DNA of 64,000 nucleotides from Syncephalis fuscata (lineage: Eukaryota > Zoopagomycota > Zoopagomycetes > Zoopagales > Piptocephalidaceae). The first letter of the stretch is position 1; every line of letters begins with the position of its first letter. The position numbers and the translations under genes were made by a program. The notes under the pieces were generated by a model. It ran no database searches, was not told where the DNA came from, and saw only the letters and a list, made by a program, of their open reading frames with translations. This document shows positions 1 to 64,000 of this stretch, piece after piece. The stretch is from contig JAHLTZ010000011.1 in NCBI GenBank assembly GCA_025786725.1, positions 434,001 through 498,000 of the forward strand. The letters run 5' to 3'.

Positions 1-1668
1 TGAAGCAGACAACGGACCATGACTACCATTATTTTCAATGATAGCTGCAATGGCAGCTGGTCGGTGCTTTTGATCCATTGACATGACATGTCGATGCAAC
101 GAATCTGAATCTGCTGGACCCATTTCATGTCCTGTTGAATGATGTGGGTGATATGGGTAATGATGTGGATGATGTTGGCCATGGTGGTGTGCATGTTGCG
201 GTGAATGATGGTACGGATGCTGATACCGGTGGCCAATGGCTGACATGGGACGAGTCATTACTGAAGGCGCGTAGTCGAATGAACGACGTGGCTCACGAGA
301 CCGATGCATGTTTGCATTAGCCATACCCATCGAAGAGGTGTAATAGGATGAGTAGCCTGAGTCTAGGCTGACACGACGAAGACTACTTGGCGATAGTGGT
401 CGATGGCCAGGTATATCGCGTAGTGTATCATCTGGTGACGATGAAGTCGATGTCATCATCATCATATCGAATGACGTGCCATTATTGACGCCGCTCACTG
501 GTGGAGAGATTGGCTCGGGCGATTGAGAGTCACGTCCAGGTCGCATGCTATGCTTTTCACGCATATGTTTGGCATAGTCACCTCGCCGCTTAAAACGAAC
601 GCCACACATCTAACAGTGCATTAAAAGCCTATTAGTACGCATATAGTCTAGTTAAATAGCCATTATTCAAACCTACCTTGCAGCAATATGGATGCCAGTC
701 TAAATGGCCTCGTAAATGCATTTCAGCACCATAGGCACCAGTCAAACTAGTAAAGGTACAATTGACCCAGCGACAAGTGAATGCATGCCACGGCGTGGTC
801 GAGGTGTAAGATGTACAGACAGTATATGCTGCCAAATGGCATGTCCATCTGTAAATACTTTACCATCATCGCTATTACTATGTTATTGGCGTTAGTGCCG
901 GCATTATTGGATGTCGCATCGCTCGAGCTTGAATCGGATCTATTGGAATTGGACTGAAACCGAGCTGCATCACTCATAGGTGCCAACGAACATCCGTGCC
1001 ATCTACACCAGAATGGACCTTCTTTTGTGGCATCCCACGAGGTAGGCGGGTAGCTAGACATGGATGTTTGTTTGGTGCCCCACTCGGTGTCTCAGCGGTC
1101 GTTGTCGTGTGATGGCTCACACTGTGGCTGTGATCTAGTGCAGGTACACCATTTGCTGGATGAGCATGATTCGATACATTGTGTACTAATGGTACAGTGC
1201 CACGACGCGTCGGTGGGTGCATATGTGGAGAAGTTACCATATTGACTGATGGATGACTTATAGTAATCTTGTTATTGCTATGATTATTGTTGTTGGATGA
1301 CGTATTAGCATCATTATCGGACATTGATCTTGTACCTGAATCGACATCGGGTGAGGTACAGAAATTGCCAGTCATTGATGGCAAGCAATTGCCAAATTCC
1401 TCAGCCGTCGATGTTAAAGGTGTTCTCGGGAAGTGTTGGCCGACATCGAGGACGACAAAGGCCTAGTAGTGGGTGAAGGCGATGATAGCGGATCAAAATG
1501 AGTTGTATTCGAAGGCGGATTCGTCATATGCATCGTAACATCGGCGTGACTAGGTGGCGTCACTGCAATGGGCGAAGGGTGATGATAGATGGGCTGAGCG
1601 GTAGAACACATGGACAAACACTGTCGGATATGGGCCAGTTGAGCCGACTCAAATGTAGAACGAAGCAA
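1..1668 (-). CDS. C2H2 zinc-finger protein, partial (3' end beyond left edge)
   Basis: Minus-strand gene whose C-terminal part runs off the window at base 1. Two zinc-binding blocks are visible. One is a CRWxxC type near 700-1010. The other is a classical finger, CX2C-X12-HX4-H, split by a 67-nt intron (610-676, GTAGGT donor, TTAG acceptor) and completed at 609-540 by GVRFKRRGDYAKHMREKH. The rest is low-complexity: Ser/Asn/Thr-rich upstream, and His/Pro/Tyr-rich (about 500-60) downstream. This fits a nuclear DNA-binding regulator; the target is unknown. The reading frame changes near 1440, 1095-975 and about 850-900. Some changes may be introns, but two intervals are too short for the introns seen elsewhere here, so indels are possible. 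The true start is undetermined; 1668 is only the limit of the clearly coding, Pro/Ser-rich N-terminal stretch. Confidence 0.65.
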
Positions 1669-2286
1669 GTAGCGGCGGCAATAATGTTGATTATAATGAA
1701 GTGTGTGACTGCGGTCAAACTATTATACGAAAGATCAGTAATGCAATAAATACCAAAAGTAGCCCAAAAGAGTAGTGAAGCAAGCAATGCAAAGGCAAAT
1801 AAAAAAAGCGTAGAAAGTAACGTTAGTCCACTGCGTGAGCGATGCGCGTATCTGTGTTCAAAGATAAATAAAGTGGAGTAATCCTGAAAGTAAAGATAGT
1901 GAGTGAGTGAGTGAGGTAAAGAGACGAGTAAATAAGGCCAATCGTAGTGTAGATAATGGCCGAGTATAATTTATCAATAGCAATATAAATCGCGGTAAAA
2001 AAAACTACCGAGCAAGCAAACAATAACTAGAACGAAAGCGTACGAAAGAGCGAAGAGGAAGAGATGGATAGACTAAGGAACAGCAAGGAGTGACAAGTAA
2101 CGAGAATAAAGAATGACACACAGCATATGTGAAATGCATATGGCATGAGCAAAGGCGACGGCCAGGATGCAAACTAGAAACACAGTTCATACAAATCTCG
2201 TTCTGGGTGTTACCCCGTCACCAGTTATTGTCAGACATGCATGCACGTATACACACACGCCCGCCCATATAAAAACATATCTACTG

Positions 2287-2345
2287 TAGAGAGAGAGAGA
2301 AAATGGAAGAAATAGATAGATAGATAGATAGATAAGTAGATAGAC
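2287..2345. repeat. (GA)n and (GATA)n microsatellites
   Basis: A GA run (about 2288-2300) is followed by about six GATA repeats (2312-2340) and a second GA-rich patch. They explain the Ser/Leu/Ile-rich reading frames found antisense here, which are not genes. Confidence 0.9.
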
Positions 2346-5300
2346 AGAAGAGAGAGAGAACAGACAAGTATTATATGCATATATAATGTGCATATTTCAT
2401 AACGCCAACCATCCCTTTGAAATAGAAAGGTTGTACGCCCATCCCCATACAAACACAAGTGCTTGAACGGCAACGGTGGTCGCGCGTTAAGGGTAGTGAC
2501 ATAATTCATAAAGGATGGAAAATAGCCATAGCGGCAAGCAAAGGCCAAATTCGCCTTGAATTGGCAAATCAGATCACATTCAGTGCATATAAGCTGGTGT
2601 GTTGTTAACGTGTGTGCGTATATAGAAAGAGTGATAAAAAAGCAAAGTGTATTACAGAATAGGTGCGACTAAAACGATCTTTTACAAATAGAACATCGAA
2701 TTTGTTGCTAAAAGCAGCGCTGACCGATAAACTAACCAACACTCACACACTAATAATGACTATTCGCTTCACAATAAAGATAACATCGATAGAATAGTGG
2801 TACATGGATATGGTATGTACTATCTCGATATCCTGCTAATCGAAAAACCATCACCAGTTTCACATTTCATTGTAACTTACCACTAATAAATAGTTTGGGA
2901 TGAACGAGGTGACTAATCTTTTTACGTGATATGAATGATGATATGACGGAAATGTGAATAATGTTGTTGCAATCGATAGATCTGTGTGTTGTTGTTGTCG
3001 TTGTTGTTAATGAAGGATTGGAGCACAAGGTGTTAATCGATTGAGTGAGCGATTGAAGGTTGCGCTAAACGTAAAATGTTGGCAATAAAGATTAATAAAT
3101 AATCGTATGGTGTTGCTAATGACGTGCAGATGTATTTTAAATGAAAGATGGGGTAGAATATAGAAAAGGATTGAAACGAACTATAGATCATAGGCGTGTG
3201 TGTCCATCATCTATTTCAGTGGTAGAATCTGCCTATGGGCAAATACAAGGCTATCGTACTCGCCTATAATACACAGTATCAATATAGCCAAAGGGGAAAA
3301 CGCTAAAAAAGGCATCAACAAAGGAGTTTTCGATAATTCTAGCAAGTTGCGTGCATGAATTGGTTGGCAGACAAACTCCGAGGTCCAAGGAAAGAAAAAA
3401 GACCGATGGTCAATGAAGATAGTGATGATGTCGTGTGCGAATAACTACAAACAGGGGGAAATGTTATCGCGATCCTTCTCCACATTATTATAAATTTTAA
3501 CGAAGATGCGATTGATGATTAGAAGAAACATTGTCGGTAATGTAAAACATATCAACAAATGTAATATAACTTTCTGCACCATTAATACAGTGTGACATGG
3601 AGGGATGGTGATTATGAGTGGTGGAAACAGATTTTTAGCCAAGTTTACTTACACAGCTCACCCATCCTTGAACATTTTTAAATTTTTTAAACTGTAGAGC
3701 AAGGGAAGCAATGGTTCTTAAGGCGTAAAAAAATTCCAAATTTGGGATTAATTAAAAGTCGCAGTATAGGGTTCAAGCCATTAGAGATGGGAATAATAAA
3801 CGATATTATAATGTACAATCCACTAATGGACAAGCAGGAACAATCAGATACAGCTGATTTGTCATAATATCATCGGGTTTACAATATGAGTTCTTAAAAT
3901 CTCATATTCAGCTGTGCCGTTTACTATACCAGCAAGGTATGATTTAAACACAGTATTTGAGAATAAGTATTTTGATAAGCATTGCGCTCTTCTAAAGAGG
4001 AATGAGCTGAAACGATGCACAAATATGCACAAATGGCATTGCTTCGAAGGGAATCACAACATACAAACAATACTTACAAATAAATAGCTACGTTATTAGT
4101 TCAGATAAATAATGAATAATTTCAATCAATATACTAAAACTGCCGCGCCTTAATTATAGGCAACACGTTAAATAAGAAAAGCTTAGGAAAAGCAATAATG
4201 GGGAAAGAGATGCCGATAGACGAAAATTTTAAACGTTTGAGTTGCACCAGCTAGAAGAAAGGCTGACGCGACATAGGCCAAGGCCTACGAGCCAAGAAAG
4301 AGAATAATGCTATCACGGGTCACACTGTAAACCGGATTAACTGCAGATCGGTTGTTCACGCCTGTGGCAGCCATTGGAGACAAGTAATTTCAAATAGATA
4401 TAGAACAATATATTCATTTCATAGTAATGCATTTCTGTCCATTCTTGTGGCATTTGTACGAATTGTACAACCGTAATGATATGGCTTTAGTCGTTTTACA
4501 TAAAAAGTACCTCACCGGTATAATATCATGGTGAGCTTGTGTACAGACACATGCATAGGACATCCAAGGCATTGTAACCGTAAACGCCTCACGCTATCAT
4601 AGCAAAGAGAAAAGATGAAAAATAAATAGAGAGAAATCGAGAGAACGATAATTATGGCAATCCATCATAATAGTGTGCTAATGTACAATAATAATATTAA
4701 TAAATATTACTATTAGCACTATTAATAACAACAACGATTAAATTATTAAGGTTAAGTCTTCCTGCTAAATACACTGCCGATGTCCAATTATCATAGGATA
4801 GTTGTATGACTATGTACGACTTAAGCAAAAAAAGAAATCGTCTATTGCACGCCAAGTATCATACCGACTTACCTTTACGTAATAAATGTAAACAGCTGCT
4901 CTTTACAAATATATTCGTGGCTGTGCGTCGTAATATCGTATATTTGCGAATAAAAAACGAGCGGGAAAGATAGAAGAGAATTGGCAATAAATACCACAAA
5001 TGCGTAAATTGGTTAAATTGGTTGGTTGGCGTAGCTTAAAGAATAAGCACTAAACTTGTCTTTGCTTATAGACCTTGCTAGTAAATGTAGACAAAATAAA
5101 GAGTAAAGAATGTTTGGAAACAAACGATAAAAGAAATATCTAGTAGACAAAACAATAAGCGGGTACTACTAGTAGCTAATTATTAGCGGAACAATTAAAC
5201 GCAACTATAATAAATAGAAAGAACGGATGTGGTCAAGCACTGATAAACAGCAATACACTATGCGCTGACGGAGTTGCTATGGTTTAGAAATTTGAAACGA

Positions 5301-5969
5301 AAGCGAAATGGCAAGTAGACGCCACAAAATTATAAGTGGTGCTGGACAGATTAACGAACGTCGTTAGCGTAGTAAGATAAGTGGCAGAGTAAGGTCGTTG
5401 AGGTGACGGGATTGGACAGAGAGTCGTATAAAAGTAATGGGTAACGGTTAGAGAACGTAATTAGAATTCAATCAGTAAAGTGGCGTAATAAGGTAAAGTA
5501 AAAAAGGTAGAGTAAGTTGCTGTTGGTATGAAGAAGCAATAAAAAGACGTGGTCCCGATAATTAGTTATTAATGGAAAGAAGCATGCTATATTGCAGTCG
5601 CGCAAGGGCCAAGGACACACACACACACTTACAACGCTCACGCTCACCTATAAAACATACACACTGACACACTGACACAGACAGACAACAACTGCGCCGT
5701 GGTGAAGGCGAGGGAATACAGGATGGAAATAGACGACGATGGTAGTAATGGCAGTGGAAACAAGTGAGGCGAGCAAAGCGGGGTAGGTCATTACTGGGCT
5801 GCTATAGCAGTAATTGGATGGCACGTGTGGAAATAGACATGCGTATTTGCTTGTTGGTCAGTAATAACAGGTTGCTCGCCTAGGGCTAATATGGCGATAG
5901 CGGTAACAATAACAACACAGTAGCAGTAATAAAATTAGCAATGATGGCCTACTGTTCTATTAATTACCA

Positions 5970-6330
5970 TTAACACAAGCTGTATTTGGGTCGTCGACTA
6001 TGCTCAGCAGCATTTCTCAAATGGTCGGGGTCGCCTTTTTTGGCTTCAATGATGTCAGCGTGCAAGTAGAACGAACGTCCATCGAACACTTTCCTCGTAA
6101 GCATGCGCTTTACAAAATACTCATGCTCGTACATACCGGAACCACGTGAACCAAAGTATATGACGGGATTACATGGACATGAATAAAACCAGTTTATTTA
6201 CATTGTTATTAGCACCGTTATCCAGTAATGGCGGCGAGTTTCATAAACGAGACTGACCATAAACATAGAGAGCAACGGCGCCAAAACCAATGCTGGCCGC
6301 GACTTTCTTCCAGCTCGGCTTTACCTATCG
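5970..6330 (-). other. Coding-like fragments, unrecognised
   Basis: Two minus-strand stretches read like protein but lack a clear start. From 6200 to 5970 a frame of about 74 codons is open, contains GSRGSGMYEHEYF and a charged tail ending ...RRPKYSLC, and stops at 5970. Just upstream, a frame starting after a TAG acceptor near 6320 gives KPSWKKVAASIGFGAV plus a short hydrophobic segment and stops at 6241, like the tail of a small membrane protein. They could be last exons of two small genes or remnants of one. I do not recognise either. Base composition (more GC than the flanks) is the main reason for listing them. Confidence 0.25.
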
Positions 6331-8134
6331 ATGGTCGCACACCGTGCACATGTACATTGCTCGATTAGTGTTTGAACTACGCGTGGTAGTGCCCCTATTC
6401 GGTCGACAACTATGCTGGTCTCCTTTTCGCTGTGCTCTAGGCTGTCGAATGTCGTTATTTGACGGCCTGACTATCTTTCGAGGGAAGCTTGTGTGCCACA
6501 TGCTATACTCTAGCATTGGTCGGTAAACCTACATTGCTCGTGGTATAGCCGGCAATTGAAATGAACTATTCAGTCCACAGCATGCCTTTTTAATACAGCA
6601 CAAAGGCGAACACACCAAAGTTACCGTTTTTGGTCGAGGTAATTTAGTAGAACCGTGTTGGTAAACATGACATTTCGCCAGTAGCATTCTAGTGAGTCGA
6701 TGACTGTATAACTAAGAAAAGGGGCTAGTGCTTGAATCAATCAGTTGTTGTTCAAAACGAAAAACTGGAAAGGTGGCCTAGGTAGAAATTGTTTCATAAT
6801 CGCGTTAGACCAGCGAGTGACTACTCATATACAAGGATCATTGTTAAATTAATTGGCATTGACTGTTTTTTGGATGATAAACCGATACAATCATACGAGC
6901 CCAATTGTATTCTGCTTCATGTCAAAACTAGCTACAAGGATTCAGCTAAAATTACCATGTTGCACTGTAACATTGTACCACTTGCCGTTAGAAAGTAGAA
7001 GCCATCCGAAACAATCTACTATGCTATGGCAATACACAAAAGCATGTAGACCCATCACGAAATTAGTGTCTATTACAGTGTTTGGATAAGTTGTACAATA
7101 GATCACGATATAACTATCAGTCAAACTTTATACTAGAAATCTGGACCGCTATCAATAAATAGGTAATTTCTGCATACAGTTCTACAGTAGTTACACATAG
7201 TGTTAATGTTTTCTACTTTTACATAGAAATGGTTACTTCTACTATTGTCATAATTTATAGTTTAATCAATCCAGTTGTATTAATTAAAATTGTTATTTTT
7301 GCTGTTGTTTTTTGCAAAAATTAGTATAATATATTAGTAATAGCTGATACAGTAGTGACATGTTGTTTTTTTAAATATATTAATACCAGCCGTCTATTTA
7401 GTTAGTTATCTTATTTGTTTCCATTAGTAATATTACACCAACAAGCGTATACTGTGCACTATTTCATTTTTAATTTTTTAGAAATATAAAAATTTACTAT
7501 TAATTAATTGATTTAAATAAAATGAATCAATTCTATAAAGCGTGGTGTATTATTCAACATTCCTATTGTATAATGATACTAACATATACTGTATACATCA
7601 TATTCTTTATAAACTTTAATTTACTTTATTCATTTCTATCATGGTGCTATATACATATTACAACTACAACACAGCAATTTATATACTTGCTATAGCATAT
7701 TCATTACAGTATATATTATTCGATCCTTTAGTAGCTACATTCTACTCGAAACTGTTGTCATTTTTAATACTAGCTATACTACTTGCAAGATTTAGCCTAT
7801 TTCGCTCTTTTCACTTATTGAGCTATATGTAATATAACTCATTACTGTCATTTCTACACTCTCCATATATATTCATTATGATATACTAAACTATACTCTT
7901 TAAAACTATTCTATTCAAGACTGTTGTCTGTTTGGTTCTAGCTGTACTGGTTGTAAAACTCGACTTATTTTGCTCGTGTATATACGCACACCATCATTAA
8001 TTTTTGATATTGTTTTTTGAGCGTGATTTTTTTAAATCGGAGTCGCCCTTTTCTTCTTTTCTTTATTGAATCATGACGACTCAAGATATATCGTCACTGC
8101 CGTCTGCTGGCAATTTTTTAGCCAGTCAGATACT

Positions 8135-11565
<3,431 letters not shown>

Positions 11566-11665
11566 ATCTTTTTATTCACACACACACACCACACAAATAA
11601 ACATCTTTTTGGTGAATAAAAGTGTAGACAAGTAGTAGTTAATTAATGTTATAGATTATAATAGA

Positions 11666-14600
11666 TTAGTCCTTTTTATCCTTGGGTTTTATAATCATTA
11701 CTGGTTCGTCGTCGTCGTCTTCTTCTTCGTCTTGCTCTTCTACAGATGTGACTTCTTCGGTTGTATCAACTTCTAATGTTATCGTTGTACTTGTCTGTTG
11801 TTCCTCTTTTCCTCTTCTGTTGTAATATTAATTGATTCATTCACCGTAGTAGTTGTGGTTGTAGTAGTTAGTTGTTATTATTGAACTAGTCTCCAACGTT
11901 GTAGTATCTGCCGTTGGTGATAATGAAGGTACTACTGATGGAAATAGTTCTTTCAAATTTGGATACCAACGATCAATACGAGCCATGTTGATTGCCATAA
12001 TTCTTGTTGAATAGTCATTTTACTTCTTCATCTCTTTCTACTACAACAGAAGGTGGTGCTACACTACTAAATAGTTCAAGGGCATGCATCACCATTAACA
12101 TGTTCTTGATTTGTTCACCTACAGCCTCAATCTATATACAATATAATTAGTATATTGATTCAATTATAACATACGACAACTTACACTTTGTGCATCACCA
12201 TCAGGTAACATGTAGGTTTCTGTGGCATCAAGTACACGGGTCCAACGGGTAATCACCGCATCTGATTGGTGAATATGCTGTAGATGATGTAGATAATATT
12301 TGCATAAAATCATATAGACTCGAAGGCGTACATCACTTAAATCACGTCCTGTTAATAATAACGTATCATCATCATTATTGTTGTTATTATCAGTTAATAT
12401 TGGACGATCAATTAGACGGGCATGCATTGGAAATAGTACACGATCAAGACATAATAATGGATCAATAGTAATGCCTGATGAGTAGATTAAACGATCAATA
12501 GAACCTAGTGCTTTAAATCGTACTTCACGTATTGGATGGATACAAAGACGTGCCAATCCATTTAATAATGGACACCATGTATTAAGACAATCTATAATCC
12601 ATTAATAACAGATTAATAACATATAATAGTATATAACATATAATAGTATATAATATAATAGTATATATAAATACTTACTTTCACGTAAATCATCTGATTG
12701 CATTGACAATTCATTGGCTTTGTTTGATAGTTGGAAAAGGCGTTCAACGACTTGTAAAGCACGTTCAGTGGCCAATGATCTACTTTATAATATTAATATT
12801 AATAATTAGTATATATATATATATATATATTATATTATATATTATATTACATATTACTTACTTTTTACCACTATTGGGTGGTGATTGTGTAGGTAATGTT
12901 GCTGAATTAGGACTAGATTGAACATCGTTATTCTTATTAGTTGGCGGTGATCGAATACGTAATGAAGCCAATTTAGACTTGGTTGAGTAGTTGTTGGTGA
13001 TGTAGTCTCTGATACTTCATCAACACTACCAAGTCCCATACTGGTTAATAGTTCAATACCAAATCCAAATCCAGTAAGATTATTTGTATGTTCTACTGCA
13101 GCATCAATTAGAGTAGTAATAAATGGTATAGCTGTGTCAACGCGCATGCATCGAACAATTAGACTGGCCAATCCATCCTGTTGTTCTCGTACTTGACTAT
13201 AACGATATAGTTAATATTAATACAGCTATACTATGTGTATTACTACAACTTACATAATACTAGAAAGACGGACTGTAATTAATGCTTTCATACATGAAGC
13301 CACTGATGTTGATGTCTCTACATCAAAGTAATCAGCCGGTAGTTGCACAACCCATTGAAGTGCCTTTAATCCACGAGTAAATAGTTCAATCTATAATTAA
13401 ACATGTAAATTGGACAATTACACTGATCTATAATCATAATAACTATACCTGATCCTCTGGAATCGATTGACATAACTGGAATAGATGAAATACTGCTCGT
13501 TGTACCATAAATGGATGGTATCGACTTGGATGTTCTAGAATGCCCTCAAGTCGTTTAATATAATAATTCCTAATGAATATTAGTTTATAGTCATTATTAA
13601 ATAAAATACAATAATTACCATAACATTAATAGATGGGCTGGATGTTGAATACCCATTTGTACGGCTAATTCAAGGGCAAATACCGCCAGTGGATCATATT
13701 CTGGACGGGTGGATTGTTTCGCTTATTATTATTATTATTATTGCTATTGCCACTACGACTATTGGCAGGTGATGTAGACCCGGCAGCTGCAGCTAATACA
13801 TTTGCCGGAGTCTGCCATGTTAATAAATGTACGACCCAATGACGAATAGATACGGCATCTTCCAATCTAGATATAATACATATATATATATATTGTTATT
13901 AATCGTGTTATATAAATGTTAAAGGTATTACGTACAATTGACCAGAGAAAGACTATTTAGTGGACATTGAGCAAAGCATTGTAGAGTATTTAAAGCCGCT
14001 GATATTTCTTCGGGCATTACTGGATCAGCCTCTGGATCATAGGTGGGCATAAGATAGTTTGATAATGCTGAAAAGATTGAACTTTCTCGCCCATTGGCTA
14101 AAGAAGCCGGATCCTCAATCTTAAATGGTAATGACTGCCATTCACCTGTAATAGAATCCTCATAAACAGTAAGTGATTCAGGAAGACAGGCAGCTCTAAA
14201 AGCGGTCATTACTACATCAAGTACCTAGATAGAAATACATATATCGTATATCCATTAATACTCTATATTGTTATCAATAGTCTATTGAATAACTTACCGT
14301 CATCCATCCATCATCTCTTAATCGATTACCGTGTTGTGATACAAGACGGAAGAAATGTACAGTAATTAATTGAGCCTTGTAATCACGACCAAATCTAATT
14401 GAAAGTGCAGTTACAGGCACTACTTGCTCAGTACGTGTTGTTTTATTCTCTGTATTTGCTTCATCGTTGGTACTTTCTGTTACACAGATACCACGTCGAC
14501 GTATACTGCTACTCATGTCGGCTGAGAGTCCATCGACTAGTCCTGTGCCGCCAGCAAGCATGGGCAATATTGTATCGAATACATCAGACATGTCAAATAT

Positions 14601-17600
14601 AGACGACAATTCTGCACATAATCGGATGCCATCAAGGGCAAGTTCAAGTACTGCATCAGTATTGGCTCGTTCAAGTGCTATTATTAGTATAACAATAGAT
14701 TAGTCTAAATGGTCTATTAATAGTCTATTATAGTCACTTACCACTACCAAATAGTGTCAAAAAAGTACGTCCAAATTCTTTAAATAGAATGCGATCATAT
14801 CGTCCATCCATACACATAACGAGCTCCTCTATATTAATTAATGATATAATTGTTAGTATATAATCAATGATAGTTATATGATACTTACCTCGTTCAGGAG
14901 CATTGTGTACCATTTCTTTCCAAGCATACATAAATCCTAGTTGACCTTCATGTTCCTCGGGCATTAAAATTTCATCATCACGTATAACGTTATAGATATT
15001 TGTCTATAGTAATTGTATATTATAATTAGTAAACAAATAGCAATTGTTATATTAATAATGGTTAATTACCAGAAATTCAATATCAAAATCTTTGTCACCA
15101 TTAACACCACGTAAATTCCTCATATAATCTTCAATTTTCATTCGATACTATAATATTAATATTATTAATATTATTATAATATATATTTATATGTATATTT
15201 ATACGTACTTTCACCTGAGGACTATGTAAATCAGTGTTTAACAAGATAATTGAAAAGGCTAGCACATAGGTTGCCTCTTGAGTCGCCAAATATTCTAATA
15301 ATAGTCGTTAATATTAGTATTTATGAAATTAGACTACAGCCATTATAATAACAATAATAATATACTTACCAGGATTTAATTCAAAGTAAACACGTGAAAA
15401 TGTCTCAACAATGCGATCAATTTGTTGAGATTCACCAGGAAGTCTAAAACTTTCTAACAAAAGCCGTAATGCTTCATCAATTCGTTTCTATTTATTATAA
15501 TCAGTTAATTTACGTAATTTCATTATTGATAAATTCCACTTACACCTCGGAAATCAAATTGCCGCATAAATGCTTCAAGTGTTCCTTGGCTTTTTTGATT
15601 AGCAAGAAATTCGCCCAATTTTGTTTTATTCACATCCGGTGTTGTTTGGAAGAAATGAGCCAGTGCTTTTTCTTGTTCAACTGTTTCACCAAAGGCTGGA
15701 ATAATGCCATGTTCTATCATAGATGTACGTATTTAATAAATAGTTTATATTCTATTATATTCTATTGCTATTACCTTGTAGAAAACGGACACCTTCTTTC
15801 GGTGAATGATTAAATCGACTGGTTGCATCGTGTAATAGTCGCTTCTTGGCCTTTAATGCTTCAAGTCCGTAACACTGGGCAATGCTAAAGTGGTCGAATC
15901 GTGTGGCATTTGTCATCGACATTCTGAGTGGCACGGACTACCATCGTCTCCATAAGCTGTATAAGAACACGTTGGCACTGTCTGCCAGTTGTACCCTCGC
16001 ACACCGTACATAGATAGGCAAGTAATGCATCAACCATATTGCGTCGACTCAGCTGGCAGTCATAATTTAGCCATAGAGTAGGAGCTAGTGCCTCCAAATT
16101 GGATACTCGAACCAACGTATCAAGTAACCGTAGTCGATACTCTGTCGTAGAGAAATGACGAGTAGCTCTAACGAGTAGTTCTGCATCTGATAATTTTAAT
16201 CGACGTAGCAGTAGATCGACCAGCAATTCAAATTGACGAGTAACATAAGGTCTTAGCGTATCAAATACTGCAACAATCACTTTGAATACAACATTTAGCA
16301 GTAGTATTTTCTCCGTATGAATTAGCTATAATTATGGATTAATATAATGCCAAATGTTCAACGATACTACTCTTACTTGGAAGGTGTATGCCAACAGATC
16401 GTCGACGATTAAACGACGAAGACTGCCAAAATGACCCAAACTGCTACCGCCTGTTTCAATGGCGGCAAGTAGAATATTTAGTGCAGTCATACGAATAGTA
16501 TCGGTATATCGTAGATTATGTGGGTCACATAGAGAAATAAGAACACGAAGTAATTCATGCAGTGATGCTGGTCCATAAGGTAGCATAGCTTGTACGGTGC
16601 CTATATCATTGCAAGTATTAGAGCTAAATGTATATATCTATTCAAATGCTTACTGGGACTAGTAGGAATGGGGCTTGGTTGACGAATAGCTGCTGTATCT
16701 GCCGTTAATAGTTCTCCCTTTGATTTGTCACTGTTGGGAGGTTCATTTATTGTATCTTGACTTGTTTGCGTGTCAGGTGCTTTAACAGATAAATCAGCAT
16801 GTACTGTAACGTGTACTTCAGGATCAGCGATTGATATAGATTTGCTTGATGCTTGTTCCTCTAAATCTCGTAGACTAGTAACTGGTTAATTCTGCTTTGT
16901 TATCCATGCTACTGTATCTATTACCTTGAAAACAATACTCTTACAAATGTAGTCATACAATTCTCGGACATTCTTCGTATACTCTCTAATTATACAGACT
17001 ATAAATAATGGCCACTTATGTTGTATCTATATTCTTACCATCCAATCGCATTTGACAGCACAGACTAAGTCCAATTTCCAATAGTTCACATACACCCACG
17101 TCATCCATTAATCGACCACATGGTGAGACTGTCACTGCTTGTATGGCCAATAGCATACGTACAAGAATAAGATGATCAGCTGATGATTCTGATACAGAAT
17201 CACGACATTTAGCCATAGAAGCAGTAAAGCCGCGTAGTGCTTCAGGTACACCTGACGTTGTTTCCCCTAATAGAAATAGTAACGGTGTCGTATAGATTAG
17301 ACAAAAATATATGTATATAGATGCATATAACCTACGAATAATACCGTAGACAAAAAACTTCTCCAAACTATGAAGGGCGGTACTACGTACCACTATGCTG
17401 CTGCTTGCAGAGCGAACAACTGTTAGAAATGGGGATACAATTTCGGCTGCACTCAAGTCTTTAAAATCTGTCGAATGATTGTTAGTAACAAAAATGGCTA
17501 TTTGTGGTGTTAATAACATATTATAATATTTACCTTCTTGACGTTCGGTCAATTTGACTCGAAGTGCTTCGAAATGAGCCCACATAGTGCCCTGTAGCCC

Positions 17601-18009
17601 ATTATACGTAAGTAATTCGTCTTGGCACTGAATAGTAGAGTACTACATCACCACGTAGCTCGGAAGCACTCGAGGCGCCGCCTGACATTGATCTGGGCGG
17701 AGTAGGCCATGGAAACCCTTCAATACGTAGGCCCACTTCTTTACCAAGACGTCCTTCAAACGCCACTGGTTCTGCTGTAGTAAAGGCCGTTGCGGTTGAG
17801 CGATCTTGTCGTAAGAGCGACTGAATACTCGTCACCTCAGAGATCACTAGTTCAGCTGCGTCCATCTCCGTATAGACGCAGAACTGCGACGGAGACGACG
17901 CCATCGGACCCGTTGACTGGTGATGACGATGAGAACGTGGCTGATAGTTGGTTAGCAAGCGTTGCGGGTTTAATGAAGTACGACGCCGACTCGTAACCGG
18001 TGATTGCAT
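11666..18009 (-). CDS. ARF guanine-nucleotide exchange factor, Gea/GBF1 type (Sec7 domain)
   Basis: Large multi-exon gene for a Golgi ARF exchange factor that loads GTP on ARF GTPases for COPI vesicle formation. It starts with ATG at 18009 and stops at 11666. The N-terminus has the DCB-type segment (VISEVTSIQSLLR) and, downstream, the HUS-like region with RSTALHSLEKFFVYGII (about 17400-17335). The Sec7 domain lies at about 15790-15200. It contains GIIPAFGETVEQ, LGEFLANQKSQGTLEAFMRQ and FRLPGESQQIDRIVE at about 15455-15409, whose GE carries the catalytic glutamate finger. Helical repeats follow, then a Thr-rich and acidic tail ending in KPKDKKD. Coding capacity of roughly 1600 residues suits GBF1/Gea1/2. 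There are about sixteen short introns. The frame is broken near 17630 and twice in the acidic tail (about 11865 and 11810). The last break is cured by one extra A in a homopolymer, so indel errors are likely. The 3' end converges with MCM6, only about 100 bp away. Confidence 0.85.
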
Positions 18010-19559
18010 AATATTGGACTAACTCTGAGTACTATATATATAGGGGATACAGTGCAAGGAGTGTTGTATATATTTAACAAAGGCTGGGAAAGAACAGAAT
18101 AAGAGAAGTAGCAACTATAAATGTCGATAATAGTGATGATAATAATAATAATAATAATAACAGTCGTAACAAAGATTACACATAATTGGATATCCGATAA
18201 TTAAATAAATGGACAAACTGGTTATATTCTTAGAATGCGCAATACATTTAAAGCTAATTTATAGGCATTCAGTAAAATAAAAACATTAATAAATAAAAAG
18301 TGTATTTATGTAACAGTACAATTTTACTGATTTATATCAATCAATATTTAAATTAATATTGCTCTTGATAATTTTATTCATTTCTTGCTGTTATTAGCAA
18401 TAAATGTAATTTTCTGCTAATTTATTATCTGCTCATGCATAAAAGATATAATCATGCTTGTTTATTTTGTATCCATGCTGACATCTTATTATAAATAACG
18501 CTAAGTCATATTTTTATAAATTTTTGATGATATTGCAATAAAGTATATAATCAAGTTTGTGATCTGATTTGTGTTTAGTCAAGCAATAAAAGTAAGTGAA
18601 TAACATAAACAATAATTTTAGTTTAGTTATAACTACTATCAACAAATTGATACATGTATTTTAGCTAAAGCAATCTTGAAATTAAGCTAATAAATGTGAG
18701 TAAAAATAAACAATTATTATTATTTATTGCATTATGGTTAATTTTTACTTCGACTCTTACACCTTAAATCCCCAAAGGAAAATTCGTTCCAATTGAAGTC
18801 ATGCCATTATTATGCACAACATAGCTATATTACTCCCTATTAAAATATTGTTAATAAATTAATTTAAATAAACAATGTAACATACCATTTGATTTCATTG
18901 AAACATTTGAGGTCGATTATTATTGTTGTTGGCCATGTGTAGAAAGATTGATTGAATATTAATAGAAGCCATATAATTGCAATTCCATGTCGTTCCGTAT
19001 TGGTTGCTGTTGCATCTATGTACAGCATGGATTATTGCATTTGAATAGCCTTTTCTATTTTCTAATATTTTATTATTGCATTTTGAGCATATTTATGATG
19101 TAAGATCAGTATTAATATAATTAGTATAAAAGTCGTTTATTAAATAGCTACTTTCCCTATAGTCGATCTGATTAAATCAATGACATTTTGAACAATCAAT
19201 ATCATAATAACAATATATATATTAAGACAATAATAAAAATAACTAATTAATTATATTATTGTACTGATATCATACATGAATCAATTAACTAATTCTAACG
19301 ACTGTGGCAGTATTTAAATTCAATAGTAATTATACCAACATTACTTACTATACTATTAGAGATTGTACACTTTAATAGCGCACACATATCAATAGCTGTA
19401 TTTACACCACAATCTAATGCAGTTACTAAAACTAACATGTGTAAATACATGGCGATGCAGCTCAAGTTCTAAAGCTGAGAAAGTTATTTTAAAACTGTTT
19501 TTATTTAAAACCATGCAGTAATAGCATAGTTAGAGTCATTATAAAACAACCAATCCAAT
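18010..19559. other. AT-rich intergenic stretch
   Basis: No reading frame of note. Near 18136-18160 is an (AAT)n tract upstream of the ARF exchange factor. The right half holds copy A of a dispersed repeat (18740-19288), listed separately. Confidence 0.6.
18740..19288 (+). repeat. Dispersed ~550-bp repeat, copy A
   Basis: Nearly identical to 39037-39583 in the same orientation, about 20 kb away. The match begins in a T-rich run before AATTCGTTCCAATTGAAG and ends near TGAATCAATTAA. No open reading frame, no obvious terminal inverted repeats and no target-site duplication could be seen by eye. It sits downstream of the minus-strand acyltransferase gene. It could be a solo terminal repeat, a non-autonomous element or a duplicated non-coding gene. 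Confidence 0.85.
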
Positions 19560-20891
19560 TTAGACAATTAGACTAGCATAAGTAAACAGTTCACTATCAG
19601 CAATAAACTGCTCATAGTAATTTTTGTCAACACCAAGACAAATGTCAAATCCACTTTTACCTGTTTGAGGACAAGGTGGTGATTCAAATATGGTACCGAC
19701 AAGTCCATTGGGATAGGTGAATCGCCGACAACATGTCGGATTGCCATATCCAAAGTTCATGCCTGCATAATAATCAAATTTAGACCAGTCGGTAGTAAAG
19801 ATGTCTATGCTACTTTTCCAGCTGCTCTCTCTGTTGATGGCCGATTCAGATTCGTCATCATTTGCCCACACAATCCATTCGTCTTTGCTGGTTTTTTGCG
19901 TCATTGCAATCGCTTTGCGGCGTGCCATGGCTACACTGCCAAGTGAATTATTTAATACATCACTGGCAATCATTGGAAATAGCGATGTTTCAACCGCATT
20001 GCCAAAATAGTTGGACGGAAGTCCTTTCAAATATTTACGCATACTAAATGCCGCAACATCACGCAGCAGTGTTTCCCCTGGAACTTGCCGTGCTCTGATG
20101 GCCGCCCGCCAAACAACCACTAAAACAACATCAAGCGTGGAGAACCATCCATTATTGCGTTCTTTTTCACTAAGCGAATCTATGGCCATCTGCTTTAGCT
20201 GTGTAAGCTTCTCCGGACTAAATCGAAACAAAACTGTATCTCTAGGACTATCCCACATAGCATAATATTGTTGGGTGTCCGGACTAGATAATGGCTTCTT
20301 TAACAAATGTCTAAGATCAAGGCCTAATTTTAGGAACTCTCGATTATGATTTGGCGGCAACGGGCTTTCTCCTCGTGTAAATGCCGCCCATGATTTCATA
20401 AACATTAGCCAGCCGTGTCCATCTGCAACATTATGGTGTGTTGATAGACACATCACAACGCCCGAGTTATTTGCAAACCGTGTAACACGAATGATAAGCG
20501 GTCGATCTTTCGCATCATTCCATGAAGCGGCTTGCCACTCTGGCCGGATACTGCTTTGTGGCCAGTCTGGATTAAACATAGAAATGTCATCTTCGCAGTA
20601 AGACTCCAAATAAAGAACGCCTTTGTCTGTACACTGGATTACGTAGTCGTGATTCTCAAGGCACGCCAATCGACCGGCAGCCATAGGATATTGTTCAACT
20701 GCTTTTTGAAGTCCTTCGACTAGCGTATTAGTTGACATGAAATCTGCCGCTTGCTCATGATTTTTATAAAAGAAAACTTGCTGTATATGTGTTGGAGGGG
20801 GGATATAGTCCGTATCGCTAAGATGATACGTAGTATTGCTATGGTTATTCTTTGGCGCGACCAGAATTTCAATTTTATTAACAACAGTCAT
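19560..20891 (-). CDS. BAHD-family (HXXXD) acyltransferase 1
   Basis: Single-exon protein of 443 residues from the ATG at 20891. An upstream in-frame ATG at 20939 would add 16 residues not shared with the paralogues. The family transfers acyl groups from acyl-CoA to alcohols or amines, usually of small molecules, in the cytosol. The catalytic HNVAD is near residues 150-154, followed by GHGW. The second family motif, DFGWG in plants, appears as NFGYG near residue 378. Sequence layout matches the other three copies here (SDTDYI near the start, NHEQAADFM, VEQYPMAAGRL), but this copy is the most diverged and lies on the opposite strand. Substrate is unknown; fungal relatives include toxin-modifying acetyltransferases, but nothing here points to that. 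Confidence 0.85.
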   Translation of the reverse strand: MTVVNKIEILVAPKNNHSNTTYHLSDTDYIPPPTHIQQVFFYKNHEQAADFMSTNTLVEGLQKAVEQYPMAAGRLACLENHDYVIQCTDKGVLYLESYCEDDISMFNPDWPQSSIRPEWQAASWNDAKDRPLIIRVTRFANNSGVVMCLSTHHNVADGHGWLMFMKSWAAFTRGESPLPPNHNREFLKLGLDLRHLLKKPLSSPDTQQYYAMWDSPRDTVLFRFSPEKLTQLKQMAIDSLSEKERNNGWFSTLDVVLVVVWRAAIRARQVPGETLLRDVAAFSMRKYLKGLPSNYFGNAVETSLFPMIASDVLNNSLGSVAMARRKAIAMTQKTSKDEWIVWANDDESESAINRESSWKSSIDIFTTDWSKFDYYAGMNFGYGNPTCCRRFTYPNGLVGTIFESPPCPQTGKSGFDICLGVDKNYYEQFIADSELFTYASLIV

Positions 20892-21872
20892 GGTGAAATG
20901 ATAGAACGAATGAGTATGGGAAGCGACGATGCTCGACAAGCTGGTGTTTTAATCATATGCACCTCAACAGGTTTATGCAATAGAGCAGGTTTTGTAACAA
21001 AGATGCAAAGTTGCAGTGCAAATAATTTGAAATACACACTTTTAACACAATTAAGTGGTGCTTTTATATAAAACGCAGAATAATAAGTTGATAGAAATAG
21101 CCAACATTTATATTTCAATAGCGTATTTGTTTGTGCCGTAGTTATTAATACTGATAAACATATCTGACGTGTTATATTCTATTTGTATTTCTAATTAACA
21201 TATATATATTACTAGCTTTATAAAATTGATTTATTGTTTATAATGATAATCTGAATTAGAAAGATAAAGAACATTGAAAGGTGCTTGTATTTAATGGTTG
21301 GCTAATAATAATATTTTGTTAAAATGTTGTACCGCGTGTTTTCTTCAATCATTTATAGTCTTCAGCATAAATGATCCAGCTGGTAATGGCGTCATTGTAA
21401 ATCACATAACAGCCACAACTATAAAGATAGACATGAAACGAACTATTTGGAAAAATCACGCGCTGATAATAGCGAATTCTCAATTATCGACTGTCTTGAT
21501 ATGTTAAAAAGTATAAATTTGATTGATTCCAATTGACTCAAGTTTGGCTATTATATATTTGTATTTGGCAATGGCTATAATGAGCGTTGTTATCAATTCT
21601 TTACTATTATTTTTGGTTTATGGTTATTATATTCTTTTAGTATAAATAAATTCATACAAAAATAAGATCGGCATCTGCATTGTCTTTAAAAACAAATCTT
21701 ACGCAGTCTGTTAGCTAAAAAATGATAGCATATTACTAAGTTTTGATGGATATCCAGCAATATTATTAGTAACTAAGCAAGTAGTAGTATATAAGTTTTT
21801 ATTCTGTATATATATTCAAATTTAATTATTATTCAGTAAATTCATTCAGTAAATTTAAATTTGACATGACTG
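20892..21872. other. Intergenic region between divergent acyltransferase genes
   Basis: Shared upstream space of acyltransferases 1 (-) and 2 (+). A TATA-like element for gene 1 lies at 21061-21070; otherwise AT-rich with no gene seen. Confidence 0.5.
21061..21070 (-). promoter_or_regulatory. TATA-like element upstream of acyltransferase 1
   Basis: Reads TATATAAAAG on the minus strand, about 170 bp upstream of the ATG at 20891. The position is plausible for a TATA box with a leader of about 130 nt. In AT-rich DNA such matches also arise by chance. Confidence 0.35.
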
Positions 21873-23874
21873 ATACATTTATTCCAATATTTACTTAAAC
21901 TTTGAATAGAAATAGCAAAAGATTGTGCTTGTGTTGTGCTAAAAATTGCTATGAAAATATAGCTGATTACACCAGCCAGTAGCTATAAATGCTTGGCATC
22001 AAAAGTCCAATTATGTGATATCTATCTTATAGGTCGTGCAATTCTGCGCGCAATCCCACATACGTTAAAAATAATGATAAAATGTATCAGCATTGTATAA
22101 ATTAGTCAATATTGCTAGCTGCGTGCACAATTTTTCCGTACCGTTTAGAGCCCAAGGCCTTAGCAACAACACAAAGAAACATGACTGCTTCTAGTATTGA
22201 GTCATTCGGTCGGTAAATCTAATTTATTGTTAAATCAACGCAGCTATTAGATAAAACAATCATAAAAATAAATTCATTGTTCTAATAGTTATTTTATTCG
22301 GCTATTACGTGATTTTACTTGAGTCATATCATGTATTTTGTAATGGGTCTTATCAGCGTGTTCTCATAGGTCAACGTGATGACACAGCAGGCGTCAATCA
22401 TGTGCATATTACAAAATTTGGTTTTTTGGCTTAAAGGTAAATTATCTTTATAAGAAACCAAAAAACAGTATGGTAGATATTGCTATTATACTTCACTGTC
22501 AGCCATTCAAACCACTGCCATCTTTATTCCATCGTTCGAATATGACCTTAAACGCTATCGTTGACACTTTGGTCAATTCAAGAAATGGCCACACACAAAC
22601 CAAGTACGAATTAAGTGACACTGATTACATTGCTGGCCGATTTCACACGCAGCGAGTTTTTTTTTATAAAAACCATGAAAATACAGCAGATTTCATGCCT
22701 ACTGAAAAGTTGATTAGTGCGCTGCAGAAAACAATCGAGCAATATCCTATTGTTGCCGGCCGATTGGTATCCATTGGAAACGACCAATACGAAGTGCAAT
22801 CACTTGATGAAGGTGTGCCATACCGGGAATCATATTGTGAAAATGATATTTCAGCATATAATCAGAACTGGCCAGATAGCAGTATTTCGCCTGAATGGCA
22901 AGCTGTCTTTGCAAACGAAGCAAAAGCCATACCGACAGTTATACATGTCACGCGATTTGCAAATAACTCGGGATTAATGATTTGTCAGGCTGGAAATCAT
23001 TACATTGCTGATGGTACTGGTTGGTCAATATTTTTAAAAACATGGGCGGCATTTGCACGAGGAGAGACACCGCCTCCACCAAATAATAATCGAAAATTAC
23101 TACAGCTTGAACCTGAATTAAAACATGTATTGAGAAAACCAAGACTAAATCAGTTTGAAAAATTATACAAGGCTATAACAAGTGTTTCTAGACAGCCAGC
23201 ACTACTTCGATTTAGCCCGGAGAGCCTTGCACAGTTGAAACAAGCGGCCATTGACTCACTCAGTGAGAATGAACGTGGTACTGGATGGTTTTCTACCCTG
23301 GATGTTGTTTTGAGCTTAATATGGCGCGCAAATACTAAAATTCAGCAAGTTCCACCAGAAAAATTACTGGCCGGATGTGGATCTTTTAATATGCGAACTT
23401 GTCTCGATACTATTCCGGATAACTATTTTGGCAACGTAATCGATGCAACAATGCTAGAGATAACAGCAGGTGATTTATTAAATAAATCGCTTGGTAGTGT
23501 AGCTTTAGCACATCGTCAATCGCTTATTGTTAGGGAGAGAAGCGATGCCAAAGAATGGATCATATGGGCAAATACTGAAGATGCAGTTTCACCAATTAAT
23601 AGGGCATGTTGTAAAGCAGACTTTGATTTTATTAGTTCAGATTTGTCCAAATGTAACTATTATGCTAAAATGGATTTTGGTCGTGGTAGTCCAGTCTGCT
23701 GTAGACGATATATACCGTCCAATGCATTTTTCACCATTATTTACGAAGCGCCGCCTTGTCCAAAAACAGGAAAAAGTGGTCTTGATATAACCGTCATGGT
23801 TGAAACCAAATTCTATGAAGATTTCATTAAGGACAGCGAGCTATTTACCTATGCTCAATTACTTGAATAAATAG
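21873..23874 (+). repeat. Tandem duplication, unit 1
   Basis: 2002-bp unit repeated at 24322-26323 with an offset of 2449 bp. It contains about 670 bp of upstream DNA plus the complete acyltransferase 2 gene. The upstream part and the first four fifths of the gene are almost identical between copies. Homology stops right after the stop codon. Confidence 0.95.
22542..23870 (+). CDS. BAHD-family (HXXXD) acyltransferase 2
   Basis: Single-exon, 442 residues from the ATG at 22542 (MTLNAIVDTL). An upstream in-frame ATG at 22470 would add 24 residues, but a start here matches gene 1. The catalytic HYIAD is at residues 153-157, followed by GTGW. The second motif is DFGRG at about 378-382. It is part of a tandem duplicate with acyltransferase 3: the proteins differ at about 30 positions, over half of them in the last 85 residues. 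A TTATAAG box lies about 90 bp upstream of the start and is also present in the copy. Expected reaction: acyl-CoA-dependent O- or N-acylation of an unknown metabolite. Confidence 0.88.
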   Translation: MTLNAIVDTLVNSRNGHTQTKYELSDTDYIAGRFHTQRVFFYKNHENTADFMPTEKLISALQKTIEQYPIVAGRLVSIGNDQYEVQSLDEGVPYRESYCENDISAYNQNWPDSSISPEWQAVFANEAKAIPTVIHVTRFANNSGLMICQAGNHYIADGTGWSIFLKTWAAFARGETPPPPNNNRKLLQLEPELKHVLRKPRLNQFEKLYKAITSVSRQPALLRFSPESLAQLKQAAIDSLSENERGTGWFSTLDVVLSLIWRANTKIQQVPPEKLLAGCGSFNMRTCLDTIPDNYFGNVIDATMLEITAGDLLNKSLGSVALAHRQSLIVRERSDAKEWIIWANTEDAVSPINRACCKADFDFISSDLSKCNYYAKMDFGRGSPVCCRRYIPSNAFFTIIYEAPPCPKTGKSGLDITVMVETKFYEDFIKDSELFTYAQLLE

Positions 23875-24321
23875 TTTATAGCAAGTTTTGCCAACAAATA
23901 TAAATTAACTAAAATTGTTGTAGCCTTAATGGATATCAATAATATTTTGTACTCAATTGCTTATACGATACTGGCTTGATTAAGTATTACCTGCTTTCTT
24001 ATTGAGCAGTTTTTTAATAAATGTGCACTCAGCTTGACACAATATTCTTGATTTGGTAAGTATTTACAATAAAAACTTTTTATTAGCCAGCGATTACTAC
24101 AGTTCTTGTCGACTTGTATGGTTTACGATGATTTATGTGATAAATAAATTATATAATGTGTTTGCGATATTTGCTTATTTTGTGGTCATACAATCTAATT
24201 AGTATAATTATTATTGCATTTATAATAATATGTTGAAAGTAAAAACTCGTTACTTTCAACTGACTTATACTTGATTACTAAACAATGAGTTTATTTGGCT
24301 CAATTAAATTTAATATAGCTA
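23875..24321. other. Spacer between the tandem units
   Basis: 447 bp, AT-rich, with no reading frame and not part of the duplicated unit. Confidence 0.6.
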
Positions 24322-26323
24322 ATACATTTATTCCAATATTTACTTAAACTTTGAATAGAAATAGCAAAAGATTGTGCTTGTGTTGTGCTAAAAATTGCTA
24401 TGAAAATATAGCTGATTACACCAGCCAGTAGCTATAAATGCTTGGCATCAAAAGTCCAATTATGTGATATCTATCTTATAGGTCGTGCAATTCTGCGCGC
24501 AATCCCACATACGTTAAAAATAATGATAAAATGTATCAGCATTGTATAAATTAGTCAATATTGCTAGCTGCGTGCACAATTTTTCCGTACCGTTTAGAGC
24601 CCAAGGCCTTAGCAACAACACAAAGAAACATGACTGCTTCTAGTATTGAGTCATTCGGTCGGTAAATCTAATTTATTGTTAAATCAACGCAGCTATTAGA
24701 TAAAACAATCATAAAAATAAATTCATTGTTCTAATAGTTATTTTATTCGGCTATTACGTGATTTTACTTGAGTCATATCATGTATTTTGTAATGGGTCTT
24801 ATCAGCGTGTTCTCATAGGTCAACGTGATGACACAGCAAGCATCAATCATGTGCATATTACAAAATTTGGTTTTTGGCTTAAAGGTAAATTATCTTTATA
24901 AGAAACCAAAAAAACAGTATGATAGATATTGTTATTATACTTCACTGCCAGCCATTCAAGCCACTGCCATCTTTATTCCATCGTTCGAATATGACCTTAA
25001 ACGCTATCGTTGACACTTTGGTCAATTCAAGAAATGGCCACACACAAACCAAGTACGAATTAAGTGACACTGATTACATTGTTGGCCGATTTCACACGCA
25101 GCAAGTTTTTTTTTATAAAAACCATGAAAATACAGCAGATTTCATGCCTACTGAAAAGTTGATTAGTGCGCTGCAGAAAACAATCGAGCAATATCCTATT
25201 GTTGCCGGCCGATTGGTATCCATTGGAAACGACCAATACGAAGTGCAATCACTTGATGAAGGTGTGCCATACCGGGAATCATATTGTGAAAATGATATTT
25301 CAGCATATAATCAGAACTGGCCAGATAGCAGTATTTCGCCTGAATGGCAAGCTGTCTTTGCAAACGAAGCAGAAGCCATACCGACAGTTATACATGTCAC
25401 GCGATTTGCAAATAACTCGGGATTAATGATTTGTCAGGCTGGAAATCATTACATTGCTGATGGTATTGGCTGGTCAATATTTTTAAAAACATGGGCGGCA
25501 TTTGCACGAGGAGAGACACCGCCTCCACCAAATAATAATCGAAAATTACTACAGCTTGAACCTGAATTAAAACATGTATTGAGAAAACCAAGACTAAATC
25601 AGTTTGAGGAATTATGCAAGGCTATAACAAGTGTTTCTAGACAGCCAGCACTACTTCGATTTAGCCCGGAGAGCCTTGCACAGTTGAAACAAGCGGCCAT
25701 TGACTCACTCAGTGAGGATGAACGTGGTACTGGATGGTTTTCTACCCTGGATGTTGTTTTGAGCTTAATATGGCGCGTAAATACTAAAATTCAGCAAGTT
25801 CCACCAGAAAAATTGCTAAATGGATGTGATACTTTTAATATGCGAACTTGTCTCGATACTATTCCGGATAACTATTTTGGCAACGTAATCGATGCAACAA
25901 TGCTAGAGATAACAGCAGGTGATTTATTAAATAAATCGCTTGGTAGTGTAGCTTTAGCACATCGTCAATCGCTTATTGTTAGGGAGAGAAGCGATGCCAA
26001 AGAATGGATCATATGGGCAAATACTGAAGATGCAGTTTCACCAATTAATAGGGCATGTTGTAAAACAGACTCTGATTTTATTAGTTCAGATTGGTCCAAA
26101 TTTAATTATTATGCTAAAATGGATTTTGGTGATGGTAGTCTAACCTGCTGTAGACGATATATACCGTCCAATGCACTTATCACCATTATTCATGAGGCAC
26201 CACCTTGTCCAAAAACAGGAAAGAGCGGATTTGATATCACCGTCATGGTTGAAACCGAATTCTATGAAGATTTTGTCAAAAACAATCAATTGTTTACCTA
26301 TGCTCAATTACTTGAATAAATAG
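24322..26323 (+). repeat. Tandem duplication, unit 2
   Basis: Second copy of the 2002-bp unit at 21873-23874. Only scattered substitutions occur over the upstream region and most of the gene, but many more in the last ~250 bp of coding sequence. Confidence 0.95.
24991..26319 (+). CDS. BAHD-family (HXXXD) acyltransferase 3
   Basis: Intact 442-residue duplicate of acyltransferase 2, with HYIAD at 153-157 (followed by GIGW rather than GTGW) and DFGDG in place of DFGRG near 378. Most substitutions in the otherwise near-identical first 380 codons change the amino acid (for example RVFF/QVFF and KLLAGCGSF/KLLNGCDTF). In the last 85 codons silent and replacement changes are both common. It has the same promoter sequence as its twin, so the two are probably co-expressed unless one has diverged in specificity. 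Confidence 0.88.
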   Translation: MTLNAIVDTLVNSRNGHTQTKYELSDTDYIVGRFHTQQVFFYKNHENTADFMPTEKLISALQKTIEQYPIVAGRLVSIGNDQYEVQSLDEGVPYRESYCENDISAYNQNWPDSSISPEWQAVFANEAEAIPTVIHVTRFANNSGLMICQAGNHYIADGIGWSIFLKTWAAFARGETPPPPNNNRKLLQLEPELKHVLRKPRLNQFEELCKAITSVSRQPALLRFSPESLAQLKQAAIDSLSEDERGTGWFSTLDVVLSLIWRVNTKIQQVPPEKLLNGCDTFNMRTCLDTIPDNYFGNVIDATMLEITAGDLLNKSLGSVALAHRQSLIVRERSDAKEWIIWANTEDAVSPINRACCKTDSDFISSDWSKFNYYAKMDFGDGSLTCCRRYIPSNALITIIHEAPPCPKTGKSGFDITVMVETEFYEDFVKNNQLFTYAQLLE

Positions 26324-27161
26324 CGCGCAGTAGATTTTATTAATACGTATAAATTAGTCAAAATGATTTCTTATTAAATACTTATTTTAAAACGACTTTA
26401 ATTGTAGTGGATATTAATGGAGCATTCAAATCTAGAAATACTAGATATAATAAACAAACATGTAGTAAGTAAAGTGACAAAAATAATTGTTTAATTAATA
26501 GATGGCATAATATGTGTATGATAAGCTTAATAGCACAAAGCAAATAGGATAAATATATCACAATTATTGAAAATGTAGAACCACTGATCTTATAGCTAAA
26601 GTGACGCATTAACATATTTGTTTATTGTATGTTATTCATAATGCTGTAGAATCAATTGAATTGATACATTATTGAATTATGTGTAGACTATGCTTCTTGA
26701 TCGATACTAGATGTTTTGTCAGATCCAAACTGAAGCTAGCGATCAGCACACCATATGACGCTTTTTTAATACCTTAAAAAGTAGACACTATCATTAAGAC
26801 TATGCTTATTTTACTTTTGTGCATTGTTGAACACTGAGCAAATAGAACATTCTCTGGTGCTACATTATGCAGCAGCATGTAAAAAGTATAGGCGAGATTG
26901 CAGCAGAATACTATTTCATTACCTGTTTTTTTACTCCATTTCCGGTAATAATTGGTCGTTTACTCAAACACACTCGGGCAGCAAAGAATAATCAGTAAGT
27001 TAAACCATGTGCTACATGTGTATACCATACTATTTAAACTTGCTCGATTTCAAGTTGCCTACCTATATACAAATGTATTGGCCTTTTTATCATATTACTC
27101 AATAATTGAATTGGATATACCATTTATCTTATACGTTCTTTCATATTTTATTCTAATAGCT
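26324..27161. other. Intergenic stretch between acyltransferases 3 and 4
   Basis: AT-rich. The reading frame open from 26952 up to the acyltransferase 4 start encodes a hydrophobic, non-conserved stretch and is probably not coding. Nothing else seen. Confidence 0.5.
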
Positions 27162-28486
27162 ATGCAGGTAGAAAATACGATCGAAGTCTACATTACTCCA
27201 AAAAGTGTTTCTGTGGATAGCAAATATCAATTTAGCGACGTAGAATATATTATCGGTGCTGTACATACACAGCGATTCTTCTTTTATAAAAATCATGAAC
27301 AAACAGTGGATTTTATGTCTACGGAGAAGCTGATTGATGGTTTGCAAAAAACAGTTGAGCAATATCCTATGGTTGCCGGCCGATTGGTTTGCGTTGGAAA
27401 TGATGATTATGAAATTCACTCTCTTGTAAGGGCGTACCATACAAAGAATCCCATTGCGAAAAGGACATATCAGCGTTTAATCAGAATTGGCCAGAAAGCA
27501 ACATACCACTTGAGTGGCAGGCCGTGCCTTGGGGTGAAGGAGCTGATCTACCGGTTGCTATTCATGTTACAAGATTTGCAAACAATTCAGGACTTGTCAT
27601 GTGCGTCTCAGGAAGCCATCTCGTATCAGACGGATCTGGATGGACGATGTTTATTAAAGCATGGGCGACATTCACACGAGGAGAGATACCATTGCCGCCA
27701 AATCATAACCGACAACTCTTGCGGCTAGATTCTAAATTACGGCATCTATTGAAAACGCCATTACCAGATTTAGCTAATAAGCAATATGAAAGAATAGTGG
27801 TATTTCTCGAAGGCCTATATTACTCAAATTTAAGCCAGAAAGTCTTGCACGACTGAAGCAACAAGCCATGGACTCACTTAGTGACGACGAGCGCAGTGCC
27901 GGATGGTTTTCCACGCTTGATGTCGTTACGGCACTAATCTGGCGAACAACAGTTAAAATTCGCCAACTTCCAGCAGACGAAATTCTAGGAATGCAAAGCT
28001 TAACTAATATGCGTAGCAAATTAAAGAATTTCCCAAATAACTTTTTTGGCAATTCGGTTGATGGGTCAATACTGGTAATGCAGCGAGCGATATATTAAAT
28101 AGTTCACTTGGCACTATAGCTTTGGCGAATCGCCAAGTGCTCAAAGTAGTGGACCAAATGACTGCGGAAGAATGGATCTTATGGGGAAACTCTGATAATG
28201 CCCGATCAATAATCAGCCGAGGACTTGAACAAAAGGTATTGATTTCCTTACCACTGACTGGAGCAAGTTTGGCTACTATACCGAAATGAACTTTGGCAAT
28301 GACAATCCTGTCTGCTATCGACGATATGCATATCCCAATGTAAAGCTCAGTACTATAATGGAAGGTTCATTATGCTTGAAAACAGGTAAACGTGAAATTT
28401 TAGTTTCATTTATGGTCGAGGACAGCTGGTATGAAAGCTTTATCAACCATGAAGATATAGCTAGCTATGCTACTGAACTTTTCTAA
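27162..28486 (+). pseudogene. BAHD-family acyltransferase 4, frame-broken
   Basis: Full-length homologue of the three neighbouring acyltransferases, starting at the ATG at 27162 (MQVENTIEVYI) and ending at 28486. The frame is interrupted near 27425, 27805, 28070 and 28236, so no single frame covers the protein. Between breaks all family regions are present. The catalytic motif is SHLVSDGSGW, an H-X3-D, and the second motif is NFGNDNP, which has lost the usual second glycine. Four breaks in 1.3 kb is denser than in the housekeeping genes of this window, where indel errors are suspected. A decaying gene is therefore more likely, but sequencing error cannot be excluded because the remaining sequence has no nonsense changes of its own. 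Confidence 0.7.
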
Positions 28487-29379
28487 ATAATAAACAAAAC
28501 TTTTAGTGATACGAAATCGTGATTAGTATAGTTGCTTGGACGACAGTTGGTGTAAGTTATATAATAGTATAATTTATAAACGAACAATAGCTTTTGTATT
28601 CAGTGTTAATTTTTACATTGCCATTATCATCATGACCTGTCTTGTTTCTTTTTAAATAACCAATATTTTATTGTACAATGTTTAATATTAATCTATGGTT
28701 TTGATAAAATTACAGTTGTAATCGGTCATGCCGCTGCTAGTACACTTATCAATGCTAAATTATAGTTTTACTTGCTATAATCTTATGAAATATAATAGCA
28801 ATAAATACAAATGTTTATTTGGATAAATGAATATTCAATAATTACAGCCATTTAATTGCTTTTATTTTCACGACATGTAAACTATTGACTGTACAAGCAC
28901 ATAACACTATGCTTATTTAGTTAATAGCAATCCGATATGCTGCAGTATATTATCGAATAAAATAGCCGTTATTTAAATAATAATAATCGATGCAATTGTG
29001 TAATTGTACGCTTTATTGGACCATATATTTGATACGAAAGACTAAGCAACAGGACTATTATCAACCAACCAACTTGATATAGTATCATTTCCCCCACGCT
29101 TGCATAACAACAATCTTTCTCTTCACGTGTTACAGGAACGGCAAGTAAAGCCACAGTGACGTTTTTCTTATCTTTAAATCTATAGAAATAACACGTGATA
29201 ATTGTTGTCGTTGGTCGTACTTTGGCCAGAATAATGAGTGCACATGCCCTTACTGCATACTTTTCTGAGTAATAAAGCGAATAAAACCAATGCATGGTAG
29301 CACTCTCCGCTGTGTATCCTAGGCCTTTCTTGTCTCCTTTTTCTTTTTACCTCTTGTCGATATTGATGATACATCAAAG
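28487..29379. other. AT-rich intergenic stretch
   Basis: No gene recognised. A minus-strand frame at 28969-29295 is weak and unsupported. The last ~100 bp form the pyrimidine-rich leader of the next gene. Confidence 0.5.
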
Positions 29380-31803
29380 ATGAGCTCAAGAAATCAAAGT
29401 AGATCGGCTGCTTCAAGTGCTAGTAGCAATGCTAATCGACGTCGATCATCCGCCACTAGTCCTACGGCGGCATCGGCTGCTCGTGCTGCACACTCCACCA
29501 CCTCGCCTACCACTGCTACTACTACTACTACTACTCGGCATGTTCGAAGCAGCAGTAGTAGTAGCAGTAGCAGTACTCGATTAACCTCTTCGACAAGCTC
29601 TGCTACCGCCGCTCGATCCATTAGCCATGGCCCTGGCTCCAGTAGCACTTCAAGCCGAATTACAACTACAACTAGTGGTGTACGACCCACGACCCGTTCA
29701 CCACCTGGATCTAACCGTTTGGACCGTTCAACGTCTGGAAGTACCGTAGAACACACTTATACGGCTAGGCGTCGTCGTTCTAAATCAAATCTATCGGCTG
29801 ATATCAGCGAAGGTGCTGCTACTGCTAACAGTACGTCTAGCAGCAGAAGTAGCAGCAGAAGTAGCAGCAATAGTCCAACAGCCAGCTCACGTGAACGACG
29901 TAGTACAGTGTCCAATGATAACTCAACGTCCAATAGCGTCAAGCCATTATCTCGTCGCTCAAGTACTACGAACAAATTACCCTCACCGCCAACATCTGTA
30001 AAATCTTCCAAGAAAGCTAATTCACCAACTTTAAAGTCAGCAATAAGCTTAAATATTCAAACTCCGTTGGAAACTAAAAATAGCACTAAAGAGATTATCC
30101 AATCAGCACAATTTGATGGAAATAATCAAACAATTGTCACATATGAACAAATAGACGAAGAAGTGGTCAGTGAAAATCAGTTAATAAAGAAAATTAAGAT
30201 CAGCGACAACGTTCAAACATCTTGCTACTATCGCACATTGCCTGATGGTAGTATTGAAGAAATTGAAAAAATCTCTATTATCAATGATATGCCAATAACA
30301 CCCGTCACTAAACAGCAAACACTGGTAACGGTAGTTGACGAGCAAGTACAACTAAACCATCTTTCTCCTGACGAAAAGCGTGATGCTGAGCGCATTTTTC
30401 ATGCAGCAGCCAATGCTCGCCATGGAATGAAGGGAAAGCTAGGCTTATTAGACCCAGCAGCAGAGACCCAGTTTCTTGGCGATATTGACGCTACATCTAC
30501 ATCAAAAAAATCAGTAAAATATAAAAACTCAATAGAAGGCAATGAAACAAAAGGAAAACTAGTATCAACAACAATACAGACTGTTCAAGGAGATTTATTT
30601 GATTCAGAGGATGACGAAGAAGAGCCTTACACGCTGACCATTCATCCACACTGGGACCGGGAGAAAGTTTCGGTAATGGATTTACATGAAGAAAAGTCAT
30701 CATCTCGATTGGACACTATGTCACCGACAAAGTTGATACCATCGGCCATAAATAAAAAGCTATCTGATGATTCAGTATCTGTTGTTCATGAAGAGGATAC
30801 ATCGACGACCTATGCCAATGTTACAGCACGTAGCCGTCCTTCTACCAGCACCACAACATTTATAACCGAGATTAATACTACTGTAGTTGAGTCTGGCCAT
30901 TTGCAAGTGCGCGACCGTGGATTTATTCCAGGTTCTGGTATGATGGCTCGTCTGGCTGCAAAGGGTGCAGCTGATGAGATGGCTGAATTTGTTGAGGACA
31001 CGACGGAAACATATGTTCCAAAGCCCATTACTGATGCTGCTTCTAAGGCGGCCTCAACGGTATCCGGAGTGACAACACAATTGCTAGGCAAGCCTCCAAC
31101 CGAATTTGTTACATCTGTTAAAGAACAGCTAGTAACTTCGCTTAAGCCTGACGACGACGATGATGATGGTATATCGTGGCGATGCCGAGCATGTCGAGAA
31201 GAGCGTGCCAAACATGCTCATTGGCTAGACTGGTTTAAACATCCGCTAATCACGGTGCTGGATCATATTAATCCACAAACAGATGATGTACCTTGTGAAC
31301 AACACCGCACACTAAAGCAGAAACTAAACCACTGGCTGCCGACTTGGCTACAGAAAAGTGGTCACCACGGTCATCGACGTAATGTTCACTCCGGCCATAG
31401 CACACAAACACGAGAAACAAACGGCGCAGAACAACAAAACGAGAGACAGTCGTGGCTGATACCATATACAGCCATATACGCTATAACAACTATTAGAACA
31501 AAGGCAACGGCTACCGTTGTCTACTACGCAAATACCGTACTACCTTTGACCCCGGCTGCCCCCGTTACGTCAAATGACTACGCATCAGCCGAGCATGACA
31601 TCTACGGTCGTCGCTTATCGTCAACGGAGCAAGCACGTCGGTTTCGTTTAACTGAACGTGCGCAACAACGTATTACTGGGCTGCGTGGTAAAGAGCAAGA
31701 CGACGAAATCCAGAAACGCGGAGTGATTGCAAATACTCTAGGTACTGCTGTTGGCATGGTCGTCGGACTAAGTATGGCTGCTATAGATACCGTCTGGCAT
31801 TAG
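29380..31803 (+). CDS. Ser-rich protein of unknown function, 807 residues
   Basis: Intact single-exon frame with a good ATG context (AAAGATGAG). Residues 1-225 are almost pure Ser/Thr/Ala/Arg low complexity and likely disordered. Residues about 240-330 look folded (TIVTYEQIDEEVVSEN and onwards). A charged middle part follows, then a stretch with GSGMMARLAAKGAADEMAEF (about 520-540). Near 600-650 a poly-Asp tract precedes a CRAC...C...H cluster (WRCRACREERAKHAHWLDWF) that could bind metal. The C-terminal ~25 residues (IANTLGTAVGMVVGLSMAAI) are hydrophobic and could be a tail anchor or an amphipathic helix. I do not recognise the family. Length, intact frame and non-repetitive C-terminal half argue that it is real. 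Confidence 0.7.
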   Translation: MSSRNQSRSAASSASSNANRRRSSATSPTAASAARAAHSTTSPTTATTTTTTRHVRSSSSSSSSSTRLTSSTSSATAARSISHGPGSSSTSSRITTTTSGVRPTTRSPPGSNRLDRSTSGSTVEHTYTARRRRSKSNLSADISEGAATANSTSSSRSSSRSSSNSPTASSRERRSTVSNDNSTSNSVKPLSRRSSTTNKLPSPPTSVKSSKKANSPTLKSAISLNIQTPLETKNSTKEIIQSAQFDGNNQTIVTYEQIDEEVVSENQLIKKIKISDNVQTSCYYRTLPDGSIEEIEKISIINDMPITPVTKQQTLVTVVDEQVQLNHLSPDEKRDAERIFHAAANARHGMKGKLGLLDPAAETQFLGDIDATSTSKKSVKYKNSIEGNETKGKLVSTTIQTVQGDLFDSEDDEEEPYTLTIHPHWDREKVSVMDLHEEKSSSRLDTMSPTKLIPSAINKKLSDDSVSVVHEEDTSTTYANVTARSRPSTSTTTFITEINTTVVESGHLQVRDRGFIPGSGMMARLAAKGAADEMAEFVEDTTETYVPKPITDAASKAASTVSGVTTQLLGKPPTEFVTSVKEQLVTSLKPDDDDDDGISWRCRACREERAKHAHWLDWFKHPLITVLDHINPQTDDVPCEQHRTLKQKLNHWLPTWLQKSGHHGHRRNVHSGHSTQTRETNGAEQQNERQSWLIPYTAIYAITTIRTKATATVVYYANTVLPLTPAAPVTSNDYASAEHDIYGRRLSSTEQARRFRLTERAQQRITGLRGKEQDDEIQKRGVIANTLGTAVGMVVGLSMAAIDTVWH

Positions 31804-34447
31804 TTGTTATTTTATTGCGTTAGTTTTCTTTTACAATTCCATATATTTATCATTATTGCTTTCATTCTTTTCGAATAAACTACTGAAACTACATTTATTA
31901 AGTGATTATACATGTCATATTACCACAACATAGGTAATCGCCATTGTATTTTTGTCAGAATTATAGGTTGATATCAAACAATAGGTCATTACTGCGGAGT
32001 TGAAACTGTTTTCAAATGTACAGCCATGTGGTACTTAGCTGTTTGAACATTAAACACAATGGCTTTTGCCGATTACATTATTTGTCATTTTTCAAACAGT
32101 GGAAACAAACAAGAACAATCCTCGAATCCATACATGCCTAAATTTTTTGTTTTACTATGACTTATATTGCCATTGCGTGTCAGGTTTTGATAACCTGCCG
32201 TATTCCATGGAACTTGAGCATCAAACTGCGGACAATAGTAATGACAGATTATTCGAGTAATAATTTACACATATCAATTTATATTATTTACAAAGACAAT
32301 TAAATAAATTATTAATTACATGCATCATGAACCCATAAAGCTGATATTAATGACTTAATATCAATAATTCCGACCATTATATTTACGGTATTATAATTGT
32401 ATTGTACAGACATTTATCATTTAGGAAACAGAAACAAAAGTGATCGCGTGACAATGCACTGCAAATTGATACTAAACTACAAAATTCTCATTAATGCGAC
32501 TAAGTAACACACTCGATAAGCAGTAGTTTTTTGATACACGGTTACATAATCACAATGTCAATTTCTTAAGTTACCATGCCAGACACGTATGTAAGTCGAA
32601 AATTATACGCAACCATTATTGTAGAGCATTTAATTATTTTTATTAAACTCACGTAAAGTATTTATAAATATTTAATAGCTTTATGTGCTGTATAGCTCTA
32701 TATCATTGTCCATATGTTGTTACATTAATATGCTGCCTTGTATTTTATCCTATCATTAAAGTTTTAATTATATATTTTGATACACAAATACAGCTTTCAT
32801 AGCTATTACACGGCATTAGTAGATATACCACGTGTCTAATGTAAACACTGATTAATAAATGGATGTTACAAGAATATACAAACGGTGTTTATGGCAAAAA
32901 TTTAAGCTTTTACTAAATATAATAAGTTATTTAAACAACAAGATAGCTAGCTATTATATTTTAATATATATATTGCTAACAATAAGTATGTTTTGTGTTT
33001 GGCACGGAAATCATATATAAAATGGACTATTAGATTATTTCAAGCTAAAATACATGGGCACAATGATGAAATAACATGAACGTGATAAAAATTCGCATAT
33101 GGCCAACAAGGCTTGTCCAATAAAATGCACACTGCCCTTTTCACAAAAACACAAATTTAGCAGATTGTAATAAAGCTATATTAACATGTAAAAGATGTTG
33201 GCTACTTTTGGCTATTCATTGCGAAAACGAGAAATTGAAATACAAAATGTAAATGGAATGTATCAATTTCTTTGCTGGTACTACTATCCTCATAATGCAC
33301 CATCAAGGGGGAATGCCAAAATAGGCGACTTTCAAGCTGTTTTTTTATATACAACTTGGCCAAGCCAATACTGCTTGAATTCCGTTTATTACATTATAAA
33401 AAGTCATTTGCGTAATAATGAACAATAATAGCATCATCATCTATATAAAGCTAAAGCTACTATTAGTCCTTAATACAGACAGTATCATTATTATCGGTAT
33501 TTAGGGGGGAGGGAGTCATTTAAAAACGATGCTTCACAAAGGCAGCACAGTATTTTTGGTTACAGCACCATCAATGACTGCTACTATGTTGCTATTCTAA
33601 ATCAAACACATGGAAACGATTCTCAACACGAATAAATAAAGGCGATTAGCATTGCACTGCCATGAAGATCCTAACATTGTTCATACTCCCTTTATCGAAG
33701 CCTTAGCCTATTGTGTTTACGTGAATAGCTTAGTGTGTTCTTGTCCGGCATAAGTCATACTTTTCTATAATTCAGTCGCATCAATACTTGTTTTTATCCT
33801 CAAGCTAAATCAAAAACTGCAAACATCTGCATACTGCACTTGTACGCCTAGTTATAGTCGATCCAAAGGTGAGTGGCGGCAGAGGAGTAGGAGGAGGTGT
33901 GGGAAGTTGTAATACAAAAACATTCATCCATTGATGTTGCTATTGTGGTATACTGGTATTTCCACGCGCCCTTTTACCGGTTGGGTTGTTCGTAGGGATG
34001 TGTGTAACTTTGCATGGCTGCATGGCTTCGTGCTCTATGGGCTTAGATGGCCCATTAACTACCCACACCATTGCCAACTGGCTTTAATACCATTATCGCT
34101 TTAATTCTATTTGTTTTTTGTACCTACTTGTAGCAGCTATACTCGGTGGTTTACTTTAACTTTTATTCGCTCACTGACACGCAAACACCTGTACACGCTT
34201 TATTATTCAGCCTATTAACGTTGAACTATTTTGTAGCAACATAACCATCGATACTACATAGTACAGCCTTTTTTGTATATGTTCGTCAGTCAAACGCTGC
34301 CGACCTAACAGCATATCCGCCATCACCTTTCTCGTTTTAAACTAAGCTTCTATTAAACTGCCATCATATGCAGCAACAATACAACACGGGTACGGTGCGT
34401 ACGCCACAGCAGGTATAAAGAACGATACGAAAAATCGATCTAAAGCC
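31804..34447. other. Intergenic stretch, 2.6 kb
   Basis: AT-rich without a supported gene. The small frames at 32066 and 33195 have no recognisable features. The region 33840-34447 is richer in C and T and looks like promoter and leader of the following gene. Confidence 0.5.
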
Positions 34448-36860
34448 ATGGCTGATCTATTGACGCCCACTCACAATGCCCATCGTCGTCGTGATCCACA
34501 AAATGAAGGCAGAAGCAACGTTTATTGGATGAAAGCCACAAAAACGCTAAACAACACAAAGCACATTCTTCTAATTCACCCATAAAAGAAATGCCATCTT
34601 GACATCCACAGCCAATAGCTCAGCCATGCCATCATCAGCACCATCGTCGTCTATACATGTAACTCGCCCAATAGAAAATCCATACTTACTACCACAGGTT
34701 GAGGCATTTGGAGATATCAATACATTGGCAGAAGCAGCAAAGCCTTCACGCAAACACCCACCTGAACGACCACCACAACAACGCTTAAAAGATCTGTCGC
34801 CCAAACCATTTGGTTCATCGCATTATTTAATTTCAAATTCACTGAAGTTATATTCTCCTTCACAAACATCAAAGACAAGTCAGATGGCAAAAACAGCTCT
34901 CGCAAATCCTCTGAAAAAAGTATAAAAGCATCTCGTTCAGAAATGTCTATAACTAGTCGTTCACGAGTACGTCGTGCAACCACTCCAACACTTGATACAT
35001 ATCCAGCAGGCCAGTTTGGATTAGGTATGGCGCCAAAAGAATCGTATATGCCAACGATTGATTCTATATTAATCCCCCCTCGTAGCTCTTCATTGGTAAG
35101 TCCGCCTCCAATGAAAAGAGCACCTGGAAGCTTTAGTTCGCAAAAAAGCTGCGCATCAATCACCAGTATATCATCCAATACGTCACTGGTGCGTGTAGCC
35201 GCAGCAGTAGCTGCTATTTCAAAGCGTACGGATAAACAACGACGTCGATCACCTACTGAAGGCGCTGCTACACTAGATATTCATACCTCAACGGCCGCTA
35301 CATCCTCAAAAGGAATAGCACTGGCAGCTGTTCGACGACATCATCAACGCAGCCGATCAGTGACTGCACCAATTCAGATTGTTACCGATTTGAACGGAAA
35401 CCAAACTCAAGACAACTTATCGATTGGACATTTGCTTCCTGAAACAAACAGCATATTGCTTAGCCAGCTAAATCAACATGATATTCCACTTACTTTACCA
35501 GAAATATCACCATTAACACCATTTATAGATGACCGTCGCTTCAGTGAAGGGGATTCACACACATTAGCTGATTTTGTCAAGCTACTTACTCCCGAGTCGG
35601 CTCGTGATAAAAATAGGTATAACATGCCAATATACGTACCATACACAATAATACTAACGCTAATTTAGTATCACTATCAAACAATCCTCGCAAGTGCAAT
35701 CAAGCCCGATGCCTGCTGGCGAGCAACATAATCATGTTATAAAGGAGAGAGGATTACACACAGCAGCAAATATTTCGACAAGTATATACAACAAGCCAAA
35801 GCAATCAGCAGCAAGCCCAGCTCTTAAAGAATGCGACAATAATACTAATAAGAGTATTAAATCGAGTAAAGCCGTTACAGGTGCGCCTTATCCACGGTCT
35901 TTCAATCATCAAACGATCGCCAGCAGCAATACAAATGACGATTATCTTTATGAGTACTCAAATGTACTGCCAGATGCACCAAACTCTACACTTATTTTAG
36001 ATTCTTCGTGCAATGATAATCAGTTTGTTGAACAATGTATATTAAATTTTAATGCAAGTCGATATCAACAGCCATCTACGCCATTTGTGTCACAAGATGT
36101 GTCATTAAATCAAGTTGTCGACCATGATAGAAAACACAATACAACGCCCAGACTGCGCAACAAAGTTACCAATGCTTTTGTCGCCAATAAAATACCTACT
36201 CAGGACGCTCTCGTTTCTATATACGCAGCACCACCACCACTACCATTTAGGAATGAAAGAAGGTGCACGCCACTTAAGCCAGCTTCAGACTCATTCGATT
36301 TATTAGATTCATCTCAAGCCGACATTTCCTATGCGTCGATTGCTGTTGAACCACCAACACCTCGTTTACCGGTACCAATAATAGCAGGATCAACACGGGG
36401 CGCTTCATTGGATCTTGACCGAGTTCTTGAGCCTTTTTGCGATGCTTTATTTGATGCCAATGAGTTTCGTAGAGAGTGCGTATGGATGGGCAAATCCAGT
36501 CGTCAAGCCAAAGAATTTTTATTTCCAAACTTGGCTCGTATTGTCCGTGAAGGTATTGAGCAAGGTCGATTCGGCAACAATGAAAAGGCAGCCCAGAGAA
36601 TGTCTATTCTCGCTGCAGGTCTGGCCCATCCAAATAGGAAACTAATGATAAGTAGAGTAACACCTTGGGAGCTATCGCCTGGTTTGCTACGTGTTAGCAC
36701 ATTACGTCGTGCTCGTTCTGATGAAAGTTTGCGTGCAACAACAGAATTAAAACAATCTACTCAACGCACGAGACGTAACATTGCTCGACCTAATAACACA
36801 GGTAACAGTAGTAGTAGCAGCAGTACATCACACAGACTACATAGAAATAAGCGGTCATAA
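34448..36860 (+). CDS. Ser/Thr-rich protein of unknown function, two exons, frame interrupted
   Basis: Probable single gene from the ATG at 34448 (MADLLTPTHNAHRRRD) to the stop at 36858-36860. A 52-nt intron (35617-35668) has a GTATAA donor, an ACTAAC branch-like site and a TTTAG acceptor; it joins the two long frames in phase. Upstream, the natural-looking protein jumps frame near 34515, 34598 and 34870, each consistent with a single-base indel. Most of the protein is disordered (Ser, Pro, Arg, Gln). A conserved-looking block lies near the C-terminus: DRVLEPFCDALFDANEFR, CVWMGKSSRQAKEF and NEKAAQRMSILAAGLAH, helical in character, followed by a basic Ser/Arg tail. Function unknown. Basic patches (SRSRVRRAT, RRHHQRSRS) could be nuclear or kinase-target sites. 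Confidence 0.6.
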
Positions 36861-38049
36861 GCAATCTATCTACTGTGTTTTTCACCAAGCGTGTTTTATC
36901 GCTATCAAATAATTATATTTAGTGTTTAGCATCTATCAAGCACTAGGGATAACTTTGCAATATCAATTTAATGCATCTAAACTACTTTTATTCATGTTGT
37001 GCAATTATTATAATAAAGTTTAGCATATAGCATAATTTTAATAGTTAATTAATATATTATAAAATACAAAATAATACTTGTAGAAACGCTTATGACAAGC
37101 AAATGTTTACTAATATTAAACTAATACTGTGATTCTTTTGAGTTGGCATTTATCACTTTATCCTATTGAATAGAGCTATTAAAAGAACAAGAAATAAAAA
37201 CGATTGCTGTTTAAAATTTATAAAACAAAATAATGACAGCATATAATAAGCTCTATGATACTGAAATCCATAACAAACTTACCAGCATCTTGGTGGTATC
37301 AGTAATAACAAGTTAGACAATTGAATTAAAATACGTTATCAAAAATAAATACCATAAGATTTTATGACATCCAATACCTGATCGTTTTATAGCATTACTA
37401 GTGACGAGAATCGGCAAGCTGTTACATCATATGGTAATTTATGGTTGATGTAGTGTAAAATATAAACATTACACTATTCATAAAGATTATAACATATGGC
37501 AGAAGTATATCATTTTATAGTAGTAAAAATAGTGAGTATAATGTAAAAGCGAAGTACCTGTTGAGTTCTAGCCTATAGCCAACTGTCCAATATATATATA
37601 TATGTATAAAAATACCAAATATGTAAGACACGGATGTAATTAAATTTAGAGGTAAAATAATGTATTGTACTAATAATTGAATTCAAAAATATTGATTTGA
37701 TTGTCGACAAATGCAATGCATCTTTTATAAAGTCGTGCTATTTTATATATGGTGTACTAATATATTTATCAATGTAACATTGTAACTTTAATAAATGTTT
37801 ATGCCATAATAAATGTATATTGATTTGCTTTTTGCTATTATATATGAATTAAAAATATTTGCTATACTAATAACCGTGTAATTTTCTGTATGAACTGATA
37901 TTATAAGTGCATGAATGACTATGTGTTATGATTGGGTATGAAATACAAAATATGCTACCAAAAAGGAAAGCGCTAATTATGTGGGAAAGGTAGTGAGACA
38001 ACGTTAGTAATTATACGTTTCTAACTTTCACCATCAATTTGTTGTATTT
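36861..38049. other. AT-rich intergenic stretch
   Basis: 1.2 kb with no reading frame. AATAAA-like signals after 37010 could end the preceding transcript. Confidence 0.5.
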
Positions 38050-38897
38050 ATGCTTTCCACTATGTTAAAGAACGCTACCATTACACTCTACAGCATTGGC
38101 GTGCCTCATTTAGCACGCGCTGGCAACCTGGGAATGATGCTATCAGATGCTAATATTTTATTTAAAGAACAAAACGTAAAACTTGCAGACTGGAGGACGA
38201 CTCGAGAGCAGCTGCAAAAGACGGCGAGTGAGCATGCCGATAACAATTTATCGACAAGTGGAGCGCCCAATCCCTACGGCGCCGCTCCTACACTTGAAAT
38301 CAACGGCCAATGGTATGCGCAAACAGTGCCCATTATGCGCTTATTGGCACGCGAACTTGGTAAGTTCTATTAACAACCAAAACTAAAGCAGCACTTAATT
38401 TATCTATGCAAGGCGAGTACGATGGCAATGATAGCTATGAAAAATATTTAGTCGATGCTGTTGCTGATTTAGCCATTGATTGGCGTACTGATTGGGTCAA
38501 GCAATATTGGAGCAAAGATGTAAATATCATTTATTTTTAAGCAAGCATGAAGATGAACAGATGCTAATGTATTATGTGCATAGAAAGAAATAATTCAACG
38601 ATACAATGAACGGGGACGTCCTCGATTTATTGAGGCCATCCAGGACTACTTACAACGCCGCAATGGCACCTACCTTCTTGGCGAAAGAGTAAGCTATTAT
38701 GCATTGTATTGCCGCGCAGCTAACCATAGTATTAGATAAGCTACGCCGATATTTTACTTTATAGCTTAGTTTACGACGAAACGCCCGAGGTGTGCAAGCT
38801 AAACAACGATTCGCCACTTTACAAGCTTTATAAAGCAGTTGGCGAAAGACCTCGTATTGCTGCTTATGTTAATAATTGGAAGCTCAATAAGCTCTAG
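38050..38897 (+). CDS. Glutathione S-transferase, sigma-like
   Basis: Four exons: 38050-38359, 38413-38519, 38584-38688 and 38736-38897, together 684 nt (227 residues), in frame at every junction. The thioredoxin-like N-terminal domain is followed by the helical C-terminal domain, an arrangement that conjugates glutathione to electrophiles in the cytosol. The glutathione-site region reads APTLEINGQWYAQTVPIMR, where sigma and related classes have a cis-Pro and a Gln-Ser/Thr pair. LARELGEYDG follows, across intron 1. The C-terminal domain contains YLLGERISYADILLYS with the conserved N-capping Asp. An alternative start at the ATG at 38062 would drop four residues. Class assignment is by eye and tentative. 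Confidence 0.85.
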
Positions 38898-39036
38898 GCA
38901 TGGCGTAATAGGCTATGAATAAATAACGGCGTTTTAAATTTCACTATTAGTAATTATTTTCCTTAATGCGTGTGTTAAAAATAGCTTTTTACTCATTGGT
39001 ACATTTTCATACATACAGTAGAATACTTTTAAATTG

Positions 39037-39583
39037 AATTTTACTTTGCGCCTTCTATTTTAAGTCCCGAAAGCAAAATTCGTTCCAATTGAAGTCATGC
39101 CATTATTATGCACAACATAGCTATATTACTCCCTATTAAAATATTGTTAATAAATTAATTTAAATAAACAATGTAACATACCATTTGATTTCATTGAAAC
39201 ATTTAGGTCGATTATTATTGTTGTTGGCCATGTGTAGAAAGATTGATTGAATATTAATAGAAGCATATAATTGCAATTCCATGTCGTTCCGTATTGGTTG
39301 TGTTGCATCTATGTACAGCATGGATTATTGCATTTAAATAGCCTTTTCTATTTTCTAATATTTTATTATTGCATTTTGAGCATATTTATGATGTAAGATC
39401 AGTATTAATATAATTAGTATAAAAGTCGTTTATTAAACAGCCACTTTCCCTATAGTCAATCTGATTAAATAAATGGCATTTTGAACAATTAATATCATAA
39501 TAACAATGTATATATTAAGACAATAATAAAAATAACTAATTAATTACATTATTGTACTGATAATTACACATGAATCAATTAAT
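39037..39583 (+). repeat. Dispersed ~550-bp repeat, copy B
   Basis: Copy of 18740-19288 in the same orientation, with a few substitutions and 1-nt gaps. It lies about 140 bp downstream of the glutathione S-transferase stop codon, so both copies follow the 3' end of a gene. Confidence 0.85.
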
Positions 39584-39871
39584 GTTGGATGCAGTATTAT
39601 ACATGTTATAGTGATGAGGAAATGTTTAATTGTGTCTAAAAGTAAAGGGATAAAATGAGTAAATAAAAAATGAAAGTCAAAGTATGGTAGCTTCCACTTT
39701 AATTAGTTTATAATTTTTAATTTTAATACTAAATTTATTCAATAAACGAAATTACACAAAAAGATCCGCTTAATGTATGAAGTGTATTTATTACTAACAC
39801 GCTTTCATACATTTTCAAGTAGTGAAAAGTTGCACTGATAGAACTTATTACTGATTTGCGGGAATTTACAC

Positions 39872-40638
39872 TTAGTTAACGTAGTGGCGAGTGATGTCTG
39901 TCAGTGGAGCTCTGTGCCGCATTGGGCCAAACGCTTTGCTCTTTAATACTTTCGACTTAGGCTGTTTATCTGACAGACTCAGATTGGAATGAGGATCAAC
40001 AAATACCTTAAGCTCGGGATCGTAGTTTTCTTTGTTGTCGTGATAGTCGTCGCTATCGTATCCTTCATCTTTGCAAGGTAACTGCGCCTTTGGCGAATTA
40101 GGACGACGACGATCGTCAGTTGCAATAGTGGGGGTAGGCAGTGCGCGATGTAGCCGCGTCGGAGCAGAGAGCGCCAGTCGTAGCGCACCCGCCGCCGGTT
40201 TTGGAGTCAGCGTTGGCCGTTTAGTTGGTGGCAATGGACTGTTTTCGTCGTTTTCGTTTTTGCTATCTTGCGCCCGCTTACGCTTCTCGGGCGTCTTCAT
40301 TGCCGACACTTCTTGAGTAGAAGATGGCATGGTAGATTGCTTGATAGTATTTTTGATAGTAATTACCTTTGGTGGCAGAATGTTCTTTGCATTGCTGATT
40401 GAAGTGAAGGGCAATCGACTAGTGGTCGGAAGTGATCGGAAGTTGCGTACTACCGGACGTGCTGACGTTGTTACGTGAACAACAACTGTTGGTAACTGTT
40501 TCGCTGCACTGGCTTGTGCAGCAAGCTGAAGAGCACTCGTAGTAAATGCTCGGCTACGAATGGCGCGTCGCGCGTCGGAATAGGCACGACACTTGGGGAT
40601 GCAGATCGTGCAGGTTGGATCACTTGAACCAAAGACAT
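39872..40638 (-). CDS. Small basic protein with KEN-box and D-box-like motifs
   Basis: Single-exon minus-strand frame ending at 39872. The ATG at 40638 (MSLVQVIQPARSAS) is the natural start but lies in another frame for its first ~25-40 codons, which suggests an indel. The main frame itself is open to 40657 without an ATG. The protein is Pro/Ser/Arg-rich with KRKR and KRP basic clusters (possible nuclear signal). Near the C-terminus is DNKENYDP, a KEN box. At the end is RAPLTDITR, resembling an RXXL destruction box such as those in mitotic cyclins and other cell-cycle regulators. These motifs are typical of anaphase-promoting-complex substrates, so a cell-cycle inhibitor or mitotic regulator is a reasonable inference; no family is recognised. 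Confidence 0.6.
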
Positions 40639-42710
40639 GGTGATTCGTAGATATCACTTGTAAATACCAGCAATAGAATAATCAAAAGGGCGTTAACGTC
40701 ACAATAAACAGAGGCACGAACGAAGGGACAGTATGCTATGGATTAACGAGAGCGGTGCGGACTTGTGCGTGTGTGGACGGGGAAAGAAAAGAATTAGAGA
40801 ACCAAGATTGAAACGTTTTTTTATATCACAGACAGAACGTGGAGACCAGACTAGCAAACAGGTATAAAAGTGGCGAGTAAGTCGGATGGTAACAGTTTCA
40901 GTGCAATTTCAATAATTCCGTAGTAGCTTGATATTTTTTCAAATAAACAACAAGAGGGAGATGAGGATGCGATAAAATGGTAGGAATTTGCACTTGTTAT
41001 ATAGCTTCCACGGAAAGTATGTGATTTGAGTAGCGGCCATGATCGCTTTTCTTACTGGACGGCAGAATATCCTACTGACACATTTGTAACAGTGTTTTTG
41101 TTTTTAACTCGCTGTGTTTCGCACAGATAAGGTTTAAACTATCATTATTTCTTACTGCTGAAAGTACGATTTGCTAATACCATACTATCCCAACTCCGCT
41201 TGGATCGAGCGGATTTGAGCCAGACCGCAGTAATTTTAATATCCAATTCTGTCAGTGGATACTGAGTGTGTACGAATACAGATAGCAAGTGTTTTACGTT
41301 ATTTACGATCAAGTAGTATATCTATATTTCTGTTTAGCCTTATCGGATATTGTTGTATTGTTATAATGACATGAATCTAATTTTCATAATGTAAAATAGT
41401 GAAAAGATAAAAGATCTTGATAAATTATTTGCTACTATACCGAGTATACCGTGTCTTCCTACTAATATTATGTTTGTGTTATTATAAAATAAACTAGTAT
41501 TTATTATGTTGAATATGGGCCAGGTGGTAAAAAATGCTAATGATTTGATAATCAAATTATAACGTGATTTGGGGGGCAAATGACAGCATTGGTAATATTC
41601 GCGTAATTCAACTAAAATTCTTTCTAGCAAACATGGGACGAGTGGTGAATAACATTAAAGTTTAAAATACTCATCATCATAGATCTATTATTCAGTATGC
41701 ATATATTCGGTGTGTATATATCATTCTCATTATATTATATACTATCATATACCATCCTACGATATACTAAATACATTATATTGTTTATGTTCTAATATAC
41801 TTTGTTCATTCCGCGCACTAAGTTATAAACATTATAATTTCAACATTGCTAATTATGCCCTTCATATTGTATATTTAATACAATCTATATCGTTTTATGT
41901 TCCCTTGGTTTGCTCTATTCAAAATCGTTGTTTTTTGTTGCTAACTATGTTAGTTTGTGCACGTTTTGCTATTTATCCATTATATTTTATACTATTTATG
42001 CTTAGTTAGCACAGATTTAAAAGTAATTGCTGTTTGTTTGGTACCAGCTTTACACATAAATTTCTACTTATTTTATCTATTAGACCACACTGTCGGTCAC
42101 ACTTTATTAATAAAAAATTATTACTAGCTATATTATTTGTAAATTTCAAATTGATTCATTTAAACACGCACATTACTATTATACAGCGGTTAATCATATC
42201 GCTAAGATTATGCGATATAAAGCTAATTTTATTGTAACAAAATGACTTGGTTAAAATACATATTTGGTGTACGACTAATTATTTAATAATAAATATATTC
42301 CACTATTAACGGCATATTGCCCAATCAATAATACTTATCGTCTATAATGATAACAATAACGATAACATCTGCATTAACTAAAAAAAATAAAAGCCAATCC
42401 ATCTTAAATGTCGATATATTATAAAACATACAACCTATAATATACTTTAAAAGATAAAAAGGCGTATAAATTGAATAACAATAATTATTATGGCTTTGAA
42501 ATATCATTGTTATTTAAAGTAAAAAGAAACAGACCATTTCAGTTTAATTGGTGTTGCATAAATAACAGTAAATTACCATTAATGTTTATTAAATAATTGA
42601 TAATGAATAACATGTTGAATTTGAAGAAAACGTAGTATTTATTATAATAAATCCATTACAAAACAATCAGAATGCAAAGTGTGGCTGTCGCCTAGAAGTA
42701 CTAGATCAGC
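40639..42710. other. Intergenic stretch, 2 kb
   Basis: 40640-41000 is probably the promoter and leader of the KEN-box gene. The remainder is very AT-rich; the frames at 41361-41630, 41710-42009 and 42034-42237 are Tyr/Ile/Leu-rich translations of AT-rich DNA and not supported as genes. Confidence 0.5.
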
Positions 42711-44705
42711 TTATACTTTTGAAACTTTTGGCTTTGGCTCTTCTGGCTTAGGAACTTCTGGCTTAGGAACTTCTGTCTTTGGTTCCTCTTGCTTTGGCGT
42801 TTCAGAGCCTCCACATTCTGTTGGGAGTGAAAAGTCCTGGGTGACCTTCATAAAACCATCAGTAGCGGCCTTCGCACCTACACCACGCTTGGCAAAAGCA
42901 GCCCAGATTTCACACTTGTGCTTGCCACCGGTGATTTGCTGCTCAGCTTGGAGGATGGCGTCACGGGCAGAGATGAATGTTGGACGACATGGCTGTAACT
43001 TCATGCCATCGATGACCAATTTGGCAGCCAGAGTGTTACCTTTGGTGGTATCAACTGAGTACTTGTCTTCGCTGAATCCAAGCTTGTCGACCAAGTTCCA
43101 GTACATTTGGTATAGAATGTTTGCCCAGATTTCACCCATAGCGTGCACGGATCTCCAGCTGCCGGTGTAGACGAGGCCATAAGTGGTAGGATTGACCTTC
43201 ATGTCAGTGGAGTAGGAATATCTACGAATACCCTTAAGGTTAACGTAGTCACCCAGGCTAGTAACCTTGTCGTGAGTGTCGGTGGACTTTAGGCGCAGCC
43301 AAATACCAATGAAATCACCCCAGCCTTCGCCCATACCGCCGGACTCGCCATAGCCCAAACAGTTGGAGTTGTCAGGACCACCTGTTAGGCGAATGGAAAT
43401 ACCGTGGCTATACTCGTGAGCAATGATGTCGTTTTCAAAATCGCCATCACGCTGCGGATCTGTGATAGTCCATGTGTACATGCGCATACGTGGACGTTGA
43501 CCATCGGGTGGCGTGAAGAAGTTGGCATTGTTGTAGCCTGATGGATCCTGGGCATGAGCCAAGACGTGGTCGCCACCTTTACCACCCTTCTCGTAGTTGT
43601 CGTTCTGGAAATTACCAGCTGCTTCATCAAAACCGTATTGATAAAATACATCATGCATAATGTTGTTCATATAAAACAAATTGGTAACTGCAGCATCACG
43701 ATAGGTTGCTGGGTCCTTTGTCAAATCGACGGGGTAGTCAAAGTTAAGATCGGCGGAGACTGGCTGTGCAATATTAGTGTTGAGTTCACTGTTGGCCGGT
43801 ATAATCGCCTCTACGTTGTTGCCAAGCGTGGTGTTTGTTTGAGCACCGGTAAAGTCGTGCCAGCCTTTGGGAGAGGCTTTTGCGTTGGCCGGATTAGTCA
43901 ACACGGCGCGGCCATTGGTACCAATGTCGTTGTCCTCGAGCTTGACAACGTTGTATGAAGCATCGGAAATCCAGTCGACCAAGGAAATGACTTTTCCACC
44001 ATTAGCTGGCACGTGAGCATTGAAATAGTTCTCTCCAAGGTCAATAAAGAACTCCCAGGTGGCTTCTAAAGCACCTTCGCTTGTGTGGATGTACGATTGT
44101 TGGGCAACAACCTCGTCCTTAGCATAAGGAATACCAGTCAAAATGTACTGTGGTTTGCTACCACGTAGGCTGGCACGGGAAGAGACGGTGATCTTGGATG
44201 CATCGATGGGTCGACCAATGTGTTCGGCCAATGAAACAAAAGCCTTGTTTGGCTCGACGAAGCGTGGGGACGACTGGCCAGCCCATAGATTGCGCTTGGA
44301 AGCATCAGTGTTGTGGTAGAAGCTGTCGCCATAAGCGATAACTGTGCCCTTTGAGTCAACATTGACGGAAATGTCACCGTTGGCAACTTCGACACCTTGG
44401 AAAATTTGCTTGAGATAGACGTGCGTCACACCAGTTGATTTGGTGCTATAGGAGGTCTTGACGGCAAAATCGCCATTCTTGACCTTGAGATGCTGACGAG
44501 CAAAAGCCTTTGCAACATCCTCCGGCTTGCCATTGGAAGCAAAATTGCTGCCTTGTTGACGAAGGGCTGCGGAACGTGATGCTACTTCGTATTTTGGAAG
44601 AGGATCAGGACTGACTAGCTGGACTTTGACGCGTTCTGCCGTCGCGAGGCTTATGGCGTTGACCATAGCCAACACGGCTAAAGCAAGACGAGCGTTCATA
44701 ATCAT
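42711..44705 (-). CDS. Fungalysin, secreted M36 metallopeptidase
   Basis: Intact intronless gene for a 664-residue secreted zinc protease that degrades extracellular protein. A signal peptide (ARLALAVLAMVNAISLATA) leads into an inhibitory FTP propeptide with HVYLKQIFQGVEVANGDISV. The mature M36 domain starts near residue 250. The active site is HEYSH at about residues 433-437, with catalytic Glu between the two zinc-ligand His. The third ligand lies in GEGWGDF, about 25 residues on. Family marks GLVYTGSWRSVHAMGEIWA follow. The last ~25 residues are a Pro/Lys/Glu repeat (EVPKPE units) not needed for catalysis. GC content and codon use are higher than in the surrounding DNA, fitting strong expression. 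A purine-rich leader and possible promoter extend to about 44960. Confidence 0.95.
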   Translation of the reverse strand: MIMNARLALAVLAMVNAISLATAERVKVQLVSPDPLPKYEVASRSAALRQQGSNFASNGKPEDVAKAFARQHLKVKNGDFAVKTSYSTKSTGVTHVYLKQIFQGVEVANGDISVNVDSKGTVIAYGDSFYHNTDASKRNLWAGQSSPRFVEPNKAFVSLAEHIGRPIDASKITVSSRASLRGSKPQYILTGIPYAKDEVVAQQSYIHTSEGALEATWEFFIDLGENYFNAHVPANGGKVISLVDWISDASYNVVKLEDNDIGTNGRAVLTNPANAKASPKGWHDFTGAQTNTTLGNNVEAIIPANSELNTNIAQPVSADLNFDYPVDLTKDPATYRDAAVTNLFYMNNIMHDVFYQYGFDEAAGNFQNDNYEKGGKGGDHVLAHAQDPSGYNNANFFTPPDGQRPRMRMYTWTITDPQRDGDFENDIIAHEYSHGISIRLTGGPDNSNCLGYGESGGMGEGWGDFIGIWLRLKSTDTHDKVTSLGDYVNLKGIRRYSYSTDMKVNPTTYGLVYTGSWRSVHAMGEIWANILYQMYWNLVDKLGFSEDKYSVDTTKGNTLAAKLVIDGMKLQPCRPTFISARDAILQAEQQITGGKHKCEIWAAFAKRGVGAKAATDGFMKVTQDFSLPTECGGSETPKQEEPKTEVPKPEVPKPEEPKPKVSKV

Positions 44706-46669
44706 GTTAAAGCGTTAAATTTGAAAATTGGAGTCGTTAGTTAGATGGTTACGATAGCGAACGAAAAAAGACGATGGAAATACAAAGTAATGATATCGTT
44801 GAAGAAAATAGATAAATCGTAAAGATTGAAGCGTTAACGAGGTGTTAAAGTGATAATGTCGTGAGTAGCTGAAGATGTGGATGATTGAAGGTGTTAGGAG
44901 GTCGACTCGATAGATGATGATGATGTTGTTGTTGTGTTGTAGAAACGTCGCTTCTGTACATTAACATGCTGATTAAATATCTTTGCAAACGAGCAGCTCA
45001 TTGTCCAGTATACACAGCTAAATAATATGTGCTACGTTGTATACATCATTTGTGTTTCTAGAAATGGTCAATTCTGCAGGCCTATTGGTAATGATGCGTT
45101 ATTGGTATTGCCAGCTCGTGTGCTAGCTGTATTTTTTGGGATCGAACCTGTTTTTGCTACCATTAATTGACTGGCCGCCTTTCAACTACAAAAGTGGTCA
45201 CAAGTCTCAGCTCAAAAGGCCTATAAATCTTACTTGTAATACCATCCCAAGTAAAACGTGCCTAAACAAGCACACTATAGGCTTGTCACATGTTGATCAA
45301 GAATAGTGTGATATGGGGCAGCTAAGACGGCACGTTCTTTCCAAACAGCCGAAAAAAACGGTGCTAGTACTGGGTTCTTTGTCACGTCATATTGCTTATA
45401 CCAATTTACCAATACATTTGCTACAAATGTCTACGGAAATACACTTCTAGCGTGTCAATGTGTTGCTTATTGATTTTTTATGTTTATTGTAATACAAACA
45501 ATGACAATGGTGACCCGAATTAACTCAACAATACTTGAAACTCTTTATGTTAACAAGTATATTTAGCCGGATCCTACCCGTGATGTATACAGTAACTAGG
45601 CCGTGTATTGCGGATTTCCGATTTGAACAACCAGCAATGAAACTCGATTGCCATTGTATGGCTTGCACAGTATAGATTACACAGTTTGATTTTGAGACTG
45701 TAAGGATAGCTGTTTTCTAGATTCTTATGAAACGTGCAATAGCTATTAACCGCGAAAACAGGATAATTATTTCTAAAGGTGCTGACATCAAGGCGTATTT
45801 CATGTATTACAACGCCTTGTTCGATACTTCGCCTTTACTATTTACACATGCGTAACGATGTAAGATATACAACCACATACTATTAATAAAACAATTGTTA
45901 TATGATTGACGTTGCGAACGCATGAGCCTTGCAATCGTTTTACAATAATGATTTTCATAGAGACGAAGAACCAGCAAATATGCGTGTACAATTACAATAT
46001 AATGCAATACATGATTATGTTAATTATTTATTTATTAAGTAATTAGCCCGTACTTTCTATTAAAATAACAACGGCTTAAATTGTACTTTTATTTGTATAG
46101 TTATCACGCACGCTTAAGGCGTTACTAGTCACGCCATTACAGTGACTCATACAGTCGTTGGTCTAGTATTGACCTTAAGGTGCCTAATTGCATTCAACAC
46201 TGTGGTTTAGTCTTTACGATCGCTTTAGTTGATAAGTGAGCGTATAACTATGCAAATGTCAAGTAATAATGGCGCAATTTGGCACTGCTAATGATTGACT
46301 TGACATTCAAGACTTGTTAAGATAGTGACTGCATAAATCAATTATATTTGTTTTATCCATCCAATTTAGTACACAGTGAATAAATTTAGATCTCATCAAA
46401 GATGGCACGTTAATCGGCTGCATACATAAACTATTCAATATTTGATTGGCCACAATGAAGTCAGTGTGTTAAACTAAGGCCTTGCCAGCTGTATAAAGCA
46501 GTATTTATTGCCGAGGTCTAATAATGTAGTGATTATTTATTTGTAGAAATAAGTATAATCTATATTGTTGCACAACTATAAGCCAAAATATATGTTTTTA
46601 CTAAAGATATTAATGCATATTCATGTAAAACAGAGGTATAGTTACACTATACCGCCGAGCAAGCCAGAT
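44706..46669. other. Intergenic stretch, 2 kb
   Basis: Promoter region of the fungalysin gene on the left, then AT-rich DNA leading to the 3' end of the kinase-like gene. No supported gene. Confidence 0.5.
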
Positions 46670-47943
46670 TTAGACGAGTGCTGAAGGATTAGCATCGATA
46701 ACTTGCTGCAGTGTTGGTCGATATTTAGGATTTACAGTTAAAAGCTCAATAGCTGATATTCCAATGGCTTCAAACCCATCCCAGGCTGCATCGTCAATAG
46801 GCGGGACAGTGTCTTTACCTATATGGTCCTTATACAGGTTATTAGCTGTTTCTGATAATCTCGGCTCGGCATTTGATGCGTTTCTCTATCTATAGAAACG
46901 TAGCCGTAAAGCGGCATGCCCATGAAGCAGGTATAAGCCGTCATCCCTACTGCCCATGTATCGCGCTGAACAAGATTTGTATTACCAAAGACAATCGATT
47001 CCGGAGAGTCATAGCCGACCGTGCCACCAGGTGGTGCCATTAGCACGATGCTATTTGATGGCCTTTTGAGTTGTATAGGTAAGGCGAGTGCGTAATTGAC
47101 CAAGGTGATTTGTAATGTTCTATGTTTATCGATGTAAACACGTATATCTAATGAACACAATAAAAATAATTAACGGCTTTCCATTGGCTCTTTTAACGAC
47201 TTACTTTCAGGTTTAATATCATTATGCGTGACACCAGCGAAATGCAAGAATGCAACAGCTAATAACAAAGCAGTACGATTACTATTTGATATAGTATGGC
47301 CATAGCAGCTTGGTATATTTACCTCGAATTAGCTGGTAAAATACATTGCGCATAACACGATGTCGCTCATTTTGCTGTCTCTTTACAATATACTGGTATA
47401 GGTTCATAATGCCCTTTTCTGATACTATTGTGCAATGAAAGTCGTGCTTCCAGAACTCGTACTTTTTACGTGACACCCACTGGCTACCACTAGCCAAAGG
47501 ACTATCCAATTTCTTGGCTGCCTTTTCAATTCTCTATTTGTGATCAATGGATCAGAGTTTGGGCCACTATCTGGCTATAGTATACCCACTTGTAAAATGA
47601 ATTCATCAGCATTTCTGATTCTTTGATCTTTTGTGCACTTTAACACTATGCGATCATCATCATATTCACCAACTGCTATTTCGGTGGCTGTATCTTTTGA
47701 TATCCATTGTAAAATGGAGAGACCTGGCTGACCATAAGCATTCTTTCCAAGTGCTTGTAAGCTGTCGCTATTCGGCAATGGCGTCAGCCAATCCGTTAGC
47801 TTTTGCATCCAACTATTCTCTCCATGTAATGCAGAAGTTGAATAAGATCCACTACCTTGTTGACCGACCATAGCCAATACCATGGGCCGTCGATTCACTG
47901 TCAAGTAGCACAGTACTAGGCAAATAAAAGTCGCGGATTTCAT
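46670..47943 (-). CDS. Signal-peptide protein with degenerate kinase domain (predicted secreted pseudokinase)
   Basis: Starts at the ATG at 47943 with a likely signal peptide (MKSATFICLVLCYLTV, then a polar stretch). An upstream in-frame ATG at 48024 would bury it. At least three introns separate the exons. The kinase fold is recognisable: RIVLKC supplies the lysine of the VAIK position. NLYQYIVKRQQNERHRVM corresponds to helix E. HFAGVTHNDIKPE is the catalytic loop, with HND for HRD. GTVGYDSPE is the activation-segment end (APE). DTWAVGMTAYTCFMGMPLYG is the helix-F region, and AIELLTVNPKYRPTLQQVI the C-lobe end. The metal-binding DFG is replaced by N-Y-A (TLVNYALAL), so it is probably a pseudokinase. 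The frame breaks near 46882, repairable by one A in a run. Export and lack of activity are inferences; targets are unknown. Confidence 0.7.
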
Positions 47944-49243
47944 TGTAAAGGATGCAATCTGATAACAATACTTTGGCTGACCTGAATATGCGTAATGAGA
48001 AAGGGCAGCAACTTTTTTGTTCAATTGGTTAGTATATCATGTGTAGAAACTTCTTTATTAATGTAGCCATGATTGAAAACAAAAAAACGTGAATGTTATT
48101 GCCTAATAAAACGTGCCAGCATAGGCGGTGATAACGTGCAACTATCAAGTGGCATTTCACAACTCCGCTATGGATTTCTAACAATGACGATAACAATACC
48201 GAACGTGTTGGTACAAAGCATCAAGCAACAATTGGCCACCTAGAAATGACTACTGGTCGACTTGTTCAACTATCTATCGACCTTGCATTGATGATTACAA
48301 CTATATTCATTTGATTGTTTTGAATTTACAAGGTAGCCTTGATCAGTATTAACTAATTTAATTATATTTATCTAAAGTAATCAGTAGACTGGTAATAAAG
48401 TTTATCATTTATTCTTGAACATAAAATTACTTGTAGGTATTTCAGCAAATTATTTAACTTTAAAATGTTAGTTTTATTTAATAGACTGAAAATTATATTT
48501 TATTGTTATTATTTAGTCTATTTAAAAATAAAGAATTTAGGCAATAATAATTTAGTATACTAATATTGTGCTATATTTTTTCATTAATCTGTATTTATAG
48601 CCATTGCCAACATTGTTTATATATACTTATAAAACATTAGGCTATTTGTTATTCCATTTACTTGTTTCCGTAATTGTTCCAAAAATACCAGCTAATAATC
48701 AAATAATGTATATACATTGACATCAACACTTAAGCATGCTACTGGCTATTTAAGTAAATAGTAATAATGTTATTTCAAACAATAGCAATCGCTGAATAAA
48801 CGTGTGGCTGATAAGCATAAAAGGCATATGAGCAAAACGATAAGGCATTTCACTAACGCAGATAAGACATAAAGCAACAACGATAACTATCATGCGCTAA
48901 CCAGCATCAATATATACATATATATATATATGTATATTAATTGATCATTTGTATGTATACGTGTGTATGTGTGCTCCAAAGATGATAGAATTGAATTTAA
49001 ACAAATAAAAAAGAAAAGCAATAATAAAGCACGTATGCCGAACCATCATCATTCTGATCATTGGTGCCGTTGAACGTCATTATCCGACGTCAATTTACTC
49101 GAGCAATTCGCTGTTGTTGTTATAAAGTAAATAAATGACAGTAATAGCAATAGACATAATAGAGGCTGTTTGGAAGTAGGAGAAAGAAGAAAAACTGAAG
49201 AAGACGACAAAAGACAAAAAAATGCTAACAATAATTAAGATGC
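47944..49243. other. AT-rich intergenic stretch
   Basis: 1.3 kb between two minus-strand genes; promoter of the kinase-like gene at its left end and 3' flank of CDC24 at its right. No reading frame supported. Confidence 0.5.
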
Positions 49244-52214
49244 TTAACTAACAAAAAAGTTTAGCACCACATTAGCATTGGTCGATTCGCGACTTTCAAA
49301 CGACGTTTGCACATCCTCGTCGTTCTTAATGGTCACTCGATCGCCATCTTCGTCGAAATACTGTACTTTAAGCGTTTCCGTTCCCTCTGGTACTTCACCG
49401 CCGCAAATTCGAATCTTCTTTTCGAATTTCGATAAAAGTTCACGATAGGTAATGTTATTTGGCACAAAAATAACATGTACACCATCCAAGTAGTTCACCT
49501 TGATCTTAACTTGGTCGACAGCAACGTAGTTGGGACTGGCACGCATGGCACTGACTGGAGCAGTGGCCGAACGGACACTAGGCGAATAACGCTGGCCATT
49601 CTTCATAGGCGGCGTACCGTGTTGTGGCATCACGGGACGATCCGCCGACACTGGAATTCGACCATTGGCATATAGATTCGGACTTGTTCTACGACGTGGC
49701 GACGGTATAGGTCCATCCATGCGCTGGCCATTAGGATGTTGTGGAATAGGATGTGGCGACAGTGCATTGGATGCCGATGGATGCCGTTGCACATTGGGTG
49801 GCGGATAATTAGGCGCTCCTTGACGGCTTGGCAAACGATTTTGTGAGCCGTGCCAGTCAGGTGTTTGGCGTACTCGCTCAATCGGACTATGCTCCTGATC
49901 GGACATATCACTATTGCTACCAGGCATAGTGGGTATAGGTTGCTGGTTATAGTCGTGTGGACCTCTACGGCTTGGTACAGGCATGGATTGATGGCCATTT
50001 TGACGATAGTTTTGGGTATGGGCCCGAGTTGGTGTCAATGGTCCATTCATACTAAGTGTGCCGGTGCGTCGGCCGCTTTCCCAGTTACCAGATCGGCCGC
50101 CATCCCGATCCTCTTCGCCCTCTTCTTCTTCGTCATCACTGGTGGCAATGAACGACATGGCATCGTCATCAACGGTCTTCTTTCGTCCACCACCATAATA
50201 AGCATTATGGGCCGACAATTGTTCACCGCTGATCCCTCCAGGGGCAGAGCGCATACGTGAAGTATTGGCGGGTGGTGGTGGTGGTGGTCGTTGAAGGTTA
50301 GTTGTTTCAACAGATGGGCGTCGCTCCTCAACAACCGGCTCAGCCGGTTCATTAATAAGACGTTCAAGTGTTGTGTACCACATGCGCAATTGTTCGTCAT
50401 TTCGGCAGCGTAGTGAGAAATTTCCCATTTGTGCATCACGCCATAGCACTTTAAGAGCGTAAATGCCATTGCGCGAGTAGTTAACCACGCCTGTAATACT
50501 TGAAATAAAGATCCGTCCCTTTAATTGTAGAGCTGAAATCTTTTTTTTGCTTTTCTTGGCGGGTATTTCCTTGCAACAAATCATAATATTTTCAAACAAA
50601 TATACCATCAGCTCTTTCTCTACTTCATTACTCGACATGACAAATTTGTCGTGCAATAATAATTCGCCAAAGGACTGGGCCGAATAGTCTTGCCAGCCTT
50701 TGACACGTTTTTCCAAATCCTTTACAAGTAGCTGATTTTCGACATTACGTCTCGTTTCGTTGACACGATCGGCTACACGTTTAATAGAGGCAAGACCTTC
50801 CTGGGTCTGTGTGTAATTGGCCATTTCTTTATCTGAGCTTTTAATTAGTTCCTATTAATAAACAATTATTATTTGTTAGTAACTCGATTTCAATAACAGA
50901 TGTCGATGGTTCTCACCTGTAATAATAATGGATATTTGCAAATACGTTGAATTGGTTTAATAAGGTAAGATAAAAGTTGACGTTGTGGCTCCATAATTTG
51001 AGCATAACGCTATTATAATTGTTATTGTTTTTATTATTATTACAAATTTATTGTGTTAAATATACTACATTTATGGCTTTTCATAAACTTACTGTTAATA
51101 TAACGACTTGTTCTTCTACAATGTTTGAAGCGCGTTCATAATTAGCACAAAATGGCTCATAAACGGCAAAGCTTTCCTCCTAATAAAATTGGCATTATTA
51201 TAGCATATTAAACATTTGATATATTATTTATAAGCAATTCGGCCTTACCATTTGTAGGAAAAGATCGCCAAAGTTCTGGTTTTCAGGTGTTTGTATAGCA
51301 TTGGCTTCAACACCAATCAAAAACTTTCGCTGAAAGTCTACGAGCTCGTTTAGATTGGCAAACAAATATAACATATTGTCTGGAGATAATTTTCCATCGC
51401 GTTGTACTTCTCGATGATAGTTCTATAGCAATGTGTTAGTACAGCTACTTGCTAATATATTATCGTTATTTACCTGTAACATTTCTAAATCACGAATATA
51501 AGATCTTTCTGTTTCTAATAGCTCACGAACCACCTTTGCACGATTATCTTTTGGCGCTGCCGAACCACTAAGGTCTGAAAATCGATGTGGCTGTGGATTT
51601 GACGTGTCTACTAATCCTTCACGCTCTAGGTAATCCAGCACTAATGAAACAGTCCTCAAAACCTATTATAGTTTAAATTAGCCTTTGTTATTAATGCATT
51701 TATTGACATTTACTCATATGGATGCCAATAATTATTTAATATACAAAATGGCTTACCTTTACAAATCCATTTGTATCTTGCTGATACAATTCTGAAATAG
51801 CAAAGACATCTTCTGGTCGAATACCAAAATCATTTTTGCATGCAACTAGAAAATGAAATACGCTTTTCTTGCAAAGATTGAGACTGGCCATACAATTACC
51901 GGTATTGATCGGAACCTTATTTTGAGGACGACCAATATTAACCAGTTCACATAAAGCATTGCCTATGCGGAATATACTCCATAGTGTGGTAACTGGATCC
52001 ATACTGGGATATCCGAGTCTGCAATCATCGTCATGTATTCCGGGTCAAGATAGTAGTCAAAGCCGGGAATACAAGAAAGCCGATCGATGATACTGACAGA
52101 GGTTTGGAAAAAAGACGCCGACGACGTGGGTGCCTGCATAGGAGGTGGCGGAGCTGCTATTTCTATTTGAGATGCTCCATTGGAGCCAGTACGGCGTCTT
52201 GCGCTTATGCTCAT
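49244..52214 (-). CDS. CDC24: Cdc24-type Rho guanine-nucleotide exchange factor
   Basis: Exchange factor activating Cdc42 for polarised growth, acting at the cell cortex. The start is the ATG at 52214 and at least five introns follow. Domains in order: Pro-rich N-terminus; a calponin-like Cdc24 domain (DPVTTLWSIFRIGNALCELV, ending near KVLRTVSLVLDYLE); the DH domain from RAKVVRELLETERSYIRDLE, through LIKPIQRICKYPLLLQ, the most conserved DH helix; a PH domain in the last exon (GELLLHDKFVMSS to RMWYTTLERL); a long disordered Pro/Ser/Arg linker; and a C-terminal PB1 domain (VKIKVNYLDGVHVIFV...YFDEDGDRVTIKNDED), which in yeast binds the scaffold Bem1. A one-base frame break near 52007 inside a CCC run sits just before DPVTTLW and looks like an indel. 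The family is usually encoded at similar length (about 850 residues). Confidence 0.93.
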
Positions 52215-54566
52215 CGTAAAGGTATCTTTAGACCAATGATGAAAGGTGGAATGGTATAATAGTAGTTGTAGTTGCTGTAGTTGTAGTGTTCGAAGTAGTA
52301 AAGGTAGTAGAGCTACTAGTAGAACTAGTAATAACGGCGATAGTTGAGGCAGATGAGTAAGGTACTACAATTTAGAGACCCAATATATGGTAGTAATACG
52401 CGGTATGGTTAATCAAAGTAAAGATGTAATCATACACAAGCACTAGCACTAAAGTGTCGGCAAAATGTGTTCTATGCGCAAATGTGTAGATATCGTTGGT
52501 TAGTAAGCCATATGTGTACCACAAATGATAGTGGCAAGTCAAGCAAGGAAGCGTAGTGATGTGAAGGTGTGTAGTAAAGATAGAGGCTACGTCTTTATAA
52601 AAAGTGTCGGTTCAAGCACGTATTTTAAGAATAAAGAGCAAGTAAAAGATAGAAAAGACGAGTAGATAGGAATATAATATGAATAATGACACTGCCAGTT
52701 ATACAGCCGTAATAACAACAATAACAGCGGAGAAAATAGCAAGTGGGGAATAATGCGGTTCAAACGATGTATCGTTTGTGGTCGCAGCTAGTAACAATAT
52801 TACTTGGCTAGTACAGATGTATTAATTTAGGCAGGTCGGAGTTATTAAACAAGTATATCGCTAATACAATATATAACGTGGGAGTCGATATATGAAATAA
52901 AGCAAATAAGCGAGAAAGAGAAAGTAAATAGTGTTAAATGAAACTAGTAACAGTAATAACAGCAATAACCACTATCACAACAACAACAACGCTAACACCG
53001 TACAAGTCGTAATATCAATATCAATAATAACAATAGCCAGAGTGGCAATAGCGTTGACCAACAGTTACGCGCGCACGTGTATTCAACTAAACAAGTCTAC
53101 AGATGCCCACGCTGGCCACACGTACTTGCCACACACCCACCCACACTTGAACGTATATACCGCGCACAGATACGTACCTGTATGTAATGAAGGGCGCCAA
53201 TCACAGATGACACCAACCAGAGACAGACGAAACAACTATGAGTAACGTCGTATCAAACTAGATCAAACAAAGATAATATAAGCAGTAATAACCACAGCAG
53301 AATAGCAATAATAAATGGTAGGACGGAGAAAATAGTTGTGTAGTAGTAGTAGTAGTAGTAGTTTGAGATAATTGAAAGAGAAAGCGGACAACGAACAAAA
53401 GATCGATACGCCGCCATCATTCATACACTCATTTAATTCAATTCAATTTAATTCATCTATTCACACACACACACACACATATACACTCATACAAAGTCAT
53501 CAATTAACATGTGGCAATTATTTGTGGGTGTGTGTGTTAAATTGTATCATCAATTCATACAATTATTATTAAGGAATACATTTGTAGCCATACACCATTT
53601 CACACCACACACACATCTATACACACCTAATAAGAAAAAAAAGACTATTGAGGAGAAGGAGAGGAGAACGAGGAGAAGAAAGCAGTGAAGGGGTATTGCA
53701 AATAACCGCCATGACACTAGTAAGAAACAAAAAGGAGATAGTAATAGGCTAGTCATAAAAACATAAAGATAAGAAATAGTACAACGTTTCATGTAATTAA
53801 AAAAAGCCTTCCAATTGCCCAAGGCAGTGTAAGCGTCGAAATACGGGCCATTAATGTACGGACCCAATGCTTTAAAATGCAATTAATAAAAGGAAAACAC
53901 TACTTTGTTAATAATAGCCATAACAATAAGAAGCATTATAGATGCATCATATTAATATAGCATATTAATCAATAATGTACATTTAAATAATAATGTTCAT
54001 TGCATTATTAGTAAAATAGATAGAATAGATTACTTTTAATTATCATACGCATGAATACGAATAAATACTAGTAGCTTACCGTTGGTTATAACTACACGTC
54101 AACTACAATATGGATAAAAGAATGGCGTATAGAAAGAAAAAGAAACATGTGGTCGATCCTTTTCTTTGGCCTACAAGTGACCGACCACATGACATTATCG
54201 CCATTGCTGTGTTGTGACCATGTTTGTATTATTGCTGGTGTTATGATCATGGATATTGGTAGAAATATCGAGTTGACATGTGCTTAATTGACTTTTATAT
54301 CAAAAATGGAAACGGCATGATCCAACTATGGCTTGGTTCATGGTATCGACATATAAGTATAATAGGCATTACTGCGTAAAGCGTATTATGAATAGCAATA
54401 AAAATATGCACTAATCTATACATATATATTATGTAACGTCGTTAATACTTCGATGTTTTATTTTCGATAAATGGATAAGAATAAGAGTGAAAGCTTATAA
54501 AGTGATCGAAACATTGTCACAATATTCATTTAATTGAATGTGTTAATTGAAGAAGGTAAACTCAAT
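52215..54566. other. Long intergenic region with simple repeats
   Basis: 2.3 kb. 52215-53400 upstream of CDC24 is purine-rich with scattered GTA/TAG, CAA and CA repeats, including a (GTA)n run at about 53339-53361 and a (CA)n run at about 53464-53478. It looks like a long promoter and 5' leader. 53570-54566 is AT-rich 3' flank of the disulfide isomerase gene. Frames at 52931 and 53550 follow repeat composition and are not supported as genes. Confidence 0.5.
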
Positions 54567-56403
54567 TTACAATTCATCACGCTCAGATTCTACAATATTA
54601 GTTTTCATTATTAGTATGTAAATAGTATTAATTAGTAGATCTGACATACCTTCAGATTCCTTTGTTTCTTCCTTGGTCTTTTCCTCCTTCTTGGACTCTC
54701 CAGTCTTCTTGGACTCTTTAGTCTTCTTGGAGTCAGTCTTCTTTTCCTCCTCCTTAGATTCTGCCTCTTCTGATGAAGATTCTTCAGTCTTGTCTGCTAG
54801 TTCAATCTTGTGGCTATAAATAATACATTTGAATTAGATCTATAAACTATTGGTTGATTCAATACAACTTACTGGCCATTCTTTTGGATAAATTCAATAA
54901 ACGACTCTTCTGTACGATCACCTTCGTATTCGACCACCTCGTTGGTCTCGGCCTTAACGATCTTAATAGTTGGGAAGCCTTCAACGGTGAATCCGGCCGA
55001 TGGAGGAATATCATTGGCAGTAGCATCCATCTTAACAATAGTGATCTTGTCGCTGTAATCCTTGTATTTGGCGGCCAACTTGTCGTAGATGGGTGCTATT
55101 AACATTATAGTATAATAAACACATCAATGTATTAATACACTAAATACACTAAATACTTGACATTACTACCAATAACTTACCCAACTTCTTGCAGTGACCG
55201 CACCATGGAGCATAGAACTCAATAAGTACATCCTTGGTCTTGTCCATAACCAAAGCGTCAAAGTTATCGGCAACAACAACCTTGACATCTTCATCGTTCT
55301 TCTCTGGAATTGGCTCAGATTTAATGCTTGGTTTCAATTTGCCATCGACGTAGGATTGGACAAATTCTTGAATGTTGTCACCGGTAATTTCCTTATCTTG
55401 GTCGAATGGATATTTAAGCTGGCTTGTTGGCTCTTGAATGGCAAATGCTGGCCATTCCTGCTTAAGGTTCAAGGTGGAGGCGTGCTCACCGAATTGGCCT
55501 GCATCGATAAATACAAAGTTAACCTTGCCCTTAAAGTCCTTGGCCACTGGACGAAGTGCGCCACCGAACTTCTCGCGCTCTTCATCGTTGGTAACAAACA
55601 AGTAGGCCAATGGCTTGCCAGATTCAATGTAGCCCATAAAGTTTTCTGGACCAAGTTCGTTCAACAATGGAAGTGAATTGGCCTTGACAAATGATTCCAA
55701 TTCCTCTTCGTTGAATTTCTTTCCTTCGTAATTAACACGGCCATCGTCGAACTTTTGGAACACAGTTACGGCTGGTGCCTTCTTAATGTCAACCTTCTTG
55801 GCAACCTTCTTATCAAAAGTGGCGCCAAATACAAAGGAGTCGCGTAGACCAGCTGCGACCGTCTTGAAGTTTTATATTCATCGGCGTCTTCTGAGGCAAA
55901 GTGGCCAATGATCACCACCTTGTCAGAGTCCTTGAATTCTTCAATGTCATCGGCCTTAAGGATGGAGACTTCTGGCAAGAGCTGCTTCTTCATGTAGCCG
56001 ACAAAGTCTTTCGCTTCGCGTCCGCCGCGGTAATCGTTGGTACCGCTTTCACGGAACACCTTAAGTGTTGGATAGCCTTGGACACCATGTTCCTGGCACA
56101 GATCTGTCTCGGCCGTACAATCAACTTCAGCAAACGGATCTTGGTGTCCTTGAGTTCAGTTGCAGCAGTAATAAACTCTGGAGCCATATTTTTGCAGTGT
56201 TGGCACCATGGTGCATAGAATTTAACCAAGGTGACGGCACCATCTTCCTTAATAGCATCGGTAAAGTTGTCTTTACCAAGAACTTGGACGAGGTTGTCTG
56301 CCTCAGTCACTTCCTCGGTGCTAGCCTTCTTGGCTAGTACATTGTCTGGAATGAGAGCAGCAAGTGCAACAAGTGCAAGAAAAGCGGAAGGAGTGAAGCG
56401 CAT
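54567..56403 (-). CDS. PDI1: Protein disulfide-isomerase
   Basis: ER-lumen enzyme that forms and reshuffles disulfide bonds in secretory proteins. A signal peptide (PSAFLALVALAALIPDNVLA) is followed by thioredoxin domain a with active site APWCQHCK. Two non-catalytic domains follow, then domain a' with APWCGHCK, its exon continuing after an intron at APIYDKLAAKY. A Lys/Glu/Ser-rich acidic tail ends in the retention signal RDEL. The first active site is CQHC, not the usual CGHC. The frame breaks twice, near 56132 and near 55866. Each break is cured by one extra T in a run and each lies within strongly conserved sequence, so both are very likely indel errors. The last exon is only 23 nt and carries ESERDEL and the stop. 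Confidence 0.95.
54590..54649 (-). other. Stopless 60-nt intron before the RDEL exon
   Basis: GTATGT donor and TTGTAG acceptor. The intron is exactly 20 codons long and open in the gene's frame, so retaining it would insert a hydrophobic 20-residue segment and still end in RDEL. Splicing joins KESE to ESERDEL. Confidence 0.7.
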
Positions 56404-57333
56404 GATGCCAAGCTATAGCCACGCCAATGAATAGAAAGACGAATATGAATGAAGCCGACGCGTCGGATAATAAGTGTTCTGCAAGATAAAGGTATTGAAA
56501 ATAATGCTAATACAGATGGCGTTTAGTTAAACGGTCTCAAGTATCAATCAATACCAATAGATAGTTGACCAAAGTGTTAAAAGACAAGAATAAGAATGAG
56601 GTTAGTAAAGTACGCAAGTACTCGCTCACAGCAGCAACTAAAGGCTTCACCGCTCATGCATCGTCTACCTCATGAAACTGATGTGTGTCCACTGATGATT
56701 GGCGGAAATGTATCCGACTATTCAAGCTTTCATATCATTTGTTGATTTACAGGTCAGCTCAAGAATAGTGACTAACCTATATATATTGTTTATTTTATTG
56801 GATGTTACTATTATTGCACTATTACTGAATAACAAAGATTAGATACAGTATTTAATATATACTATATCGTTACTTTTATAGCTATATATCAGTATATTTT
56901 ATAATAACTGTAACATCTAGTTAAAATAATACAAGTTGTATATATAAATATCTATGTTTCAATTAATAGCTATGTATTTAGTTATATTTATTTTAGAAAC
57001 AAACATATATACTACAGTCGTATAAAAGACCAATAGTAATTAAATTATATATACAAATCATTTAATGGTATCAGTCAATATTAGTATTAAAAGCGATAAA
57101 ATAGGTGTAATAATTTAAATGCAAATTAATAATTAAGAATAGCTAGATTGTTTACGTTTATTGACAAATATTTATTTTATTTGTTTACTGAACTGATCTT
57201 ACTGCTATTTTCACTACGCATACACGCACGCGTATACTTGTTGTCTGCTTAAAGTTCTTTGTTCACAGCTTGTTTGCAACTTGATAATATCTTTGTGGAT
57301 TGTTATTGACGCGTTTAAAGTATTTTAAGCAAC
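56404..57333. other. Divergent promoter region, PDI and CAP-H
   Basis: 930 bp between the two gene starts. The ~250 bp next to PDI are the GC-richer leader; 56770-57190 is extremely AT-rich. No gene seen. Confidence 0.6.
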
Positions 57334-60322
57334 ATGGCCGATTTAGACGAGCAATCACAGCGTCTTTCAGCTTCGTTCACGCATCTTGGTTCGCCAAAGC
57401 GCGTCCTGCTCAATGACGACGAGGCTGAGAAGCGGAATCGACGCCGATCACGCGCAGACCGTCGTCGATCCAATCTACTGGGTCCTCGTCAACAGATTGT
57501 ACTTGGTCGTAGTTCATTAAGCGGTGATCCTATCACCGGGCCGCATGGTGGTTCACCGCTTGTTCAAAGTTTAACTCCCGAAGAACTGAATCGTCAATAC
57601 GAAGAATGGATGAAAATTGCCGCCGATAACGTAAGTAATACCGTTACTGCTACTAGAAACAGTAGTCTATATTGACATTATTATAGAAAATCAATACAAG
57701 CAATACGTGGAACTTTGCATTAATTGACTATTTCCACAATATGACTTTATTACGTGAAGGTGATTCTATCAATTTTCAAAAGGCATCTTGTACTTTAGAT
57801 GGCTGTATGAAGATTTATACATCACGTGTGGATTCAGTGGCTACTGAGACTGGAAAGTTACTTAGTGGTCTCTCAGAAAGTAATGGTAGGTAGTTATTTA
57901 ATCATGTAGTAATAGAATTGAACTAGAATCTATATGTCTAATAAATAAATAAATAGCTCGTGGACAGAATGGTAATGACGACGATGACGATGATCAACAA
58001 CGACGAAAGAAAAAAGTAGGCTTATTATAATATTGTTAATAGTAATAGTAACATTCAACTATTTATTAGTCTTCTAGAACTGAGAATACACTTGTTAAAG
58101 ACTTTTCTACTATTACGCTTAAAAAGTTTGATTTGGAATTTGCAGTTGATCCATTGTTTAAAAAGACATCGGCCGATTTTGATGAAGGTGGTGCACGCGG
58201 TCTATTACTCAATCATCTTAGTACACATGATGGTCTTAAAATTATCTTTGATGCCAGTGATGTTAACAGCAGATACAAAAGAAGAGAGTTCCGAAGATGA
58301 GGATGGAAAAAACGATGAAAAGGAGGATACAAAGAAGGAAAGTGAAGACGACGAAGTAGAAGAAGAGGAAGAAGAAAAGATCAATACTGAAGATACAACA
58401 TGTTCTATGGAAGAAGATACCAATGAAGGCGAAACAGTTTTAGTCAAAAAAGAAAAGCCATCTAATGAATTAAATGACTCACTTGATACTGAACAACAAC
58501 AACAACAACAAGATGCAAAAAACATAGAAGATAATGATACAGAAAGTGAAAATAAAATCATTGTAGACACGGAATGCATATTAAATGTTGGCAAGATCAA
58601 AGGTAATTAGTTAAATAGTAAATAATAATCAATATAATAAATCTAATAATTATTATAAAAGCCAAGTTTGCTGCAGGCATTCAAAATATTTGGCAACGTG
58701 AAATCTGTCCATCACTACGAACATTTGAATTCTCTTCAGAGGATTGGATTTACCTTTATTACAAAGTGATCTATCAGAACGTGATCCATTGGCTGAAAAT
58801 ACAATGACTAGAGATGATCAAGAATTGGATGACCATTTCTTTGACGCTGATGTGGATAATATTGGATTTGATATGGCTGGATATGGAGATGATATAGGCG
58901 GTGGTGTAGGAGAGAATGACGATGAAGATGACGAGGATGACGAGGATGAAGATGGAGAACGACGACAGCAACGTGATACTACAAGCAATCCAACAGAAGA
59001 TGAACAAGGCGGTATTATTCCAAACTTTTCAGAAGCAGACTTTTTAGCTTCTATGTCTAACAACAATAATGATCTATTCTCCTATTTTGACTCGGCTCTT
59101 AATAAGAATTGGGCTGGTCCACAACACTGGAAATTGTTACGACCAAATAAACGTAAGCTAGTTACAATAGCAACAACAACAATAATACAAGTACTAACTT
59201 AAATGATTATTAGAATTAACGAGTGCTGAAAAGACATCTCAAACTGTAAAGACGAGAAAGGAAAAAGAAACATTTGAAATTGATTTTATTAAAGGTGATC
59301 CAGTTGATATGGATGCACTGTTTGCACCTGCTACTGCCTCAATTAATCTACCCAAGACACATGATAGAGCTGAAGAACAAAATCTATTACCGAATGATCT
59401 TCACTTTTCAGCTCGTCGTTTACTTAGTCTATTCGCTAAACCGACACTTATGGTAGGCTATTAGTATTACTGATAAATATATATGTATATAATTGACTAA
59501 TTAATTGCATATCTATTTGTAGTTTACGGGCAAGGGACGTCGTCGTTATATCGATCCAGATATGGAACGAGTAAGCGCGGATGTAGATAGTGTTATAAGA
59601 GATGCCAAGTTTGTTGAGGCTGATAATCAGGATATCGTTGGAATAAATGGTAATTACATATTTATAGTTATAGGTGTGTATTATAGACTAATGATGACGT
59701 TTATATTGTAGATGATCTTGATACAATGGGAGATCCAATATTTAATGCACCGCCAGGCTTTGATGACGATGACGATGAAGTCATTGGAGGCGGATTTGAT
59801 GCCGGATTTGAAGATGAAGTCGACGACGATATGCCTATTATCTTTGAGGCTGAAGATACAGAATATGGTAATGCACTCGTTAATGCAACCCGTACAGTGA
59901 AGCCAGCCTATATCAATTATGCAAAGACGGCCAAACGAGTGGATGTAAAACGATTAAAGGACAATATTTGGCGTAAACTTACCAAGAAGGTGGGTTATTT
60001 AAAACACACCAATCTATTTACTAATACTGTTACCAATTAGACCGATCAACTCGAGAATAGCGCCGATAAAGAAGAGGATATCCAAGACGCTGATCTATCA
60101 ACCATGACATCACCAGATACTACTCAAGCTCAAGGAGAACAGCGATTTACGGATATTATCACGGGTCTTAAGGGTGTATATGCTCAAGAGACGATGAAGG
60201 ATATTTCTGTATCTTTTTGTTTTATTTGTCTGTTACATCTGGCTAATGAAAAGAATCTAAAGATTACTGGCGATCAGACACTTTCTGATTTGACTGTAGT
60301 TCAAGATGCAGTAACACGATAA
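57334..60322 (+). CDS. BRN1: Condensin complex subunit 2 (CAP-H/Brn1, kleisin)
   Basis: Kleisin subunit bridging the SMC2-SMC4 heads in condensin, needed for mitotic chromosome compaction. It starts at the ATG at 57334 and has about ten exons. The N-terminal kleisin region has LTPEELNRQYEEWMKIAADN, then NTWNFALIDYFHNM and LVKDFSTITLKKFDLEFAVD. Acidic, disordered stretches follow (58270-58600 and 58840-58990), with FSYFDSALNKNWAGPQHWK between. FTGKGRRRYIDPDMER comes next, then the family signature INYAKTAKRVDVKRLKDNIW. The C-terminal winged-helix portion has SVSFCFICLLHLANEKNLKI. Frame breaks near 58268 (one surplus base) and 58741 (one missing G) lie within otherwise conserved or smoothly continuing sequence and are probably indels. 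Confidence 0.93.
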
Positions 60323-60443
60323 ATACTAATAAACATTTGTATTTTTAATGGACATTGTATGTATATATATATATATGAAAATAGTTTATTACACATGACT
60401 ATTTTCTCAATACTTGAGCACAATACAAGTATTAGTAACTATA

Positions 60444-61492
<1,049 letters not shown>

Positions 61493-63214
61493 AGTGAAAA
61501 AAGCTAGTTGAAAAAAGCAACAGTAAAAACAAATGTAAAGAAAAAAGGTAAACAAGCAATTAACAGCTTTATTAACGCGCAAAGTTTTACATATTAGCTG
61601 CATTAAACAGTGTGACGGCACCTTCAAGTTGAACTACAAATTTGAGTATTAAGATTAACGATTCATTTGTTTAATGCCATTAACTAGGCTTTTTATAATA
61701 TTTGGCTTATTTGGATATTTAATTATTATATGGTCAATTTGTTAAATGTTGTAAAGTTGTTTTGTATAATAATACTGCTAATACTAGTGCGTGGTATTTT
61801 ATAGTTCCTTTTTATTCACGTAGATAGTATACGGTATAGCAATTTCAAAATTCGTTAATTATCTATTTGGATTTATAAACAATCTAGTCAGTTATTTTAT
61901 TTTACGTTTTTGTGTTTGCACTGATAGTTATGATCATGGCAACATAGTTTACTGTTTCCGTAGTTTTAACAGTATATATAGTTATGTTGTTTTTTAACTT
62001 TTATAGAATATAAAAGCGATTTTCTACAAATTTGTCAATATCTTGAATGTTAAAAGTAGTGGCTTTAGAGAAAAAGTCATGCTACTAGTCAAGGATGCAA
62101 TGTTATAGTGCCATTTATCTGTAAGCTGGTAACGACATGTTTGAAGTCTAACACTGCCATCAAATCCCGGTTTTACGGCCTTGTCTCAATACAACTCGCC
62201 TTGGATTTTTGACAATTTCGGTGTATCACCAGTAGCGAGTCATAGCAATTATAATATAAACAAGTTATTCCTATCAAACTGTTAGTAAACAAACCATTTA
62301 TAAACCAGAATTGCCACTGGTTGGCATATCATATATTATTGCTGTAAACTCGAAACAGGCTGCATATGACTGGGGTCGCCTTGCGAATACAGTCTAATGT
62401 CCTTGCATTACTTTACGGACAGACAGTCAATAGCATCAATGTTCAGGTTCAATGCTTTATAAAATGCCGTTACACGACAGCTAGTGATTGATAGTAGCAA
62501 TTGATTGATAGAAACAAGGCTTGTATCAGTATTTGATAGTGTAGCGCCAAAGTCAAGCTGTTCATTCCTATAGCTAAGCTGCAATGCCAAATTAAAAGCA
62601 TGTGCAAGACCAATTAATATACTTTCATGGCTTAGAAAACTAAAGCAAGATTATGCGCAACAATAGACATCTGTAACAAAATAAAAGTTTGATACGTTAA
62701 TTTTACTATTATATTGGGTCAAGCGTTGCTTGTAATGCATATAAATAGTGATAATTGATTATTATTTTTAAGAATACAGGAGCAACAGAACAAGACATCC
62801 ACCTCCATCGTATGGTGAGCCGTGTAACAACAATACAAGTAGATACGTACAGTCTTGTTACATATGCCACTGGATAAATGATATTGCTGTGCCATTTATG
62901 TAAATGCCGAGCAGGTTTAAAACAAAGGCCAGGGATTATATCTGTCACGCCATTGACCTATTTGTATATGGGGCCTCAAACCATCACATGTATGTGTTGT
63001 TATTGGTTTAGATTGCGCATCAGTGGCACAATCTATACAAAATTTGCTAGTATTCCAGCATAGATACAAGCTTAAATAGCCGAGATAATACACACATCAA
63101 ATTAGTAGCATAATTTTTACGCCCTATTTCTACCAAGCACTTACCACTATTTACTTTATACCAGTGACTCTTACTGTCCATTATATTTATTTGTTTTACC
63201 AAATCAATATTATC
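61493..63214. other. Intergenic region with possible coding remnants
   Basis: Mostly AT-rich. On the minus strand, 62590-62410 has a 60-codon frame (LSYRNEQLDFGATLSNTD). Short coding-like pieces continue in other frames down to about 62080 (for example DGSVRLQTCRYQLTDKWHY). They could be one degraded or indel-broken gene, but I do not recognise it. The last ~100 bp are the T-rich leader of the micro-exon gene. Confidence 0.3.
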
Positions 63215-64000
63215 ATGAAGCTCTATAGTATTACCGTCTGTACCATCGCCATGGCGCTTGTGGCCAATATGGTCGTAGTGAATGCTAAGCCAACTCTATC
63301 CCCTAATAGTACGTTGTAGTTACAATAATTTGTTATTTATCTAATTAAATACTGTTTATATTGCTAAACCATGCTATTAGCTCGTAAGTAGCCTTATATA
63401 TAATCAGATATATACTGAATATATACTATGCGACATTTATGTTCAATAACTTGTATTAATAGCTGGTAAGTTGTATTATATATTAATCAATAGTCCGTTA
63501 ATTAAATATCGTGCTTTGCGTGTGCTCAATACCTTGTATTAATAGAATGTAAGTAGTGTTGTGAATCGATTTGTAATAAACTAAACGTATGTTATGTACT
63601 ATGTACCTGATGGCTTTTATTAATAGTTTGTAAGTGGTATTACATATTGATTAGCCATTTACTAAATATATGCCATCCATCATATATGTTCAACAATTTG
63701 TATTAATAGGGGGTAAGTGTTATTGTATATTAACCAATTATACACTAATTATATGCTATGTATTGTGCGTGTTTAATAATTTGTATTAATAGGTCGTAAG
63801 TAACATTGTGGATAATTAACAATATATTAAATATATGCCATTTATTGTGTGTGTATCAAATGAATTGCATTAATAGGAGGTAAGTGACATTTAATATTAG
63901 CAAAATGTATATACTAAACATATGTCCTTCATGGCCTATGTTAATAACCTATATTAACAGTTCGTAAGTAACACGTGCATTAATTAACCTTAAACTAAAC
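63215..64000 (+). CDS. Putative secreted protein with array of 3-nt exons, partial (3' end beyond right edge)
   Basis: Exon 1 (63215-63308) encodes a signal peptide, MKLYSITVCTIAMALVANMV then VVNA, with likely cleavage before KPTLSPN. It ends in phase 1 at a GTACGT donor. After a 72-nt intron (63309-63380) come eight candidate exons of 3 nt each: CTC 63381, CTG 63463, AAT 63546, TTT 63627, GGG 63710, GTC 63793, GAG 63877 and TTC 63961. Each is preceded by AG and followed by GTAAGT. Because every exon is 3 nt, phase is kept and the joined sequence stays open (about TPEFWGRV after exon 1). The gene continues past the window. Function unknown; secretion is inferred from the signal peptide. Alternatively the whole array could be one long intron, with only exon 1 and later exons being coding. 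Confidence 0.55.
63384..64000 (+). repeat. Tandem array of homologous ~82-bp intron-like units
   Basis: Eight units (the last incomplete), each starting GTAAGT and ending ATTAA(T/C)AG plus a variable triplet. Complete intron lengths are 79, 80, 78, 80, 80, 81 and 81 nt: 63384-63462, 63466-63545, 63549-63626, 63630-63709, 63713-63792, 63796-63876 and 63880-63960. An ACTAAA/ACTAAT-like branch motif followed by ATATG recurs about 35-45 nt before the acceptor, and a TGTGTGTT-like stretch about 20-25 nt before it. Interiors have diverged substantially between units; the ends have not. Confidence 0.9.

Follow-up and report, generated by a model that had tools for sequence, protein, structure and literature searches.

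The closest described systems to the gene analysed here include the micro-exon genes (MEGs) of schistosomes, whose micro-exons are given as 3-81 bp in the abstract of one report and as 6-81 bp, mostly 15 bp, in its text (PMC10526429), with introns of 0.1-5 kb and with exon skipping reported (PMC10526429, PMC7653826). A preliminary description of the present DNA had stated that micro-exon genes have larger exons than those seen here, which stands for the usual size of mostly 15 bp (PMC10526429). One operational definition of a micro-exon gene asks for seven or more exons, of which half or more are both shorter than 70 nt and divisible by three, with a run of four or more such exons (PMC7653826). 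Aphid bicycle genes contain approximately 17 exons on average, nearly all of phase 2 (PMC9168663). Single exons of 3 nt or 1 nt are on record in Ncam (cited in PMC8042270) and in plant APC11 and VPS55 (PMC8831610), and the fungal lipS report gives two 3-nt exons in each of two genes (PMC5639578); the same description had said that exons this small exist singly. According to its abstract, PMC11121469 holds that functional microexons were not described in filamentous fungi before 2024. Neither a report of 3-nt exon arrays nor a study of Syncephalis intron structure was found among the papers that the literature searches listed, which included few subscription papers and no bioRxiv preprints.

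Syncephalis fuscata (order Zoopagales) parasitises other fungi. It was among the species of a mycovirus survey (PMC7482067). The stretch of its genome analysed here (the window) is 64,000 nucleotides long and covers 434001-498000 of contig C13, and the gene of interest lies at its end. Eight AG-triplet-GTAAGT units had been described after a signal-peptide exon at a regular spacing of about 82 bp; all eight triplets were present at those positions with AG directly 5' and GTAAGT directly 3', and the measured spacings were 81-84 bp (82, 83, 81, 83, 83, 84 and 84 bp; Table 1). The array pattern of acceptor, triplet and donor is ATTAATAG-NNN-GTAAGT. ATTAATAGNNNGTAAGT was matched without a mismatch by six of the eight units, and the other two had 1 and 3 mismatches; these six array sites were the only exact matches within the window, and at up to 3 mismatches 41 matches were counted in comparison to 16.8 in shuffles. 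Exon 1 encodes MKLYSITVCTIAMALVANMVVVNAKPTLSPN. The array had also been said to run past the window, and in the fetched locus that contains the window end plus DNA beyond it (L009) two further triplets, AAC (donor GTAGGT) and GCT, bring the total to 10 and are followed at L009:4208 by what we propose to be the terminal exon (GGGCTCGTCGTGAAGATTAA), whose stop lies at L009:4225-4227. Homology of the L009 3'UTR with other family members begins at L009:4284, which is consistent with a terminal exon near 4208. The predicted joined product of the window's gene is MKLYSITVCTIAMALVANMVVVNAKPTLSPN-TPEFWGRVQRWARRED. With only 10 triplets and no cysteine, this gene alone has little statistical power.

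Table 1. Features of the array gene in the window (the intron-family HMM had these array introns among those from which it was built).
Feature	Window coordinates	Strand	Basis
5' flank block common to family	63068..63214	+	L009 3068-3222 vs L047 5' flank, 74.5%, E 7e-21
Exon 1, 94 nt, predicted signal peptide and short pro-region	63215..63308	+	Phase 1 end, AAT A / GTACGT (donor)
Intron 1, 72 nt	63309..63380	+	Gene model
3-nt exon 2, CTC	63381..63383	+	Splice-pair model
Array intron	63384..63462	+	Intron-family HMM E 1.2e-8
3-nt exon 3, CTG	63463..63465	+	Splice-pair model
Array intron	63466..63545	+	Intron-family HMM E 9.7e-11
3-nt exon 4, AAT	63546..63548	+	Splice-pair model
Array intron	63549..63626	+	Intron-family HMM E 3.2e-7
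3-nt exon 5, TTT	63627..63629	+	Splice-pair model
Array intron	63630..63709	+	Intron-family HMM E 4.9e-13
3-nt exon 6, GGG	63710..63712	+	Splice-pair model
Array intron	63713..63792	+	Intron-family HMM E 4.2e-16
3-nt exon 7, GTC	63793..63795	+	Splice-pair model
Array intron	63796..63876	+	Intron-family HMM E 3.4e-9
3-nt exon 8, GAG	63877..63879	+	Splice-pair model
Array intron	63880..63960	+	Intron-family HMM E 2.4e-6
3-nt exon 9, TTC	63961..63963	+	Splice-pair model; next triplets AAC L009:4042, GCT L009:4124
Next array intron, first part only (window end)	63964..64000	+	Splice-pair model

A search of the rest of the genome had been proposed in the preliminary description; the array pattern, run over the whole Syncephalis fuscata assembly (28.95 Mb, 299 contigs), returned 3437 places matching ATTAATAGNNNGTAAGT at no more than 1 mismatch, in comparison to 50 for a reversed-pattern control. 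A 6-nt spacer in place of the triplet gave 67 matches (30 in the control), exact cores with spacers of 4-30 nt pooled gave 83 (32 in the control), and the exact pattern restricted to AAN triplets gave 170 (0 in the control). When acceptors and donors were scored separately in 30 fetched loci, 502 of the 534 pairs lying 0-60 nt apart had a spacing of 3 (8 pairs in the reversed control); since these loci were picked through the 3-nt pattern, it is the genome-wide counts that constitute the unbiased test of exon length. Scaled by detection, the genome holds a rough estimate of 4200 triplet exons. The exon 1 family comprises at least 150 copies (345 candidates, 150 scored), a count that includes intronless members and is not split into members with and without arrays.

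Directly examined DNA amounted to approximately 0.3 Mb out of 29 Mb, and most of it had been selected for its arrays. The 25 array rows in the fetched loci represent, as we read them, 23 genes (L020- and L021- are one gene, as are the two L022 rows), and exon 1 lies inside the fetched stretch in 20 of them; that of L046 lies 230 bp outside, and none was found for L018 and L043. Twenty-two array models, three of them near-duplicates, were built without frame information and hold 8 to 44 tiny exons each, with a median intron of 78 nt and donors that include 508 GTAAGT, 12 GCAAGT and 2 GCGAGT. Among 597 modelled exons, 582 were 3 nt long, ten were 6 nt, three were 2 nt, and one each was 4 and 27 nt. 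Most of the 6-nt exons (L045:806-811, L045:972-977, those in L012, L015 and L038, and others) carry the acceptor AATATTAG and not AATATTAATAG, which looks like a 3-nt upstream shift of the acceptor with the gain of one codon.

Exon 1 ended in phase 1 in all 20 array models that contain it, so that a codon would take its first base from the end of one triplet and its other two from the start of the triplet that follows; these exons are homologous and do not represent 20 independent tests. At joined phase-1 junctions only 1 stop was counted in 420, in comparison to 24.9 +- 3.9 with the order shuffled, and 0 of 2000 shuffles were as low. Phase 2 gave 28 stops where 29 were expected, which is chance, and phase 0 gave 0 in 494 where base composition predicted 8.4. 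Neighbour junctions of the refined models contained 1 stop in 487 in phase 1 (27.5 with order shuffled), which upholds the suggestion that a secreted peptide would be built one codon-equivalent per exon. Eighteen of the 20 models with exon 1 were stop-free, the others being L011 with two stops after a 2-nt exon and L042 with one stop and a frameshifted exon 1. The near-duplicate genes L011, L014 and L016 were dropped from the stop, peptide, triplet-adjacency and intron-triplet counts. YAG triplets, which would form a competing acceptor, numbered 0 where 8.1 were expected; as YAC (2, 7.0 expected) and YAA (3, 7.5 expected) were also low, this absence is weak evidence of avoidance.

Joined peptides were counted in 16 non-redundant genes. 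L042 was excluded for its stop and its frameshifted exon 1, L043 and L046 because the fetched stretch does not contain their exon 1, and two exons not divisible by 3 were omitted, one in L038 and one in L040. These peptides contained 0 stops in comparison to 22.2 in order shuffles, and 60 cysteines in comparison to 31.1 when triplet order was shuffled. An even cysteine count occurred in 12 of the 16 genes (4.8 shuffled) and C-x3-C in 9 (1.7 shuffled). A six-cysteine framework resembling that of intronless members was present in 3 of 16 (0.00 in order shuffles, 0.01 in residue shuffles), a figure that is partly after the fact because the spacing ranges were set once the peptides were known; the stop, cysteine and parity counts do not depend on these ranges. 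Joined peptides such as RR-GPKECNACMAKCMEGKDQDRGPWEECRNISCYRFCG (L039) and RR-DPGNCEACERCFDTHPFWKTWGSYCRSDFCKDWC (L044) can be set beside the intronless protein P0121, RR-GPKNPAKCKECINECEGVPKPSMKEKCNKPGRCKAECA. In 15 of 20 genes the peptide encoded by exon 1 closes with Arg-Arg, in some followed by a single further residue; we take this to be a Kex2-like site, in which case the array would encode little beyond the mature peptide. The joined peptides of L009, L013, L017 and L022 have 0-1 cysteine, and that of L019 is possibly a coiled coil.

Of the 16 joined peptides, only L038 was clearly recognised by an HMM built from the mature domains of four intronless members, with L022 at 1.6% of order shuffles and L045 at 4% of residue shuffles; an HMM from these four domains is too narrow. 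Word-based searches of 5.8 billion proteins found no joined array proteins and returned 12 annotated family members, all from S. fuscata, which are contiguous members or look like read-throughs into introns; several of them, P0123, P0124, P0128 and P0130 included, seem to continue from exon 1 straight into an intron. Pfam gave nothing above cut-off for 10 proteins, the best being DUF4396 on residues 1-40 of the window's product (E 0.0037), and an AlphaFold prediction of P0121 with 4 sequences had a pLDDT of 60. The family member P0131, on contig C1, has the same kind of signal peptide, after which comes a long mature part that lacks cysteine and is dominated by Ala, Leu and Lys.

The preliminary description had further envisaged a combinatorial generator, in which subsets of triplets are skipped, one gene yields many peptides and this diversity is the function. 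Its premise that skipping never shifts the frame was sound, as 11 exons of 6 or 27 nt add to the 582 of 3 nt, and leaving out the damaged exons of L038 (4 nt) and L040 (2 nt) gives cysteine-rich, in-frame products. The generator itself fared poorly: skip-one junctions contained stops at chance level (29/445, 25.4 expected), unlike the nearly stop-free neighbour junctions, and the same was true of two-exon (24/405, 23.1 in shuffles) and four-exon skips (21/334, 19.3 in shuffles). Stops were somewhat fewer than in shuffles for three-exon (14/368 and 21.1; so low in 2.6% of shuffles) and five-exon skips (10/301 and 17.8; so low in 1.3%), which we read as noise or a repeated-block effect, and which may reflect weak selection on these skips. 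Even cysteine counts are a property of the full ordered product, and for this reason together with the chance-level stops at skip-one junctions we rejected skip-based diversity and give it little chance of being correct. Exon skipping would keep the frame, and the junction counts give no clear sign of selection for it.

Recursive splice sites are acceptor and donor pairs a few bases apart, and the pairs described here resemble them. In such a scheme the triplets would be ratchet points in one long intron, absent from an mRNA that joins exon 1 to the terminal exon. Ratchet points need no frame, yet the stop depletion and cysteine excess are strong and depend on order, and recursive sites leave 0 nt, yet a spacing of 0 was found once in comparison to 502 times for a spacing of 3; recursive splicing was rejected on these grounds and is highly improbable. 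A non-coding satellite, an ~82 bp tandem repeat with a variable 3-base spot, would account for the regular unit and for the 83-bp repeat that TRF calls at 63660-63891. Variability is however limited to the 3 bases between splice signals. The existence of intronless paralogues, the scarcity of phase-1 stops and the flanking of the arrays by exon 1 and a terminal exon also speak against a satellite, which the stop depletion and cysteine statistics contradict for the family; it was rejected, and its probability is close to nil.

Four intronless paralogues (L047-L050) possess the same signal peptide followed by an uninterrupted cysteine-rich domain, L047 having been aligned and the likeness of L048-L050 judged by eye; the tail of P0121 (69 aa, S. 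fuscata) is 100% identical to a sequence on contig C236 of this genome. Aligned to the array loci, the 5' side of L047 matched 18 genes and none of its matches fell in L013 or L014. In 13 of the 18 the end of this match lay no more than 3 nt from the exon-1 donor, and in five the match stopped earlier (L009, L017, L019, L021 and L022). The 3' side matched 15 loci and resumed at query 356-363 in 9 of them, with the stop codon at 364, and later (query 374-418) in the other 6. In a 14-locus survey of terminal exons, from which L043 was left out (it has an L047 3' match), the acceptor [CT]AAA[CT]ACAG opened the terminal exon in 11 with a phase-1 stop within 0-5 codons, while at least 19 codons stayed open in the other two phases, with a single exception in L037. 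In L046 one more terminal exon, the twelfth, was placed by eye (TAAATGCAG followed by CATAATC), and no clear terminal acceptor was found in L020 and L041. As these ends are homologous, the 11 terminal exons are one observation repeated and not eleven.

The common 5' flank, exon 1 and 3'UTR make the array and intronless members look like one gene, whose mature part is in one piece in some copies and broken up in others. A genome search for nine of the joined array domains as contiguous copies found none, an empty result that carries no weight by itself. The intronless genes may be ancestral, or all introns may have been lost at once through cDNA. The anatomy of the arrays, their reading frame, its dependence on order and the flanks common with an intronless paralogue are features of the DNA as it stands. 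In the window's gene, the homology to L047 on the 5' side reaches only to where exon 1 begins, exon 1 does not end in Arg-Arg, the product lacks cysteine, the array is short and the first triplet has a weaker acceptor, all of which would fit a decayed, dead member of a family whose arrays are real. We regard this as unlikely, since all 10 of its triplets are modelled with splice pairs and its phase-1 frame is open up to a terminal exon at the expected place.

Array introns of different genes had a mean identity of 0.674 in comparison to 0.599 for shuffled bodies, and within-gene identity was higher, reaching 0.87 (L022) and 0.86 (L046). No positional homology of introns was detected between genes, identity being 0.67-0.68 at every index difference. 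The intron-family HMM gave 7 matches in the window, all inside this array, and 632 matches in 34 fetched loci, of which 593 lay in modelled arrays and the remaining 39 in L011, L018, L020, L022, L043 and L046, all array-bearing loci. Triplet bases agreed at 28%, the background, where flanking introns were 85-90% identical on average (904 pairs), at 34% where these were 90-95% identical (118 pairs) and at 95% above 95% identity (78 pairs, duplicated genes included). Without near-duplicate genes, and with at least 95% identity on both sides, identical triplets were found in 7.9% of 755 pairs over 20 nt, 53% of 34 pairs over 30 nt and 35% of 31 pairs over 40 nt, the background being ~2.5%. This can be interpreted as some recent copies bringing their triplet with them, while introns are also homogenised or spread without it.

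The origin that we favour for the arrays is the spread or conversion of an introner-like intron family, to which we give roughly an even chance; tandem duplication of units that each comprise an intron and a triplet, with the triplets changing very fast, is less favoured and rather doubtful. Neither explains the strict 3-nt step. Recent single-unit duplication was not borne out as a source of triplets, there being no excess of identical neighbours (20, 18.4 expected); identical triplets were in excess at distance 4 (28, 16.5 expected), and L040 and L043 contain repeated blocks. Faster change in triplets than in introns was not established in three duplicated gene pairs (8/236 vs 101/6179, P 0.06). 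In L046 (C256:740001-745500) the spacing is nearly always 81 bp, with introns 86% identical and triplets mixed, and this array looks young. A repeated element of ~0.4 kb was also observed inside array introns (L044:2666-3153 and long introns of L011, L022, L039 and L046), and its 351-base core had at least 42 genome-wide matches (54 candidates, 40 scored); 41 of the matches were long, and several fell at array loci. One end of this element resembles a tRNA-derived promoter; ARAGORN and Rfam found nothing in it.

Other features of the window were recorded. Three long open reading frames, of which two are nearly identical, lie at 19560-27728 together with a fourth, shorter one; all four resemble BAHD/trichothecene-type acyltransferases. 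A fungalysin metalloprotease lies on the reverse strand at 42711-44705, with a PKPE-rich C-terminal 15-bp tandem repeat at 42718-42797, and its best named relatives are from S. pseudoplumigaleata (74%), S. plumigaleata (68%) and S. fuscata (65%).

In summary, we hold with high confidence that this gene family stores secreted peptides as arrays of 3-nt exons meant for ordered, full inclusion. Exon 1 would supply a signal peptide, mostly with an Arg-Arg site after it, and end in phase 1; 8 to 44 tiny exons, nearly all exactly 3 nt and set apart by introns of ~78 nt from one intron family, would then be joined in strict order with none left out, each codon combining the final base of an exon with the two opening bases of its successor, and a terminal exon would add the stop and 3'UTR. 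From the sequence we infer that splicing in vivo proceeds as modelled and that full inclusion dominates. The products would be small secreted peptides, mostly cysteine-rich and probably effectors or toxin-like, serving mycoparasitism. Such genes would be the extreme case of split genes, with essentially every mature-protein codon interrupted, and would mean thousands of 3-nt exons in one small genome. The arrays test how splice sites are paired by the spliceosome when the exon between them is too short for exon definition, and they offer thousands of natural replicates, and a secreted repertoire of this kind can be missed by annotation. Array genes and intronless paralogues together make bulk intron gain or loss testable.

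More tentatively, and with rather less than even confidence, the architecture may be read as codon by codon, a proliferating intron family separating the single triplets of the fungus's secreted arsenal. In that reading introns and codons would evolve as separate parts, as the introns are interchangeable in sequence and the triplets differ. If true, recombination or intron movement would reshuffle peptides codon by codon with the frame intact, and the arrays would in effect be an engine that diversifies the mature peptides while the signal peptide in front of them stays constant.

In comparison to known systems, the internal exons of aphid bicycle genes are longer than 3 nt. Bicycle genes resemble the S. 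fuscata arrays as a large, fast-evolving family of putative effectors with many small exons of one phase, which is nearly always phase 2 there and phase 1, with 3-nt exons, here (PMC9168663). Ncam, APC11/VPS55 and lipS indicate that spliceosomes are able to include exons of 1-3 nt, although as these sources present them such exons are singletons or pairs in ordinary genes (PMC8042270, PMC8831610, PMC5639578). Introners form families of similar introns at many positions (PMC9860276, PMC4457414), as do the array introns by the identities given above; unlike introners, which spread through many unrelated genes, matches to the array introns occurred only at array loci in the ~0.3 Mb examined, where these introns lie only inside arrays at a 3-nt spacing and in one phase. 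The MEGs of Schistosoma, Echinococcus and Hymenolepis share with the arrays their many consecutive short exons divisible by three, their difficulty for gene finders and, in schistosomes, secreted proteins (PMC10526429, PMC7653826). All 22 predicted models fall under the operational definition of a micro-exon gene (PMC7653826), each with at least 8 internal exons, 582 of 597 being exactly 3 nt. Exons of 3 nt and a median intron of 78 nt differ from schistosome-type sizes, and the arrays further depart from MEGs in having 3-nt internal exons nearly throughout, a fungal host, introns of one sequence family and no sign of selection at skip-one junctions. Micro-exon genes themselves are known, and the S. 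fuscata arrays are an extreme form of them.
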